From assembly GCF_002355415.1 (NCBI RefSeq), contig NZ_AP014936.1, positions 3,819,501 to 3,883,500 of the forward strand: a stretch of 64,000 bases of DNA, written 5' to 3'. The DNA comes from Sulfurifustis variabilis. GTDB lineage: Bacteria > Pseudomonadota > Gammaproteobacteria > Acidiferrobacterales > Sulfurifustaceae. The notes beneath the pieces were generated by a model that was given only the letters and a program-made list of their open reading frames with translations, was not told the DNA's origin and did no database searches. Position numbers and translations under genes: made by a program. Below are positions 1 to 64,000 of this stretch, piece by piece. The first letter of the stretch is position 1. Each line of letters opens with the position of its first letter.

Positions 1-396
1 CGCATCGAGGCGCTGCAAGAACCGCATCCGGCCAGCGACGCGCAGGACTCCGCCGCCGGCTGCGATGCGGACCCCGCGCCGTCAACGGGCCGCACAGGGC
101 GCCCGGCCGCGGCCGGATGCGACGGTGTCCTGGCGTTGTGCCTGCGATCGGACCGGTGTCGATGAGGAACGACCAGATACAAACGGAAACGCGATCGACA
201 TTTTCGGGAAACCGGCGACAGGTAGGGTGCGACGGTATCGAGGTCGCTGTTCCGCACGACGTTCCGATGCCGGCTCGCGTTGTCGATTTCGCAGCGCGCC
301 GTTCGACGTAAGAAAAGAGCCGGCGTCCTCCGGACACCCGGCGGGCCGCCCGGCGAAGCCGTATTTCCCTGGGGGGAACCGACGGGCGCGCAGCGC
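1..396. other. left edge: no supported gene
   Basis: No convincing gene is visible here. Reading frame 1 on the plus strand is open from the edge to a TGA at 163-165 and could be the tail of a gene whose body lies to the left. Its translation is rich in Ala, Arg, Asp and Cys and matches no family I recognise. Open frames of this size are common in GC-rich DNA. The rest, up to the RND promoter, appears to be non-coding. Confidence 0.4.
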
Positions 397-427
397 TTGA
401 CCTTCCCATCATGGGAAGGTCGACACT
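397..427 (+). promoter_or_regulatory. MerR-family (CueR/GolS-type) metal-responsive promoter
   Basis: A -35 box TTGACC (397-402) is followed by a 19-bp spacer and a weak -10 box GACACT (422-427). The spacer holds a perfect dyad, ACCTTCC-N7-GGAAGGT, at 400-420, with the N7 itself palindromic around one central base. The ACCTTCC-N7-GGAAGGT dyad inside an over-long spacer is the known architecture of promoters activated by CueR and GolS, the MerR-family sensors of Cu(I), Ag(I) and Au(I). It lies directly upstream of the RND efflux operon, so metal-induced expression is likely. No MerR-type regulator gene is visible in this window. Confidence 0.72.
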
Positions 428-466
428 TCCGGCCGGCATCAAACGTAGAGTTGCGAGGAGACGGTC

Positions 467-673
467 ATGAAACGGTTCGGTCTGTTTTCGTCTCATCACG
501 AGCGCGAGCGCGGCGAGCTCTGCCGGCTCGAGCGGCTGGCGGTCGCGGCGCGGCTCGGCACCGCCCACCTGGACGGCGTCGCCCTCGACGCTCGCGCCCA
601 GGCGCGCCTCGCGGAGCAGAGCCCGCGGCTGGCCGCCGCTCCAAACGCTTCGCGGGAGATCTGCCATGCCTAG
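467..673 (+). CDS. small hypothetical protein leading the RND efflux operon
   Basis: A 68-residue protein I do not recognise. It starts with ATG behind a good ribosome binding site (GAGGAG, about 7 bases upstream), 40 bases after the predicted MerR-type promoter. It ends in a TAG that overlaps the adaptor gene's ATG by eight bases, which suggests translational coupling. It is basic and rich in Ala and Arg, with no signal peptide, membrane segment or metal-binding cysteine cluster. It has two cysteines (near residues 19 and 66) and an HH pair near residue 10. It may be a real small protein or a leader reading frame that sets translation of the next gene. Confidence 0.45.
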   Translation: MKRFGLFSSHHERERGELCRLERLAVAARLGTAHLDGVALDARAQARLAEQSPRLAAAPNASREICHA

Positions 674-1874
674 ACACGAGCCGACAGGCCTGCCGCAAGG
701 GCGCACCGCGCTTCTCGCCGCCGCTATCGCGTCGGCCATGCTCGCCGTCGCCTGCCAGCCCTCGGGCACGGCCGTGGCCAAGACGGCGCCGCCGGCGCCG
801 ACCGTGAGCGTTGCCGAAGTCGTGCAGCGGGAGGTGGTCGACTGGGAGGACTACACCGGACGGCTCGAGGCGGTGAAGCGCGTGGAGGTGCGCCCGAGGG
901 TGAGCGGCTATGTCCTCGGCGTGCACTTCACCGAGGGCGCGGAGGTGCGCAAGGGACAGCTCCTGTTCCAGATCGACCCGAGGCCGTTCCAGGCCGAGGT
1001 CGACCAGGCGCGCGCCGAGCTCGAGCGCGCACGCTCGCAGCAGGTGAAAGCGAAGGGCGATCTCGCTCGCGGGGAGCGTCTGCTCGCGGCGCGCGCGATC
1101 TCGCGCGAGGAGTACGACCAGCGCACGGCGGCGAGCCGGGAGGCCGACGCCGCGGTGCGCGCGGCCGACGCCGCGCTCGAGGCGGCCGCGCTCAACCTCG
1201 AGTTCACGCGGATCACGGCGCCCATCGCCGGGCGCGTGAGCCGCGCGCAGGTCGTCGAGGGCAACCTGGTCGCGGGCGGCAGCGCGAGCGCGGCCCCGCT
1301 CACCACCATCGTCTCGCTCGATCCGATCTACGCGTACTTCGATATCGACGAGCGCGCGTTCCTGCGCCACGCGGCGCAGGCGCGCAACGGCGCGGCGAAC
1401 GGCGGGCTGCCGGTCGCGCTCGGCCTCGGCAACGAGGCGGGCCATCCGCACGAGGGGCGTCTGGACTTCGTGGACAATCGCGTCGACCCGGAGACGGGCA
1501 CGATCCGCGCGCGCGGGGTGTTCCGCAACGCCGATCGCCGGTTCACGCCGGGGATGTTCGTGCGCGTGAAGCTGCCGCTGAGCGAGCGCTACCCCGCGCT
1601 GCTCGTCAACGAGCGTGCGATCGGCACCGACCAGAGCAACAAATTCGTGCTGGTGCTGGACGAAAGCAATGCCGCGCAGTACCGCGCGGTGAAGCTCGGC
1701 CCGGCGATCGACGGCATGCGGGTCGTGCGCGAGGGACTCCAGGCGGGCGAGCGCGTGGTCGTCAACGGGCTCCAGCGCGTGCGTCCGGGCATGCCGGTCG
1801 CGCCCGAGGCCGTCTCGATGCTGAACCTCAAGCCCGAGGGCGACGCCGCGCGCGTCGCCCGGGCGGCGCACTGA
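666..1874 (+). CDS. RND efflux periplasmic adaptor, MexE/AcrA type
   Basis: Periplasmic adaptor (membrane fusion protein) joining an inner-membrane RND pump to an outer-membrane channel. The 402-residue protein has a lipoprotein signal with lipobox LAVAC, the acylated cysteine being residue 30, so it should be anchored in the inner membrane facing the periplasm. After it come the lipoyl half-motif with RVEVRPRVSGYV, an Ala/Arg/Glu-rich coiled-coil hairpin (about residues 110-170), the second lipoyl half with TRITAPIAGRVSRA, and the beta-barrel and membrane-proximal domains. The length is normal for the family. The RND pump gene follows 10 bases after the stop, in one operon. The substrate cannot be read from the sequence; the MexE-like subfamily often handles drugs. 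Confidence 0.93.
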   Translation: MPRHEPTGLPQGRTALLAAAIASAMLAVACQPSGTAVAKTAPPAPTVSVAEVVQREVVDWEDYTGRLEAVKRVEVRPRVSGYVLGVHFTEGAEVRKGQLLFQIDPRPFQAEVDQARAELERARSQQVKAKGDLARGERLLAARAISREEYDQRTAASREADAAVRAADAALEAAALNLEFTRITAPIAGRVSRAQVVEGNLVAGGSASAAPLTTIVSLDPIYAYFDIDERAFLRHAAQARNGAANGGLPVALGLGNEAGHPHEGRLDFVDNRVDPETGTIRARGVFRNADRRFTPGMFVRVKLPLSERYPALLVNERAIGTDQSNKFVLVLDESNAAQYRAVKLGPAIDGMRVVREGLQAGERVVVNGLQRVRPGMPVAPEAVSMLNLKPEGDAARVARAAH

Positions 1875-1884
1875 GGGACCGGCC

Positions 1885-4800
1885 ATGCGCTTGAGCCACT
1901 TCTTCGTCGACCGGCCGATCTTCGCCGCGGTGCTCTCCGCGATCCTGTTCATCGTCGGCGCGATCTCGCTCTTCCAGCTGCCGATCTCCGAATACCCGGA
2001 GGTCGTGCCGCCCACCGTCGTCGTGAGGGCGAGCTATCCGGGCGCGAGCCCGACGGTCGTCTCCGAGACGGTCGCGGCGCCGCTCGAGCAGGCGATCAAC
2101 GGCGTGGAGGGCATGCTCTACATGTCCTCGCAGGCGACGGCCGACGGCACCATGATGCTCACGGTCACGTTCAAGCTCGGGACCGATCTCGACAAGGCGC
2201 AGGTGCAGGTGCAGAACCGCGTCGCGCAGGCGCTGCCCAAGCTCCCCGACGACGTGCGCCGCCTCGGCGTGCTGACGGAGAAGAGCTCGCCCGACCTGAC
2301 GATGGTCGTGCACCTCTACTCGCCGGCGGAGCGCTACGATCCCGTCTACCTCGCGAACTACGCGCTGCTCCAGGTGCGCGACTCGCTCGCGCGCATCCCG
2401 GGGACCGGCCAGGTCCTGGTGTGGGGCGCGGGCGAGTACGGCATGCGCGTGTGGCTCGACCCGGAGAAAGTGGCGTCGCGCGGACTGACCGCCTCGGACG
2501 TCGTGCGGGCGATCCGCGAGCAGAATGTCCAGGTGGCCGCCGGCGCGGTCGGCCAGACGCCGGCGCCGCGGGAGCAGGCGCTGCAGCTATCGATCAACGC
2601 CCAGGGACGGCTCGCCGACGAGGAGCAGTTCGGCGAGATCGTGATCAAGGCCGGACCGGACGGCCAGATCACGCGCCTGCGCGACGTGGCGCGCGTCGAG
2701 CTCGGCGCCGCGCAGTACGCGCTCCGGAGCCTGCTCGACAACAAGCCGGCCGTCGCGGTCGGCATCTTCCAGGCACCGGGCTCGAACGCCCTCGAGCTTT
2801 CCGACAGCGTGCGCGCCACCATGGAGGAGCTCAAGGCCGATTTCCCCGAGGGGGTCGACTACCGCATCGTCTACGACCCGACGCAGTTCGTGCGCGAGTC
2901 GATCCGCGCGGTCGTGAAGACGCTGCTCGAGGCGGTCGCCCTCGTCGTCATCGTGGTGATCCTGTTCCTGCAGACGTGGCGCGCCTCGATCATACCGCTG
3001 CTCGCCGTACCGGTGTCGATCGTCGGCACGTTCGCTGTGCTGCTCGCCCTCGGCTACTCGATCAACGCGCTTTCGCTCTTCGGGCTGGTGCTGGCGATCG
3101 GCATCGTCGTGGACGACGCGATCGTGGTGGTCGAGAACGTCGAGCGCCACATCCGCAACGGCCTGGGGCCGCGCGAGGCGACCAAGCGCGCGATGACGGA
3201 GGTCACGGGCCCGATCGTCGCGACGGCGCTGGTGCTCTGCGCCGTGTTCATCCCGACGGCGTTCGTCAGCGGACTTTCCGGCCAGTTCTACAAGCAGTTC
3301 GCCGTGACGATCGCCATTTCGACGGTGATCTCCGCGATCAACTCCCTCACGCTGAGCCCGGCGCTCTCGGCCGTGCTGCTGCGTCCGCACGACGCGCCGA
3401 AGGATATCGTCACCCGGTTCCAGGACCGCTACCTCCGCTGGCTCTTCGGGCCGTTCAACCGCTGGTTCGAGCGCTCCTCGCGGGGTTACGTGGGCGTGGT
3501 CGCCAAGGTGCTGCGCGGCTCGACCATTGCGCTCGCGCTGTACGTGGGCCTGATCGGCCTGACCTGGCTCGGCTTCGCAAGCGTTCCGTCCGGCTTCCTG
3601 CCGCAGCAGGACAAGCAGTACCTCGTCGCGTTCGCGCAGCTTCCCGCCGGGGCCACGCTCGATCGCACCGACGAGGTGGTGCGCCGCATGAGCGAGATCG
3701 CCCTCGACACGCCGGGCGTGCAGAGCGCGGTCGCCTTCCCCGGCCTCTCGATCAACGGTTTCACCACGAGCTCGAGCGCGGGGGTGCTGTTCGTGACGCT
3801 CGATCCCTTCGGCGAGCGCCGCACCCCCGAGACCTCCGCGCTCGCGATCGCCGGCGCCATCAACCAGCGGTTCGCCGCGATCCAGGAGGCCTTCGTCGCG
3901 GTATTCCCGCCACCGCCGGTGCTCGGCCTCGGCGCGCTCGGCGGGTTCAAGCTGCAGATCGAGGACCGCGCGGACCGCGGCCTCGACGCCCTCAACGAGG
4001 CGAAGGAGCGCGTGGTCGCCGCGGCCCACCAGACGCCCGGCCTGGCCGGCGTCTTCTCGGGCTTCGACGTGAAGGTGCCGCAGCTCGACGCGGACATCGA
4101 CCGCGTGAAGGCCAAGCAGCAGGGCGTGGCGCTCACCGACGTGTTCGAGACCATGCAGGTGTACCTCGGCTCGCTCTACGTCAACGACTTCAACCGCTTC
4201 GGACGCACGTACCGCGTGATCGCGCAGGCGGACTCGCCGTACCGGCTGAATCCCGAGGACATCGGCCGGCTGCGCACCCGCAACGGCGCGGGCGAGATGG
4301 TGCCGCTCGGCGCGCTCGTGACCGTGCGCGAAACGGCCGGGCCGGACCTCGTGACCCGCTACAACGGCTACCTCGCGGCGGACATCAACGGCGGTCCGGC
4401 GCCGGGCGTGAGCTCCGGCCAGGCGCAGGCGCTGATCGAGGGCGTGCTCCAGCGCGAGCTGCCGCGCGGAATGAGCTACGAATGGACCGACCTCACCTAC
4501 CAGCAGATCCTCGCGGGCAACAGCGCGGTCTTCGTCTTCCCGCTCGCCGTGCTGCTCGTGTTCCTCGTGCTCGCGGCCCAGTACGAGAGCTGGTCGCTGC
4601 CGCTCGCCGTGATCCTGATCGTGCCGTTGTGCCTGCTGTCCGCCATCGGCGGCGTGTGGCTCACGAGCGGCGACAACAACATCTTCACGCAGATCGGCTT
4701 CATCGTGCTGATCGGGCTCGCGAGCAAGAACGCGATCCTGATCGTCGAGTTCGCGCGCTCGCTGCAGGACGCGGGCGTCGACCGGCGGAGCGCCGTGCTC

Positions 4801-5070
4801 GAGGCGTGCCGGCTGCGCCTGCGCCCGATCCTCATGACCTCGATCGCCTTCATCATGGGCGTCGTGCCGCTCGTGGCTGCGAGCGGCGCGGGCGCCGAGA
4901 TGCGCCACGCGATGGGCATCGCGGTCTTCTTCGGCATGCTCGGCGTGACCGCGTTCGGACTGCTGCTCACGCCGGTCTTCTACGACGCGATCCGGGCGTA
5001 CGTCGAGCGCCGCGCGGAGCGCGCCGCGGCGCGCGCGGCCGCCCAGCCGACCGGGGGAGCCGGAGTATGA
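1885..5070 (+). CDS. RND multidrug efflux pump, HAE1 family (AcrB/MexF-like)
   Basis: Inner-membrane proton-driven exporter of 1061 residues, the usual size of hydrophobe/amphiphile (HAE1) RND pumps. The N-terminus (MRLSHFFVDRPIFAAVLS) is the typical first membrane helix. The proton-relay segment GIVVDDAIVVVEN lies near residues 405-418 with the paired aspartates, and the matching lysine is in GLASKNAILIVEF near residue 945. Two large periplasmic loops lie between helices 1-2 and 7-8. The absence of heavy-metal (CusA-like) signatures and the overall resemblance to MexF/AcrB point to organic substrates, although the operator upstream is of a metal-sensor type. A GAGGGAC ribosome binding site precedes the ATG. 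The stop overlaps the next gene's start in ATGA. Confidence 0.95.
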   Translation: MRLSHFFVDRPIFAAVLSAILFIVGAISLFQLPISEYPEVVPPTVVVRASYPGASPTVVSETVAAPLEQAINGVEGMLYMSSQATADGTMMLTVTFKLGTDLDKAQVQVQNRVAQALPKLPDDVRRLGVLTEKSSPDLTMVVHLYSPAERYDPVYLANYALLQVRDSLARIPGTGQVLVWGAGEYGMRVWLDPEKVASRGLTASDVVRAIREQNVQVAAGAVGQTPAPREQALQLSINAQGRLADEEQFGEIVIKAGPDGQITRLRDVARVELGAAQYALRSLLDNKPAVAVGIFQAPGSNALELSDSVRATMEELKADFPEGVDYRIVYDPTQFVRESIRAVVKTLLEAVALVVIVVILFLQTWRASIIPLLAVPVSIVGTFAVLLALGYSINALSLFGLVLAIGIVVDDAIVVVENVERHIRNGLGPREATKRAMTEVTGPIVATALVLCAVFIPTAFVSGLSGQFYKQFAVTIAISTVISAINSLTLSPALSAVLLRPHDAPKDIVTRFQDRYLRWLFGPFNRWFERSSRGYVGVVAKVLRGSTIALALYVGLIGLTWLGFASVPSGFLPQQDKQYLVAFAQLPAGATLDRTDEVVRRMSEIALDTPGVQSAVAFPGLSINGFTTSSSAGVLFVTLDPFGERRTPETSALAIAGAINQRFAAIQEAFVAVFPPPPVLGLGALGGFKLQIEDRADRGLDALNEAKERVVAAAHQTPGLAGVFSGFDVKVPQLDADIDRVKAKQQGVALTDVFETMQVYLGSLYVNDFNRFGRTYRVIAQADSPYRLNPEDIGRLRTRNGAGEMVPLGALVTVRETAGPDLVTRYNGYLAADINGGPAPGVSSGQAQALIEGVLQRELPRGMSYEWTDLTYQQILAGNSAVFVFPLAVLLVFLVLAAQYESWSLPLAVILIVPLCLLSAIGGVWLTSGDNNIFTQIGFIVLIGLASKNAILIVEFARSLQDAGVDRRSAVLEACRLRLRPILMTSIAFIMGVVPLVAASGAGAEMRHAMGIAVFFGMLGVTAFGLLLTPVFYDAIRAYVERRAERAAARAAAQPTGGAGV

Positions 5071-6560
5071 GCGCGCACAGCCTGTCCGCTTTCCCGCGCG
5101 CGGCGCGCCTGGCGACCCTGTTCGCGCCCCTCGCCTTCGCCGCGTGCGCCACCGTGGGCCCCGATTACGCGCCGCCCGAAAGCGCGGGCACCGCGGAGTT
5201 CGCCAACGCCGGCCGGGATGACTTCACTTCGACGGCCGTCGAGGCCCGGTGGTGGTCGCGCTTCGAGGACCCCGCGCTCGACGACCTGGTGCGGCGCGCA
5301 CTGGCCGCAAACCACGATCTCCGCGTCGCGGCGGCGCGCCTGCGGGAAGCGCGCGCGATCTACCGCGAGGTCTCGCTCGACCGCCTGCCCGCGGTGACCA
5401 CCTCGGCGACGGCGCTCTACGAGCAGCGCAGCGAGACGCAGGCGCCGGGCCTCGCGCGCGACGAACGCGACGTCGACACCTACTCGCTCGGTTTCGACGC
5501 CTTCTGGGAGCTCGACTTCTTCGGCCGGCTCCGCCGCGCGGCCGAGGCCGCCGACGCGGACGCGGCCGCCGCCGAGGCCGGGCTGCGCGACGCGCGCGTG
5601 ACCGTGATCGCCGAGGTGGCGCGCAACTACTTCGGGTGGCGCGGCGCCGCCCAGCGCCTCGTCGTCGCGCAGCGCAATCTCGAGAACCAGACGAAGACGC
5701 TCGAGCTCACCGAGGTATTGCTCGACGCCGGCCGCGGCACCGAGCTCGATACGGCGCGCGCCCGCGCGCAGCTGAACGCGACGGCGGCCGTCATCCCGTT
5801 GCTCGAGATCGCCGCCAAGGAGGCGGAGCACCGCCTGGCGGTGCTCCTCGGCGAGCGCCCCGGCGCGCTTGCGCTGCCCGCGCCGGAGGCCCTCGCGCCG
5901 CTCGCCGGCAGCTTCCCCATCGGCAGCCCGGCGGAGCTCCTGCGGCGGCGCCCGGACATCCGGGCTGCCGAGCGCCTGCTCGCGTCCGCGACGGCGCGCG
6001 TCGGCGTGGCGACCGCCGATCTCTTCCCGCGCGTGACGCTCACCGGCTTCCTCGGCTTCGTCGCCGGCCGCACGGGCGACATCGGCACGAGCGGAAGCGA
6101 GGCCTGGTTCGCCGCGCCGACGCTCACCTGGGCGGCGTTCGATCTCGGGAGCGTGCGCGCGCGGCTGCGCGCTTCCGAGGCCCGTGCGGACGCCGCGCTC
6201 GCCCGGTACGAGCAGACGGTGCTGCGCGCCCTGGAAGAGACGGAGAACGGCCTCGTCGGGTTCGGCCGCCAGCGCGCCCGGCTCGTCTCGCTGCGCGAGT
6301 CGGCGCGGGCGAGCGCACGCGCGGCCGAGCTCGCGCGTCTGCGCTTCAACGAAGGCGTCGCCGATTTCCTCGCGCTGCTCGACGCGGAGCGCACCCTGCT
6401 CGAAGCGGAGGACCGCGTGGCGCAGGCCGAGACCGAGACGTACACCGCGCTCGTCGCGGTCTACAAGGCGCTGGGCGGCGGCTGGGACGCGTGCGCGCCG
6501 GAGTGCGCCAGCCTCGCGAGAAGCGCGGCGACGTCGGGCGACGCATCGTCCGATCGCTAG
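5067..6560 (+). CDS. outer-membrane efflux lipoprotein, NodT/OprM family
   Basis: Outer-membrane channel partner of the RND pump, 497 residues. The signal peptide ends in FAAC, so Cys27 should be lipidated, as in OprM and NodT. It is followed by the family hallmark VGPDYAPP. Two outer-membrane-efflux repeats with long Ala/Arg-rich helices cover most of the protein, including the RRRPDIRAAERLLASATARVGVA signature region in the middle. Its ATG overlaps the pump's stop (ATGA), so the three proteins are translated as one operon. A short hairpin (6565-6582, seven-base stem) follows the stop but has no T-run, so I do not call it a terminator. Confidence 0.93.
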   Translation: MSAHSLSAFPRAARLATLFAPLAFAACATVGPDYAPPESAGTAEFANAGRDDFTSTAVEARWWSRFEDPALDDLVRRALAANHDLRVAAARLREARAIYREVSLDRLPAVTTSATALYEQRSETQAPGLARDERDVDTYSLGFDAFWELDFFGRLRRAAEAADADAAAAEAGLRDARVTVIAEVARNYFGWRGAAQRLVVAQRNLENQTKTLELTEVLLDAGRGTELDTARARAQLNATAAVIPLLEIAAKEAEHRLAVLLGERPGALALPAPEALAPLAGSFPIGSPAELLRRRPDIRAAERLLASATARVGVATADLFPRVTLTGFLGFVAGRTGDIGTSGSEAWFAAPTLTWAAFDLGSVRARLRASEARADAALARYEQTVLRALEETENGLVGFGRQRARLVSLRESARASARAAELARLRFNEGVADFLALLDAERTLLEAEDRVAQAETETYTALVAVYKALGGGWDACAPECASLARSAATSGDASSDR

Positions 6561-6799
6561 CAGACGCCGAGCGCCGGCTCGGCGAGGAGTACTCGGGCAC
6601 ACGTCCTTTCGCCCTCGCCCCTGCGCGTCGCAGCGTGTGCGCGCGACCGCCATTCGTCGCCGCGTCCTCCGAACCTCCGGGCAGATCGACCGGCCGTCGC
6701 TCGCACTCCGCGTTACTTCGCACGCGCGTGAGGGAAAAACCGGATTGTTCATCGGCGGCAGCGGCATAGAGTCGGCGTCATACAAGGGAGGAACACAAT

Positions 6800-8293
6800 A
6801 TGGCGCACGATGCGCGCACCCGCGACGCCGCACTCGCATTGCTCCTGTTGCTCGCCGGCTGCGGCGACGGAGCCGACACCGATCCGCAAGCGACGTCGAC
6901 GTCCTCGCCTCCGCCGGCTTCGGCCGCCCTGCAATCGGTCGTCTACCAGACCTTCGCCGCGAACGGCGATTCGGACCTCCATGCCGTGGCCGAAGACGGC
7001 TCGGGCGGCGCCGCGCTCGCGAGCACCGAGCTGCGCGAGCACTTCCGGGGGATCTCGAGCGACGGCTGGGTCATCTACGACCGCCGGGTGAGCGACGTCG
7101 CGGCGCACCTCGTCAGCGTGCACATCACCGGGGGCGAGGCCCGGGTGCTGGATGAGTCGGCCTCGGGCAAGCTGTTCCGCGGTTTCACGCCGGACGACCG
7201 TGTCGTCTATCAGAAGGCGACCGCCACCGGTACCGCAATCCACAGCATCGGCCCGGACGGTGCTTCGCCGGCGGTGCTGGTCGACGAACCGTACGTCTCC
7301 GCCGATTTCGTGGCCGCGACCGCGAGCGACCGCGTCCTCTACCAGACGTGCGAGCGCTCCCGGGATCCGGAGGCGCCGCCGCAGTGCGTCAGCGCCGGTC
7401 TCTACAGCGTGGCGGCGGACGGAAGCGACCGTCGCCTGCTGGTCGCCGGCACGCCGCGCGTTGCGCTCGTGACCGACCAGGAGCGCGTGATTTACGAGGC
7501 CGATGCGGGCGGTCATCTCGATCTCTACGCCACCGCCTCGGTCGGCGGCGCGCCGGTCACGCTCGCCGGCTCGCCGGATGACGAAGCCGATCCGCGCCTC
7601 CTGCCCGACGGGCGCATCCTGTACGCGCGGCGGGTTGCCGGCCAGTGGGACGTGTACATCGTGAACGGGGACGGCAGCGGGAGCCGCGCGCTCCTCGCCG
7701 ATCCGGAGGACGAGTTCGTCACCGGCATCATGCCCTCCGGCCGCATCCTGTACGTGCGCGGTCCGGGCGGCGGCCGCAATCTCTACGCGATCGATCCCGA
7801 CGGGACCAACGTGGCCGTGCTCGGCGATTCGACGGACGACGAAAGTCTGCGGCGGGTGACGGCCGAGGGGCGCGTGGTATACAGCGCGCGCCGGGCGACC
7901 GGGGGCTTCGCGCAGGACGATCTGTACAGCGTCTCGCCGGACGGCTCCGATCTGCGCGTGCTGGCGGACAGCCAGGAGTTCGAGTGGTTCGAGGACGTCG
8001 CCCCGGACGGCCGGGTCGTTTACATGAGTTGCGCCGCCGCGCCCGGCGGCCCCTGCGAGGATCCGGGCGCGCAAAGCGACCTGTACAGCGTGCGCCAGGA
8101 CGGCGCCGGCACGACCGGGCTCGCCACGACGGGCGACTTCGAGACCTATCGCGGCGTCACGGCGAACAACCGCGTCGTCTACCAGCGGCTCGCCGGCGGG
8201 CAGCACGATCTCCGGAGCACCCGTACGGACGGCGCGGAGCCGCGCGCGCTGGCGGAGTCCCCCGTCGACGAACGCTATCAGGGCCTGCACTAG
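6800..8293 (+). CDS. lipoprotein with TolB/WD40-like beta-propeller repeats
   Basis: A 497-residue predicted lipoprotein: signal peptide with lipobox LLAGC (Cys21), then a Pro/Ser-rich linker and about ten degenerate repeats of roughly 40-50 residues. Each repeat carries a variant of DLYSVxxDGSxxxxLA followed by RVVYxR or RILYxR. This is the PD40/TolB-type propeller pattern; such propellers usually bind proteins or glycans in the periplasm. The function is unknown. A strong ribosome binding site (GGGAGGA) sits eight bases before the ATG. It stands alone between the RND operon and a convergent lipid kinase gene. It is not TolB itself: there is no Pal/Tol cluster and it is longer and lipidated. 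Confidence 0.7.
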   Translation: MAHDARTRDAALALLLLLAGCGDGADTDPQATSTSSPPPASAALQSVVYQTFAANGDSDLHAVAEDGSGGAALASTELREHFRGISSDGWVIYDRRVSDVAAHLVSVHITGGEARVLDESASGKLFRGFTPDDRVVYQKATATGTAIHSIGPDGASPAVLVDEPYVSADFVAATASDRVLYQTCERSRDPEAPPQCVSAGLYSVAADGSDRRLLVAGTPRVALVTDQERVIYEADAGGHLDLYATASVGGAPVTLAGSPDDEADPRLLPDGRILYARRVAGQWDVYIVNGDGSGSRALLADPEDEFVTGIMPSGRILYVRGPGGGRNLYAIDPDGTNVAVLGDSTDDESLRRVTAEGRVVYSARRATGGFAQDDLYSVSPDGSDLRVLADSQEFEWFEDVAPDGRVVYMSCAAAPGGPCEDPGAQSDLYSVRQDGAGTTGLATTGDFETYRGVTANNRVVYQRLAGGQHDLRSTRTDGAEPRALAESPVDERYQGLH

Positions 8294-8339
8294 GCGCGGG
8301 TGACGACCTGGACTTTGGCATGAAGCATTCGGGAGCGGG

Positions 8340-9257
8340 TCAGACCGGCGCGGCCCGTGCCGCGCCTTCCTGCCGCGGGAGGTAGATGCGCAGGTCCCGG
8401 CCGTGCGCCTCGTACTCGAGCGCCGCAGCCTCGACCGGCTCACCGTCGACGTTCACCAGAAGCGGACCATCGGCCGTGACGCGCACGCGCGGCGTCCGCA
8501 GATAATGCACGCCGTCCTGCGCCACGTGCTCGCCGCGGCCGATCAGGAGGCTGATCCGCGCGAAATCGAGCATGCGCATGTCCTCGACGACGCACAGATC
8601 GAGCAGCCCGTCGCGCACGCTCGCCGCCGGCGTGATTGCCTGGCCTCCGCCCGTCGCCCGTGCGTTGCCGACGGCGAACACGAGGAAGTCGGCCTCGAAC
8701 GACCAGTCCGGCCCCTCGAAACGCGCGCGCCGGGCGCTGAGGCCCCTCAGCCTGCGCAGCGCGTTGAGCGCGTACGCGACGGAACCGAACGCCGCCTTGG
8801 CCTCGCTCGAGGTCTCGGCCGTCGCTTCGGCGCCGACACCGCCGGTGGAGACGTTCAGGAAGCGCCTCCCGTTCAGGCTCGCCGTATCGATGCGCAGCGG
8901 TTCGCCGGAGAGAACGAGATCCGTCGCGGCTTCGATATCCGAGGGAATGCCGGCCTGAACGGCGAAGTCGTTCGCCGTTCCGAGCGGAAGGATGCCGAGC
9001 GCCGCGTCGCTGCCCGCGAGACCGTTCAACACCTCGTTCACCGTCCCGTCGCCGCCCGCGGCGATGGCGGTGTCGACGCCCTCGGCGACGAGCTCGCGGG
9101 TGAATCGCGTGGCGTCGCCCGACTCCCAGGTTACGCGGGGAAACACGGCGTGCCCGGCTTCGCGCAGGCGCGCGACGAGATCGCGCAGCCCGGGCGTGAA
9201 CGCGCGCTCCCCGTGCAGGATCAGCGCGAGTCGGCGCCGGTGCCCTCCAGTGGCCAT
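8340..9257 (-). CDS. lipid kinase, YegS/diacylglycerol kinase family
   Basis: ATP-dependent kinase of the YegS/DagK fold, which phosphorylates phosphatidylglycerol, diacylglycerol or similar lipids. The 305-residue protein starts at the ATG giving MATGGHRRRLALILHG, chosen because GGAGGA stands just upstream; the open frame continues upstream of it but without family similarity. The nucleotide-binding signature GGDGTVNE is at residues 68-75, followed by GILPLGTANDFA, also conserved. The C-terminal half, with VSTGGVGAEAT and LLVNVDGEPVE, matches the lipid-binding domain. It is convergent with the lipoprotein gene and divergent from the small gene at 9439. Confidence 0.88.
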   Translation of the reverse strand: MATGGHRRRLALILHGERAFTPGLRDLVARLREAGHAVFPRVTWESGDATRFTRELVAEGVDTAIAAGGDGTVNEVLNGLAGSDAALGILPLGTANDFAVQAGIPSDIEAATDLVLSGEPLRIDTASLNGRRFLNVSTGGVGAEATAETSSEAKAAFGSVAYALNALRRLRGLSARRARFEGPDWSFEADFLVFAVGNARATGGGQAITPAASVRDGLLDLCVVEDMRMLDFARISLLIGRGEHVAQDGVHYLRTPRVRVTADGPLLVNVDGEPVEAAALEYEAHGRDLRIYLPRQEGAARAAPV

Positions 9258-9438
9258 CGGTCCTCCGTGGTTCCGATCACGCCCGTGTCCCGTGACGGAT
9301 CTTCCAAGGATACGCAGGTGCGGCAATCCGTACACGTTCCGACCGAGCGAATACCTCGTCTCCGCCCCGCGCCGAAAAGGGCCTTTTACTTGACCTGAGA
9401 CAAGGCCCGGCTCGATACCCGAATGAGAATAGAGGCGC

Positions 9439-9693
9439 ATGAGGAATCCCTGCATGACGCTCCTCCGGGATCCCGACCTGATTCGCGAGTTCCCCGATCT
9501 GGCGCCACGCATAACCGGGCTAATGCTGGCGAGTCCAGGCTTCGCGGCCCTCTACGCCGAGTACGAGATCGTCGACCGCGAGATCCGCGCGATCGGCGGC
9601 CACACGGAACCCGGTCAGGGCGACCACGTCCGCGGCCTCGAGAAGCGACGCGCGCGGCTTCGCGAAATGCTGCACGCGATGCTCAAGGATTGA
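9439..9693 (+). CDS. DUF465 (YdcH-like) small protein
   Basis: An 84-residue helical protein resembling the DUF465/YdcH family: short, charged, with a DPDLIREFPDL opening, a central AALYAEYEIVDREIRAIEG-like stretch and a C-terminal basic helix (EKRRARLREML). The family has no firmly established function. A second ATG at 9454 is also possible; the first has AGAGG upstream. It is followed two bases later by a zinc-ribbon gene, so the two are probably co-transcribed. Confidence 0.65.
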   Translation: MRNPCMTLLRDPDLIREFPDLAPRITGLMLASPGFAALYAEYEIVDREIRAIGGHTEPGQGDHVRGLEKRRARLREMLHAMLKD

Positions 9694-9695
9694 CC

Positions 9696-9989
9696 GTGTT
9701 CCGCCGCGATCTCATCGCCCTTCTCCGGGACGCGCGCAGCGTGCACGACCTGGCGCGCGAGCTCGACGCGAGGCCTGCCGAGATCGAGGAAGACCTGGTG
9801 CATCTGCTCCGCAGCCTGCGGCGCGGCACGGAGTACCGCGCGGTCGTGGTCCCCGCCCGCTGTCGCCGCTGCGGCTTCACGTTTCGGGACGACCGGCTCT
9901 CGAAGCCCGGCAAGTGCCCGCGCTGTCGGCACACCTGGATCGCGGCGCCGCTCGTACGGATCGAGCCCGCCGGGGATCGCTCCGGCTGA
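9696..9989 (+). CDS. small HTH/zinc-ribbon putative regulator
   Basis: A 97-residue protein starting at GTG, two bases after the previous stop. The first 45 residues look like a winged-helix start (LIALLRDARSVHDLARELDARPAEIEEDLVHLLRSL), and the C-terminal part is a zinc ribbon with CRRC and CPRC (Cys56, Cys59, Cys74, Cys77). This matches the predicted transcriptional regulators with an HTH fused to a Zn ribbon (COG3357-like), better known from archaea and sulfur or methane organisms. The target is unknown. The GTG start is chosen because a longer frame would overlap the previous gene entirely. Confidence 0.7.
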   Translation: MFRRDLIALLRDARSVHDLARELDARPAEIEEDLVHLLRSLRRGTEYRAVVVPARCRRCGFTFRDDRLSKPGKCPRCRHTWIAAPLVRIEPAGDRSG

Positions 9990-10035
9990 CCGGTCGCTGG
10001 CGGGCGCGCCGCGCTTCTCTTACCATCCGCTTCGC

Positions 10036-11328
10036 ATGCGCGATCCGGATCCGGGCAGCCGCGCGGACGTTCCGCGCCTGGTATTCCTCTTCGGCCTCGC
10101 CTATTTCGCGCAGGCGCTCGGGCAGATGGGCGGCCTCCTGAGCCAGCCCCTCGCCTATTACTTCAAGGAAGCGCTCGGTTTCGACAGCGCGCAGCTCGCC
10201 GAGTACCTCGCGGTCCTTTCCCTTCCCTGGATGATCAAGCCGCTCTACGGGCTGATCAGCGACTACGTGCCGCTCCTCGGCTACCGGCGCAGGACGTGGC
10301 TGATGCTCGTGAACCTGTGCGCGGCGACCGGCTTCCTGTGGCTCTCCGGCCTCACGGAGCTCGGCACGATGCTGATCGCGCTCTTTCTCGCCGCCTTCGG
10401 CACGGCGGCCGCCGACGTGATCGTCGACGCGCTCATGGTCGAGACCGGGAACCGCACCGGGGAAACGGCGCGCTTCCTCGGCGTGCAGTGGTTCTGGTTC
10501 AAGACGGGCGCGATCGTGACCGCGCTCACCGGCGGCTGGCTCGCTTCGCAGTTTCCTCCGGCCACGGCCCTGCACGTCGCGGCGACGCTCACGATGCTCG
10601 CTCCGATCGCCGTGGCCGTCGCGGCCTACCTGCTCGCGCGCGAAGACCGCGCCGCGATCGACGTCGAGTCCATGCGCGCGACCACCCGCAGCCTCGTCCT
10701 GGCCGTGCGCTCGCCGAACCTGCGGATTGCCGCCGCCTTCCTGGCGCTCTGGTGCTTCAGCCCGGCCTTCGGCGCGCCGCTTTACTACCACATGGTGGAC
10801 CGCCTGCACTTCGAACAGCAGTTCATCGGGCAGCTCGGCGCCCTGACCGCCGGCGGCGCGGTGATCGGCGCCTGGGTGTTCGCGCGGCGCATGGCGGACA
10901 GGACGCTCGTCTGGCGCGCCAAGTTCAGCGTGACGGCAGCGGCGGCCGGCATGCTGTCGTACCTGCTGCTCGCCGAACCCCATCCCTACGTCGCCACGGT
11001 CGCCATGCCGCTCAACGTCTTCGTCGGGATGGTCGCGCAGATCGGGACGCTCACGATCCTCTCGGTCGCCGCGCAGGCCTGCCCGCCGCGCGCGGAGGGC
11101 TTCGTGTTCGCGGCCCTCATGTCGCTGTACAACGGGGTCGAGCAGCTCTCGGCGGTCGTCGGCGCGCGACTCTACGAGCAGGCGTTCGAGCGCTCGCTCG
11201 CGCCGCTCCTGTGGGTCGCGGCCGCCTCGCTCCTGCTTTGCTTCGTGCTGATCCCTTCGCTCAAGCGGCTGGGCAACGGCCGGGACGCGCGAGCTTCCGC
11301 GCCGGGCACGGAGCGACCGGCGGTGTGA
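10036..11328 (+). CDS. MFS transporter, BT1 folate/biopterin family
   Basis: An inner-membrane transporter of 430 residues with about twelve membrane helices. The segment MIKPLYGLISDYVPLLGYRRR, between helices 2 and 3, is the recognition motif of the BT1 (folate-biopterin transporter) family, and TAAADVIVDALMVE fits its fourth helix. In protozoa, plants and cyanobacteria members carry folates or biopterin; in proteobacteria the substrate is generally unproven. No folate or pterin gene is nearby. There is no clear ribosome binding site before the ATG. The gene ends about 150 bases from the convergent CPBP protease gene. Confidence 0.75.
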   Translation: MRDPDPGSRADVPRLVFLFGLAYFAQALGQMGGLLSQPLAYYFKEALGFDSAQLAEYLAVLSLPWMIKPLYGLISDYVPLLGYRRRTWLMLVNLCAATGFLWLSGLTELGTMLIALFLAAFGTAAADVIVDALMVETGNRTGETARFLGVQWFWFKTGAIVTALTGGWLASQFPPATALHVAATLTMLAPIAVAVAAYLLAREDRAAIDVESMRATTRSLVLAVRSPNLRIAAAFLALWCFSPAFGAPLYYHMVDRLHFEQQFIGQLGALTAGGAVIGAWVFARRMADRTLVWRAKFSVTAAAAGMLSYLLLAEPHPYVATVAMPLNVFVGMVAQIGTLTILSVAAQACPPRAEGFVFAALMSLYNGVEQLSAVVGARLYEQAFERSLAPLLWVAAASLLLCFVLIPSLKRLGNGRDARASAPGTERPAV

Positions 11329-11482
11329 ACGGTGCTGAGGCGGCCCGAACGCGTTCCCCGCCCATCGGAGACGCGGTCTCTTGGTTCGCTCCGAGGATCG
11401 CGCCCGGAGTGGATTGGGCTGAGTACAGAGACGGACGAAAGGGGAACCGGGTCGGGAATCGTTATCGGGCAGTCCGGCCCGG

Positions 11483-12421
11483 TCAAAAAGACAACCTGAG
11501 CTCCAGCACCTGCGCCCGGCCGCCCTCGCGAATCGCGGATAACCCGGCAAGCACGTTGATCCAGTAGTGCAGCGCCACGCCCTCGCCCGCCTCGAAGCCG
11601 TTTCGCTGGTGCAGCCACCCCAGGTACAGCCCGGCCGCGGTCGCCTGCACGGCATTCGCCGTCTGCCCCTCGCCGGTATGCCCGAGGCCGAAGATCACGG
11701 AAGAGATCGCGAGCCCCCACCGGTTTCCGTAGCGCTCGCTGAACTCGTTGTTGATGAAGCCCCGGAAGAACGCCTCCTCGCCGACCGCCGTCATCTCGTT
11801 CGCGACGAGGTTGTAGAGGTGCAGGTCCCCCTCGCTCACGTCCGGCGCCCGATCGATGCGGTATCCGTCGTCGGCCGCCAGCACCGCGGCCGCCTGGATC
11901 AGGAGGGGCACGAAGGTCGTGGCCCGCGAGAGATAACGGAGGGAGAACGGGGCGCGGGCAAGGTCCGCCAGCGACTCGCGCGGGAGCGGCGTCCGATAGC
12001 CGGCGTTGTCGCGCTGCCGGGCGTCGCGATAGGCGGCGTAAGAAGAATAGAGCGCGGTGTCGAAGGCCAGCCGCGCCGCGTAGTCGTAGCGCAGCGTGGT
12101 CTTGTTGATGACCTCGCGGTCCTCGTCCTCGTCGTAGCGTGCGTCCTCGTCGAGGAAGTCGTCCCTGTCGCGTTGACGGAGGGCGCCGTAAAGCGAGACC
12201 CCGAAGACGCCGAAGTGCGCGAGTCCCTCGCCGTAGTCGCCGGCCATCGCCTGTCCGCTTCCGGGCAGGATCGCGCTCGCCATGCCCTTCCAGAACGCCG
12301 CCGGCTCGGCGAGCGCCGGACGGGCGGCCAGGCACGCGCACGAAACGAACACGCACAGGCCGCCGCGTGAAGCCAGAGATGTTCCCGTCGCCCGGTGCTT
12401 TCTCTTCACGCGTATTTTCAT
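11483..12421 (-). CDS. CPBP-family intramembrane metalloprotease
   Basis: A 312-residue membrane protein with an N-terminal signal peptide or anchor (ends near ARPALAEP). The CPBP (CAAX protease/bacteriocin-processing) motifs are present: GEEAFFRG near residues 212-220, FGLGH near 242 and HYWIN near 284, which together bind the catalytic metal. The N-terminal part carries an acidic insertion (DDFLDEDARYDEDEDRE) not typical of the family. Bacterial CPBP proteases process membrane or secreted peptides; the substrate here is not known. The start has GGAAAG upstream. It lies downstream of the rhodanese gene but behind a strong hairpin terminator, so it probably has its own promoter. Confidence 0.8.
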   Translation of the reverse strand: MKIRVKRKHRATGTSLASRGGLCVFVSCACLAARPALAEPAAFWKGMASAILPGSGQAMAGDYGEGLAHFGVFGVSLYGALRQRDRDDFLDEDARYDEDEDREVINKTTLRYDYAARLAFDTALYSSYAAYRDARQRDNAGYRTPLPRESLADLARAPFSLRYLSRATTFVPLLIQAAAVLAADDGYRIDRAPDVSEGDLHLYNLVANEMTAVGEEAFFRGFINNEFSERYGNRWGLAISSVIFGLGHTGEGQTANAVQATAAGLYLGWLHQRNGFEAGEGVALHYWINVLAGLSAIREGGRAQVLELRLSF

Positions 12422-12465
12422 CTTCTTTCCGCTCCGATCGGCGGCAGAAGATCAGGTTCCCAAAA

Positions 12466-12492
12466 GGAAAGCCCGGCCGGGCCGGGCTTTCC
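12466..12492 (-). terminator. hairpin terminator after the rhodanese gene
   Basis: A perfect inverted repeat, GGAAAGCCCGGCC and its complement around one central base, sits 22 bases beyond the rhodanese stop. The GC-rich stem ends in a short T-run on the minus strand (TTTTG). It should terminate rhodanese transcription before the CPBP gene. Confidence 0.7.
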
Positions 12493-12514
12493 GTGGAGCA
12501 ACGGCGACGCTGGG

Positions 12515-12865
12515 CTAGACCGCCTGCTTCATGGCCGAGATCCGGCCCCCGGTCTGCGACCAGCCGATCATGCCGCCCCGGAGGTTATAGACGTTATCGA
12601 AGCCGCGCTGCTGCATGAACATGCAGGCCTGAGCCGATCGGGCGCCGCTGCGGCAAACGAAGACGTACGTCTCTTTGGGGTCGAACTCGTGCAGCTTGAG
12701 CGGCACGGTGTTGAGCGGCATCGGCTCGGCGCCGGGGATGCTGCCGCCCGCGATTTCCTGCGGGGAGCGAACGTCGATGATTCGGAAGGTTCCCCCGTTC
12801 TTGCCCTCGAGCCATTCCTGGAGGAGGGGCGCGTCGATTTCCTTGATCGTGCTCCTGAAAAACAT
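12515..12865 (-). CDS. single-domain rhodanese (GlpE-like)
   Basis: A 116-residue cytoplasmic rhodanese. The substrate-accepting cysteine lies in the loop CRSGAR (Cys71 to Arg76), which fits a thiosulfate or persulfide sulfurtransferase. FRIIDVRSPQE and the C-terminal YNLRGGMIGW complete the fold. It is a single-gene unit with its own promoter and terminator. The partner that receives the sulfur cannot be inferred. The start ATG is preceded by AAGGGAGA. Confidence 0.9.
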   Translation of the reverse strand: MFFRSTIKEIDAPLLQEWLEGKNGGTFRIIDVRSPQEIAGGSIPGAEPMPLNTVPLKLHEFDPKETYVFVCRSGARSAQACMFMQQRGFDNVYNLRGGMIGWSQTGGRISAMKQAV

Positions 12866-12912
12866 GAATAAATGTCTCCCTTGCCAACATTAGTGGCGCA
12901 TATTAGCGACTT

Positions 12913-12941
12913 CTTATATGTCCGCCAACCCGGCAATTCAA
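12913..12941 (-). promoter_or_regulatory. sigma-70-type promoter of the rhodanese gene
   Basis: On the minus strand, TTGAAT (-35, 12936-12941), a 17-bp spacer and TATAAG (-10, 12913-12918) lie about 48 bases before the rhodanese ATG. The rest of this gap (12942-13168) holds no gene, only the hairpin listed next. Confidence 0.55.
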
Positions 12942-13129
12942 GGCGTTACGGCATCGGGTCGGGCCGTCCCTCCTTTTTATAGGTATCCGGGTGACGCGGC
13001 GCGAGTGTGCCAGCTTTGGCGACTCGTGGGGAGGGTAAACCGCCCGGAAACCCTGTTCGCGACGGGCGCTGGACTGGATGTCGGAGCGCCGGCGGAAGTC
13101 ACGGCACCCGGCGTGGGCTGGTGCGGCAT

Positions 13130-13148
13130 CCCGGTCGATCCGACCGGG
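13130..13148 (-). terminator. possible hairpin after thiC
   Basis: A perfect stem of eight bases (CCCGGTCG with its complement) and a three-base loop lies 21 bases past the thiC stop. No T-run follows on the minus strand, so it could stabilise the mRNA end rather than act as an intrinsic terminator. Confidence 0.35.
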
Positions 13149-13168
13149 CTTGCGCTCGGACTCCGCGG

Positions 13169-16008
<2,840 letters not shown>

Positions 16009-16029
16009 CGCCCGGCAAACCGCCTTGCG

Positions 16030-16353
16030 ATGGTCCAGCAACTGACCGTCAAGCAGCTTCATGACTGGCTGAGCAGGGAGGGGGGCCGGCCGGTGATCCT
16101 GGACGTGCGGGAACCGTGGGAACTGCAGGTGTGCGCCCTGCCGGATTCCAGGCACATCCCCATGCGCCAGATCCCGCTGCGCGTCGCGGAGCTCGACCCG
16201 GAGGCCGAGCTGGTGGTGGTCTGCCATCACGGCATCCGCAGCCAGCAAGTGGCGAACTACCTCGACCGCCAAGGCTTCGGCCGCATCTATAACCTGCGAG
16301 GCGGGGTCGACGCCTGGGCCAGGGAGATCGACCCGGGCATGGCGACGTACTGA
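16030..16353 (+). CDS. rhodanese-domain sulfurtransferase
   Basis: A 107-residue single-domain rhodanese with ILDVREPWE and the active-site loop CHHGIRS, Cys65 being the persulfide-carrying residue. YNLRGGVDAWA closes the fold. It lies 21 bases after the PCMT-like gene and 22 before tolC. This arrangement is common in gammaproteobacteria and suggests joint transcription, though no biochemical link among the three is established. Confidence 0.9.
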   Translation: MVQQLTVKQLHDWLSREGGRPVILDVREPWELQVCALPDSRHIPMRQIPLRVAELDPEAELVVVCHHGIRSQQVANYLDRQGFGRIYNLRGGVDAWAREIDPGMATY

Positions 16354-16375
16354 GTACGGGGCGAGGCGCGGACCG

Positions 16376-17716
16376 ATGAGGTTGCCGATCCGCTCCCGCC
16401 TCGCCGGCCTGCTGCTCGCCTTCGCGTCCCCCGCGCCGGCGGACGATCTGCTCGACGTGTATCGCCGTGCCGAGCAGAACGACCCGCGCTTTCGCGCCGC
16501 CACCGCCACGTACCGCGCGGCCCTGGAGCGGCGTCCGCAGGCCCGCGCCGGCCTGCTCCCGCTCATCGAAGCGACCGCCGACGCGACCCGCAACGACAAC
16601 CGCGTCCGGACCGACGCCGGGATCGTGTCGCGGCCGGCCGGGCGCGCCTCTTTCGACAGCACGGGCTACACGCTGAGCCTCACGCAACCGGTCTACAACG
16701 CCGCGGTCTTCGCCGGGCTGCGCCAGGCGGGGGCCGAGGTCCGGCGCGCCGAGGCCCAGTTCGCGGCCGCGCGCCAGGAGCTGATCACGCGTGCCGCGGA
16801 GGCCTACTTTCAGGTCCTCGCCGCGCAGGACGGGCTCGCGCTCGCCGAGGCGGAGCAGACCGCGATCGCGCGTCAGCTCGAGGTCGCCGAGGGACGCCTC
16901 GAGGTCGGACTCGCCGCCATCACCGACGTGCACGACGCGCGGGCGCGCTTCGAGCTCGCGGCCGCGCAGCTCATCGAGGCCCGGAACCTCCTTGCCGACC
17001 GCCGGGAGGCCCTGCGCGAACTGACCGGCGCCGCCCCTGTCGCGCTCGCGCCGCTGGCCGACCTGCCGCTGACCAGACCCGAACCGGCTGAGGTCGACCG
17101 CTGGGTCGAGACGGCCGGACGGCAGAACCTGGCACTGGCCGCGAGCCGCGAGGCGGTCGAGATTGCGCGGGAGGAAGTGCGGCGCCGGCGCGCCGGTCAT
17201 TTTCCGACGCTCGATATCGTGGGCAGCAGGACATACACGGATGACGAAGGTTCGGTCGCCCGGCCCGACGTGAACGTGCGTACGGACAACGAAGCCATCG
17301 GGCTCGAGCTCAACCTGCCGATCTTCCAGGGCGGGCTCGTGGCCGCGCGCACCGCCGAGGCGGCGCAGCTCCTGCAGGCGGCGGAGCAGGAGCTCGAGGC
17401 AGCGGTGCGGGGCGTCGAGCGCGCGACGCGCGCGGCCTATCTCGGCGCGGCGAGCGGCGCCGCGCGCGTGCAGGCGTTGACCCAGGCGGTGGTCGCGAGC
17501 GAATCGGCGCTCGAGGCCAAGCGCGAAGGTTTCGAGGCCGGCATCAACTCCAACATCGACGTGCTCGACGCGAGCCGCGATCTCTTCCGCGCCAGGCGCG
17601 ACCTTGCCGCCGCGCGGTATGATTACGTGCTCAATCTCATGCGGCTCAAGCAGTCGGCCGGCACGCTCGGCGACGAGGACCTCGTGACGGTCAACAACTG
17701 GCTCGGTGCGCGATGA
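16376..17716 (+). CDS. tolC: TolC-family outer-membrane channel
   Basis: Outer-membrane exit duct for type I secretion and efflux systems, 446 residues with a signal peptide ending near ASPAPA. The mature protein opens with DLLDVYRRAEQNDPRFRAA, typical of the TolC subgroup rather than NodT lipoproteins, and there is no lipobox cysteine. Two repeats of strand-helix pairs follow, with the ITDVHDARARFELA and SNIDVLDASRDLFRARRDLA blocks at equivalent positions. GAGG precedes the ATG. Its stop overlaps the next gene's start (ATGA). It is a second outer-membrane channel distinct from the NodT-type protein of the RND operon. Confidence 0.93.
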   Translation: MRLPIRSRLAGLLLAFASPAPADDLLDVYRRAEQNDPRFRAATATYRAALERRPQARAGLLPLIEATADATRNDNRVRTDAGIVSRPAGRASFDSTGYTLSLTQPVYNAAVFAGLRQAGAEVRRAEAQFAAARQELITRAAEAYFQVLAAQDGLALAEAEQTAIARQLEVAEGRLEVGLAAITDVHDARARFELAAAQLIEARNLLADRREALRELTGAAPVALAPLADLPLTRPEPAEVDRWVETAGRQNLALAASREAVEIAREEVRRRRAGHFPTLDIVGSRTYTDDEGSVARPDVNVRTDNEAIGLELNLPIFQGGLVAARTAEAAQLLQAAEQELEAAVRGVERATRAAYLGAASGAARVQALTQAVVASESALEAKREGFEAGINSNIDVLDASRDLFRARRDLAAARYDYVLNLMRLKQSAGTLGDEDLVTVNNWLGAR

Positions 17717-18126
17717 ACGACCCGCGATTCTCCAGCGCCGAGGAGGCCGAAGCGGCGTTCTACCGCGCCTTCGAGCGGCGCGATCTCGACGCCATGATGG
17801 CCGTATGGGCCGACGAAGCGACGGTGGTGTGCGTGCACCCGGGGGGCCCGATGCTCATCGGCCGTGAGGCCGTGCGCGCGAGCTGGGAGCAGATTCTCGG
17901 CGGTGGCGGGTCCGTGGGCTTCACGGTGCAGGAGGTGCGGCGCGAGACGCGCGACGGTCTCGCGGTGCACGTCGTCCAGGAGCACATCCGCGCCGGTGAC
18001 GAGCGGCCGGGCCCGCCGGTGCTCGCGACCAATGTCTACCGGCTCACGGATCGCGGTTGGCGGATGATCCTTCACCATGCCTCGCCGTCGCCCCGGCCGG
18101 CGCGTCCGCGGGGCATGGTGCACTGA
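17713..18126 (+). CDS. NTF2-like (SnoaL/DUF4440) protein
   Basis: A 137-residue cytoplasmic protein of the NTF2-like fold. The N-terminal EEAEAAFYRAFERRDLDAMM and the WADEATVVCVHPGG, REAVRASWEQIL and C-terminal LTDRGWRMILHHASPS blocks match the SnoaL/DUF4440 group. Members bind small molecules or act as enzymes; the role here is unknown. It overlaps the tolC stop by ATGA and closes that operon before a strong terminator. Confidence 0.8.
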   Translation: MNDPRFSSAEEAEAAFYRAFERRDLDAMMAVWADEATVVCVHPGGPMLIGREAVRASWEQILGGGGSVGFTVQEVRRETRDGLAVHVVQEHIRAGDERPGPPVLATNVYRLTDRGWRMILHHASPSPRPARPRGMVH

Positions 18127-18252
18127 CCGACGGGCGATTTTGAACGTTGAAGTCCAATGCTGATTGGCGGCCTGCGCGAAATGCGCACGACGATTCAACA
18201 TCGAGCATTCGACATTTGCTTGTGGGCAAAACGAATAACAGAGCCCAAGAAA

Positions 18253-18277
18253 GGAACAGCCCCCGAAGGGGCTGTCC
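18253..18277. terminator. bidirectional terminator
   Basis: A stem of ten bases (GGACAGCCCC paired with its complement, one side having an extra C) around a GAA loop lies between the tolC operon and the convergent outer-membrane protein gene. It should end transcription from both sides, although the T-runs are short. Confidence 0.6.
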
Positions 18278-18298
18278 GTAACCGGCGGTGGATCCGTC

Positions 18299-18808
18299 CT
18301 ACGGGCGGTAGACGAAGTTGAACTGCAGCGAGCTGATCTCGTCGCGCTCGACGAGCTCCAGGCGGAGCTGCGTCTGCTTGTTCACGTTGAAGCCGCCGCC
18401 AATACCGAACATCAGCCCGTCGTCATCGCCGAAGTCGAAGCCCAGGCGACCGATCAGGTCGAACTGCGGGTTGAGCGCAAGCCGGCCGACGCCCGTCGCC
18501 CAGAGACCTTTCGCATCGCCTTCCGCGCACTGCCTGATGCCGAAAAAGGTGTCGCACGCCTTCATGTCACCGCTGTCCATGTAACCCACCTCGGCGTCCA
18601 GGCTGACGTTTCGCGCCAACTGGCCGAACTCGTAGCCGCCGAAAATCTGGAAGCCGGTGCCCTCGTCGTCGATTCCGGACGCATCATTCTGGCTGATCCC
18701 GGCGCCGAAAAAGAGCTTGGTGGAATCGAATCCCCCCTGGGCGGCAGCCAGCGGGGGTACCGCGAGTGCGGCGGAGAACGTCAACAGCGCAAGCGTCCTG
18801 AGCTTCAT
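18299..18808 (-). CDS. outer-membrane beta-barrel protein
   Basis: A 169-residue protein with a cleavable signal peptide (MKLRTLALLTFSAALAVPPLAAA) and a mature part of alternating beta strands with Gly and aromatic residues, as in the OmpA/OmpX-like eight-stranded barrels. A CDTFFGIRQC segment contains two cysteines that may form a loop disulfide. The start ATG follows GAGGGT; the frame is open further upstream but without a signal sequence. The function is not known. It stands alone downstream of waaA. Confidence 0.75.
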   Translation of the reverse strand: MKLRTLALLTFSAALAVPPLAAAQGGFDSTKLFFGAGISQNDASGIDDEGTGFQIFGGYEFGQLARNVSLDAEVGYMDSGDMKACDTFFGIRQCAEGDAKGLWATGVGRLALNPQFDLIGRLGFDFGDDDGLMFGIGGGFNVNKQTQLRLELVERDEISSLQFNFVYRP

Positions 18809-18967
18809 ATTGTTGTTACCCTCTATATGTTGATTCGACTTGTTGTGCCGGGCAGCGGCGCCAGCCGGACGACCGGCCTTTCGATTGCACGTACCCAACA
18901 AGGTAGACGATAAGCGGTTTTCGCAGCACGTGGCCATTCGCGCCTGTCCGGCGCAAGCGGCCGCTGG

Positions 18968-20311
18968 TCAGGCGTGGGGATCGGCGGGGATCAGTTTGCC
19001 GATCAGTTCCAGCGTTCTTTCGACCGCACCGCGGTTCTCGGCCACCATGCGCTTGCCGGCCTCTCCGGCGTTGAAGCGGCGGTTGGCGTTGCCCATGAAA
19101 TCGCTGATGGCGGGCGCGAGCTGCGTGGCGTTCATGACCTGCACTCCGGCGCCGCGCTCGAGCGTGAGCCGGGCGATCTCCGTGAAATTGTGCATGTGGG
19201 GACCGAACACGACCGGCGTGCCGACGGCCGCCGCCTCGAGCAGGTTGTGCCCGCCGGTCGGCACCAGGCTGCCGCCGATGAACGCCACGTCCGCCGCGCC
19301 ATAGAAGAGCTGCAGCTCGCCCATGGTATCGCCGATGAGCACCTCCACCGCGGCGTCGATGGGGCCGCGTCGCTCGCTCCAAAGAGCGGTGCGGCAGCCG
19401 CTCTTCTTCGTCAGGCGCGCGACCGGCGCGAAGCGTTCCGGGTGGCGCGGCACGATCACGAGCAGGTGATCGGGGAAGCGGCGGGTGAGCTGCGTGCGCG
19501 CGGCGAGCACGAGCTCCTCCTCTCCCTCGTGCGTGCTCGCCGCGAGCCACACGGGCCGGTCCCGCCCCCACTGGCCGCGCAGCACCTCGGTCGCTTCGCG
19601 CACGCTCGCCGAGAGGTTCACGTCGAACTTGATGCTGCCCGTGACGTGCACGATCTCCCCCGGTGCGCCGAGCCGGCGCACGCGCTCGGCGTCCGCCTGC
19701 GTCTGGGGCGCGAGCACCGTGGCCTGCGCGAGCGTCGCGCGCATGAGCCGCGGAAACCGGAGGTAACGCTGCACGGCCCGCTCGGAAAGGCGCAGGTTCG
19801 CCACCATGACGGGGATACCGCGGTCGCGGCAGAGATGAAACAGGTTCGGCCAGAGCTCGGTCTCCATCACGATCGCGATCGCCGGCTGCACGCGATCGAG
19901 AAAGCGGCCGACGGCCGACGGCAGGTCGTACGGCACGTAGCAGTGCGCGACCTCGTCGTCGAAGAGGCGTCGGACCGTGGCCGAGCCGGTCGGCGTCATC
20001 GTGGTGACGAGAAGCCGGTAGCGTGGAAAGCGGTCCAGGAGCGCGCGCACCAGCGGCGCGGCCGCCTGGGTCTCACCGACGGATACCGCGTGGAGCCAGA
20101 TGACCGGACGATCGATCGGTCCGATATGCCCGAAGCGCTCCGAAATGCGCCGCCAGTACCCGGGCAGACGCAGACCCGACCGCGTTCCGTCGGCGGAGCG
20201 CGTCTCGCCGACGAGCGCCCGGATGCCGCGCCAGAACAGCCGCAGCAGGATGAACGGCACCAGCGCGTAGAAGGCGGCCGAGTAGAGGCGAAGCAGGGAT
20301 GAGCGGCTCAC
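18968..20311 (-). CDS. waaA: 3-deoxy-D-manno-octulosonic acid (Kdo) transferase WaaA
   Basis: GT-B glycosyltransferase that adds Kdo to lipid A, the first step of lipopolysaccharide core assembly, at the inner face of the inner membrane. The 447-residue protein has an N-terminal membrane anchor (about residues 5-25). The WLHAVSVGET block holds the catalytic glutamate, and the C-terminal donor-site blocks HPERF, IGDTMGELQLFYGAADVAFIGGSL and GGHNLLEAAAVGTPVVFGP are well conserved. The GTG at 20311 is chosen because the homologous N-terminus begins there; the frame is open up to 20413 without similarity, and no good ribosome binding site is seen at either position. Confidence 0.92.
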   Translation of the reverse strand: MSRSSLLRLYSAAFYALVPFILLRLFWRGIRALVGETRSADGTRSGLRLPGYWRRISERFGHIGPIDRPVIWLHAVSVGETQAAAPLVRALLDRFPRYRLLVTTMTPTGSATVRRLFDDEVAHCYVPYDLPSAVGRFLDRVQPAIAIVMETELWPNLFHLCRDRGIPVMVANLRLSERAVQRYLRFPRLMRATLAQATVLAPQTQADAERVRRLGAPGEIVHVTGSIKFDVNLSASVREATEVLRGQWGRDRPVWLAASTHEGEEELVLAARTQLTRRFPDHLLVIVPRHPERFAPVARLTKKSGCRTALWSERRGPIDAAVEVLIGDTMGELQLFYGAADVAFIGGSLVPTGGHNLLEAAAVGTPVVFGPHMHNFTEIARLTLERGAGVQVMNATQLAPAISDFMGNANRRFNAGEAGKRMVAENRGAVERTLELIGKLIPADPHA

Positions 20312-20448
20312 GGAGGCCGGATGATATCGGCCGGGGACCGGGCGGAACAAGCGCGCCCAGGGGACGGGCTGGAGCGGGATGTTGCTGGAGTCAGGCGGAC
20401 CGCGCCTTGCCACGCGCGGTGAACGTCCGCGAATCGGGCGCTCGGCCC

Positions 20449-21519
20449 TCAGCGTTCTTTCAGCCGATGGTACAGCGCAAGATAGCGGTCAACCACGCGA
20501 TCCTGAGCCAACGCAGCGGGCGGCTCGACACGTCGCCGTCCCGCCGCCCCGAGTTCCCGCCGGGCCGTATCGTCTCGGAGCAGTCGCTTCAGTGCGCCGG
20601 CAAGCAGTGTCGGCTGCTCGCAGGGCGTGAGGATCCCGTCCCGCCCGTCCGCGATGAGCTCAAGCGCCCCGTGGGTCGCAGTGGACAGCACGGGGACTCC
20701 GTGGCTCCACGCCTCGAGAATCACATTGCCGAGCGGCTCGTGGCGAGACGGGCACACGAATACGTCGGCCAGCGCATAGTACGGTCCCGGCTGGTTCTGC
20801 CAGCCGGCCCAGTGCACGCGGCCGGCGATCCCGAGTGCTCGAGCCTGCGTCTCGAGCGATGCGCGCTGGCTGCCATCGCCGACCACCACCAGGTCGATAG
20901 GTCGTCCTCCCGCTGTCGGTGGGAGCTTCGCAAACGCGGCGAGGAGATCATCGAACCCTTTTTTCGCGATCAGCCGACCTACTCCGAGCGTGACCAGTGC
21001 ATCGCCGGGTATGCCGAGCTGCTCGCGAAGCGCCACCAACTCCTCGCGAGCCGCCGGCGCGGGCGGCTCAATGAAGTTCGGAATGTGGTATACCCGCCGT
21101 GCAGGAAAACCATTATCGCGCAGGTAGCCGCAGATTGCCTTGCTGTTGCCGACCCACGCATCGGCGTGCCGATAGCCATCGAGCTTGTAAAAGCCCCCCA
21201 GACGTGCAACGTGGACGATGCCGCTGCCTCTCACATGCGTGAGCCGCGTCGCCCGACCCATGTATGTCTGCACGATGGCCGGCGCCACCTCGCGTACGCG
21301 GCGCGAGACCTGGAAGCGTGAAAGCGGGTCCCACACGGTACGCATCGGGGCGTGAAGAAGCGGAATGCCGGGAGGGACGTGCGGCACGACAGGTCCGTCG
21401 CGGCGCACGAGCGCAATAACCGGCTCGCCACGCTCGTGAAGCGCCTTGATGAGGCGCAGATAAAAACGCTCGGCACCTCCGAATCTCTTGCTGCCGATGA
21501 CGTGAAGCGTCTTGATCAC
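20449..21519 (-). CDS. glycosyltransferase family 4
   Basis: A GT-B retaining glycosyltransferase of 356 residues. The N-terminal IGSKRFGGAERFYLRL is the acceptor-side Gly-rich loop, and the C-terminal donor site has VGRLIAKKGFDDLL and SRHEPLGNVILEAWSHGVPVLST, a variant of the EX7E motif. It is probably a core or outer-core sugar transferase acting in the cytoplasm; donor and acceptor cannot be read. The GTG start overlaps the upstream gene's TGA (GTGA), so the two are coupled. A copy of the same family lies immediately upstream, but this one is not one of the mosaic duplicates. Confidence 0.88.
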   Translation of the reverse strand: MIKTLHVIGSKRFGGAERFYLRLIKALHERGEPVIALVRRDGPVVPHVPPGIPLLHAPMRTVWDPLSRFQVSRRVREVAPAIVQTYMGRATRLTHVRGSGIVHVARLGGFYKLDGYRHADAWVGNSKAICGYLRDNGFPARRVYHIPNFIEPPAPAAREELVALREQLGIPGDALVTLGVGRLIAKKGFDDLLAAFAKLPPTAGGRPIDLVVVGDGSQRASLETQARALGIAGRVHWAGWQNQPGPYYALADVFVCPSRHEPLGNVILEAWSHGVPVLSTATHGALELIADGRDGILTPCEQPTLLAGALKRLLRDDTARRELGAAGRRRVEPPAALAQDRVVDRYLALYHRLKER

Positions 21520-22619
21520 GCCGCGCGCCGCCGTTCGGCCAACCCCCGATACACCCGCAAGTTCCCCTCGACCATGGCGTCGATCGAGAACTCCTCCTCG
21601 ACGATGCGACGCCCGGCCGCGCCCATGCGCCGGCGGCGCCCGGTATCGTGCAGGAGCTCGAGCATCGCTTTCGCAAGCGCCCGCGCGTCACCGGGCGCAA
21701 CGAGGCGGCCGTTCACCCCATCGCGCACGACCTCTGGGATGCCGCCCGCCGCCGCGGCGACGATGGGCAACTGGCAGGCGGCGGCCTGCAGGAGGATCAC
21801 GCCCAGTCCTTCGAGGGTCGCCGGGTGGACGAGCAGATCGAGGCAGGGCAGCAGACGGTCGAGATCCTCGCGAAATCCCACGAAGCGGATCTGTTCCGTC
21901 AGGCCGCGCCGCGTCACTTCCTCGCGCAGCCGCGACTCGAGCGGGCCGCGACCGAAAATCAGAAAGCGTGTCGAAGGAATGGCCGTGAGCACGTGCGGTG
22001 CCGCTTCCAGCAGATAGCGATGGCCCTTGCGCTCGATCATCTGCGCCGCCATGCCGACGACGGGCGAATCGGGCGCCAGGTTGAACGCCTGGCGCCAGTC
22101 GGGCCATCGGCAGCCGGGACGAAATCTTTCGGTGTCGATCGAACTGTGCACGGTCTGCACTTTGGTCCCGCGCACGCCTTCGCTCAGAAGGACCCTGCGA
22201 ACCGCTTCCGAGACCGTGACGACGTGGTCATACAGGTCGTACTTGAGCCGCACGAGCATTCGCGGCTCCGGATTGTCGACCCGCCGCGTGAGCACGCACC
22301 GGACCTGGGCCAGCCGGCCGGCGATCCCGCCGAGCACGTCGGCACCCCGGCGGCTGTGAAGGTGCACGAGCGTCGCATGCTCGGCGCGCAGCACGGCCCG
22401 CAGGCGACCGATAAAGCCAACATCGAGGTCTCCTCGCATCGGCAACGCCCGCACCTCCGCCACCTCGGCGGCCGCCTGCGCGATCGCGCTGCCCTCCGGG
22501 CAGACGAGGATGTTGCGCACACCGCGTGTCTTCAGGCCGCGCAGGAGATAGTAGACCTGCAGGGGACCGCCGTAGAGGTGGCGGCCGCTTTCGACATGCA
22601 CGACGGTGAACGGGATCAT
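21516..22619 (-). CDS. glycosyltransferase family 4, mosaic copy A
   Basis: A 367-residue GT-B glycosyltransferase. The N-terminal half has HVESGRHLYGGPLQVYYLL; the donor-binding half has GMAAQMIERKGHRYLLEA, the ATLEGLGVILLQAAACQLPIVA acidic motif and GGIPEVV. It is collinear, without any indel, with the gene at 23198-24295. The donor half (from DTERF to the last eight residues) is identical at DNA level, whereas residues about 66-93 and 131-160 of the acceptor half are diverged. The start is taken at the ATG giving MIPFTVV; a longer frame continues upstream without similarity. The two enzymes probably use the same sugar donor on different acceptors or linkages. Confidence 0.88.
   Translation of the reverse strand: MIPFTVVHVESGRHLYGGPLQVYYLLRGLKTRGVRNILVCPEGSAIAQAAAEVAEVRALPMRGDLDVGFIGRLRAVLRAEHATLVHLHSRRGADVLGGIAGRLAQVRCVLTRRVDNPEPRMLVRLKYDLYDHVVTVSEAVRRVLLSEGVRGTKVQTVHSSIDTERFRPGCRWPDWRQAFNLAPDSPVVGMAAQMIERKGHRYLLEAAPHVLTAIPSTRFLIFGRGPLESRLREEVTRRGLTEQIRFVGFREDLDRLLPCLDLLVHPATLEGLGVILLQAAACQLPIVAAAAGGIPEVVRDGVNGRLVAPGDARALAKAMLELLHDTGRRRRMGAAGRRIVEEEFSIDAMVEGNLRVYRGLAERRRAA
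21540..22587 (-). repeat. mosaic duplicate region, copy A
   Basis: Matches 23222-24269 at a constant offset of 1682 bases without gaps. Three tracts are identical base for base: 21540-22138 (599 bp), 22226-22340 (115 bp) and 22423-22587 (165 bp). Two islands between them (22139-22225 and 22341-22422) are clearly diverged. This is a signature of repeated gene conversion between tandem copies, or of recombinational reshuffling of one donor module. Confidence 0.95.
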
Positions 22620-23197
22620 GCGGGCGCGAGCGGTTGCCGGGCAGTGGCGAACATGTCGTCGGGCACTAGTCCTCTGCATTCATCCCTGAACACTGCCGCA
22701 CCATTCGCCTGTCATCCGCGTCGGCGGAGAACTGCGGACTTACCAGCATCGGTCGTTGCTCGGCATCCGCTCTCAAGCATGGATGGAACAAAGGTCATCC
22801 GCCGCCACTTTGTCCCGCAACGCTGCTCAAGCCCATAAGGACGTTCCCTAAAGCGGCTGGGGATAGATAGACAGCGGTCTTCGGCTGGTGTCGTCGAGCG
22901 CCGGGTCCCGCTTGATGGAGGTCGATTTGAGACCGGCGCTCGGATGCCGGCGATGAAGAACTCGTATTCGAGAAATCCCGTACCGGGATTCACCGAATAT
23001 CAGCGGGGCCTTCCCGGCACCTTGGGCGAGCGTTCGTTAATGGGTAACTCCCCCTCCACCAGAACCTTCGGACACCCCGAGGTCTGCGGTGCAGCGCGCG
23101 TCAGGTGTGTGGCCGTTCGCTACGGCGATGCGCTGCAGCCGATCAGTCGACGGGTGGGTACCCTCCCCCCGATCTCCGGCCGAGTGCTTTTGCGTCC
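22620..23197. other. 578-base gap between the two mosaic GT4 genes
   Basis: No gene with recognisable similarity is visible. A 93-residue minus-strand frame at 22712-22993 exists but has no ribosome binding site or family match. The notable feature is the nested inverted repeat at 22965-22999. The region interrupts an otherwise tightly packed minus-strand operon and may hold a promoter for copy A. Confidence 0.5.
22965..22999. repeat. nested inverted repeat
   Basis: Inner stem AATCCCG/CGGGATT with loop TAC (22974-22990) and outer stem TATTCG/CGAATA (22965-22970, 22994-22999), separated by three unpaired bases on each side. No T-run follows, so it is not a typical terminator. It could be a repeat-element hairpin or a structured RNA. 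Confidence 0.5.
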
Positions 23198-24295
23198 TCA
23201 ATCGAAGTTGGTCGATGCCAGCAACCCCCGATACACCCGCAAGTTCCCCTCGACCATGGCGTCGATCGAGAACTCCTCCTCGACGATGCGACGCCCGGCC
23301 GCGCCCATGCGCCGGCGGCGCCCGGTATCGTGCAGGAGCTCGAGCATCGCTTTCGCAAGCGCCCGCGCGTCACCGGGCGCAACGAGGCGGCCGTTCACCC
23401 CATCGCGCACGACCTCTGGGATGCCGCCCGCCGCCGCGGCGACGATGGGCAACTGGCAGGCGGCGGCCTGCAGGAGGATCACGCCCAGTCCTTCGAGGGT
23501 CGCCGGGTGGACGAGCAGATCGAGGCAGGGCAGCAGACGGTCGAGATCCTCGCGAAATCCCACGAAGCGGATCTGTTCCGTCAGGCCGCGCCGCGTCACT
23601 TCCTCGCGCAGCCGCGACTCGAGCGGGCCGCGACCGAAAATCAGAAAGCGTGTCGAAGGAATGGCCGTGAGCACGTGCGGTGCCGCTTCCAGCAGATAGC
23701 GATGGCCCTTGCGCTCGATCATCTGCGCCGCCATGCCGACGACGGGCGAATCGGGCGCCAGGTTGAACGCCTGGCGCCAGTCGGGCCATCGGCAGCCGGG
23801 ACGAAATCTTTCGGTGTCGACGGCATCGCGTGCCGTCTGTAGCTTCGCGAGGGGGACGCCTTCGCCCAGCAGGACCTTTTGAATCCCTTCCGAGATGGTG
23901 ATGACCCGGTCATACAGGTCGTACTTGAGCCGCACGAGCATTCGCGGCTCCGGATTGTCGACCCGCCGCGTGAGCACGCACCGGACCTGGGCCAGCCGGC
24001 CGGCGATCCCGCCGAGCACGTCCGAGCCCCGCCGGCTGTGGAGGTGCAACAGGGCCGGTTTTTCCGTGCGTAACAGCCGCCGAAGTCGAACCATGAAGCC
24101 GAGGTCGAGGTCTCCTCGCATCGGCAACGCCCGCACCTCCGCCACCTCGGCGGCCGCCTGCGCGATCGCGCTGCCCTCCGGGCAGACGAGGATGTTGCGC
24201 ACACCGCGTGTCTTCAGGCCGCGCAGGAGATAGTAGACCTGCAGGGGACCGCCGTAGAGGTGGCGGCCGGTCTCCACGTGTACGATCGTCATCAT
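23198..24295 (-). CDS. glycosyltransferase family 4, mosaic copy B
   Basis: A 365-residue GT-B glycosyltransferase, duplicate of the gene at 21516-22619. It differs from copy A in the first few residues (MMTIVHVETG), in residues about 64-91 and 129-158, and in the last seven residues (LASTNFD against AERRRAA). The donor half is identical at DNA level, including the ERKGHRYLLEA and ATLEGLGVILL motifs. The ATG overlaps the upstream heptosyltransferase stop (ATGA), so it is translated as part of that operon. A second ATG follows at once and could also serve. Confidence 0.88.
   Translation of the reverse strand: MMTIVHVETGRHLYGGPLQVYYLLRGLKTRGVRNILVCPEGSAIAQAAAEVAEVRALPMRGDLDLGFMVRLRRLLRTEKPALLHLHSRRGSDVLGGIAGRLAQVRCVLTRRVDNPEPRMLVRLKYDLYDRVITISEGIQKVLLGEGVPLAKLQTARDAVDTERFRPGCRWPDWRQAFNLAPDSPVVGMAAQMIERKGHRYLLEAAPHVLTAIPSTRFLIFGRGPLESRLREEVTRRGLTEQIRFVGFREDLDRLLPCLDLLVHPATLEGLGVILLQAAACQLPIVAAAAGGIPEVVRDGVNGRLVAPGDARALAKAMLELLHDTGRRRRMGAAGRRIVEEEFSIDAMVEGNLRVYRGLLASTNFD
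23222..24269 (-). repeat. mosaic duplicate region, copy B
   Basis: Partner of 21540-22587: identical tracts 23222-23820, 23908-24022 and 24105-24269, with diverged islands 23821-23907 and 24023-24104. Confidence 0.95.
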
Positions 24296-25326
24296 GCGCG
24301 CACGAGCAGCTGACGTGCGATCGCGAGGACCTCTTCGGGTACGATCTCCCGCATGCAGGTGTAGGCGCCGCCGCACGTCGGGCTGCGGTGGCAGGGGGAA
24401 CAGGGCAGGGCCTTGTAAAGTACAACCGTCTTGTCAGAGTCGGTCACCCGATACGGGCAGGTCGAACCGAAGAGGGCGATGGTCGGAGTGCCGAAGGCGG
24501 TGCCCATATGCATGAGGCCGGTGTCGACGCCGACGAGCAGGCGCGCGCGCTCGATCAGCGCCGCCGCCTCGCGCAGGGTCGTCCGGCCGGTTGCGTCGAG
24601 AACGAATTTCGCGGAGCGAGTAATCGCGTCCGCGGCCGTGCGGTCACCCGGACCGCCGAGCATGACGACCTTCAATCCGAGCTCATCCTGCAGTCGCCCT
24701 GCGAGAGCAGCCCACGAGGCGTCGAGCCAATGCTTCTGTGGACGGGTTGTGAACGGACAGATCACCGCATAGCCTGCTCCGAGCGAGTGCTTCTCGATGA
24801 AACGCCGGGCGAAATCGCGATCCGCCTCGCTCAGCGCGACGTGCATCTCGTAAGGTTCGGCCGCAAGCCCGAGCACCTCTGCAAGATGGCGGTACTCGGC
24901 CCCAATCCGCGTCTCACCCTCCGGCTTATCAATCACGCGGGTCATGAACACACGACTCCCCTCCTTCGAGCCAAGACCCACCCGCTCGCGTGCCCCGCTG
25001 AGCCGAGCCCAGACGCCACTCTTCATCAGGCCCTGAAGATCGAGCGCGAGATCGAATCGCTCCTTACGCAACCCCCCGATGAAGGACATCGCCTCGCGGA
25101 GCAAACTCCACCAACGCCCGCCTCGCAGCAACCGCCGCCATTCCCCGCGCGGCCAGACGATCACCTCGTCGAGCGCCGTATTGGCCTGCAACAAGGCGGC
25201 GGCCTCGGGCTGGACGAGCCAGGCGAGATGCGCCGTAGGGTACCTGGCCCGCAGTGCCGCGATCAGCGGCGAGGCCATAATCACGTCGCCGATTGCGCTC
25301 AGGCGGATAATCAGTATTGACGGCGT
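24292..25326 (-). CDS. glycosyltransferase family 9, LPS heptosyltransferase-like
   Basis: Inverting heptosyltransferase of the WaaC/WaaF/RfaF type, about 344 residues, transferring heptose (or a related sugar) from an ADP donor onto the lipopolysaccharide core. SILIIRLSAIGDVIMASPLI is the N-terminal block, ICPFTTRPQKHW the central one, and VGVDTGLMHMGTAFGTPTIALFGST the donor-binding block. A Cys-rich CSPCHRSPTCGGAYTCM stretch follows, typical of the family. Oddly, no ATG, GTG or TTG is in frame between the preceding gene's stop and the conserved start. Candidates are ACG (25326), ATA (25317) and CTG (25314); the start given is a guess. Confidence 0.85.
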   Translation of the reverse strand, partial: TPSILIIRLSAIGDVIMASPLIAALRARYPTAHLAWLVQPEAAALLQANTALDEVIVWPRGEWRRLLRGGRWWSLLREAMSFIGGLRKERFDLALDLQGLMKSGVWARLSGARERVGLGSKEGSRVFMTRVIDKPEGETRIGAEYRHLAEVLGLAAEPYEMHVALSEADRDFARRFIEKHSLGAGYAVICPFTTRPQKHWLDASWAALAGRLQDELGLKVVMLGGPGDRTAADAITRSAKFVLDATGRTTLREAAALIERARLLVGVDTGLMHMGTAFGTPTIALFGSTCPYRVTDSDKTVVLYKALPCSPCHRSPTCGGAYTCMREIVPEEVLAIARQLLVRA

Positions 25327-25361
25327 GCCCGCGGGAGCCGAGGAATTGGTGCGGCCCGAGT

Positions 25362-26087
25362 TTAGTTGCTGATGTTCCAGAACGAGTACTCGTTGCAGGT
25401 GGCCGATATCCAGGAAATCCGAAAACCGTGAGCCCTGAGCAAACGAACGGCCTCTTTCGTCTTGCGGGCACCGATGGTGGGAAAGCGGTGGTGAAACTCG
25501 ACCAGCAACTGACGGACCGGAATACGTTCCTCGAGTAAGTCCTGCAACACATCGTACTCCGCTCCTTCGATGTCCATCTTGAGGATATCGATCCGGTCGT
25601 GGCCGAGCTCTCGCATAACGCTCCTCAGCCGACGAGCGGCAACTCGGTGTGAGGGTGTCTGACCCGGAATGCGCGCCTGCAGCGTGCTGCATTTGCTGCC
25701 GGGTACGGGAGCGAAAAAATCGACAGTTCCGTCTTTGTCGGAGATCGCCACCGGCTGGTAACGAAAGCGCCCGGGCAGAGACTGCCGGGCGATCCATTCA
25801 GCCGTTTCAGGGGTCGGATCGAAGGCGTACACGCGCACGCCGTACCGTTCGATCAGCGACAGATCGAAGGACACGTCATCGCCAATTCCAAGCGAATAGA
25901 CGATGCTGTCCCCCGTGACGCCCTCCGGGCTGATCGCCCAGCCGCACCTTTCCGAGCCGTGCCACTCGACCGGCCGGTACAGATCGCGCGTATAGAGGAC
26001 GCCCTTGCCTTGCAGCCACCGTGCAATGGCGCGCAAGCGTCGGCGAAATTTCTTTGGAAGCTTCAACTGTGGATCCATGGGAACCAC
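25362..26087 (-). CDS. FkbM-family SAM methyltransferase
   Basis: A 241-residue SAM-dependent methyltransferase. SIVYSLGIGDDVSFD is the SAM-binding loop, VYAFDPTPETAEW the acidic motif, and DILKMDIEGAEYDVLQDL the FkbM signature; AARRLRSVM precedes it as usual. Members in polysaccharide loci O-methylate sugars, which would fit here. The GTG at 26087 has AGGGGG at a good distance; an ATG nine bases later (MDPQLK) is the alternative. It lies between the O-antigen ligase gene and the heptosyltransferase gene in one operon. Confidence 0.85.
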   Translation of the reverse strand: MVPMDPQLKLPKKFRRRLRAIARWLQGKGVLYTRDLYRPVEWHGSERCGWAISPEGVTGDSIVYSLGIGDDVSFDLSLIERYGVRVYAFDPTPETAEWIARQSLPGRFRYQPVAISDKDGTVDFFAPVPGSKCSTLQARIPGQTPSHRVAARRLRSVMRELGHDRIDILKMDIEGAEYDVLQDLLEERIPVRQLLVEFHHRFPTIGARKTKEAVRLLRAHGFRISWISATCNEYSFWNISN

Positions 26088-26118
26088 GAGAGCCGGCCCC
26101 CTTCGAACGCTGATGATA

Positions 26119-27405
26119 TCAAGACTCGGATTGCGGCGGCGCGCCAGGTTTACCGCTCGCCTGCCGCCCGGACCAAGCGGTGCTGTACGCCATGGCGCTC
26201 AGCAGGATGATGAGAAAGCGCACCTCACTGGTCGGCCGGAAGTTGGCCGTAGCCCAGATCGCGGCAACAGCGAAGGCAGCGGCTATAAAGACGAACGAGT
26301 CGGTCGCCAGTCTCCCTGCGCGAACCGCGTGCCAAGCACTTCGCCCCATCAGCCACAGCGCTGCGCCGAAGATCGCCATACCGAGCAATCCCAACCTGAC
26401 AAGAATCTCAAGATACGTGTTGTGCAAGTGCCCGATGCCTTCCGGCACCGACTTGATGGTCGGTGCCACGCGGGTTCCGGGGCCCCAACCGAACAATGGG
26501 CGTTCACGCCAGCGCTCGATCCCGTGTCGCAGGAGCTCCACGCGTATCTCGACGGGGTCGTCCGCCACGTCGTGCGCGTGATCCGAGGTACGGCTCAGGG
26601 CTTCCGCGCTGTGTAGATACTGCGTATATCGAAGCCCGATGACGTCCCGGTTCACGAACAGGACGAAGATTATGGAACCGCCGACGACCGCCAGAGCCAG
26701 CAAAGTCCGGGCGCGTGAGACAGGAAACCCCTTTTTGTAGGCTTGCGAAATCGTCAGCAGGGCCGTCACCGAGCCGATGACCACCACGGCGATCCAACTG
26801 ATTCGCGATTGGGTAATCAACAGCATCTGGATAACGAGCGCAAGGATGCCGACCCAGAGCACGAGCCGCGCGAGCGCCGCCCAGCGCGGCCGGTAACCCC
26901 CGAGGAACCGCGGAGCAAAGCACGCGAGGCCGACCGCCGCTACCGCACTGAACAGGCCGGCCTGTGGAATTCCGTAGCCGAAGCCCGCCCGCATGCCTTC
27001 GATCAGCAGGGACAGCTCGGTCCAGTCCTGCCTTCGGGCCGCGCCCAGAAGGAAACCGATGAGTGCGACGCCGGCGAGCGCGGGAATGGCCCGCGCATCC
27101 AGCCATCGTGCGACGAAAACGAAAAGCCAGACGCCTGTCCAGGTCGCCGCGAGATCCAGCTGTTCGCTGGCTGTTTCCGGGAACTCGTAGATGGCCCAGG
27201 CGGTCCGCAGGGCGATATAAATCAGGAACAGCCCGAGCAGGCGCACCATGGGATCCCGCCACAGCGACCCTGCCCGGAGGGGCGGGCTCAGGACGAACGC
27301 ACATACCATGGAAAACAGGCCAATGCCCGCGAGCGTCGTACTGAAGAAGCCGCCGATGGCAAAGGCGTACAGCCCGACGATCCCCAGTCGCTCGCTGGCC
27401 GGCAT
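26119..27405 (-). CDS. O-antigen ligase/polymerase family (Wzy_C, WaaL-like)
   Basis: A polytopic inner-membrane protein of about 428 residues with eleven or twelve hydrophobic segments. A large periplasmic loop (about residues 235-320) contains RPLFGWGPGTRV and HLHNTYLEILVRLGLLG, the Wzy_C signature with the key His and Arg. Such proteins ligate O-antigen to the lipid A core or polymerise repeat units. I take the ATG giving MPASERLG; a TTG 51 bases upstream is also open, and neither has a good ribosome binding site. It is the first gene of the minus-strand glycan operon and is divergent from the GT2 gene. Confidence 0.85.
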   Translation of the reverse strand: MPASERLGIVGLYAFAIGGFFSTTLAGIGLFSMVCAFVLSPPLRAGSLWRDPMVRLLGLFLIYIALRTAWAIYEFPETASEQLDLAATWTGVWLFVFVARWLDARAIPALAGVALIGFLLGAARRQDWTELSLLIEGMRAGFGYGIPQAGLFSAVAAVGLACFAPRFLGGYRPRWAALARLVLWVGILALVIQMLLITQSRISWIAVVVIGSVTALLTISQAYKKGFPVSRARTLLALAVVGGSIIFVLFVNRDVIGLRYTQYLHSAEALSRTSDHAHDVADDPVEIRVELLRHGIERWRERPLFGWGPGTRVAPTIKSVPEGIGHLHNTYLEILVRLGLLGMAIFGAALWLMGRSAWHAVRAGRLATDSFVFIAAAFAVAAIWATANFRPTSEVRFLIILLSAMAYSTAWSGRQASGKPGAPPQSES

Positions 27406-27682
27406 GGGCGGTTGCGAACGGGAAAGCAGTCGGTCGAAAGAGCGGATATGGATCAAACGAGAGTCTGCGCTGCGAAATTCAGGTCACGCGCACCGATCGA
27501 TCGTGTGGTTCACGCCAACCTGCGTCCTACTCAACCGGATGCCGGCAGAGTCGGCCGGCGGGAAACGGAGGATGCCTCATAACACGGCTGAGATCGAGCG
27601 GGGGTGGGGCGGCCGATCGGGAAACGGCAGGCGGGGCCTGTCGGAATGCACGATTCACGAAGCCGTTGCGCTGACGACGGCG

Positions 27683-27712
27683 TTGTCGGCGAGGAGCCGC
27701 GTCCGTTAACAT
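27683..27712 (+). promoter_or_regulatory. putative promoter of the plus-strand glycan operon
   Basis: TTGTCG (27683-27688), an 18-bp spacer and TAACAT (27707-27712) lie 29 bases before the GT2 start codon. The -10 context (TTAACATNNCCCG) recurs before the next glycan gene at 28742. The 284-base divergent gap (27457-27740) otherwise shows nothing definite. Confidence 0.4.
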
Positions 27713-27740
27713 CGCCCGCTCGACCCTCCTCCCAGGAAAC

Positions 27741-28697
27741 ATGCCCGAAGACCACTCAGCACCAGCCGGTTCGGCTCCCCGGGACTGCTCCTTCACCATT
27801 TTCATCCCGACCTACAACCGTGCCCACATCCTGCCGCAGGCGCTTGAAAGCGTCGAGCGGCTGACCACTCGCGATTTCGAAGTGCTGATTGTCGACGACG
27901 GTTCGACCGACCGGACTCGCGAACTCGTGCAGACATGGAGCGCGAACGCATCGTTTCCCATCCGCTACATCTGGCAGGAAAACCAGGGCATGCACGCCTC
28001 CCACAATACGGCGATCGCCAACGCCCGCGGGCGACTGTTCATGCGGCTCGATTCGGACGACATGATACTTCCCGAGGCGTTGGAACGCATCAAAACGCAC
28101 TGGGATGCGATCCCGGACGACCGGAAGCCAGAGTTCGCCGGCGTGGCCGGCATGTGCCTCAACGAGGACGGAAGTGTGTCGGGCGATCGCTATCCCGAGG
28201 ACGTCATCGATTCCGACTACCTCGAGATATTCACCCGCTGCCGCATGAACGGGGAAAGGCGCGAGTGCTTGCGCACCGAGGTACTGCGGGAGTTTCCCTT
28301 CCCGCGTATCGACGGGGAGCGGCGTTTGCGCTCCACACTGATCCTGCGGCGCATGGCGCACCGCTACAAAATCCGCTTTACCAATGAGTTGCTGCAGATC
28401 AACCGGCACGCAGCCGGCGGGATCACGGCCAACCGCTTCAAGTACCGGATGCTATACCCCAAGGGGCAGCGTCTTTTCTATCTCGAAGAGATCACTCTGA
28501 ACGATCGCTACACTCGATTGAGGCGGCTTCTGCGCCAGCACAGGCAGTACGTCCGCTACTCACTGCACAGCGGGATAGGGGTCGGCCGTCAGGCGGCCGA
28601 GGTCAAGCACCGATTGGTATGGTTGGGCGCGCTTCCCGCGGGCGCGCTACACTGGTTGCGCGATCGCACCCGCCTGCGTTGGTGGAACAGGATTTGA
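27741..28697 (+). CDS. glycosyltransferase family 2
   Basis: A GT-A fold inverting glycosyltransferase of 318 residues. SFTIFIPTYNRAHILPQALES is the N-terminal nucleotide-binding strand, VLIVDDGSTDRT holds the first aspartates, and MRLDSDDMILPEAL is the DXD metal-binding motif. The C-terminal third is strongly basic (RLRRLLRQHRQYVR), suggesting a peripheral membrane contact. It probably adds a sugar to the surface glycan in the cytoplasm. AGGAAA precedes the ATG. It opens the plus-strand gene series divergent from the O-antigen ligase gene. Confidence 0.88.
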   Translation: MPEDHSAPAGSAPRDCSFTIFIPTYNRAHILPQALESVERLTTRDFEVLIVDDGSTDRTRELVQTWSANASFPIRYIWQENQGMHASHNTAIANARGRLFMRLDSDDMILPEALERIKTHWDAIPDDRKPEFAGVAGMCLNEDGSVSGDRYPEDVIDSDYLEIFTRCRMNGERRECLRTEVLREFPFPRIDGERRLRSTLILRRMAHRYKIRFTNELLQINRHAAGGITANRFKYRMLYPKGQRLFYLEEITLNDRYTRLRRLLRQHRQYVRYSLHSGIGVGRQAAEVKHRLVWLGALPAGALHWLRDRTRLRWWNRI

Positions 28698-28718
28698 GGG
28701 CCGAGGCGGGCGGGAAAA

Positions 28719-28747
28719 TTGTCTCTCTGCCCTCTTCCCATTAACAT
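28719..28747 (+). promoter_or_regulatory. putative promoter before the GT4 series
   Basis: TTGTCT (28719-28724), a 17-bp spacer and TAACAT (28742-28747) stand in the gap after the GT2 gene. The boxes resemble those at 27683-27712, so the two may share one sigma factor or regulator. Confidence 0.4.
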
Positions 28748-28791
28748 ACCCGGTCCCGTTCACGCCCATGGCCGGCCGACCCGGCGACTTT

Positions 28792-28822
28792 TTTGTCACC
28801 ACGCTTCTTTGTCACCACGCTT
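28792..28822. repeat. 15-bp tandem direct repeat
   Basis: TTTGTCACCACGCTT occurs at 28792-28806 and again at 28808-28822, in the leader just before the GT4 start codon at 28831. It may be a slippage product affecting the leader length. Confidence 0.8.
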
Positions 28823-28830
28823 CCCTCCCG

Positions 28831-29955
28831 ATGACGAATCGCCCGGATCTTGCCGTACTGGTGGCATCGCTTTACGACGGAGGCGTCGGGAAGATGCGAG
28901 TGCGTCTCATGAACGAGATCGTGCGCCGCGGGTACACGGTCGATCTGGTGACTGCCAGGAGCGACAGTCCCTACATGAAGCAGCTGAGTCCCGCCATCCG
29001 CGTGGTGCCGATCGGGACGACGCATGCGCTGACCGGCGTTCCGGCACTCGCTCGTTACCTGTGGAGTACGCGTCCCCGCGTGATGTTGTCTCAGCGCACG
29101 CGGGTGAACGTGCTGGCCTTGCGGGCACGAACTCTTGCTCGATCCGGGACCCGAATGTTCCTGACCGTGAACGTGAATCTGACGAGCAAACTCGACGCCG
29201 TGGGAGGGCGCAAGAGAGAGAAAGGGCTGGCACAGCTGCGGAAGTACTTCCCGCGCAACGACGGCATCATCGCCGTGTCGCGAGGCGTGGCCGATGACGT
29301 TGCCCGACTGCTCGGCTGGCCGCCCGAGCGCATTCGTGTCGCCCCGAATCCGACAGTGACGCCGGCGATTTATGAGGCGGCCAAAATGCCGCTCGATCAC
29401 CCGTGGTTCACATCGGGAGAGGTTCCGGTGTTCCTGGGTGTGGGCAGGCTCGTGCCCGAGAAGGATTTCGCGAACCTGCTGCACGCCTTTGCCAAAGTTC
29501 GTGCCACCCGTCACTGCCGATTGGTCATACTGGGCGAAGGACCCGAGCGACCGAAGCTGCTGGCGCTCTCCGCAAAGCTGGGACTGGCCGACGATGCACA
29601 GCTGCCCGGCTTCGTGGACAACCCGTACGCCTATATGGCGCGCGCGAGCGTGTTTGTACTCTCCTCGACCCGCGAGGGCCTGCCCAACGCCCTGACCGAG
29701 GCGCTCGCAGTCGGGGTGCCCGTGGTTTCGACCGACTGCCCCAACGGCCCGTACGAAATCCTGGAAGCAGGCCGTCACGGCCCCCTTGTACCCGTCGGCG
29801 ACAGTGAAGCGCTCGCGGCGGCGATGACGGCTACACTTGAACACCCGACCGAACGCGCTGCGCGACAGGCGGCGGCGCAACGTTACACAGTCGAACGGAG
29901 CGCGTCCGTCTATCTGGAAGCAATGGGTTTCGCAGCGGCCGGCGCGGCCACATGA
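28831..29955 (+). CDS. glycosyltransferase family 4, array member 1
   Basis: A 374-residue GT-B glycosyltransferase. The N-terminus (MTNRPDLAVLVASLYDGGVGKM) holds the Gly-rich acceptor loop; VAPNPTVTPAI, VFLGVGRLVPEKDFANLL and SSTREGLPNALTEALAVGVPVVSTDCPNGPYEIL form the donor site with the EX7E motif. It shares this frame with the next three GT4 genes, showing tandem expansion. The ATG is chosen by alignment with its neighbour; an in-frame ATG 63 bases upstream would include the direct repeat and has no family similarity. Its stop overlaps the next ATG (ATGA). Confidence 0.88.
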   Translation: MTNRPDLAVLVASLYDGGVGKMRVRLMNEIVRRGYTVDLVTARSDSPYMKQLSPAIRVVPIGTTHALTGVPALARYLWSTRPRVMLSQRTRVNVLALRARTLARSGTRMFLTVNVNLTSKLDAVGGRKREKGLAQLRKYFPRNDGIIAVSRGVADDVARLLGWPPERIRVAPNPTVTPAIYEAAKMPLDHPWFTSGEVPVFLGVGRLVPEKDFANLLHAFAKVRATRHCRLVILGEGPERPKLLALSAKLGLADDAQLPGFVDNPYAYMARASVFVLSSTREGLPNALTEALAVGVPVVSTDCPNGPYEILEAGRHGPLVPVGDSEALAAAMTATLEHPTERAARQAAAQRYTVERSASVYLEAMGFAAAGAAT

Positions 29956-31064
29956 GGCGTCAGCCGGATCTCGCGGTTTTCGTCGCGTCGCTGTTCCACG
30001 GGGGCGTCGGCAAGATGCGCGTGCACCTGATAAACGAGATGGCCCGGCAGGGTCATCGCGTGGAACTGCTTCTAGCGGATCGCGACAGCCCGTACATGAA
30101 CCTGGTCAGCCCGGAGATACGGGTCGTTCACGTCGGCACCTCGAACGCCGTCACAGGTATTCCCGCCATCGCCCTGTACCTGCTCCGCGCGCGGCCACGC
30201 GTGATGCTGGCCCAGCGGGTTCGCGTGAATGTCCTGTCGCTTCGCGCCCGCACCCTGACACGCGCCAGGACGCGGATGTTCGTCACCGTCAACACCAACA
30301 TGTCGCGCGAGCTCGCTGCGCTGAAGCCGCAGAAACACGCTCGCCACCTCCACCTTCTGAAGAAGTACTACCCGCACAACGACGGCATTATCGCCGTGTC
30401 GCACGGGGTGGCGGCGGACCTTTCCCGGCTGATCGGCATTCCGTTGCGCCATATCGACGTCGCTCCCAATCCGACCGTCACCCCGGAGCTCGAGCGGATG
30501 GCGGCCGAGCCTCTGGACGATCCCTGGTTTGCCTCCGGCGAGCCGCCCGTGATCGTCGGCATGGGGCGGCTCGAGCCACAAAAGGATTTTCCCACCCTGC
30601 TCCGTGCCTTCGCGATCTTGCGGCGCAAACGCCGTTGCCGGCTGATCGTTCTCGGGGAAGGCAAGGAGCGGGAATCTCTGCTGCGGCAGGCGACGGAGCT
30701 TGGAATCGCCGAAGACGTCCGGTTTCCCGGTTTCGTGAAGAACCCGTATGCGTATCTCTCCCGCGCGGCGTTATTCGCGCTCTCGTCCGCATGGGAGGGA
30801 TCACCCAACAGCCTGACCGAAGCGCTCGCGCTCGGCACCCCGCTCGTTTCGACCGATTGTCCGGACGGGCCTCGCGAGATACTGGAAAATGGTCACCATG
30901 GGCCGCTTGTCCCGGTCGGCGATGCCGACGCGCTCGCGGCGGCCATGACGACGACGCTGGAACGGCCACCCGACCGCAGACAGCTGCAAGCGGCGGCGCA
31001 GCGCTACACGCTCCAACGCAGCGCAACCGCCTACCTTCGTGCGCTCGGTCTGAGCAGCGACTAG
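29952..31064 (+). CDS. glycosyltransferase family 4, array member 2
   Basis: A 370-residue GT-B glycosyltransferase, the closest relative of the preceding gene: MRRQPDLAVFVASLFHGGVGKMRVHLINEM parallels its N-terminus almost residue for residue. The donor half has VAPNPTVTPELERM, GMGRLEPQKDFPTLLRAF, and SSAWEGSPNSLTEALALGTPLVSTDCP. It overlaps the previous stop by ATGA. Strong similarity over the full length with a changed middle suggests duplication followed by change of acceptor. Donor and linkage are unknown. Confidence 0.88.
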   Translation: MRRQPDLAVFVASLFHGGVGKMRVHLINEMARQGHRVELLLADRDSPYMNLVSPEIRVVHVGTSNAVTGIPAIALYLLRARPRVMLAQRVRVNVLSLRARTLTRARTRMFVTVNTNMSRELAALKPQKHARHLHLLKKYYPHNDGIIAVSHGVAADLSRLIGIPLRHIDVAPNPTVTPELERMAAEPLDDPWFASGEPPVIVGMGRLEPQKDFPTLLRAFAILRRKRRCRLIVLGEGKERESLLRQATELGIAEDVRFPGFVKNPYAYLSRAALFALSSAWEGSPNSLTEALALGTPLVSTDCPDGPREILENGHHGPLVPVGDADALAAAMTTTLERPPDRRQLQAAAQRYTLQRSATAYLRALGLSSD

Positions 31065-31118
31065 TTGCTTCTCGCGGATGCGCGCACACGGACTCTAGTC
31101 TCACCGGGAACCGCTCGG

Positions 31119-31736
31119 ATGAAAGTGGTCGGCATCGGTTTCGGAAAAACGGGCACGTCGACGCTGGCCACCTGCCTGCGCCAGTTCGGCTTTCGGCACA
31201 AGACATGGGACAAACGTCTCTACGACGCTTACGCGCGTGGCGACTTGCGCCCGATCAACGAAGCGTTGGAAGCGCACGACAGCTTCGACGATTGGCCGTG
31301 GCCCGTGCTCTATCGCGAGATCGATGCGCGTTATCCGGGCTCGAAGTTCATCCTCACCGTGCGCAAGGATCCGGAGACATGGCTTCGCAGCCTTGAAACG
31401 CATGCCCGCCGGCGAGCGGATCGTACGCGCATCTGGCGGATATACGGGCTCGAGCCCGATCATTTCGATTCGGCGAAGGTGCGGCAGCGCTATCTTCAGC
31501 ACATCGACGAAGTGCACGCGTACTTCAAAGATCGGCCCAGGGACTTTCTGGAGGTTTGCTGGGAGGCGGGCGACGGCTGGGACAAACTCGCGGCGTTTCT
31601 CGAGATGCCCCTGCCGCAGATGCCTTTCCCGCATGCCTACAGAACGCCTGGCGATCGCGAGTTCGCCCTCAAGGAGTGGAGGCGAAGGTTCATTCCTCGC
31701 TTCATTCGGAAGCTGCTATGGCCCGAGCCATCTTGA
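31119..31736 (+). CDS. sulfotransferase-family protein (P-loop, GKTGTS type)
   Basis: A 205-residue cytoplasmic protein. The N-terminal P-loop is IGFGKTGTSTLATCL (residues 6-20), matching the 5'-phosphosulfate-binding loop of PAPS-dependent sulfotransferases. KFILTVRKDPETWLRSLETH is the 3'-phosphate-binding block with the conserved Arg and Ser. Such proteins transfer sulfate from PAPS to sugars or other acceptors. The ATG giving MKVVGIG is chosen; the frame is open 54 bases upstream. It sits between GT4 members 2 and 3, so a glycan acceptor is likely. Kinase-like uses of this fold cannot be excluded. Confidence 0.78.
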   Translation: MKVVGIGFGKTGTSTLATCLRQFGFRHKTWDKRLYDAYARGDLRPINEALEAHDSFDDWPWPVLYREIDARYPGSKFILTVRKDPETWLRSLETHARRRADRTRIWRIYGLEPDHFDSAKVRQRYLQHIDEVHAYFKDRPRDFLEVCWEAGDGWDKLAAFLEMPLPQMPFPHAYRTPGDREFALKEWRRRFIPRFIRKLLWPEPS

Positions 31737-31830
31737 TCGTGCACTCCGCTCGGGTGCCCAAAACCCGCGCTGTCGGTCGTCCGCCCGGGCTCGTGCCGCT
31801 CGGTCCCGGCACCCGCCGCATTGCCTCCCG

Positions 31831-32937
31831 GTGACTCGCAAAGGCCGCCTCGCGGTGTTCGCCGCCACGTCGGGCCACAGCGGCGTAGACCGTAATCTCA
31901 AGAACCTGATTCCGGTTTTTGCAGCGCGGGGCGTCGCGGTGGATCTCCTGAACGTTCGCGGGCATGGTCCCCTGCTCGAAGACCTGCCGTCCCGCGTGCG
32001 CGTCATTGATCTTGGCGCTTCTCACGTCAACACGTGCTTTCCCGCGTTGGTGCGCTACCTGCGCCGCGAACCGCCGCCGATGCTGCTCAGCGACAAGGAC
32101 AAGGTGAATCGCTTGGCACTCCTGGCCCGACGTTTCGCCGGCGCGCCCACCCGCATCGCCGTACGCCTCGGAATTCACGTCTCCACCAATCTGGCGGAGC
32201 GCGGCTGGTTGGATCGGACAATCCAGACCTTCTCCATCCGGCGCTTTTATCCCTGGGCGGACGTGATCCTCGTGCCGTCGCGCGGAGTCGCCGACGACCT
32301 CGCGGCACTCGGGAGGATGCCGCGCGACAAGATATCCGTCGTCCCCAACCCGGTCGTCACACCCGAGCTCGAAAAGCTGCTCGCTCAGCCGGCCGCGCAT
32401 GCGTGGTTTGCGGATCCGGCTGTCCCGATCGTTTTGGGAGTTGGCGAGCTCGGCGCCCGCAAGGATTTCGAAACGCTCGTCCGGGCGGTTGCGCTCGTGC
32501 GGCAGGAGCGACGCTGCCGCCTGCTCATTCTTGGTCGCGGAAAGCAGCGCGATATGCTGGTCTCGCTCGGGACCGGCCTCGGGTACGGCGACGATCTCTC
32601 TCTGCCCGGCTTCGTCGCCAACCCGTACGCCTACATGAGCCGGTGCAGTGTCTTTGCCAGTTCCTCGCGTTTTGAGGGGTTCGCGAACGTGGTTGCGGAG
32701 GCGTTGGCCGTCGGCATACCGGTAGTTGCGACGGATTGCCCGAGCGGTCCGCGCGAAATCCTGGAGAACGGCCGCCACGGACGGCTGGTACCGGTCGGAG
32801 ATCCTGTCGCGATGGCCGAGGCGATCAAGGCGACGTTGGCAGATCCGCCGAAACGCGCGACCCTGCAAGCGGCAGCCAGCCGGTACCGTGTTGCGCAGGT
32901 TGCGGACGAGTATCTTCGCGCACTGGACCTGGGTTGA
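31831..32937 (+). CDS. glycosyltransferase family 4, array member 3
   Basis: A 368-residue GT-B glycosyltransferase starting at GTG (MTRKGRLAVFAATSGHSGVDRN); no ATG is available before the conserved N-terminus, and the ribosome binding site is poor. The donor half has VVPNPVVTPELEKLL, GVGELGARKDFETLVRA and SSRFEGFANVVAEALAVGIPVVATDCPSGPREIL. Note the Glu in GVGEL where the siblings have Arg (GVGRL or GMGRL), a change next to the donor phosphate site. It is more diverged than members 1 and 2. Confidence 0.85.
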   Translation: MTRKGRLAVFAATSGHSGVDRNLKNLIPVFAARGVAVDLLNVRGHGPLLEDLPSRVRVIDLGASHVNTCFPALVRYLRREPPPMLLSDKDKVNRLALLARRFAGAPTRIAVRLGIHVSTNLAERGWLDRTIQTFSIRRFYPWADVILVPSRGVADDLAALGRMPRDKISVVPNPVVTPELEKLLAQPAAHAWFADPAVPIVLGVGELGARKDFETLVRAVALVRQERRCRLLILGRGKQRDMLVSLGTGLGYGDDLSLPGFVANPYAYMSRCSVFASSSRFEGFANVVAEALAVGIPVVATDCPSGPREILENGRHGRLVPVGDPVAMAEAIKATLADPPKRATLQAAASRYRVAQVADEYLRALDLG

Positions 32938-33030
32938 TTGCGGCCTGCACCGCGGCGCAAACGCCGGTGCTAAACTCCGCGGCTGGATTCGGTACTTGAT
33001 CGGCCATTCGCGAAAGTCGACGCTTGCCTC

Positions 33031-34254
33031 ATGAACGCTTGCAGCAAGAGAGGGGGACCAGCCCAAACGGCCGTCAGTCCAGCGACATCGGATGTGCCGC
33101 TCGCTGGTGCCGCCGATGCTGCACGGCCGGAACACCTTGCGATCTTTGTCTCCTTCTCAGGCGAGGGAGGCGTGGAGCGAATGATTCTCAATCTGTGCGC
33201 CGGACTGGCAGAGCGGGTGCGCCGCCTCGATCTCGTACTCGTACGGGCCGACAGCGCGCATGTCACCGACCTGCCGGCTTCCGTTCGAATCGTCAACTTG
33301 AACGCACGTCACACCTTCACTAGCCTGCTGCCGCTCGCGCGGTATCTGCGGCGCGAGCGTCCCTCGGTACTGCTCGCTGCCAAGGACCGGGCGATCCGGG
33401 TAGCAGTCGTGGCCCGAGTCCTCGCGCGCGTGCCGCTGCGGCTCGTCGGTCGGATCGGAACCACGGTCTCCGCTGCGCTGGCCGGGCGAGGCGCCTGGCG
33501 GCTCGCAGTCTGGCGTGCGGGCATGCGGCTCTTTTATCCGGGCGCCGATCTGATCGTTGCCGTCTCGCAGGGCGTGGCCGACGACATCGTGCATCTTGCG
33601 CAGCTTGCGCCGGATCGTGTGCGCGTTGTGCCCAATCCGGTGTGGACGCCGCGGCTCGAGCGCCTCGCCCGGGAAGCGCCGGCGCATCCGTGGTTCTCGG
33701 AGCCCTCCGTCCCGCTGGTCCTGAGCGCCGGGCGGCTCACGCGGCAAAAGGATTTCCCGACCTTGATCCGCGCCTTTGCGCAGGTGCGGGCGGAGCGACC
33801 CTGCCGGCTCATGATCCTGGGAGACGGCGGCCAGCGAGACGATCTGCTCGCGCTCGCGAAGCAACTCGGCGTTGCCGAGGATGTGGCGCTCCCGGGTTTC
33901 CAGGCCAATCCGTACGCCTACGTCGCGCACGCCTCGTTGTTCGTGCTCTCTTCGGTTTGGGAGGGGTCCCCAAACGTGCTCACCGAAGCTCTGGCGCTCG
34001 GCATACCCGTGGTCTCGACCGATTGTCCGAGCGGACCGCGGGAAATACTCGCGGGGGGTCGCTACGGCAAACTTGTGCCCACGGGTGATGGGGACGCGCT
34101 CGCGCGGGCCATGCTCGAGACTCTGGCGAACCCCCTTCCCCGCGACGCCCTCATGCAGGCCGCCCGGCCCTACTCGCTCGAGGCGAGCACTCGAGGCTAC
34201 CTGGAAGCGCTCGCTATCGGTCCGCCCCCCTCCGTTGAATCGACGAGCGCATAA
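33031..34254 (+). CDS. glycosyltransferase family 4, array member 4
   Basis: A 407-residue GT-B glycosyltransferase with an N-terminal extension of about 35 residues before the conserved EHLAIFVSFSGEGGVERMILNL acceptor loop. The donor half has VVPNPVWTPRLERL, LSAGRLTRQKDFPTLIRAF and SSVWEGSPNVLTEALALGIPVVSTDCPSGPREIL. It is the fourth of the tandem paralogues. An ATG start is present but the extension suggests translation might begin later. Six bases separate it from the following sulfotransferase gene, so these two are very probably one transcript. Confidence 0.87.
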   Translation: MNACSKRGGPAQTAVSPATSDVPLAGAADAARPEHLAIFVSFSGEGGVERMILNLCAGLAERVRRLDLVLVRADSAHVTDLPASVRIVNLNARHTFTSLLPLARYLRRERPSVLLAAKDRAIRVAVVARVLARVPLRLVGRIGTTVSAALAGRGAWRLAVWRAGMRLFYPGADLIVAVSQGVADDIVHLAQLAPDRVRVVPNPVWTPRLERLAREAPAHPWFSEPSVPLVLSAGRLTRQKDFPTLIRAFAQVRAERPCRLMILGDGGQRDDLLALAKQLGVAEDVALPGFQANPYAYVAHASLFVLSSVWEGSPNVLTEALALGIPVVSTDCPSGPREILAGGRYGKLVPTGDGDALARAMLETLANPLPRDALMQAARPYSLEASTRGYLEALAIGPPPSVESTSA

Positions 34255-34260
34255 GACAAA

Positions 34261-34914
34261 ATGCTCCTCTCGCATCGCCACCAGTTCCTCTTCGTCCACA
34301 TCGCCAAGACGGGAGGCACGAGCGTGCGGGCGGCGCTTGCGCCGCTTCTGTGGCGCGACCCGCTCTTTTGGCTTGCGTACCCCTGCCGGCGCCTGAGCCA
34401 CCTCAGCGGACACCGCACCGTCACCAAGTTTCCGCGCCACGCGAAAATCATCGCAGCCAAGGAGATGTTGCCGCACGAGGTATTCACCCGGCTCTTCAAG
34501 TTCGCGTTCGTGCGCAATCCGTGGGATCTCCAGGTCAGCTCGTACCACCACCTGAAGCGCGAGCGGCCGCACCTCGTCGCACACGTAAAGGACTTCAGCG
34601 ACTTCGTGCGCTTCAAGCTCGACCCCGAGCGATCGTATGAATACCACCTCGATACGTCGATCGAGATGCAGTCGGACTACGTGAAGGACCTGTCCGGCCG
34701 CATCATCGTGGATTTCATCGGCCGTTACGAGCGCCTGGAAGAGGATTTCGCCCGGGTGTGCGACCGGCTGGGAATCGCCCAAAGGCCGCTGCCGCACAAG
34801 CGGCAGGCGAAGGACCGTGACGATTACCGCAGATACTATGACGAGGTCACCGCCGATCTCGTGGCAAAGCGCTTTCTGCCGGACATAGAGGCGTTCCGGT
34901 ACAGTTTCGAATAG
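34261..34914 (+). CDS. sulfotransferase, family 2 (carbohydrate type)
   Basis: A 217-residue protein with HIAKTGGTSVRAAL at residues 13-26, the PAPS 5'-phosphosulfate loop seen in HS2ST/chondroitin-type and bacterial carbohydrate sulfotransferases. FAFVRNPWDLQVSSYHHL is the 3'-phosphate-binding block, and FIGRYERLEEDFARVCDRLGI the usual C-terminal part. It probably sulfates a sugar of the surface glycan from cytosolic PAPS. The three sulfotransferase genes here differ enough to be separate acquisitions. No PAPS synthesis gene is visible in this window. Confidence 0.85.
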   Translation: MLLSHRHQFLFVHIAKTGGTSVRAALAPLLWRDPLFWLAYPCRRLSHLSGHRTVTKFPRHAKIIAAKEMLPHEVFTRLFKFAFVRNPWDLQVSSYHHLKRERPHLVAHVKDFSDFVRFKLDPERSYEYHLDTSIEMQSDYVKDLSGRIIVDFIGRYERLEEDFARVCDRLGIAQRPLPHKRQAKDRDDYRRYYDEVTADLVAKRFLPDIEAFRYSFE

Positions 34915-34972
34915 CATCGCCTACCGCTGTCATGCTCTCTTCCATTCTCCTTCCCATCGTCGCCGAGCCACC

Positions 34973-35977
34973 ATGTCGCGCAACGTCGTCATTCATATAG
35001 GGCTGCACAAAACCGGCACGCGCTTTCTGCAGCGCATGGTCTTCCGGCAGCTCGATCCGGCGCGCTTCAACGTCAATCCGGACGAAGTGCTTGTGCCGAT
35101 TCAAAAGGCGACACGCTCCGCAGCGAGCTCGGCGGCGGTGCGAGAGGCGGTGGCGACATGGCGCGCCAGCGACGATCAACGAACACTCGTGATATCCGAA
35201 CCCCATATCTCCGGGGACATGTACAGCAGCCATCAGGACTACCGACAGAATCTCGCGCTCGTCCGGGAGCTGTTTCCGGAGGCCCGGATTGTGTTCTTTG
35301 TGCGCAAGCAGTCGGACTGGCTCCAGTCCGCTTACCGACAGCACCTGGTGAGGGGACGCGCGGTGCCGATCGAGGTTTTCCTTAACTTCTACGATGGCGA
35401 GTTTCGGCCGCGCATAGACCGTCGGGTCTACGGCAGTCGCAACATTGAAGCTCTGACATTGCGGTTCCTCGATATCTATCGCGCCTATGCCGAGGCTTAC
35501 GGCGAGGAACGCGTGTTTCTTTTCCGCCAGGAGGACCTGAGCAAGCGGGGCAGCGCGGTCAAGCAACGCCTCGCCGACGTGCTCGGGCTCCCACGGCTTC
35601 CGGACCTGCCGCGCGAGCGATCGCAGAACCGCAGTTACTCGGCCCTCGCCATTTATCTCTTCCATCCCGGTGTGCGCCGGCCATGGCCCGCGCCGGGACC
35701 AGGCGATACGGGCCGTCTTCCTCCGAGGCGTTTCAGCTGGATCCGCCGCAAGCTGCGGCGCGCCAGACGTACGTTCATTCAATACGGCTTCGATCGGCTC
35801 ATTTACAAGGATTGGGACCTTCTGGTCAAAGGCGGGATGCGGGAGCGCATCGATGCGCACTATGCGAAGGAGGAGGAAGAGATCAGAGCGATTGCGGAAC
35901 GGTGTCTCCGGCCGGAGCTCGTGGTCCTGAGTGAGCCGCGTCGGCTCGAGGACGCAAACGAGCTGCCTGCAGCGTGA
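34973..35977 (+). CDS. sulfotransferase-like protein
   Basis: A 334-residue protein with the P-loop HIGLHKTGTRFLQRMV (residues 8-23). ARIVFFVRKQSDWLQSAYRQHL is a clear 3'-phosphate-binding block, and VFLFRQEDLSK and ERSQNRSYSALA follow as in capsular and other bacterial sulfotransferases. The C-terminal third (RRFSWIRRKLRRARRTFIQY) is strongly basic and may contact membrane or polyanion. It is the last gene of the plus-strand glycan series, 58 bases after the previous sulfotransferase gene. Sulfation of a glycan is the likely role; the site is unknown. Confidence 0.78.
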   Translation: MSRNVVIHIGLHKTGTRFLQRMVFRQLDPARFNVNPDEVLVPIQKATRSAASSAAVREAVATWRASDDQRTLVISEPHISGDMYSSHQDYRQNLALVRELFPEARIVFFVRKQSDWLQSAYRQHLVRGRAVPIEVFLNFYDGEFRPRIDRRVYGSRNIEALTLRFLDIYRAYAEAYGEERVFLFRQEDLSKRGSAVKQRLADVLGLPRLPDLPRERSQNRSYSALAIYLFHPGVRRPWPAPGPGDTGRLPPRRFSWIRRKLRRARRTFIQYGFDRLIYKDWDLLVKGGMRERIDAHYAKEEEEIRAIAERCLRPELVVLSEPRRLEDANELPAA

Positions 35978-36091
35978 TCCTCGATCCTGGGCCGGCGGAC
36001 ACTTGAGCTTTGCCCTCGGCGAGGAAAACCGTCTGCCGCCAGGCTTGGCTCTTTGACACGCGCAGAGCGCGCATTCAGCGAGCCCGCTCCA

Positions 36092-36313
36092 CTAGTCGAT
36101 AAGCACGTACACCGCGCCGCAGTACGGACAGCGCTCTTCGCCGCTCTCCTCGATCGGGAGGTAAACGCGGGGGTGCGAGTTCCAGAGGCTCATGCCCTTC
36201 ATCGGACAGTGCAACGGGAGATCGGCGCGGCTGACCTCGTAACGGTTCTGGGCGTTCGGCTCGATCAGGCCGCGTTCGACGCCGGTGGCATGCGAGTGCG
36301 TGTCGCGAGTCAC
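36092..36313 (-). CDS. zinc-finger CHCC domain protein
   Basis: A 73-residue protein of the zf-CHCC family, also found as the NDUFS6 domain of mitochondrial complex I. The zinc ligands appear to be the Cys in LPLHCPM, a His in SHPRVYLPI and the C-terminal CPYCGAVYV pair. The bacterial role is unknown. It lies ten bases after ilvE in the glnE-ilvE operon, a placement seen in many beta- and gammaproteobacteria. It is downstream of the plus-strand sulfotransferase gene and convergent with it. Confidence 0.88.
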   Translation of the reverse strand: MTRDTHSHATGVERGLIEPNAQNRYEVSRADLPLHCPMKGMSLWNSHPRVYLPIEESGEERCPYCGAVYVLID

Positions 36314-36323
36314 CTCTCCTCCC

Positions 36324-37247
36324 TCATGCGACCAACGTGAGCCATTCCGGGTGCGCGTCCCGCCGGCCGTGCACCTGGTCGAAATAGAGCGACTGCAGCG
36401 CCTCGGTGATCGGGCCGCGCGTGCCGCTGCCGATCGGCCGGCCGTCGAGCTCGCGAATCGGCGTGACCTCGGCGGCCGTGCCGGTGAAAAAGGCTTCGTC
36501 CGCGACGTACACCTCGTCGCGCGTGATCCGCCGCACCTGCACCGGTATGCCGAGCTCGGCGGCGAGGCGCATCACGGTATCGCGCGTGATGCCGTCGAGC
36601 GCCGAGGTGAGATCGGGCGTCGCGAGCGTGCCGTCGCGCACGATGAAGATGTTCTCGCCGCTGCCTTCCGACACGTAACCTTCGGTGTCCAGCAGCAGCG
36701 CCTCGTCGGCCCCGCAGGCGACCGCCTCCTGCACCGCGAGCATCGAGTTGATGTAGTGGCCGTTCGCCTTCGCGCGGCACATCGAGACGTTCACGTGGTG
36801 CCGGTTGAACGACGAGGTGCGCACGCGGATCCCGTTCACGATTCCGTCCTCGCCGAGATACGACCCCCAGGCCCAGGCGGCGACGACCACGTGGACCTCC
36901 AGACCCTTGGCATGCAACCCCATGCTCTCGCTGCCGTAGAAGCACATCGGGCGGATGTACGCGGACTCGAGCCGGTTCTCGCGTACCGCGCTGAGAATCG
37001 CACGATTGAGCGCTTCCTTCTCGTACGGAATTTTCATGCCGAGGATGTGCGCCGAGCGCCACAACCGGTCGGTGTGCTCGCGCAGACGAAAGATCGCCGT
37101 GCCGCGCGCGGTCTTGTAGGCGCGCACGCCTTCGAACACGCCCATGCCGTAATGCAGGGTGTGGCTGAGGACGTGCGTCGTGGCTTCGCGCCAGGGCACG
37201 AGTCGGCCGTCATACCAGATGACGCCGTCGCGGTCGGCCATGGACAT
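36324..37247 (-). CDS. ilvE: branched-chain amino acid aminotransferase IlvE
   Basis: PLP enzyme that transaminates branched-chain 2-oxo acids with glutamate, the last step of valine, leucine and isoleucine synthesis. The 307-residue length is normal. The PLP lysine is in CRAKANGHYINSML (about residue 159); LDTEGYVSEGSGENIFIV and LDGITRDTVMRLA are the conserved C-terminal blocks, and GMGVFEGVRAY is in the N-terminal part. Its start lies seven bases after the glnE stop, so the two form an operon. A second ATG two codons later is also possible. Confidence 0.96.
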   Translation of the reverse strand: MSMADRDGVIWYDGRLVPWREATTHVLSHTLHYGMGVFEGVRAYKTARGTAIFRLREHTDRLWRSAHILGMKIPYEKEALNRAILSAVRENRLESAYIRPMCFYGSESMGLHAKGLEVHVVVAAWAWGSYLGEDGIVNGIRVRTSSFNRHHVNVSMCRAKANGHYINSMLAVQEAVACGADEALLLDTEGYVSEGSGENIFIVRDGTLATPDLTSALDGITRDTVMRLAAELGIPVQVRRITRDEVYVADEAFFTGTAAEVTPIRELDGRPIGSGTRGPITEALQSLYFDQVHGRRDAHPEWLTLVA

Positions 37248-37254
37248 AACGCTT

Positions 37255-40137
37255 CTACTCCCGCTCGAAAGTCTCGTTCCAGATCCCGGCCACGGCCTCG
37301 GGCAGCCCCTCGAGCTCGGCGAGAGGCACGCAGGCCCCGCGCTCCATGAGCTTCAGTCGGTGCTCCGCCGACAGGCAGCGGCGATAGGCGCTGGCTAGCA
37401 ACCGCGCCCGCTCGTCCTCGACCAGGCCGAGGCGCGCGAGCGTTTCCAGGATATTGATGTTGTCCGTGTGGCGGGCGACGTCCGGATGGTCGTGCGCCCA
37501 CCGCAGGGCCCAGTATTGCACCATAAATTCAATGTCTACGATACCGCCGCGGTCGTACTTTACGTCGAAGCCCTCGTGCGGCTGCGCGTGGCTCTCGGCG
37601 ATCCGCGCGCGCATCTCGCGCACCTCGCGGCGCAGCGCGTCCGGGTCACGTGACCGGCACAGGATCTCTCGTCGCGCCGCCTCGAAGGCGGCCGCCACCG
37701 CGGCGCTGCCTGCAACGGGCCGCGCGCGCACCAGCGCCTGGTGCTCCCAGGTCCACGCTTCCTTGGATTGGTAGCGGCGAAAGGCCGGCAGGCTCGTGAC
37801 CAACGGCCCCGCCTTGCCGGACGGCCGCAGCCGCATGTCGACCTCGTAGAGCACGCCAGCCGGCGTGCGCGTCGTGAGGATGTGAATGAGCCGCTGGCCG
37901 AGGCGCGCGAAGTAGAGCTCATTCGGAATCGCGCGCGCCCCGGTCGTGGTCGCGCCTTCGGCCTCCTCGTACAGGAAGATCATGTCAAGATCGGAGGCAT
38001 AGCCCAGCTCGTGGCTGCCGAGCTTGCCGTAACCGATCACGGCGAAACCGGGCGGCGGCTCGCGCCCGCCGGGCGCGCCGTGCCGACGCTCGAGGTCGCG
38101 CTGCGCGATGGCGAGCGCGGCCGCAAGCACGACTTCGGCGAGGGTCGCGAGCTGCGCACCGACGCGCTCGGGGGCGAGGCCCGGGCCGATGTCGGCGGCG
38201 GCCACGCGCAGGAGTTCGGCGTTCTTGAACTCACGAAGCCGCTCCATCTGCGCTTCGAGGTCGTCCTCGGGCAGCGCCGCCAGCTGGTCGGTGAGATCCG
38301 CCTCGAGCGCGGCGCGGTCGGCGAGCGCGTAGAACTCGCGCGGATCGAGCAGCTCGTCGAGCAGGACCGGATGGCGGCTGATCCAGGCGGCGATCCAGGG
38401 GCTCGCGGCCGCGAGGTTCACCAGCTGCGCGCGGGCGGTCCCGTTCTCGATAAGAAGAGAAAGATACGCCGATCGCCGGCCTATGGACTCGATGATCTGG
38501 ATCGCGCGCGCGAGCGCGACGCCCGGTTCCCGCGTGGCGGCGGCGTCGAGCAGGAGGAGCGGCAGCAACCGGTCGAGGCGCGCACGCCCTTCGGTCGAGA
38601 AACCGCGGTAAACCGGTCCCTCGCGCAACCCCTTGAGGAGAGCGAGCACCGCGGACGGATCGCCGTAGCCGGCCTGCTCGAGGATCGGCGCCGCGCGCTC
38701 GGGCTCGATCTGCCCGAGCCAGACGGGCACGAGCCCGCGCCCCTCGTCCGCGGGCCGCGCGGCCGGCTCGCCGCCGAGCAGGGCCGTGAAGTGCTGGTGA
38801 ACCCGCGCGCGGTGCGCCTCGAGCACGGCGGCGTACGCCGTCCAGTCGGCGAAACCCGTCGCGAAGGCGAGCCGTTCGCGCTCGAGCGGCTCGCTCGGCA
38901 GCGTATGCACCTGGCGGTCCGCCACCTGCTGCAACCGGTGCTCGCTTGTGCGCAGGAAGATGTACGCCTCTCGAAGCTCGTCCGCCACCGCCTGGGGCAG
39001 ATAGCCGGCGCGCGCAAGCCGGGGCAGCAGATCGAGCGTCGCGCGCTCCTGCAAGGGGCGCTCCCGACCGCCGCGAATGAGCTGGTGCGTCTGGGCGATG
39101 AACTCGATCTCCCGGATTCCTCCCGGGCCGAGCTTGAGGTTGCCGGCCATCGCACGGCGCTCCACCTCGCGCTCGATCATCGCCTTCATCCCGCGGATCG
39201 CGTCGAGCGCACCGTAGTCGAGGTAACGGCGGTAGACGAAGGGCTTCAGGCGGGCGAGCAGCTCTTCGCCCGCCGCCCGGTCCCCGGCGCAGGCGCGCGC
39301 CTTGATGAAGGCATAGCGCTCCCATTCGCGCCCGTGCGTCTGGTAGTAGTGCTCCATGGCGTCGAACGACAGCACGAGCGGACCGCTTGCGCCGAAGGGA
39401 CGCAGGCGCGTGTCGACGCGGAAGACGAAGCCGTCGGCAGTCGGCTCGTGCAGCGCGTTGATGAGCGATTGCGCAAGCTTCAGGAAGAACTCGTGGTGGC
39501 TGATCGTGCGGGGTCCACCGGTCTCGCCGTCCTCGGGATACGCGAAGACGATGTCGACATCCGAGGAGAAGTTGAGCTCGTAGCCGCCGAGCTTGCCGAG
39601 ACCGAGCACGACGAGCCCCATCGCACCGCCGTCTGCCGCGCGCGGCTCCCCGTATACCTCGGCGGCCCGCCGGGCCAGCCAGTCGAGGGCGGACGCGAGA
39701 CAGGCGTCGGCGAGTTCCGATAGCGTGGCGGTCACCTCGCTCAGGTCGGCGGCCCCGCCCACGTCGCGCCAGACCAGCCGCAGGTATTCCCGCCGGCGCA
39801 GAACGCGCAGCCGGTGCTTGAGCGCCGCCTCGTCCTCCGCCTCGGCGACGGCGTCGCGGACACGGGCGGCGAGGCTGCCCGGAGCGTAGCGCCGGTAAAG
39901 ATCACCGCTGGCGAGAAGGTCGCGGACGGCGGCCGGGTCGCGGGTCGCGGCCTGCGCCGCGAACTCGCTCGCCGCAAAGACACGGGCGAGACGCCCGAGC
40001 CAGTCGAGCGCGAGCGGATCGCGGAGGGGCGGAAGCGCTTCCCCGAGCGCCTGCAGACGCTGCTTCACCGCCTCGCGGAGGGGTGCGGGCAGCACGCCCA
40101 GACCCGAAGTAAGGGCTTCAGCCGGCACGACCGACAT
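37255..40137 (-). CDS. glnE: glutamine synthetase adenylyltransferase/deadenylase GlnE
   Basis: Bifunctional enzyme that adds AMP to, or removes it from, glutamine synthetase in response to PII proteins. The 960-residue protein has both nucleotidyltransferase domains: GLGKLGGYELNFSSDVDIVF at residues about 179-198 (deadenylylating half) and GYGKLGSHELGYASDLDMIF at about 700-718 (adenylylating half), each with the G-S-X10-D-X-D-type aspartates. The regulatory linker lies between them. I start at the ATG giving MSVVPAEA; a TTG thirty bases upstream is open. It heads the glnE-ilvE-zinc finger operon. Confidence 0.96.
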   Translation of the reverse strand: MSVVPAEALTSGLGVLPAPLREAVKQRLQALGEALPPLRDPLALDWLGRLARVFAASEFAAQAATRDPAAVRDLLASGDLYRRYAPGSLAARVRDAVAEAEDEAALKHRLRVLRRREYLRLVWRDVGGAADLSEVTATLSELADACLASALDWLARRAAEVYGEPRAADGGAMGLVVLGLGKLGGYELNFSSDVDIVFAYPEDGETGGPRTISHHEFFLKLAQSLINALHEPTADGFVFRVDTRLRPFGASGPLVLSFDAMEHYYQTHGREWERYAFIKARACAGDRAAGEELLARLKPFVYRRYLDYGALDAIRGMKAMIEREVERRAMAGNLKLGPGGIREIEFIAQTHQLIRGGRERPLQERATLDLLPRLARAGYLPQAVADELREAYIFLRTSEHRLQQVADRQVHTLPSEPLERERLAFATGFADWTAYAAVLEAHRARVHQHFTALLGGEPAARPADEGRGLVPVWLGQIEPERAAPILEQAGYGDPSAVLALLKGLREGPVYRGFSTEGRARLDRLLPLLLLDAAATREPGVALARAIQIIESIGRRSAYLSLLIENGTARAQLVNLAAASPWIAAWISRHPVLLDELLDPREFYALADRAALEADLTDQLAALPEDDLEAQMERLREFKNAELLRVAAADIGPGLAPERVGAQLATLAEVVLAAALAIAQRDLERRHGAPGGREPPPGFAVIGYGKLGSHELGYASDLDMIFLYEEAEGATTTGARAIPNELYFARLGQRLIHILTTRTPAGVLYEVDMRLRPSGKAGPLVTSLPAFRRYQSKEAWTWEHQALVRARPVAGSAAVAAAFEAARREILCRSRDPDALRREVREMRARIAESHAQPHEGFDVKYDRGGIVDIEFMVQYWALRWAHDHPDVARHTDNINILETLARLGLVEDERARLLASAYRRCLSAEHRLKLMERGACVPLAELEGLPEAVAGIWNETFERE

Positions 40138-40199
40138 AGCGCGTGGAGACAGGCCCGCGATCGGCAATAATGCGGCGAACCCCCGACAGGGAGCGGTCC

Positions 40200-40841
40200 G
40201 TGCAACCCATTGTTCCGCCTGAAATCGAGGCGTACTGCACCGCGCATTCCTCCGCGCCTTCGGCGCTGCTCGTCGAACTGCAAGCCTACACTACCCGGAA
40301 CTGCGCAGATGCGCAGATGCTGATCGGGCCGCTGGAAGCGGCCTTTCTGCAGATGCTGGTCCGGCTCTCCGGCGCACGGCGCGTGCTCGAGGTCGGCACC
40401 TTCACCGGTTATTCCGCGCTCGCCATGGCCGAAGCCCTCCCGGCGGACGGGACGCTCCTCACGTGCGAGATCGACCCCGACCGGGCCGCGATCGCCCGGC
40501 GCTTTTTCGAGCGCAGCCCGCACGGCCGCCGGATCGAGCTCCGCCTCGGCGCCGCCCGCGAGACGCTCCGTGGACTGCCTCCGGACGATCGGTTCGACAT
40601 GGCCTTCATCGACGCGGACAAGGAAGGCTATCTCGAATACTACGACGCGATACTCCCGCGTCTGTCCGCCGGCGGCCTGCTCGTCGCGGACAATACGCTG
40701 TGGTCGGGCGACGTCCTCGATCCGCAGCGACCGTCCGCCCGTGCCGTGGACGCCTTCAACCGGCATGTGCGCGAGGACGACCGCGTGGCGCATGTGCTCG
40801 TTCCCTTGCGCGACGGCGTGATGCTCGTTCGCAAGCGATAG
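40200..40841 (+). CDS. class I SAM O-methyltransferase (CCoAOMT family)
   Basis: A 213-residue O-methyltransferase of the caffeoyl-CoA/catechol type. VLEVGTFTGYSALAMA is the SAM-binding motif; MAFIDADKEGYLEYYD carries the metal-binding aspartates, and LLVADNTLWSGDV completes the active site. Members methylate catechol-like or small phenolic substrates; the acceptor here is unknown. The GTG start (MQPIVPPEIE) is chosen because GGGAG stands seven bases upstream; an in-frame ATG 30 bases earlier is possible. It is divergent from glnE and ends at a strong terminator before groEL. Confidence 0.88.
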   Translation: MQPIVPPEIEAYCTAHSSAPSALLVELQAYTTRNCADAQMLIGPLEAAFLQMLVRLSGARRVLEVGTFTGYSALAMAEALPADGTLLTCEIDPDRAAIARRFFERSPHGRRIELRLGAARETLRGLPPDDRFDMAFIDADKEGYLEYYDAILPRLSAGGLLVADNTLWSGDVLDPQRPSARAVDAFNRHVREDDRVAHVLVPLRDGVMLVRKR

Positions 40842-40895
40842 CGGCACGACAAGGAGAAAGGACGCGTTTCCGGGAAACAGCACGCGAGACAAAAA

Positions 40896-40921
40896 GAAAG
40901 GCCCCGTTTCCGGGGCCTTTC
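40896..40921. terminator. bidirectional terminator between O-methyltransferase and groEL
   Basis: A perfect stem of eleven bases (GAAAGGCCCCG with its complement) around the loop TTTC, flanked by an A-run on the left and a short T-rich side on the right. It serves the O-methyltransferase gene on the plus strand and groEL on the minus strand. Confidence 0.85.
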
Positions 40922-40945
40922 TCGTTACCGCCTTGGACCGCAGGC

Positions 40946-42592
<1,647 letters not shown>

Positions 42593-42627
42593 TCAATTTC
42601 TCCGTCTGTTCTATCGGTTTGCGGCGG

Positions 42628-42918
42628 TTAGCCTTCGATGATTCCCATGATGTCTTCCTCGCGCATGACGAGGAACTCGTCGGAACCGATCTTCACCTCG
42701 GTACCGGAATACTTCCCGAAAAGGATCTTGTCTCCGACCTTCACGTCGAGCGGCTTGACCTTGCCGTCCTCCAGGATCTTGCCGTTGCCAACGGCGATGA
42801 CCTCGCCCTGGATCGGCTTTTCCTTGGCGGTGTCGGGGATCACGATGCCGCCGGCGGAACGGCGTTCTTCTTCGAGCCGGCGGACGATCACCCGGTCGTG
42901 GAGTGGACGAATCTTCAC
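42628..42918 (-). CDS. groES: co-chaperonin GroES
   Basis: Co-chaperonin that caps GroEL, 96 residues. The start is GTG, giving the usual N-terminus [21 protein letters not shown] stands eight bases upstream, while the frame is open to an ATG at 42960 with no similarity in the added 14 residues. The mobile loop ([20 protein letters not shown]) and the C-terminal [14 protein letters not shown] are conserved. The 136-base leader between its start and the CIRCE element belongs to the operon mRNA. Confidence 0.96.
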
Positions 42919-43054
42919 TTGTGTATCTCCTTTCTTTGCGACGTTGGCTTGGGCCGTCATGGATGAATTTCCTCCTGATTTGTCATGGAGTTGCGTCGCA
43001 CGACGCGTGAAAACTGGCTATCGCATCCTTATGGATAAAATCCACGAGGAATTG

Positions 43055-43081
43055 TTAGCACTCCGTTTAGGTGAGTGCTAA
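43055..43081 (-). promoter_or_regulatory. CIRCE operator (HrcA binding site)
   Basis: A perfect CIRCE element, TTAGCACTC-N9-GAGTGCTAA, upstream of groES-groEL. The HrcA repressor should bind it and release it on heat shock. HrcA itself is not in this window. Confidence 0.97.
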
Positions 43082-43108
43082 TGATAATTTCGAGCCCCGA
43101 GGTGTCAA
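43081..43108 (-). promoter_or_regulatory. sigma-70 promoter of groESL
   Basis: On the minus strand TTGACA (43103-43108), a 16-bp spacer and TATCAT (43081-43086) lie directly before the CIRCE element, so the operator overlaps the start site. No sigma-32 type promoter is obvious. Confidence 0.75.
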
Positions 43109-43219
43109 GCGGCGCGATGCGCCGCCGCCGAACCGGGTACGGGCCAAGGGCCGAAGGGGCGAGTTAAATGCCCGATTCCGCTAGAATAATCGCGCCCTCC
43201 GGGCCGTCTTTCTCCGTAG

Positions 43220-43765
43220 ATGAAGACCGCATCCTATTTCCTGGTCCCCCTGCTGTTTCTCCTGCCGCCGGCGACGCGCGGTGGGTTCGATGGCGATTTG
43301 CTCCAAGCGGCCGAAAACGGATCGGCCGCAACTGTGCTTCGGCTGCTGGAGACGGGAGCGCGGGTCGACGCCGCCAACCCGCGCGGGCAGACCGCGCTCA
43401 TGCTTGCGGCCGGGCGCGGTCATCTCGAGGTGGTCGAGCTGCTGCTCGCGAAGGGCGCCGATCCGGATCTCCGCGATCGGGAAGGCGACACCGCCCTGAA
43501 GTACGCGGCCTGGAACGACGACGTCTTCGTCGTCGAAGCGCTTCTTGCGAGGGGCGCCGACGTGAATGCGGCGAGCGAGTTCAACGTGACGCCGTTGCGT
43601 GCTGCGGCCACGAGCGGCCACGCCGCCGTCGTGGAGGCGCTCCTCGCTGCGGGCGCCGACCCCCATGTCCGCGGGCGGGACGGTCTGACGGCGCTTTCCT
43701 TCGCCCAGACCCGCGAGCACCACGAGATCGTCCGCCTGCTCAGGCAGGCCGGGGCGAGGGAGTAG
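43220..43765 (+). CDS. exported ankyrin-repeat protein
   Basis: A 181-residue protein with a signal peptide (MKTASYFLVPLLFLLPPATRG) and four or five ankyrin repeats, each with the pattern GxTALMxAAxxGHxxVVELLLxxGAD. The repeats bind other proteins; partners are unknown. It probably acts in the periplasm. The gene immediately upstream of cutA, in the same reading frame, is separated from it by a single stop codon. A -10-like TAGAAT is seen upstream (43184) but no clear -35, and there is no good ribosome binding site. Confidence 0.8.
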   Translation: MKTASYFLVPLLFLLPPATRGGFDGDLLQAAENGSAATVLRLLETGARVDAANPRGQTALMLAAGRGHLEVVELLLAKGADPDLRDREGDTALKYAAWNDDVFVVEALLARGADVNAASEFNVTPLRAAATSGHAAVVEALLAAGADPHVRGRDGLTALSFAQTREHHEIVRLLRQAGARE

Positions 43766-43768
43766 CCG

Positions 43769-44098
43769 CTGGCTCCGTCCGCGCATCAGATCGCCCTCAC
43801 GACCGTACCGGATCGCGAAACGGCCGAACGCATCGCGCATGCCCTGGTCGAGGAGCGCCTGGCCGCCTGCGTCAACCTGCTGCCCGCCATGCAGTCGGTA
43901 TATCGCTGGAAGGGAAAGACCCAGACCGCCACAGAGCACCTGCTGATCATCAAGACGAGGACGGCGGACTACCCCGCGGTCGAACGCCGGATCCGTGCGC
44001 TCCATCCCTACGAACTTCCCGAGGTCATAACGGTCCCAATCGTCGCCGGGCTGCCCGCATACCTCGCCTGGCTCGACAACCCGGACGGTACTCCATGA
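43769..44098 (+). CDS. cutA: CutA divalent-cation tolerance protein (CTG start)
   Basis: CutA1-family trimeric protein of 109 residues if started at CTG. Conserved parts are the N-terminal strand IALTTVPDRETAERIAHALVEERLAACVN, then SVYRWKGKTQTATEHLLIIKTR and the C-terminal PYELPEVITVPIVAGLPAYLAWL. The role is linked to copper tolerance in E. coli but is not well defined. No ATG, GTG or TTG lies before the conserved N-terminus; the first ATG (43889) would cut off a third of the fold. CTG at 43769 has GGGAG six bases upstream, so it is the best start. It lies between the ankyrin gene and dsbD, overlapping the latter by ATGA. Confidence 0.88.
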   Translation: MAPSAHQIALTTVPDRETAERIAHALVEERLAACVNLLPAMQSVYRWKGKTQTATEHLLIIKTRTADYPAVERRIRALHPYELPEVITVPIVAGLPAYLAWLDNPDGTP

Positions 44099-46374
44099 TC
44101 AAGCGCCTACCCCTGCTGCTTCTGCTGGTCTCCGGCCTCGCGGCCGCGGCCGGTGAAGACGAGCTGCTCGAGCCCGATCAGGCGTTCGCGCTCACGACTC
44201 GGGCGGTCGATGCCTCGACCGTCGAGGCGAGCTGGCGCATCGCCCCCGGCTACTACCTTTATCGCGACAAGTTCAAGTTCGAGTCGCTCGACGAGCGCAT
44301 GAAGCTCGGCGAACCGGTGATGCCGTCGGGAAAGCGCAAGGAGGACCCGTTCTTCGGCGCGACCGAGATCTACACGAAGGGTGTCTCGGTGCGACTTCCG
44401 GTGGAGGGCGCGGGCGGCATGACCGCGCGGCTGCGCATCACCGCGCAGGGATGCAACGAGCCGGTCGGCGTGTGCTACCCGCCCATCACGAAGGAGGTGG
44501 ATGTCGCCCTCCCGGCGGCCGCGAGGCCGGCCACGGCGACGTCGCTGTCGGGCGTCCGCTCGCTCAAGGAGCTCAGCCGGACACTCGATGTAAACAGCGG
44601 CCAGCCGGAAGTCGTCGACCCGGAAAAGGCCTTTCTGGTCGACGTCGCTCCGATCGACTCGCAGACACTGCGCGCGCGCTTCACGATCGCCGACTGCTGC
44701 TACCTCTATCGCGACAAGACCAGCTTCGAGGTGGCCGGTGCCCGGCTCGGCGGCTACGAGCTGCCCAAGGGCAAGACGAAGAACGACGAGTTTTTCGGCG
44801 AGATGCAGGTGTACTACGACGGATTCGAGGTCCGCCTGCCGGTGGCCGGGCTCGCCCAGGGCGCGCCGGCCGTGCTCAAGGTCGGCTACCAGGGGTGCTC
44901 GGAGAAGGGTGTGGCGATCTGTTACCCGCCCGCCACGAAACAGTTCCAGTTGAGCGCGGTCAGCGGGACGATCGCGGTCGCGCCGCTCGGCGCGGCTTCG
45001 GGCGGCGCGCTGGCGGCGACACCGGCGACGTCCGCCGCGAGCGACATGCCCGGGGCTCCCGGCACGCCGGTGAGCAAGTACCTGCTCGCGATGCTCGCCG
45101 CGTTCGGAGTCGGACTGCTGCTGACCTTCACGCCCTGCGTGCTGCCGATGATTCCGATTCTCTCCAGCGTCATCGTGGGGTCCGCAGCCAACCGCAACAT
45201 CACCAAGCTCGAGGGCGGGATGCTCTCGCTCGCCTACGTGCTCGGGACGGCGGTGACCTACACGACGGCCGGCGTCATCGCGGGAGCGACCGGCGAGCAG
45301 CTGCAGGCCTACTTCCAGAACCCGTGGATACTCGGCACCTTCGCCGCGCTCTTCCTGGTGTTGTCGCTCTCGATGTTCGGCTTCTACGAGCTGCAGATGC
45401 CTTCCTTCATTCAGAGCCATCTGCATCACCACTCGCACCACGTGCACTCCCGCTTCAAGCACCTCAAAGGCGGCGCATTCTTCGGTCTCTTCGGGATGGG
45501 TCTGCTGTCCGCGCTGATTGTCGGCGCCTGCGTCTCGCCGCTCTTCATATCGGCGCTCGGCGTGGCGATCGCCAACCGCGACCCGCTGCTCGGCGGTCTC
45601 ATCATGTTCGCGATGGCGCTCGGCATGGGCGTGATCCTGATCGGCATCGGGGTCGGCGCGGGCTTCCTGCTGCCGAAAGCCGGTCCATGGATGAACAAGG
45701 TGAAGCAGGCGTTCGGCGTGCTTCTCATCGCCGTCGCGATCTACCTTCTCGGCTTCATTCCCGAGGTGCCGGTCCTGTTCCTGTGGGCGGCCCTTTTCAT
45801 CGTGGTGGCGGTCTACCTCGGGGCCACCCAGAGCCTGCCGAAGGACGCGACCGGCCTGCAGTACCTCTGGAAGGGGGTGGGGACGCTGCTCCTGGTGTGG
45901 GGCGTGCTCGCGCTGATCGGAGGCATGGCCGGCAACCGCGACATCCTCTACCCGCTACCCGTCGCGCTGTACGGCCAGAGCGTCGCCGGAACGGGCCCCG
46001 CGCCCGCTCAGCCCCTCTTCCGGAGCGTGCGCACGGTCGACGAGCTGGAGGCAGGCCTGGTCGAGGCTCGGTCCGCGGGCAAGGGGGCCGTGCTCGACTA
46101 CTACGCCACCTGGTGCACCGACTGCGTTCGCATGGAGAAATCGACTTTCCTCGATGCCCGCGTGCGCGAGGCGTTTTCGACCCGCTTCGTCGCCCTTCAG
46201 GCCGACGTGACGGATCCGAACGATCCCGCCGTGCGGGCGATGAAGCAGCGCTTCGGTGTCTTCGGGCCGCCGGCGATGCTGTTCTTCGGGCCGGACGGCG
46301 AGGAGCGCAAGGAGCTCCGCACCTACGGCTACAAGAACGCCGACGAGCTGCTCGCGCTGCTCGGGCGCGTCTGA
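44095..46374 (+). CDS. dsbD: thiol:disulfide interchange protein DsbD with duplicated N-domain
   Basis: Inner-membrane reductant carrier that passes electrons from cytoplasmic thioredoxin to periplasmic thiol proteins. The 759-residue protein is about 190 longer than E. coli DsbD. After a signal peptide it has two DsbD-alpha domains: the first ends in a QGCNEPVGVCYPP block (Cys120, Cys127), the second in QGCSEKGVAICYPP (Cys268, Cys276). Eight membrane helices follow, with the active cysteines in TPCVLP (348) and GACVSP (479). The C-terminal thioredoxin domain has WCTDC (Cys674, Cys677). A His-rich loop (SHLHHHSHHVHSRF) lies between helices 3 and 4. The start overlaps the cutA stop. Confidence 0.94.
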   Translation: MIKRLPLLLLLVSGLAAAAGEDELLEPDQAFALTTRAVDASTVEASWRIAPGYYLYRDKFKFESLDERMKLGEPVMPSGKRKEDPFFGATEIYTKGVSVRLPVEGAGGMTARLRITAQGCNEPVGVCYPPITKEVDVALPAAARPATATSLSGVRSLKELSRTLDVNSGQPEVVDPEKAFLVDVAPIDSQTLRARFTIADCCYLYRDKTSFEVAGARLGGYELPKGKTKNDEFFGEMQVYYDGFEVRLPVAGLAQGAPAVLKVGYQGCSEKGVAICYPPATKQFQLSAVSGTIAVAPLGAASGGALAATPATSAASDMPGAPGTPVSKYLLAMLAAFGVGLLLTFTPCVLPMIPILSSVIVGSAANRNITKLEGGMLSLAYVLGTAVTYTTAGVIAGATGEQLQAYFQNPWILGTFAALFLVLSLSMFGFYELQMPSFIQSHLHHHSHHVHSRFKHLKGGAFFGLFGMGLLSALIVGACVSPLFISALGVAIANRDPLLGGLIMFAMALGMGVILIGIGVGAGFLLPKAGPWMNKVKQAFGVLLIAVAIYLLGFIPEVPVLFLWAALFIVVAVYLGATQSLPKDATGLQYLWKGVGTLLLVWGVLALIGGMAGNRDILYPLPVALYGQSVAGTGPAPAQPLFRSVRTVDELEAGLVEARSAGKGAVLDYYATWCTDCVRMEKSTFLDARVREAFSTRFVALQADVTDPNDPAVRAMKQRFGVFGPPAMLFFGPDGEERKELRTYGYKNADELLALLGRV

Positions 46375-46391
46375 CGAGGCGCGCCCGCGCC

Positions 46392-46937
46392 GTGAAGCGC
46401 CACGCGCAGAGTATCGGCCTGGTCCTGGTCGGCGCGGCCGCGCTGGTCGCGGGGTTCTGGCTCGCGACCGAGCTGCGTCGCCCGGGCGAAGGCGCCGGAC
46501 CGGCCGCGCTGAACTTCAGTCTGCCCGATCTCGAGGGACGCGCGCGTCAACTCGGCGAGTGGAAAGGAAAGACCGTGCTGCTCAATTTCTGGGCGACGTG
46601 GTGTCCGCCCTGCCGGGAGGAGATTCCGCTGTTCATCGACGCGCAGTCCCGCCTGGGCGGGCGCGGCGTACAGGTCATCGGCGTCGCGATCGATTCGCCG
46701 AAAGCGGTTGTGGCGTACGCCCGGGACATGAAAATCAACTATCCGGTGCTGGTCGGCAGCGCCGCGGCCATGAACCTTATGGACGCTTACGGGAACCGCG
46801 TCGGGTCTTTGCCTTATAGCGTGATCATCCGGCCGGACGGCCGGATCGCAAGCCGGAAGCTCGGGGCCTACGACCGCGAGGAGCTCGAAAAAGCCTTAAC
46901 CGAGGCCTTTTCCCCGGTTTCGACGGGGAAAAGGTAG
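46392..46937 (+). CDS. TlpA-like membrane-anchored thioredoxin
   Basis: A 181-residue thioredoxin-fold protein with an N-terminal membrane anchor (about residues 8-27) and a periplasmic domain. The active site is WCPPC (Cys71, Cys74) in NFWATWCPPCREEIPLF, and GSLPYSVIIRPDGRI contains the conserved cis-proline. It belongs to the TlpA/ResA group that reduces periplasmic thiols such as cytochrome c apoprotein or metal-centre cysteines. It starts with GTG 17 bases after dsbD, so it is the likely electron acceptor of DsbD. Confidence 0.9.
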   Translation: MKRHAQSIGLVLVGAAALVAGFWLATELRRPGEGAGPAALNFSLPDLEGRARQLGEWKGKTVLLNFWATWCPPCREEIPLFIDAQSRLGGRGVQVIGVAIDSPKAVVAYARDMKINYPVLVGSAAAMNLMDAYGNRVGSLPYSVIIRPDGRIASRKLGAYDREELEKALTEAFSPVSTGKR

Positions 46938-47043
46938 CGGCAACTGGCTTTTGCAGCGATCCTCGGCTATCGTGATGTAACTCCGCCCAACTTGCACCGC
47001 TCAGGGCGCAGGGACGACCCCGACAAAAATGCCCCAATAATCG

Positions 47044-47493
47044 ATGGCCGAGCTACTCGTCCTGAACGGACCGAATCTCAATCTGCTCGGTGCCCGCGAA
47101 CCGCAGCATTACGGTCGCACCACTCTCGCTGAGATCAACGATCGCCTCGCGCGGCAGGCGCAGGCGGCGGGGCATCGCGCCACCTTCTTCCAGAGCAACG
47201 CCGAGCACGAGCTGGTCGAGCGGGTGCAACAGGCCGCGGCCGCCGGCGTGGCGTTCATCATCATCAACCCGGCCGCCTTCACCCACACCAGTGTGGCCCT
47301 GCGGGACGCGCTCGCCGCGACCGGCATCCCGTTCATCGAGGTCCATCTCTCGAACGTGCATGCCCGGGAGCCGTTCCGGCGGCACTCCTATTTCTCGGAT
47401 CTCGCTGCGGGCGTGATCTCGGGACTCGGCGCACAGGGCTACGAGCTCGCCCTCGCCGCCGTCATCGAAAAACTGAAAACTCAGGACCCCTGA
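47044..47493 (+). CDS. aroQ: type II 3-dehydroquinate dehydratase AroQ
   Basis: Third step of the shikimate pathway, dehydrating 3-dehydroquinate. The 149-residue protein has the type II signature: [19 protein letters not shown] at the start (with the catalytic Tyr), [18 protein letters not shown] in the middle and [23 protein letters not shown] with the catalytic His region. Its stop is directly followed by the accB start codon, an arrangement usual in gammaproteobacteria. The 106-base gap upstream shows no definite promoter. Confidence 0.97.
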
Positions 47494-47952
47494 ATGGACA
47501 TACGAAAAGTAAAAAAACTGATCGAAATGCTCGAGGAGTCGAGCCTGGCCGAAATCGAGATTCGGGAAGGAGAGGAATCGATCCGCATCAGTCGCGCGAG
47601 CTCGGCCGGTCAGACGAGCGTGACGGTCAGCCCCGGGCCGACGGCAACCGCGGCGGCGCCGGTGTCCGCCCCTCCGGTCACCGCCCCGGCCGCCGCGGAA
47701 CGAGCCGAGCTGCCGGCCGGGCACGCGGTGACGTCGCCGATGGTCGGCACCTTCTACCGGGCGCCCAACCCGGACGCCAAGGCGTTCGTCGACGTGGGCA
47801 GCGAGGTCAAGGTCGGCGACGTGCTCTGCATCGTCGAAGCCATGAAGATGATGAACCAGATCGAGTCGGACAAGGCCGGCGTAGTGAAGGCCATCCTCAA
47901 GGAGAACGGCCAGCCGGTCGAGTACGGCGAGCCGCTGTTCATTATCGAATAA
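47494..47952 (+). CDS. accB: acetyl-CoA carboxylase biotin carboxyl carrier protein AccB
   Basis: Carries biotin-bound CO2 between the carboxylase and transferase halves of acetyl-CoA carboxylase, the first committed step of fatty acid synthesis. The 152-residue protein has the N-terminal [16 protein letters not shown] helix, an Ala/Pro/Thr-rich linker (about residues 40-75) and the C-terminal biotinyl domain with EAMKM, Lys118 being the biotinylated residue. AGGA precedes the ATG. accC follows 95 bases later. Confidence 0.97.
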
Positions 47953-48047
47953 CAAAACATGATGCCGCGGATCGTCGCTGACGAGCTCGGATAAAGAACG
48001 CTTCCGTTCGACTCGCTCGTCGTTCTCGATCGCGCCTGCGAAACCCT

Positions 48048-49391
48048 ATGTTTGAAAAAATCGTCATTGCCAATCGCGGCGAGATCGCGCTGCGCATTCA
48101 GCGCGCGTGTCGCATGCTCGGCATCAAAACCGTCGCCCTGCATTCGGAGGCCGACCGCGACGCGAAGTACGTGCGCCTCGCGGACGAGTCGGTCTGCATC
48201 GGACCGGCGCGCGCGACCGACTCCTACCTGAATATTCCCGCCGTGATCAGCGCGGCGGAGGTCACGGACGCGCAGGCCATCCACCCCGGCTACGGGTTTC
48301 TCTCGGAAAACGCCGACTTCGCCGAGCGCGTGGAGCAGAGCGGCTTCGTGTTCATCGGCCCCCGCCCCGAGACGATTCGCCTTATGGGCGACAAGATTTC
48401 GGCCATCAAGGCGATGAAGCGGGCGGGCATCCCCTGCGTCCCGGGATCCGACGGGCCTCTGCCCAAGGACGACCGGGAGATTCACCGCCTCGCTGCGCAC
48501 ATCGGCTACCCCGTGATCATCAAGGCCGCGGGCGGCGGCGGCGGGCGCGGCATGCGGGTCGTGCACACGGCCTCGGCCCTGCTCAACGCGGTCTCCTTGA
48601 CTCGCGGCGAGGCGAGCGCGGCGTTCAACAACGAAACGGTCTACATGGAGAAGTTCCTCGAGCATCCGCGGCACGTGGAGTTCCAGGTGCTCGCCGACGA
48701 GCACGGCAACGCCATTCATCTTGGCGAGCGCGACTGCTCGATGCAGCGGCGGCACCAGAAGGTAATCGAGGAATCGCCCGCGCCCGGTTTGCCGGAGAAA
48801 TTCCGCACCCGGATCGGGGAGCGCTGCGCCGAAGCGTGCCGCAAGATCGGCTACCGCGGGGCGGGCACGTTCGAGTTCCTGTACCAGGACGGCGAGTTCT
48901 ACTTCATCGAGATGAACACCCGCGTGCAGGTGGAGCATCCGGTGACCGAGATGGTCACCGGCGTCGACATCGTGAAGGAGCAGATCCTGATCGCGGCGGG
49001 CGAGAAGCTCTCCTACCGGCAGAGAGACATCACCTGGCGGGGGCACGCCATCGAGTGCCGCATCAACGCGGAGGATCCGGCGAAGTTCATTCCGTCGCCC
49101 GGGCGCATCACGCAGTATCACCCCCCCGGCGGCCCCGGGGTGCGGGTCGACTCGCACATCTACAACAACTACGTCGTGCCGCCCTACTACGACTCCATGA
49201 TCGCCAAGCTCATCGCCTACGGCGAGACACGCGACATGGCGCTCGCGCGCATGCGCATCGCGCTGTCGGAGATGGTGGTCGACGGCATCAAGACCAACAT
49301 CCCGCTGCATCAGGATCTCATGCACGACGCGAATTTCATCAGCGGCGGCGTGAACATCCACTACCTCGAGAAGAAGCTCGGCTTGAAGTAG
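48048..49391 (+). CDS. accC: acetyl-CoA carboxylase biotin carboxylase AccC
   Basis: ATP-dependent carboxylation of biotin on AccB. The 447-residue protein has the biotin carboxylase N-domain ([17 protein letters not shown]), the ATP-grasp Gly-rich loop [14 protein letters not shown], and the active-site [18 protein letters not shown] and [12 protein letters not shown] blocks. Its length equals that of the E. coli enzyme. It is translated with accB and lies 38 bases before prmA. Confidence 0.98.
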
Positions 49392-49429
49392 CTGCGGTCA
49401 CTTCCCCCGGGCGTGTATCCTAGCGCCGC

Positions 49430-50314
49430 GTGTCCTGGCTCAAGCTCATACTGCCCGCCGACCGCGACAGCGCGTCGCTCCTTGCGGACGCGCTGGCCGC
49501 GAGCGGCGCCATCTCGGTCACCATCGAAGCGGCCGAGGAGACGCCCGTGCTTCAGGCCGCGCTCGAGGAGGTTCCGTTATGGTCGAGGAACCGCGTCATC
49601 GGCCTCTTCCCGGAACACGTGGACGTCGCGGGCGTGATGCGCGAGATCCGCGCAAGCACGGCGCTCCCCGTGGCCGAGCCCGAGATCGATCTCCTGCCCG
49701 ACGCCAACTGGGCGTTTGCCTGGATGGCCCACTACAAGCCGTTCGAGGTCGTCCCCGGACTCTGGGTCTGCCCGACCTGGATGAGCCCGCCGCGGCCCGA
49801 GGCGGTGACGATCCTGCTCGACCCGGGCCTCGCCTTCGGCACCGGCGAGCACCCCACCACGGCCCTCTGCCTGGAATGGCTGCTTCAACAGGACCTCGCC
49901 GGCAGGACGGTGCTCGACTACGGCTGCGGCTCGGGGATACTCGCGATCGCCGCGCTCAAGCGCGGGGCAGCCGCGGCCATCGGCGTGGACATCGACCCAC
50001 AGGCGCTCGTCGTCGCTCGCGAGAACGCGGTGCGCAACAAGGTGGACGATCGCTTTCGGGCGCTCCTTCCGGACGAGCTACCCGAGGACTTTCGTGCGGA
50101 CGCGGTGGTCGCGAACATTCTGGCCAATGCGCTCGTCGCGCTCGCGCCGCGGCTGGCGACTGCAACGAAACCGGAGGGGCGCCTCGCGCTGAGCGGTATC
50201 CTCAAGGAGCAGGCGGAGGATGTGCGCGCCGCATATGCCGGCGAATTCGAACTCGAAAGGCGTGATCGCTCCTCCTGGGTGCTGCTGGCCGGGCGGCGGC
50301 GCTTGCGGAGCTGA
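49430..50314 (+). CDS. prmA: ribosomal protein L11 methyltransferase PrmA
   Basis: SAM-dependent trimethylation of ribosomal protein L11. The 294-residue protein has the L11-recognition domain at the N-terminus (MSWLKLILPADRDS), DPGLAFGTGEHPTTALCLEWL and the SAM loop TVLDYGCGSGILAIAALKRGA, followed by VVANILANALVALAP. It starts with GTG, which lies 38 bases after accC. The prmA gene behind accBC is usual in gammaproteobacteria. Confidence 0.96.
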   Translation: MSWLKLILPADRDSASLLADALAASGAISVTIEAAEETPVLQAALEEVPLWSRNRVIGLFPEHVDVAGVMREIRASTALPVAEPEIDLLPDANWAFAWMAHYKPFEVVPGLWVCPTWMSPPRPEAVTILLDPGLAFGTGEHPTTALCLEWLLQQDLAGRTVLDYGCGSGILAIAALKRGAAAAIGVDIDPQALVVARENAVRNKVDDRFRALLPDELPEDFRADAVVANILANALVALAPRLATATKPEGRLALSGILKEQAEDVRAAYAGEFELERRDRSSWVLLAGRRRLRS

Positions 50315-50317
50315 CGG

Positions 50318-51091
50318 ATGTATACGCGCTGCCCGGAGTGCCGCACGGTCTTCAAGGTGACACTTGCGCAGCTCAAGGCGCGCGACGGCATCGTGCGCTG
50401 CGGCCGCTGTACGCACGTGTTCCGCGCCGACCAGCACCTCTACGCCCTGCCGGGATGGCGGCGGGAGCCGGCGGCACCGCCCGTCACGCAGGACTCGCCG
50501 GAAATCGCGCCGGTATCGCCGCGACCGGTCGCGACGCGGGCGGCGCCGACGGCGCGACCGGCCACCGAAATACCCGTGGTATCGGAGCTTTCGCTCTTCC
50601 AGCCGGGGCAACGCCGTGTGCCCACGGCCGTCTGGGCGCTCGGCAACCTGCTCCTCCTCATCGCTCTCGCGGGGCAGTTCGCCTACTTCTATCGCGACGA
50701 GCTCGCCACCAGCGCGGAGCTGCGCCCCTACGTCGCAAGGTTCTGCGGATTCGTCGGTTGCGAACTCGTCGCCCACGCCCGAGCGTTTCCCCCGGAGCTC
50801 GTGGAGACGACCATCGCTCCCCATCCGCGCTACGCAAACGCACTGCGCATACGCGCCGTCTTCGTCAATCGCACGGACCGCCCGCAGCCCTTTCCACTGA
50901 TGGAGGTTTCTCTCACCGACAGCTCCGGCACGCTGCTTGCACGGCGCACGTTCGCCGCAGCCGACTATCTCGATGCGTCCGCCACCGAAAGTGACGCAAT
51001 GCCCCCGAATGTCATGTTCAACGCCTTGCTGGAAGTGACCAATCCCGACGAGCGCGCCGCCGGTTACGAGGTGCAGCTGCTTCCGCCGTAA
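50318..51091 (+). CDS. zinc-ribbon/DUF3426 membrane protein
   Basis: A 257-residue protein. The N-terminal MJ0042-type zinc ribbon has two pairs, CPEC (residues 5-8) and CGRC (28-31), then a low-complexity Pro/Ala linker, one membrane helix near residues 105-127 (AVWALGNLLLLIALAGQFAYFY) and a periplasmic DUF3426 domain with a Cys pair (CGFVGCELVAHA) and a C-terminal immunoglobulin-like part. The function is unknown. It is usual next to prmA, and GGAG stands before its ATG. It is probably co-transcribed with prmA, only three bases away. Confidence 0.88.
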   Translation: MYTRCPECRTVFKVTLAQLKARDGIVRCGRCTHVFRADQHLYALPGWRREPAAPPVTQDSPEIAPVSPRPVATRAAPTARPATEIPVVSELSLFQPGQRRVPTAVWALGNLLLLIALAGQFAYFYRDELATSAELRPYVARFCGFVGCELVAHARAFPPELVETTIAPHPRYANALRIRAVFVNRTDRPQPFPLMEVSLTDSSGTLLARRTFAAADYLDASATESDAMPPNVMFNALLEVTNPDERAAGYEVQLLPP

Positions 51092-51282
51092 CGCGGATTG
51101 CATTTCGCTTTCGTTTTTTGTTTTCCTCGACGCTCCGCGGATTTTTTTGTCAAGCATGACGACATCGCTTGCGCGACGTGCGACGCGCGGACCCGCTCAT
51201 CGCGTCCCCCTTCCCCCCGTCTGAAGTTTGTGGTTATGATTTCGCCCCCGCCGCGCCCAAACAGGTAGAGAAAGAATCCGAC

Positions 51283-52269
51283 ATGAGAATCGGAGGCTTT
51301 ACACTCAAGAACAATCTCTTTCTCGCCCCCATGGCCGGTGTCACCGACCGTCCTTTCCGTCAGCTCTGCAAGCGCCTCGGCGCCGCCATGGCGGCGTCGG
51401 AAATGGTGTCGTCGAATTCGCTCCTCTGGGGCAGCGAAAAGACGCTGCGGCGCGCGGACCACGCGGGCGAGGACGAGCCGCGCGCCGTGCAGATCGCCGG
51501 CGCCGATCCCGCGATGATGGCGGAGGCCGCGCGCATCAACGTCGAGCGCGGCGCGCAGATCATCGACATCAACATGGGCTGCCCGGCGAAGAAGGTGTGC
51601 AATGTCATGGCCGGCTCGGCGCTGTTGCGCGACGAGCCACTCGTCGCGCGGATCCTGAAGGCCGTCGTCGGCGCGGTGGATGTGCCCGTCACGCTCAAGA
51701 TCCGCACCGGCTGGGATCGCAACCACCGCAACGGCGTGACGGTCGCGCGTCTGGCCGAAGATTGCGGCGCACAAGCCCTCGCGGTGCATGGGCGCACGCG
51801 CAGCGACCTCTTCATGGGCGAGGCCGAGTACGACACGATCGCGGCGATCAAGGCGGCGGTGACGATTCCCGTGATCGCAAACGGCGACATCGACTCGCCG
51901 GCGAAGGCGGCCCGCGTCCTTGCGCACACGCAGGCCGACGGAATCATGATCGGCCGTGCCGCGCAGGGAAATCCCTGGATTTTCCGGGAAATCGACCACT
52001 ACCTGAGCACGGGCCAGGAGCTGCCCCCGCCTCCGGTCGAGGAGGTGCGCGACACCCTGCTCGGGCACCTGCATAACCTCTACGACTTCTACGGCGAGCA
52101 CACCGGCGTACGCGTCGCGCGCAAGCACATCTCCTGGTACAGCAAGGGGCTGGTCGGCGGCGCGGCGTTCCGTAATCGGGTGAACCGCGTCGAGACGGTC
52201 GCGGAACAGATCCATCTCGTTCGCGAGTTCTTCGATCGCCAGGCGCGGGCGCTGGGGATGGCGGCATGA
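51283..52269 (+). CDS. dusB: tRNA-dihydrouridine synthase DusB
   Basis: FMN/NADPH enzyme that reduces uridine to dihydrouridine in the tRNA D-loop. The 328-residue protein has MRIGGFTLKNNLFLAPMAGVTDRPFR at the N-terminus, the catalytic Cys in NMGCPAKKVCN, LKIRTGWD and ALAVHGRTRSDLF, then the FMN phosphate site IANGDIDSP and IMIGRAAQGNP. A frame open further upstream has no similarity, and AGAGAAAG stands near this ATG. The fis gene follows with ATGA overlap. The 190-base gap before it is T-rich and probably holds the fis-operon promoter. Confidence 0.96.
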   Translation: MRIGGFTLKNNLFLAPMAGVTDRPFRQLCKRLGAAMAASEMVSSNSLLWGSEKTLRRADHAGEDEPRAVQIAGADPAMMAEAARINVERGAQIIDINMGCPAKKVCNVMAGSALLRDEPLVARILKAVVGAVDVPVTLKIRTGWDRNHRNGVTVARLAEDCGAQALAVHGRTRSDLFMGEAEYDTIAAIKAAVTIPVIANGDIDSPAKAARVLAHTQADGIMIGRAAQGNPWIFREIDHYLSTGQELPPPPVEEVRDTLLGHLHNLYDFYGEHTGVRVARKHISWYSKGLVGGAAFRNRVNRVETVAEQIHLVREFFDRQARALGMAA

Positions 52270-52505
52270 AAGAGCGAAAGGTGCTGCTGTCGACGTGCGT
52301 GAAGAACTCGCTCGAACGCTATTTCCACGACCTGAACGGAGAGAAGACGACGGACGTCTACGACATGGTGATGACGGAGGTCGAGCGTCCGCTCCTCGAG
52401 ATCGTGATGCGCCACGTCAAGAGCAACCAGTGCCGCGCGGCCGAACTGCTCGGCATCAACCGCAACACGCTTCGGAAAAAGCTGAAGCAGTACAAGCTGA
52501 ACTGA
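52266..52505 (+). CDS. fis: DNA-binding protein Fis
   Basis: Nucleoid-associated protein that bends DNA and activates rRNA and other promoters. The 79-residue protein is shorter than the 98-residue E. coli form: the N-terminal arm is trimmed, but the core VYDMVMTEVERPLLEIVMRHVKSNQ and the C-terminal HTH (QCRAAELLGINRNTLRKKL) are intact. It overlaps dusB by ATGA, the standard arrangement. The short form is common outside the enterics. Confidence 0.95.
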   Translation: MKERKVLLSTCVKNSLERYFHDLNGEKTTDVYDMVMTEVERPLLEIVMRHVKSNQCRAAELLGINRNTLRKKLKQYKLN

Positions 52506-52575
52506 AGCGAGTGGCTGGTGAAGGGTGAAGTGTCGCCAGTCACGGGAACGGGTCACCCGTCATTAGCTAGCTAGC

Positions 52576-54147
52576 ATGGCCGCCATCCAGCGCGCGCTGA
52601 TCAGCGTTTCCGACAAGACCGGTCTCGTCGAGCTCGCGCAGGGACTGGCCGAGCTGGGCGTGGAAATCCTCTCGACCGGCGGTACCGCACGCCTTCTGGC
52701 TCAGCACGGCGTCTCGGTGACGGAGGTAGCGACGCATACCGGCTTTCCGGAGATGCTGGACGGGCGCGTGAAGACGCTGCACCCGCGCGTGCACGCCGGG
52801 ATACTCGCGCGGCGCGACGACGCCGCGCACATGCAGGCGTTGCGGGATCACGGTATCCCGCCCATCGATCTCGTCGTCGTCAACCTCTACCCCTTCGAAC
52901 AGACGGTAATGCGGCCGGGTTGCGAGCTGGCGGAGGCGATCGAGAACATCGACATCGGCGGTCCTACGTTGCTGCGCGCCGCCGCGAAGAACCACGAGGC
53001 GGTCACCGTACTCGTCGATCCCGGCGATTATGCCGGCGTGCTCGAGGAGCTGCGTGCGAGCGGGGGCAGCGCCAGCGCCGCCACCCGATTCCGGCTGGCC
53101 GTGAAGGTGTACGAGCATACCGCCCGCTACGACGGCGCGATCGCCAACTACCTGGGGCGCCTCGGCCCGGGCGGCAAGACGGTCGATTTCCCGCGCACGC
53201 TCAATCTTCAGTTCGAGCATGCGATGCCGATGCGCTACGGCGAGAACCCCCATCAGCGGGCCGCGTTCTATGTCGAGCGCGCACCCGGGGAAGCGTGCAT
53301 CGCGACCGCGCGTCAGCTCCAGGGCAAGGAGCTTTCGTTCAACAACATCGCCGATGCCGACAGCGCGCTCGAGTGCGTCAAGTCGTTCGACGAGCCGGCG
53401 TGCGTGATCGTCAAGCACGCCAACCCCTGCGGGGTCGCGATCGCCGACGGCCTGCTCGAGGCGTACCGTCACGCCTATATCACGGATCCCACGTCGGCCT
53501 TCGGCGGCATCATCGCCTTCAATCGCCCGCTGGACCCGGTGACCGCAAAGGAGATCCTCGACCGCCAGTTTGTCGAGGTGATCATCGCGCCGCAGGTCGA
53601 CGCCGCCGCCCGCACGGCGCTCGCGGCCAAGTCCAACGTGCGCGTGCTGGAGTGCGGTGCGTGGCCGCGCGAACGGCCCGCGGGCCTGGATTTCAAGCGC
53701 GTCGTCGGCGGCCTGCTCGTGCAGGACCGGGATAACGGCATGGTGCGGTCGGCCGATCTCAAGGTCGTGACGAAACGCGCCCCGAGTGAGCGCGAGTTGC
53801 GCGACCTGCTGTTCGCGTGGAAGGTGGTCAAGTTCGTGAAGTCGAATGCGATCGTCTACTGCAAGGAAGGCCGCACCATCGGCGTGGGCGCGGGCCAGAT
53901 GAGTCGCGTCTACAGCGCGCGCATAGCCTCGATCAAGGCGACCGACGCGGGCCTCGAGGTGCGCGGGAGCGTGATGGCGTCGGACGCCTTCTTCCCGTTC
54001 CGCGACGGTCTCGATCAGGCCGCGGAAGTGGGTGTGACGGCCGTGATTCAGCCGGGCGGTTCGGTGCGCGACGCGGAGGTCATCGCGGCGGCCGATCAGC
54101 ACGGCATCGCGATGGTGTTCACCGGCATGCGCCATTTCCGGCACTGA
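52576..54147 (+). CDS. purH: bifunctional AICAR transformylase/IMP cyclohydrolase PurH
   Basis: Last two steps of IMP synthesis: formylation of AICAR and ring closure. The 523-residue protein has the N-terminal cyclohydrolase (MGS-like) domain ([52 protein letters not shown]) and the C-terminal transformylase with [25 protein letters not shown] and [15 protein letters not shown]. The ATG is preceded by a TAGCTAGCTAGC stretch and no evident ribosome binding site. It is followed by the GNAT gene and purD. Confidence 0.97.
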
Positions 54148-54151
54148 TCCC

Positions 54152-54574
54152 GTGCGCCTGGCCGTCGCCGACTCGGACGCCGACATCGCGCGCTGCCAGC
54201 CGGTGATGTTGGAGCTGCGGCCGCACTTGGCGGATCGGGATTTCGTCGCGATCGTGCGGCGTCAGCAGGCCGCGGGTTATCGGCTGGCCTATCTCGAAGA
54301 CGGCGGCGCGGTGCGCTCGGTGGCCGGCTATCGCTTCATGGATACGCTGTGCTGCGGCAGGATTCTTTACGTGGACGATCTCGTGACGCGCGCCGCAGAC
54401 CGCTCGGCCGGCTACGGCGGCCGACTGTTCGACTGGCTCCTGGAGCAGGCGCGCGCGGAGCGCTGCGATGAATTCCACCTGGATTCGGGTGTGCAGCGTT
54501 TCGACGCTCATCGGTTTTACGTGTGTCGCGGCATGAACATCGTCTGGCACCACTTCAGCCTGAAACTGAAATAG
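54152..54574 (+). CDS. GNAT N-acetyltransferase
   Basis: A 140-residue acetyltransferase of the GNAT fold. The acetyl-CoA site is in YVDDLVTRAADRSAGYGGRLFDWLLEQARAER, with the RSAGYGGRL loop in the pyrophosphate-binding position; LDSGVQRFDAHRFYVCRGM is the usual C-terminal end. The substrate is unknown. It starts with GTG four bases after purH and lies directly before purD, so it belongs to the purine operon by position. A role in purine metabolism is not implied. Confidence 0.85.
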   Translation: MRLAVADSDADIARCQPVMLELRPHLADRDFVAIVRRQQAAGYRLAYLEDGGAVRSVAGYRFMDTLCCGRILYVDDLVTRAADRSAGYGGRLFDWLLEQARAERCDEFHLDSGVQRFDAHRFYVCRGMNIVWHHFSLKLK

Positions 54575-54576
54575 CG

Positions 54577-55869
54577 ATGGCACTGAGTGTCCTCATCGTC
54601 GGCGGCGGCGGGCGTGAGCACGCCTTCGCATGGAAGATCGCGCAGTCGGCGCGCGTCGGACGCATCTGGGTCGCGCCGGGAAACGCCGGTACCGCGCGCG
54701 AACCGAAGTGCGAAAACGTGGCGATCGGCGCGGAAGACGTCGAGTCCCTCCTCGAGTTTGCCCGGCGGCGGAAGGTCGACCTGACCGTGGTCGGTCCCGA
54801 AGCGCCGCTGGTGGCCGGAATCGTGGACCGCTTCAACGCGGCCGGCCTGCGCTGCTTCGGGCCGAGCGCACGGGCGGCGCGCCTCGAGGGTTCGAAAGCC
54901 TATGCCAAGGACTTCCTCGCGCGCTACCGGATCCCGACCGCCGGGTACGGCACGTTCGAACGCACGGACGAAGCGATCGGCTTTATCCGGCAGCTCGGTG
55001 CCCCGGTCGTGGTCAAGGCCGACGGGCTCGCCGCCGGCAAGGGCGTGATCGTCGCCCAGACCGAGGACGAGGCCGTCGCCGCCGTTCGTGACATGCTCGA
55101 GGCCCGCACCTTCGGCGCGGCCGGCGCCCGGGTCGTGATCGAGGAGTTCCTCGAAGGCGAGGAGGCGAGCTTCATCGCGATGATCGACGGGACTCACGTG
55201 CTCGCACTCGCGACCTCCCAGGACCACAAGCGTGCGCTCGACGGCGATCGCGGCCCGAACACCGGCGGCATGGGGGCCTACTCGCCGGCGCCGGTGGTTA
55301 CGGCGGAACTGCACGCGCGCGTGTTGCGCGAGGTCATGGAGCCGACCGTGCGCGGGCTGCAGGCGGAGGGCGAGCACTATGTGGGTTTTCTCTACGCCGG
55401 CCTCATGATCGCCGCGGACGGCACGCCGCGGGTGCTGGAGTTCAACTGCCGCTTCGGCGATCCGGAAACGCAGCCCGTACTGATGCGCCTGCGCTCGGAT
55501 CTCGTCGATCTCATCCTGGCCGCGCTCGAAGGACGGCTCGACGGCATCGACGTTCGATGGGACTCGCGCGTGGCGCTCGGTGTGGTCATGGCCGCCGGCG
55601 GATATCCGGGTACTTATAATAAGGGCGACGCCATCGCCGGGCTGCCGGCCGACGACGCGGGAGACGTGAAGGTTTTCCACGCGGGCACGGCCGAGCGCGA
55701 CGGCAAGGTCCTGACGAGCGGCGGGCGCGTGTTGTGCGTCACCGCACTGGGCGCTACAGTGGCCGCCGCCCAGGCGCGTGCGTACGAGGTCGTCCGTCGC
55801 ATCCGGTGGCGCGACGTGCATTACCGCACCGACATCGGTTACCGCGCCATCGCCCGCACCGGTTCCTGA
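54577..55869 (+). CDS. purD: phosphoribosylamine-glycine ligase PurD
   Basis: ATP-dependent joining of glycine to phosphoribosylamine, the second step of purine synthesis. The 430-residue protein has VLIVGGGGREHAFAWKI at the N-terminus, VVKADGLAAGKGVIVA (ATP-grasp), NTGGMGAYSPAP and LEFNCRFGDPETQ, with the metal-binding Glu and Asn. It starts two bases after the GNAT stop. The frame upstream is open but overlaps the GNAT gene without similarity. purE follows 17 bases later. Confidence 0.97.
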   Translation: MALSVLIVGGGGREHAFAWKIAQSARVGRIWVAPGNAGTAREPKCENVAIGAEDVESLLEFARRRKVDLTVVGPEAPLVAGIVDRFNAAGLRCFGPSARAARLEGSKAYAKDFLARYRIPTAGYGTFERTDEAIGFIRQLGAPVVVKADGLAAGKGVIVAQTEDEAVAAVRDMLEARTFGAAGARVVIEEFLEGEEASFIAMIDGTHVLALATSQDHKRALDGDRGPNTGGMGAYSPAPVVTAELHARVLREVMEPTVRGLQAEGEHYVGFLYAGLMIAADGTPRVLEFNCRFGDPETQPVLMRLRSDLVDLILAALEGRLDGIDVRWDSRVALGVVMAAGGYPGTYNKGDAIAGLPADDAGDVKVFHAGTAERDGKVLTSGGRVLCVTALGATVAAAQARAYEVVRRIRWRDVHYRTDIGYRAIARTGS

Positions 55870-55886
55870 TATCGGAAGACAGAGCC

Positions 55887-57867
<1,981 letters not shown>

Positions 57868-58035
57868 TCGGACATCACGGCCGGCGAGTATCGCCAGAGC
57901 CGGAAGAGACCGCCGGCGAGCCTCCGCGCAGCACACCCGTACGGCTTCGCTCAGAGCACCGCTCCCTGCGACGATTGGCGACAGCGGTCGACCCGGCCAT
58001 ACTAGGCGGATGCCGGGGCCTTCGCCTTCAACGCC

Positions 58036-58461
58036 GTGACGACCGGGAACGACGAGCGCATGCCCGAGCACGAGCAACCTACCTTGCGGCTGGTGCCGTT
58101 GCCGGCGGACACCAACGCGGGTGGCGACATTTTCGGCGGCTGGATCATGGCGAACGTGGACATCGCCGGCTCGATACCTGCGGCCCGCCGGGCCGGAGGG
58201 CGTATCGTGACCGTGGCCGTCAACGCCTTTCACTTCAAGAAGCCGGTCTTCGTGAGCGATCTCGTGAGCTTTTACGCGAACGTGGTGCGCGTGGGGAAGA
58301 CCTCGATCACGGTGGACGTGAAGGTCTATGCCGAGCGCGGCTGGCATTCGAAGAATCCGGGCGAGGTGGTGATGGTGACGGAGGCGACGCTGACTTACGT
58401 TGCGATCGACTCGCAGGGCCGCAAACGACCGGTCCCGCCCGAAGCGAAGACCGGGGGCTGA
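58036..58461 (+). CDS. acyl-CoA thioesterase (YciA-type hotdog)
   Basis: A 141-residue hotdog-fold thioesterase that hydrolyses acyl-CoA esters. LRLVPLPADTNAGGDIFGGWIMANVDIAGS is the family signature with the catalytic Asp, followed by VTVAVNAFHFKKPVFVSDLVSFYANVV and VMVTEATLTYVAID. The length fits YciA-like hexamers. The start is GTG; an ATG 24 bases later (MPEHEQ) is equally plausible. No neighbour indicates a specific pathway. Confidence 0.9.
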   Translation: MTTGNDERMPEHEQPTLRLVPLPADTNAGGDIFGGWIMANVDIAGSIPAARRAGGRIVTVAVNAFHFKKPVFVSDLVSFYANVVRVGKTSITVDVKVYAERGWHSKNPGEVVMVTEATLTYVAIDSQGRKRPVPPEAKTGG

Positions 58462-58564
58462 GCGATCAGAGCGGGCGACGCGGCGCTCTCCGACTCTCTC
58501 TCCGGCTCGAACCCTCATCGGGTCGTCGTGGACAACCGGCGCCGGCGCCACTACCCTCGGATCG

Positions 58565-59098
58565 ATGAACCGAAGAAGCTGGCTGGGACTCGCTGCCGCA
58601 TCGATCGCGGGTTTACTGACCCCTGCCACCGCATTTTCCGCGGAACGCCTGCTCCTGGTGCTCGGCGGAACCGGGGCAAGCGGCAAGTCCGTGCGCATCG
58701 AGGTGCGCGCAAAACCCGGCATCCAGGTCGCGAAGGTCGTGGAGGCGTCCGCGCGCTGGCACGTGCTGCCGGGCGAGACCGTCGACACAAAAGATCCGCC
58801 CGGGCTCCGCGTTGTCGATCTCTACTCGGGCACGTCCCGGTCGCCGGAGCTGGTCGCCCGCATCCTGGTCCGTTACTTCGGCTCGGCGGGCAAGTGGGTC
58901 CCGCACTACCAGATGACGGAGGAGCCGGCGGTCGTCCGCCGCGAGGGGCGGTGGGCGCCGGTGATGATCGGCCAGGGAATGCCGGGGCTGATCGTACAGC
59001 ACGGCGGCACGCTGCCGAACGCAAACGGCTTCTTCCCGCGCATCGAGTTCAGCATCACGACCGGCCCGCTCGCCGTGGGCGCCTGGCTGGTTCGCTAG
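58565..59098 (+). CDS. exported hypothetical protein with Tat-like signal
   Basis: A 177-residue protein I do not recognise. The N-terminus MNRRSWLGLAAASIAGLL resembles a twin-arginine (Tat) signal (NRRSWLGL), with a cleavage site near ATAFSA. The mature part, about 150 residues, has beta-rich stretches (LLLVLGGTGASGKSVRIEVRAK, GLIVQHGGTLPNAN, RIEFSITTG) and no cysteine. Tat export would suggest folding or cofactor binding before export. Its TAG abuts the stop of the convergent stomatin gene: the two stops form TAGCTA with no gap, so transcripts must overlap. Confidence 0.6.
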   Translation: MNRRSWLGLAAASIAGLLTPATAFSAERLLLVLGGTGASGKSVRIEVRAKPGIQVAKVVEASARWHVLPGETVDTKDPPGLRVVDLYSGTSRSPELVARILVRYFGSAGKWVPHYQMTEEPAVVRREGRWAPVMIGQGMPGLIVQHGGTLPNANGFFPRIEFSITTGPLAVGAWLVR

Positions 59099-59860
59099 CT
59101 ATTTCCCGCGCGCCCGGGCGGCCTCGAGGAAAGGGGTCATGAGGTCCATGGGAAGCGGAAAGACGATGGTCGAACTCCGCTCGTTGGCGATGCCCGAGAG
59201 CGTCTGCAGGTAGCGGAGCTGCAGCGCCTGCGGGCTCTTGCTGATGAGATCGGCCGCCTGCACCAGCTTCTCCGCCGCCTGGAACTCGCCCTCGGCGTGG
59301 ATGATCTTCGCGCGGCGCGTGCGCTCGGCCTCCGCCTGCTGCGCGATGGCGCGCACCATGGTCTGGTCGATGTCGACGTGCTTGATTTCGACGCTCGAGA
59401 CCTTGATGCCCCAGGCGTCGGTGGAGGCGTCGAGGATCTGCTGGATGTCGCTGTTGAGCTTGTCGCGCTCCGCCAGCATCTCGTCGAGCTCGTGCTTGCC
59501 GAGCACGGAACGCAACGTCGTCTGCGCGAGCTGGCTCGTCGCCGAGTAGAAGTCTTCGACCTGGATGATGGCGCGCTGCGGGTCGATGACGCGGAAGTAG
59601 ATCACCGCGTTCACCTTGACCGAAACGTTGTCGCGCGAGATGACGTCCTGCGGCGGCACGTCCATCACGATCGTGCGCAGATCCACCTTCACGACCTGCT
59701 GCACGCCGGGAATGATGATCACCAGGCCCGGCCCCTTCACTTTCCAGAAGCGCCCGAGCATGAACACCACGCCGCGCTCGTACTCGCGAAAGATCCTGAT
59801 CGCGGAGAACAGGATGAGCGCCAGTACGGCGACGACAAACCCCGAGGAGATGAATTGCAT
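59099..59860 (-). CDS. SPFH/band 7 slipin (stomatin-like)
   Basis: A 253-residue inner-membrane-associated SPFH protein. The N-terminal hydrophobic segment (about residues 5-22) is followed by the SPFH domain from [13 protein letters not shown] to [26 protein letters not shown], then a coiled coil with [27 protein letters not shown]. It scaffolds membrane microdomains and is a usual partner and substrate of NfeD proteases. It lies one base downstream of the NfeD gene, in the same operon. Confidence 0.95.
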
Positions 59861-59861
59861 A

Positions 59862-61352
59862 TCAGCGGCCCTCCATATCGAGCGGTTCCACGGTCAACGT
59901 CAGACCTTCCATTCCCACAACCCTTATTCTTTGGCCTTTCTTGAGCGGGACATGGGTGCGCGCCTGCCACTCCTCGCTGTGCACGCGCACGCGGCCGCGC
60001 TCCCTGAACGCCTCCAGGACCTCGCCCGTCTCGCCGATCATCTGCTCCTTGCCGCTCACGACCACGCGCTTGCGGGCGCGGAGCGCGAGGGTGACGACGC
60101 CGATGAAGATCGCGCTCGACATGAGGGCGACCGCGGCGATCAGCTGCCAGGCGACGTCGTAACCCGGCACCTCGGTGTCGAGCAGGATGATCGAGCCGAC
60201 CACCATCGCGATCACGCCGCCGATCCCGAGCGCGCCGAAGCTCGGCATGAAGACCTCGCCCACCATGAAGGCGATGCCGAGGAGAATCAGAGCGAGCCCG
60301 GCGTAGTTGACCGGGAGCACCTGGAACGCGTAGAGCGCGAGCAGCAGGCAGATGCCGCCGATCACGCCCGGCACCACGTAACCCGGGTTCCAGAGCTCGA
60401 AGAAGATGCCGTAGATGCCGAGCATCATCAGGATGTAGGCGACGTTGGGGTCGGTGATGATCGAGAGCAGCTTGTTGCGCCAGTCGGGCTCCACCGACTC
60501 GATGGCGGCGCCCTTGGTCGCGATCCGGACGTCCTTGCCCTGCACATTGACTTTGCGACCCTCGGCCTTCTTGACGAGGTCGGCGAGGTCTACGGCGATG
60601 AAATCGGCCACGTTCTGCCGCACCGCTTCGTCGGAATGCAGCGAGGCCGCCTCACGCACCGCCTTCTCGGCCCACTCCACGTTGCGCCCGCGCATTTGCG
60701 CGAGCCCGCGGATGTACGCGATGGCGTCGTTCAGTGCCTTGCGGCTCATTGCGTCGTCGCCGAGGCCCGGGCGCTCGGGCTCGGCATCGTCCTTGGAGCC
60801 TTTGTCCTTCTCGCCGTCCTTGCCCTTCGCCTTGTCGCGCCCGTCGTCGCGCGGGCGCTCGTCACCCGGTGCGGGGCCGGGCCCGCCGATGCGCACGGGC
60901 GTCGCCGCGCCGAGGTTCGTCGCCGGGGCCATCGCGGCGACGTGGGACGAATAGAATATGTACGTGCCCGCGCTCGCGGCCCGTGCGCCGGATGGCGCCA
61001 CGTAAGTCGCCACCGGCACGGGCGACGCGATGATGTCCTTGATGATGTCGCGCATCGCCGTGTCGAGGCCCCCGGGCGTATCCATCTGCAGCACGACGAG
61101 GCTCGCCTTGGCCGCCTTCGCGCGTTCCAGACCCCGGTGCACGTAGTCCGCCGTCGCCGGCCCGATCGCGCCCTTGACGGTAAGAAGGTATACCTTTGGC
61201 GTCGCGGTCTCGGGCGGCGCGCCCTGCCGCCCCGCATCCTGACCGATTACCAGGAACGGCCACAGCACCAGCAACGCGAAGAAGCCGAGGCGGCGCAGCC
61301 GCCGGCTCCCGTCGCCGCCCCGGCCGCGCCCCGTGAAAGTGCCGTCACTCAT
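59862..61352 (-). CDS. NfeD-type membrane serine protease (long form)
   Basis: A 496-residue ClpP-class membrane protease that works with stomatin. After a signal anchor (about residues 20-35), the protease domain holds [17 protein letters not shown] and the catalytic Ser in [17 protein letters not shown]; the catalytic Lys is in [21 protein letters not shown] Lys/Asp/Glu-rich linker lies between them. Four or five membrane helices and the C-terminal NfeD OB-fold domain ([22 protein letters not shown]) follow. The ATG giving MSDGTFTG is chosen; the frame is open further up without similarity. This long NfeD form normally pairs with a slipin, as here. Confidence 0.94.
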
Positions 61353-61441
61353 CGGGACACCATACCAGAGATTCCGCGCGGGCGAGAATAAACCACGGCG
61401 GTTCGGGGAGTTACCGACGCGAAGGTCTCGGGGCTTCGCGC

Positions 61442-62068
61442 TCAGCGGCTCGCCAGAAAGCTCAGGAGAAAATCGAGCGCCTCGAAGCGGTTGTAGGCCT
61501 CCTGCACGCCGCGCCCCCACACCGTGGGTCCGTGGTCACGCACGAGGAGCGCGCTGATCGCCGGGCGTCGCCGCGAGAAGCGCGAGCGTACCTCGCGCGC
61601 GATGCGCGCCACGTCCGGCTGATTCTCGAAGAGCGCGAGCTCCGCCTTGGGATGCTGTTCCCAGATCTCGAACGCCTTCACCATCTCGAGGCCGGGCAGA
61701 CGGAGGGTCTTGGGCCGACCCTTGAGTCGCGCGGTCGCGAGGCAGGCAACCACGGTATGCCCGTGGAGGCAGGCGCGCGCCTGGGGGTCGAGCGCATAGA
61801 TAGCCGCGTGAATTCCGGTCTCCGCCGAAGGCGCGAGCCCCGCGCGGCCGCGCTCGACCACGCCGCCATCGGCGACCCGTACCAGCAGGAAATCGTCTTC
61901 ACCGAGGCTGCCCTTCGGCAACCCGCTCGCGGTGATCCAGAAGTGGGCGTCGTCAGCGCGCGCGGACAGGTTGCCTGCCGTACCCCCCATCCAGCCACGC
62001 GCGTGGAAGTCGCGTGCGATGCCGGCCAGCGCGGTCCGCGGTGGGAGGTCATCGAACGAGTTGGCCAT
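61442..62068 (-). CDS. mtnB: methylthioribulose-1-phosphate dehydratase MtnB
   Basis: Zinc enzyme of the methionine salvage pathway that dehydrates methylthioribulose-1-phosphate, of the class II aldolase fold. The 208-residue protein has GGTAGNLSARADDAHFWITASG, a Zn-binding His pair in CLHGHTVVA and a third His in VRDHGPTVWG. It is 83 bases downstream of mtnD. The MtnC step (enolase-phosphatase), which should act between these two, is not encoded beside them. Confidence 0.94.
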   Translation of the reverse strand: MANSFDDLPPRTALAGIARDFHARGWMGGTAGNLSARADDAHFWITASGLPKGSLGEDDFLLVRVADGGVVERGRAGLAPSAETGIHAAIYALDPQARACLHGHTVVACLATARLKGRPKTLRLPGLEMVKAFEIWEQHPKAELALFENQPDVARIAREVRSRFSRRRPAISALLVRDHGPTVWGRGVQEAYNRFEALDFLLSFLASR

Positions 62069-62151
62069 CTAGGGCGGGACGGCCGTGGTAGCCCGCAGTT
62101 GCACGCGAAGACCGATTGGCCGCTGCCGCTTGATCGGGTTCGTACGCGGTT

Positions 62152-62691
62152 CTAGGCGATCGCGCGCTGGCGTTCCGTGTACACCGGCGCCCATCCGGAC
62201 GTGTCGATGAAGTAACGCACGGCCTTGATGCGCTTGGAGTCGCGCATCTCGAACCAGTGCTCGGCGTTGGCGGGCACATTGATGTAGTCGCCGGCCGAGA
62301 CCTCGAGGAGGAACTGACCGCCGTCGGGCTCGACGAAGCCGAAGAACCCGCGGCCCGCGACGATATAGCGCACCTCGTCGTCCGTATGGAAATGCACCTT
62401 GTCGAACTTCGCGAGCATGTCCGCGAGGCCCGGGACGTCCTCGTGGATGACGATGAGGTCGCGCGTCGTATAGCCCTTCGTGCGCTGAAGCTCCTCGAAC
62501 CGGTTTTGCACGAAACCGAGCAGCTCTTCCTTTTCCGCGTCGCTCAGGGCCTTCTTCTCCAGCAGCGCGCGCGCCCGGGCGCCGCCCGGGGCGGGCCAGG
62601 CGTTGAGCGCGATGCCCAATCGGGCGAGGCGGCCTTGAATGCGCTCGAAGTCGGTGGTCTCGGTGCCGTCGGAAGCGATGATGCGGGCCAT
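62152..62691 (-). CDS. mtnD: acireductone dioxygenase MtnD
   Basis: Cupin dioxygenase that cleaves acireductone in the last oxygenase step of methionine salvage. The metal ligands lie in KVHFHTDDEVRYIVAGRGFF and in the second cupin motif with DYINVPANAEHWFEM. At 179 residues it is normal for the family. Fe or Ni in the site decides the product; this cannot be read from sequence. GAGAGGAG precedes the ATG. The gene lies 50 bases after the rhlB stop. Confidence 0.95.
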   Translation of the reverse strand: MARIIASDGTETTDFERIQGRLARLGIALNAWPAPGGARARALLEKKALSDAEKEELLGFVQNRFEELQRTKGYTTRDLIVIHEDVPGLADMLAKFDKVHFHTDDEVRYIVAGRGFFGFVEPDGGQFLLEVSAGDYINVPANAEHWFEMRDSKRIKAVRYFIDTSGWAPVYTERQRAIA

Positions 62692-62741
62692 GGTCTACTC
62701 CTCTCCTCCGATGCGCCCCGACCCGGGGCGAACACAGATAG

Positions 62742-64000
62742 TTACCCGACCGCGGGTGTCTCGAATCCGCGTCGGGCAAGGGCGCGCCGACGTGGCCGCT
62801 CCGCCGCCGGCGGGATGTCCGGCTCGGGCTGCCTGGCGGGCTCCCTGGGCTCCACTTTCGCGAACGGCGCCGCTGCGGGCGCCCGATCGCGGGGCGGCCG
62901 TTCCCGCCGTCCGCCGCGTTCACGCGCCCCGCGCTCGGTCCGATCGCGCCGAGGACCGCGCCGCTCCTCGCGCTCGCGCCGCTCGCCGCGCGCGGGCGGC
63001 GACAGGGTCGGCAGCAGCTCGGGCGTGATCTTGCCGACCGGCAGCTTGTGCCCGATATACGCCTCGATGTCGGGGAGCGCAAACACGTAGCGTTCGCACG
63101 CGAAGCTCACCGCGTCGCCGCTCTTCCCGGCGCGCGCCGTGCGACCGATGCGATGCACGTAGTCTTCGGCGTTTTGCGGGAGGTCGAAGTTGAAGACGTG
63201 GGAGACGTCGGGGATGTGCAGGCCTCGCGCCGCGACGTCGGTCGCCACCATGATCGGCAGCCGACCCTCCATGAAGTCCTGCAGCAGTCGCAGGCGCATA
63301 TTCTGGGGAACGTCGCCCGAGAGTACCTCGGCCAGGAAACCGTTCGCCTTCAACCAGCCGACCAGGCGGTCCGCCATGTCCTTCGTGTTGACGAACACCA
63401 GGCTGCGCGTCGGGTCCATGTGCCGCAGCAGTCCGACGAGGAGCGGGATCTTCTCCTCGAGCGCCGTGTGATACAGGACCTGCTCGACCTTGTCGGCGGT
63501 GCGCTTGTCCGGCTCGATGCGGATGAACTGCGGGTTGTTCATGTGCTCGTAGGCGAGCTCCGTCACGCGGTAGGAAAGCGTCGCCGAGAACAGCATGTTG
63601 AGGCGCTTGTCGGGATCCGGCATCCGGCGCAGCAGAAAGCGGATGTCCTTGATGAAGCCGAGATCGAACATGCGGTCGGCCTCGTCGAGCACCATGACCT
63701 GGATCGCCCGCAGGTCGAACACATGCTGCTTGAAATAGTCGATGATGCGTCCAGGCGTCCCGATCAGCACGTCCACGCCGGCCTGGAGGTCCTGCCGCTG
63801 CTGTTCGTAGCCCGTGCCCCCGAATACGAGGCAGAGCTTGAGCCCCGCCTGCGCGCCGAGCGCCTCCGCGTCCTTGTGGATCTGCACGGCGAGCTCGCGC
63901 GTGGGCGCGAGCACGATCGCACGCGGCTGCGTCCCCGTGCGCTCCGGCGCTGCCGGCATCGTGAGCAGACGGTTGAACAGCGCGAGCAGGAACGCCGCGG
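62742..64000 (-). CDS. rhlB: DEAD-box RNA helicase RhlB (5' end off the window)
   Basis: ATP-dependent RNA helicase, a degradosome component in gammaproteobacteria. About 419 residues are visible; the N-terminal part with motif Q and motif I lies beyond the right edge. Visible are motif Ia ([10 protein letters not shown]), motif Ib ([10 protein letters not shown]), DEAD in [22 protein letters not shown] in [11 protein letters not shown], and motif [12 protein letters not shown]. The [15 protein letters not shown] and [10 protein letters not shown] stretches point to RhlB rather than RhlE or SrmB. The C-terminal tail is rich in Arg, Pro and Glu, as is usual for RNA-binding tails. Confidence 0.93.

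Follow-up and report, generated by a model that had tools for sequence, protein, structure and literature searches.

Two neighbouring GT4 genes, A and B, in the lipopolysaccharide-core locus of the sulfur-oxidising bacterium Sulfurifustis variabilis skN76T are best explained as long-diverged tandem copies that were recently homogenised by gene conversion, save for two short islands, the gene ends and the upstream flank (probability roughly 0.83). Conversion between these tandem paralogs had already been proposed by a sequence-only reading of this DNA. It is supported here by the diverged gene ends, a decayed remnant upstream of A, the long-read origin of the genome and the lack of a third close copy. 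Coordinates refer to the window, i.e. the whole stretch of 64,000 nucleotides that was analysed, and are collected in Table 1.

Genes follow each other in the order heptosyltransferase, B, a 578-bp gap, A and a further GT4 gene, so that the pair adjoins a heptosyltransferase in a lipopolysaccharide-core position. The start of B overlapped the heptosyltransferase stop, and the stop of A shared 2 bp with the GTG at which the next gene starts. A and B were both full length and intact, and displayed Glycos_transf_1 and Glyco_transf_4 domains above the Pfam cut-offs, which placed them in family GT4. The start of the heptosyltransferase gene was inferred, since its profile match begins at residue 161 of the listed ORF. 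TIGR03088 (PEP-CTERM/XrtA glycosyltransferase stp2) was rejected as an assignment for A and B, which scored 141.1 and 151.0 bits against a curated cut-off of 409.05. The sole Rfam match was a TPP riboswitch located elsewhere, and a scan of 22500-23300 for promoters and terminators returned no terminator and one promoter-like site, on the other strand.

Table 1. Features of the A/B locus (window positions)
Feature	Position	Strand	Remark
Kdo transferase (waaA-like)	18968..20413	-	above NF004388 cut-off
Further GT4 gene, downstream of A	20449..21519	-	distant paralog
Gene A, GT4 glycosyltransferase	21516..22619	-	367 aa from ATG 22617-22619
Identical tract 3, copy A	21540..22138	-	599 bp, C-terminal domain
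Island 2, copy A	22139..22225	-	87 bp, residues 132-161
Identical tract 2, copy A	22226..22340	-	115 bp, N-domain
Island 1, copy A	22341..22422	-	82 bp, residues 66-93
Identical tract 1, copy A	22423..22587	-	165 bp, N-domain
Decayed remnant of heptosyltransferase 3' end, upstream of A	22620..22701	-	52 identities, 29 mismatches, 1 gap to 24296-24376
Gap between B and A	22620..23197	.	578 bp
Gene B, GT4 glycosyltransferase	23198..24295	-	365 aa from ATG 24293-24295
Identical tract 3, copy B	23222..23820	-	offset 1682
Island 2, copy B	23821..23907	-	
Identical tract 2, copy B	23908..24022	-	
Island 1, copy B	24023..24104	-	
Identical tract 1, copy B	24105..24269	-	
Heptosyltransferase I-like gene	24292..25317	-	listed ORF 24292-25797
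FkbM-type methyltransferase	25362..26087	-	
O-antigen ligase-like (Wzy_C) protein	26119..27456	-	

At an offset of +1682 and with no indel, A and B displayed three runs identical at each base (599, 115 and 165 bp) and two islands of 87 and 82 bp, exactly as the sequence-only reading had described; its island residues, given as about 66-93 and 131-160, became 66-93 and 132-161 when counted in protein A from the ATG at 22619. The islands matched at 56 of 87 (22139-22225) and 53 of 82 positions (22341-22422), or 64.5 % together, and every one of the 60 mismatches in the 1048-bp span lay inside them. When 60 mismatches were placed randomly over this span 20,000 times, no run was longer than 223 bp, compared with the 599 bp seen, and the three longest together never came to more than 355 bp, compared with 879 bp. 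For the five of six breakpoints that were tested, no significant tendency to fall in conserved columns was seen (p 0.14-0.23). The ends of the two genes were also diverged: since the first ~10 codons (22588-22619) differ, as do the last seven, identity ends inside both ends of the CDS.

As expected of interlocus conversion, the tracts were far more alike than the rest of the pair, synonymous sites included. They displayed no change at 235.7 synonymous sites (95 % upper bound on dS 0.0127), against dN of 0.33-0.35 and dS of 0.99-1.02 in the islands. Divergence outside the tracts was older than tract identity, as indicated by the island dS of ~1 and by the remnant before A, where 52 of 82 positions agreed with the heptosyltransferase 3' end (~64 %). 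This remnant reads in the heptosyltransferase frame as VPDDMFATARQPLAPA* against VPEEVLAIARQLLVRA*. Without gaps it matched at 35 of 60 positions, compared with at most 30 of 60 at 18,217 other offsets, taken at every 7th base on both strands; its 60-nt local score of 19 was attained by none of 5000 shuffles, and the 15 of 21 matches adjoining the start codon of A by none of 20,000. Within the gap, signal over shuffles was confined to the part adjoining that start. The whole gap scored 22 against the heptosyltransferase gene, which was not above shuffles (n=40: mean 19.5, maximum 29), nor did it rise above shuffles against the GT4 genes, and its part 22680-23197 matched only itself genome-wide and displayed no convincing coding frame. 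Because the remnant is as diverged as the islands, the divergence of the pair is read as old and the conversion of the tracts as recent. A and B have 30 of 58 island residues in common, below the 38 and 39 that each has with its best relative. A recent tandem duplication was rejected: identity should then continue through the flanks to the junction, and instead it ends inside the CDS with the remnant decayed.

The simplest view of the origin of the pair would be an old duplication in place, rather than the acquisition of a homolog, with a unit starting inside the heptosyltransferase gene upstream, at its 3' end. The copies would then have diverged until the parts that remain visible were ~65 % identical in DNA (dS ~1). 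Recent gene conversion would have removed all differences over at least 879 bp, spread over three visible tracts, while the two short islands, the outermost 5' and 3' ends and the flank upstream still carry the old divergence. Conversion would have recurred, so that the tracts stayed exchangeable, and the islands would have become too diverged for RecA strand exchange and thereby ceased to be convertible. Recurrence is an assumption made from the single genome of this genus among those searched. Segment trees drawn for the direction of conversion placed the tracts with neither A nor B, on few columns and with long branches.

An apparent loss of MutS and MutL may have made such exchange easier. 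Models TIGR01070 and TIGR00585 had no match in the genome of Sulfurifustis variabilis, and the MutS and MutL models gave nothing at cut-off in 17 of 19 other genomes of the family; in the named control genomes, MutS was matched in 11 of 14 and MutL in 14 of 14 (11 over cut-off). Sulfurifustis variabilis is a natural bacterium probably without canonical mismatch repair, which may ease recombination between A and B and would have played its part in their conversion. Between E. coli and Salmonella, recombination was about 1000-fold more frequent once MutS or MutL was lost, up to a divergence of 16 % (earlier work cited by PMC6382021). The same source describes a two-fold effect of MutSL loss on B. 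subtilis transformation up to 15 % divergence and a 40-100-fold effect at 23 %, and reports that RecA gave no exchange in vitro when overall divergence was 30 % (PMC6382021). In a lambda assay at 22 % divergence, RecABCD recombination was 2.2-fold higher on mutS loss. Recombination of 35 %-diverged DNA is very poor even without mismatch repair, so a single event between fully diverged copies would be hard. No other pair with identical tracts was found in eight glycosyltransferase-centred stretches plus the window (206,508 bp), where partial matches reached 71-81 %; hence the mismatch-repair state does not make such pairs common there.

A single GT4 gene of this kind lay directly behind the heptosyltransferase gene in 17 of 20 loci from relatives, and three of the 20 displayed the order heptosyltransferase, gene, GT4. 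None of the 20 contained a tandem pair; some of these loci run into a contig end close to the gene (at least L069, L071 and L072), and L066 and L067 belong to one genome. In Sulfurifustis variabilis, B keeps the heptosyltransferase side of the arrangement and A the GT4 side. A genome-wide protein search returned no close copy beyond these two (the next match scored 129.8 bits). In a scan of genome contigs two loci were the only hits, both weak (29 % and 27 % identity), and viral contigs had none. At 1e-80, the own genome alone matched in a phylum sample (1 of 398). For the island comparisons, 43 relatives were considered, family hits L045-L051 lying outside this set. Trees and statistics were computed without the far relatives L013, L014, L041, L042 and L043 (tract trees also without B), and a reference set of 29 rows was obtained by leaving out the near-duplicates L018, L023, L029, L033, L074, L077, L079, L081 and L082.

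The islands may owe their preservation to selection rather than to a recombination limit, conversions covering them being lost because the acceptors or linkages of A and B differ. This is compatible with gene conversion of the tracts, and is a possibility judged less likely than not. Compared with the 29 references, the islands of both copies resembled the relatives less than would be predicted from the N-domain tracts (z -2.4 and -1.9, with only one and two references lower), but z was only -1.6 and -1.1 when measured against all tracts. Island end branches were long in both copies, at 0.77 and 0.70 (median 0.14) against 0.35 and 0.48 in the tract trees, in all cases from few columns. Unusual residues were encountered at position 159, where B has D and 28 of 29 references have S, and at position 136, where A has V and all 29 have I. 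Both genes have stayed intact, and in GlgM, a GT4 enzyme, the acceptor is expected to be set by the N-domain according to PMC7137382. Against selection stand the HSRRG core identical in both proteins, the conservative nature of many island changes (V/I/L, R/K) and an average island dN/dS of ~0.33, owing to which positive selection on the islands is not shown. Moreover, position 159 in island 2 aligns with the N of the N-x-I/V-D motif in two GT4 structures and is thus probably on the donor side.

In the sequence-only reading, the donor domain was homogenised while selection preserved the acceptor islands, which is borne out only in part. The C-terminal domain is indeed covered by the 599-bp tract, yet the other two tracts are N-terminal, and the claim that selection keeps acceptor differences gains from the weak island z-scores and loses by the dN/dS and by position 159. 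A and B might share a donor and differ in acceptor, as their sequences faintly suggest, and some functional difference between them would follow. A farther-reaching version appears improbable: in a lineage without MutS and MutL, recurrent conversion would keep one scaffold in two genes and selection would hold apart two islands of ~28-30 residues that set two lipopolysaccharide-core specificities. If true, two enzymes would be evolving as one gene apart from their specificity modules.

It is quite improbable that the whole gene was recently duplicated in tandem and that islands and gene ends were then replaced in one copy by pieces of outside diverged homologs. The island borders are sharp, and the islands of A and B differ from one another as much as from those of other families. 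In the best island tree A was not paired with B, but their sisterhood was not rejected either (p-AU 0.256). Such a history requires four separate replacements from a donor of which the genome contains no close copy, and it is at odds with a heptosyltransferase remnant already decayed to ~64 % and with identity that ends inside both CDS ends.

An artefact of assembly or polishing, which would have either erased true differences between two genes or copied a single gene in silico, is very unlikely. Errors are usual at a nearby perfect repeat of 599 bp. The circular chromosome was, however, assembled from PacBio RS II reads at 210x (15-20 kb library), which makes a false duplicate unlikely, and the pair covers just 2.8 kb against a mean subread of ~10.6 kb (by division of 837,333,548 bp by 79,017 subreads). 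Since islands, gap and flanks are distinct, long reads place uniquely across the pair. A phase- or antigen-variation device shuffling acceptor islands, which the earlier reading had also raised, is scarcely credible: gene conversion drives antigen variation elsewhere (see the references of PMC4530459) and the lipopolysaccharide-core position would suit it, but there are only two close copies, both full length, the genome protein search found no silent island cassettes (very short ones could escape it), no recombinase occurred among the 15 distinct proteins scanned between 15246 and 32937, and the host is described as an autotroph isolated from a lake.

Gene conversion as a process is already known, and A/B is a clean case of it. 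In literature on conversion of glycosyltransferase paralogs, on paralog conversion generally and on missing mutS/mutL, nothing was found on the A/B locus or on the MutS/MutL loss, judging mostly by listings that covered few subscription journals. The pair offers an unusually clean natural record, in which unconverted parts are ~35 % diverged and the flank indicates that divergence predates the tracts. Sulfurifustis variabilis is a natural setting in which to ask to what extent conversion is limited by sequence divergence alone, and A and B, differing almost only in two short stretches, are a ready pair for mapping GT4 specificity.

Like A and B, the fucosyltransferases futA and futB of Helicobacter pylori are paralogous LPS glycosyltransferases within one genome. 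These two genes recombine with each other. They belong to a pathogen and are phase-variable genes with poly-C repeats (for fut phase variation see PMC9136243), whereas such repeats were not noticed in A/B. In the release factors RF1 and RF2 of Bacteroidia and Chloroflexi, conversion between distant paralogs was likewise limited to a domain of shared function, as outlined in PMC4530459; those events are older and were inferred from trees, whereas A/B identity is perfect and recent, with small islands within one domain. High-divergence regions also persist under apparently ongoing conversion in GOT1p1/GOT1p2 of the copepod Tigriopus californicus (PMC3728101), an animal in which several populations were sampled, compared with one genome only for A/B. 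The Salmonella tuf genes undergo interlocus gene conversion, and their copies differ at 12 sites (PMC5485169). As described there, they share with A/B a location on the same chromosome, tracts that are contiguous over hundreds of bases, an identity that stops at the ends of the genes and conversion blocked by large heterology. Unlike them, A and B lie in tandem, and their unconverted parts are 35 % diverged.

Genes A and B, the tandem GT4 glycosyltransferase genes, shared three runs of 599, 115 and 165 bp with 100 % base identity when aligned at an offset of 1682, and matched in 56 of 87 and 53 of 82 bases in two diverged islands. All 60 mismatches of this 1048-bp span were confined to the islands; 20,000 random placements of 60 mismatches yielded a longest identical run of 223 bp, against the 599 observed. 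Outside the span, the ~10 first and the seven last codons were diverged, and identity ended within coding sequence on both sides. Tract and island lengths were thus confirmed to the base as the sequence-only reading had given them. The genome forms one contig of 3,958,814 bases, and its sequencing details for strain skN76T (AP014936) list PacBio RS II, 210x coverage, a 15-20 kb library and 79,017 subreads totalling 837,333,548 bp (PMC5024460). A false duplicate is unlikely, since the mean read (~10.6 kb, our division of the subread totals) spans the 2.8-kb pair.

On the minus strand the order was O-antigen ligase-like gene, FkbM methyltransferase, heptosyltransferase I-like gene, B, a gap of 578 bp, A, a further GT4 gene and Kdo transferase. 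The heptosyltransferase stop was overlapped by the ATG of B, and the start of the downstream GT4 gene by the stop of A. Both proteins displayed Glyco_transf_4 and Glycos_transf_1 domains above cut-off and fell far under that of TIGR03088, their best NCBIfam model. Their neighbours suggest a role in lipopolysaccharide-core synthesis. A row of further GT4 genes on the plus strand matched in DNA only piecewise, at an unremarkable 72-78 %, and offers a useful unconverted comparison. The window also harbored a TPP riboswitch.

Coordinates (window positions) of the features considered
Feature	Position	Strand	Remark
Gene A	21516-22619	minus	GT4
Gene B	23198-24295	minus	GT4
Heptosyltransferase remnant	22620-22701		82 bp, 5' of A
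Remainder of gap	22702-23197		~500 bp
GT4 gene	28768-29955	plus	
GT4 gene	29952-31064	plus	
GT4 gene	31237-32937	plus	
TPP riboswitch	15131-15233	minus	62.4 bits

The islands are old. Their 58 codons differed at 20 first, 11 second and 29 third positions (dN 0.33-0.35, dS 0.99-1.02), and 30 of the 58 residues were common to A and B, against 38 (A) and 39 (B) shared with the best relatives. The flank of A is diverged to the same degree, because the 82 bp preceding its start retained 52 identities, with 29 mismatches and one gap, to the 3' end of the heptosyltransferase gene before B. A remnant remained readable (VPDDMFATARQPLAPA* versus VPEEVLAIARQLLVRA*). Without gaps, this flank gave 35/60 matches, the best of 18,217 other window offsets giving 30/60, and scores beside the start codon of A were reached by none of 5000 and none of 20,000 shuffles. 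No heptosyltransferase-type similarity was found in the remaining gap, which lacked a convincing coding frame in an otherwise tightly packed locus and had no second copy in the genome. The tracts, in contrast, carried no change over ~236 synonymous sites (95 % upper bound of dS 0.0127), where ~312 mismatches would be expected in their 879 bp at island divergence; they are far younger than the islands and the flank of A. This mosaic is the trace expected from gene conversion between long-diverged paralogs; gene conversion had also been proposed in the sequence-only reading. The pair is most simply explained by in-place duplication; acquisition of a diverged homolog together with a heptosyltransferase end may have occurred instead and would leave an identical trace. 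Trees of islands, of N-domain tracts and of the C-domain tract favored neither copy as source of the conversion, and A and B as sisters were not rejected in island trees (p-AU 0.256).

A class-level draw gave matches at E <= 1e-60 in 30 of 369 genomes (own counted), and further draws at 1e-100 in 2/4, 12/47 and 1/1 genomes, with a single match each. The closest relatives displayed 53-58 % identity; among 59 other genomes, only two matched at 1e-40 (33-35 % identity). Neighborhoods of 7 to 20 kb were inspected around 20 loci, which came from 19 genomes. A single copy immediately followed the heptosyltransferase gene at 17 of these loci, the arrangement heptosyltransferase, gene, GT4 occurred in three, and none held a tandem pair, a few being bounded by contig ends. 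One genome, G290, carried two copies on separate contigs.

Donor binding in such enzymes is mainly a matter of the C-terminal domain. Tracts 1 and 2, however, fall within the N-domain as well, and A and B carry an identical HSRRG core in island 1. At position 159 (island 2), A has S and B has D, with S in 28 of 29 references and in PimB'; in BshA and Alr3699 this position corresponds to the N of an N-x-I/V-D motif (x = F/G, third place I/F). It would be equivalent to GlgM Asn171, listed among residues shared with glycogen synthases (PMC7137382) and taken to sit in the donor site. A functional difference between A and B is possible, because the islands of both copies were mildly more divergent than expected and end branches of the island tree were long (0.77 and 0.70, median 0.14). 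The over-divergence weakly favors the proposal that conversion homogenises the donor half while selection keeps acceptor islands; tracts 1 and 2 and the shared HSRRG speak against it, and it stands as a weak possibility. Variation by switching found no support.

The mutS1 model (TIGR01070), matched in 11 of 14 control genomes, and the MutL model (TIGR00585) had no match in the single-contig genome. In its family, MutS exceeded cut-off in two of 20 genomes (own counted; many of the remainder incomplete), both with MutL over cut-off adjacent on the same contig (loci L086-L089), and in one of the eight with completeness of 90 % or more and contamination of 5 % or less. Five others displayed only short MutL matches far under cut-off, and single-contig G004 (2,864,672 bases) matched neither model. 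Canonical mismatch repair has thus likely been widely lost in this family, judging from model searches; our literature search found no published account of it. We hypothesise that the missing MutS/MutL is tied to the conversion; it counts against this link that no other identical-tract pair was found across 206,508 bp of the genome. Among Actinobacteria, bacteria are known that lack MutS/MutL but have NucS (PMC5290159, PMC8228993).

Conversion would recur, holding the tracts from drifting far apart, while islands would slip beyond the divergence limit and then beyond recovery. Escherichia coli x Salmonella recombination, up to 16 % divergence, is described as rising ~1000-fold without MutS or MutL, and MutSL loss in Bacillus subtilis transformation as having a two-fold effect up to 15 % divergence and a 40-100-fold effect at 23 % (PMC6382021). 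Recurrent conversion is favored because recombination is low or fails even short of the 35 % divergence of the islands: RecABCD recombination was low in a lambda assay at 22 % divergence, 2.2-fold higher without mutS (PMC2327257), and in vitro RecA exchange failed at 30 % overall divergence (PMC6382021).
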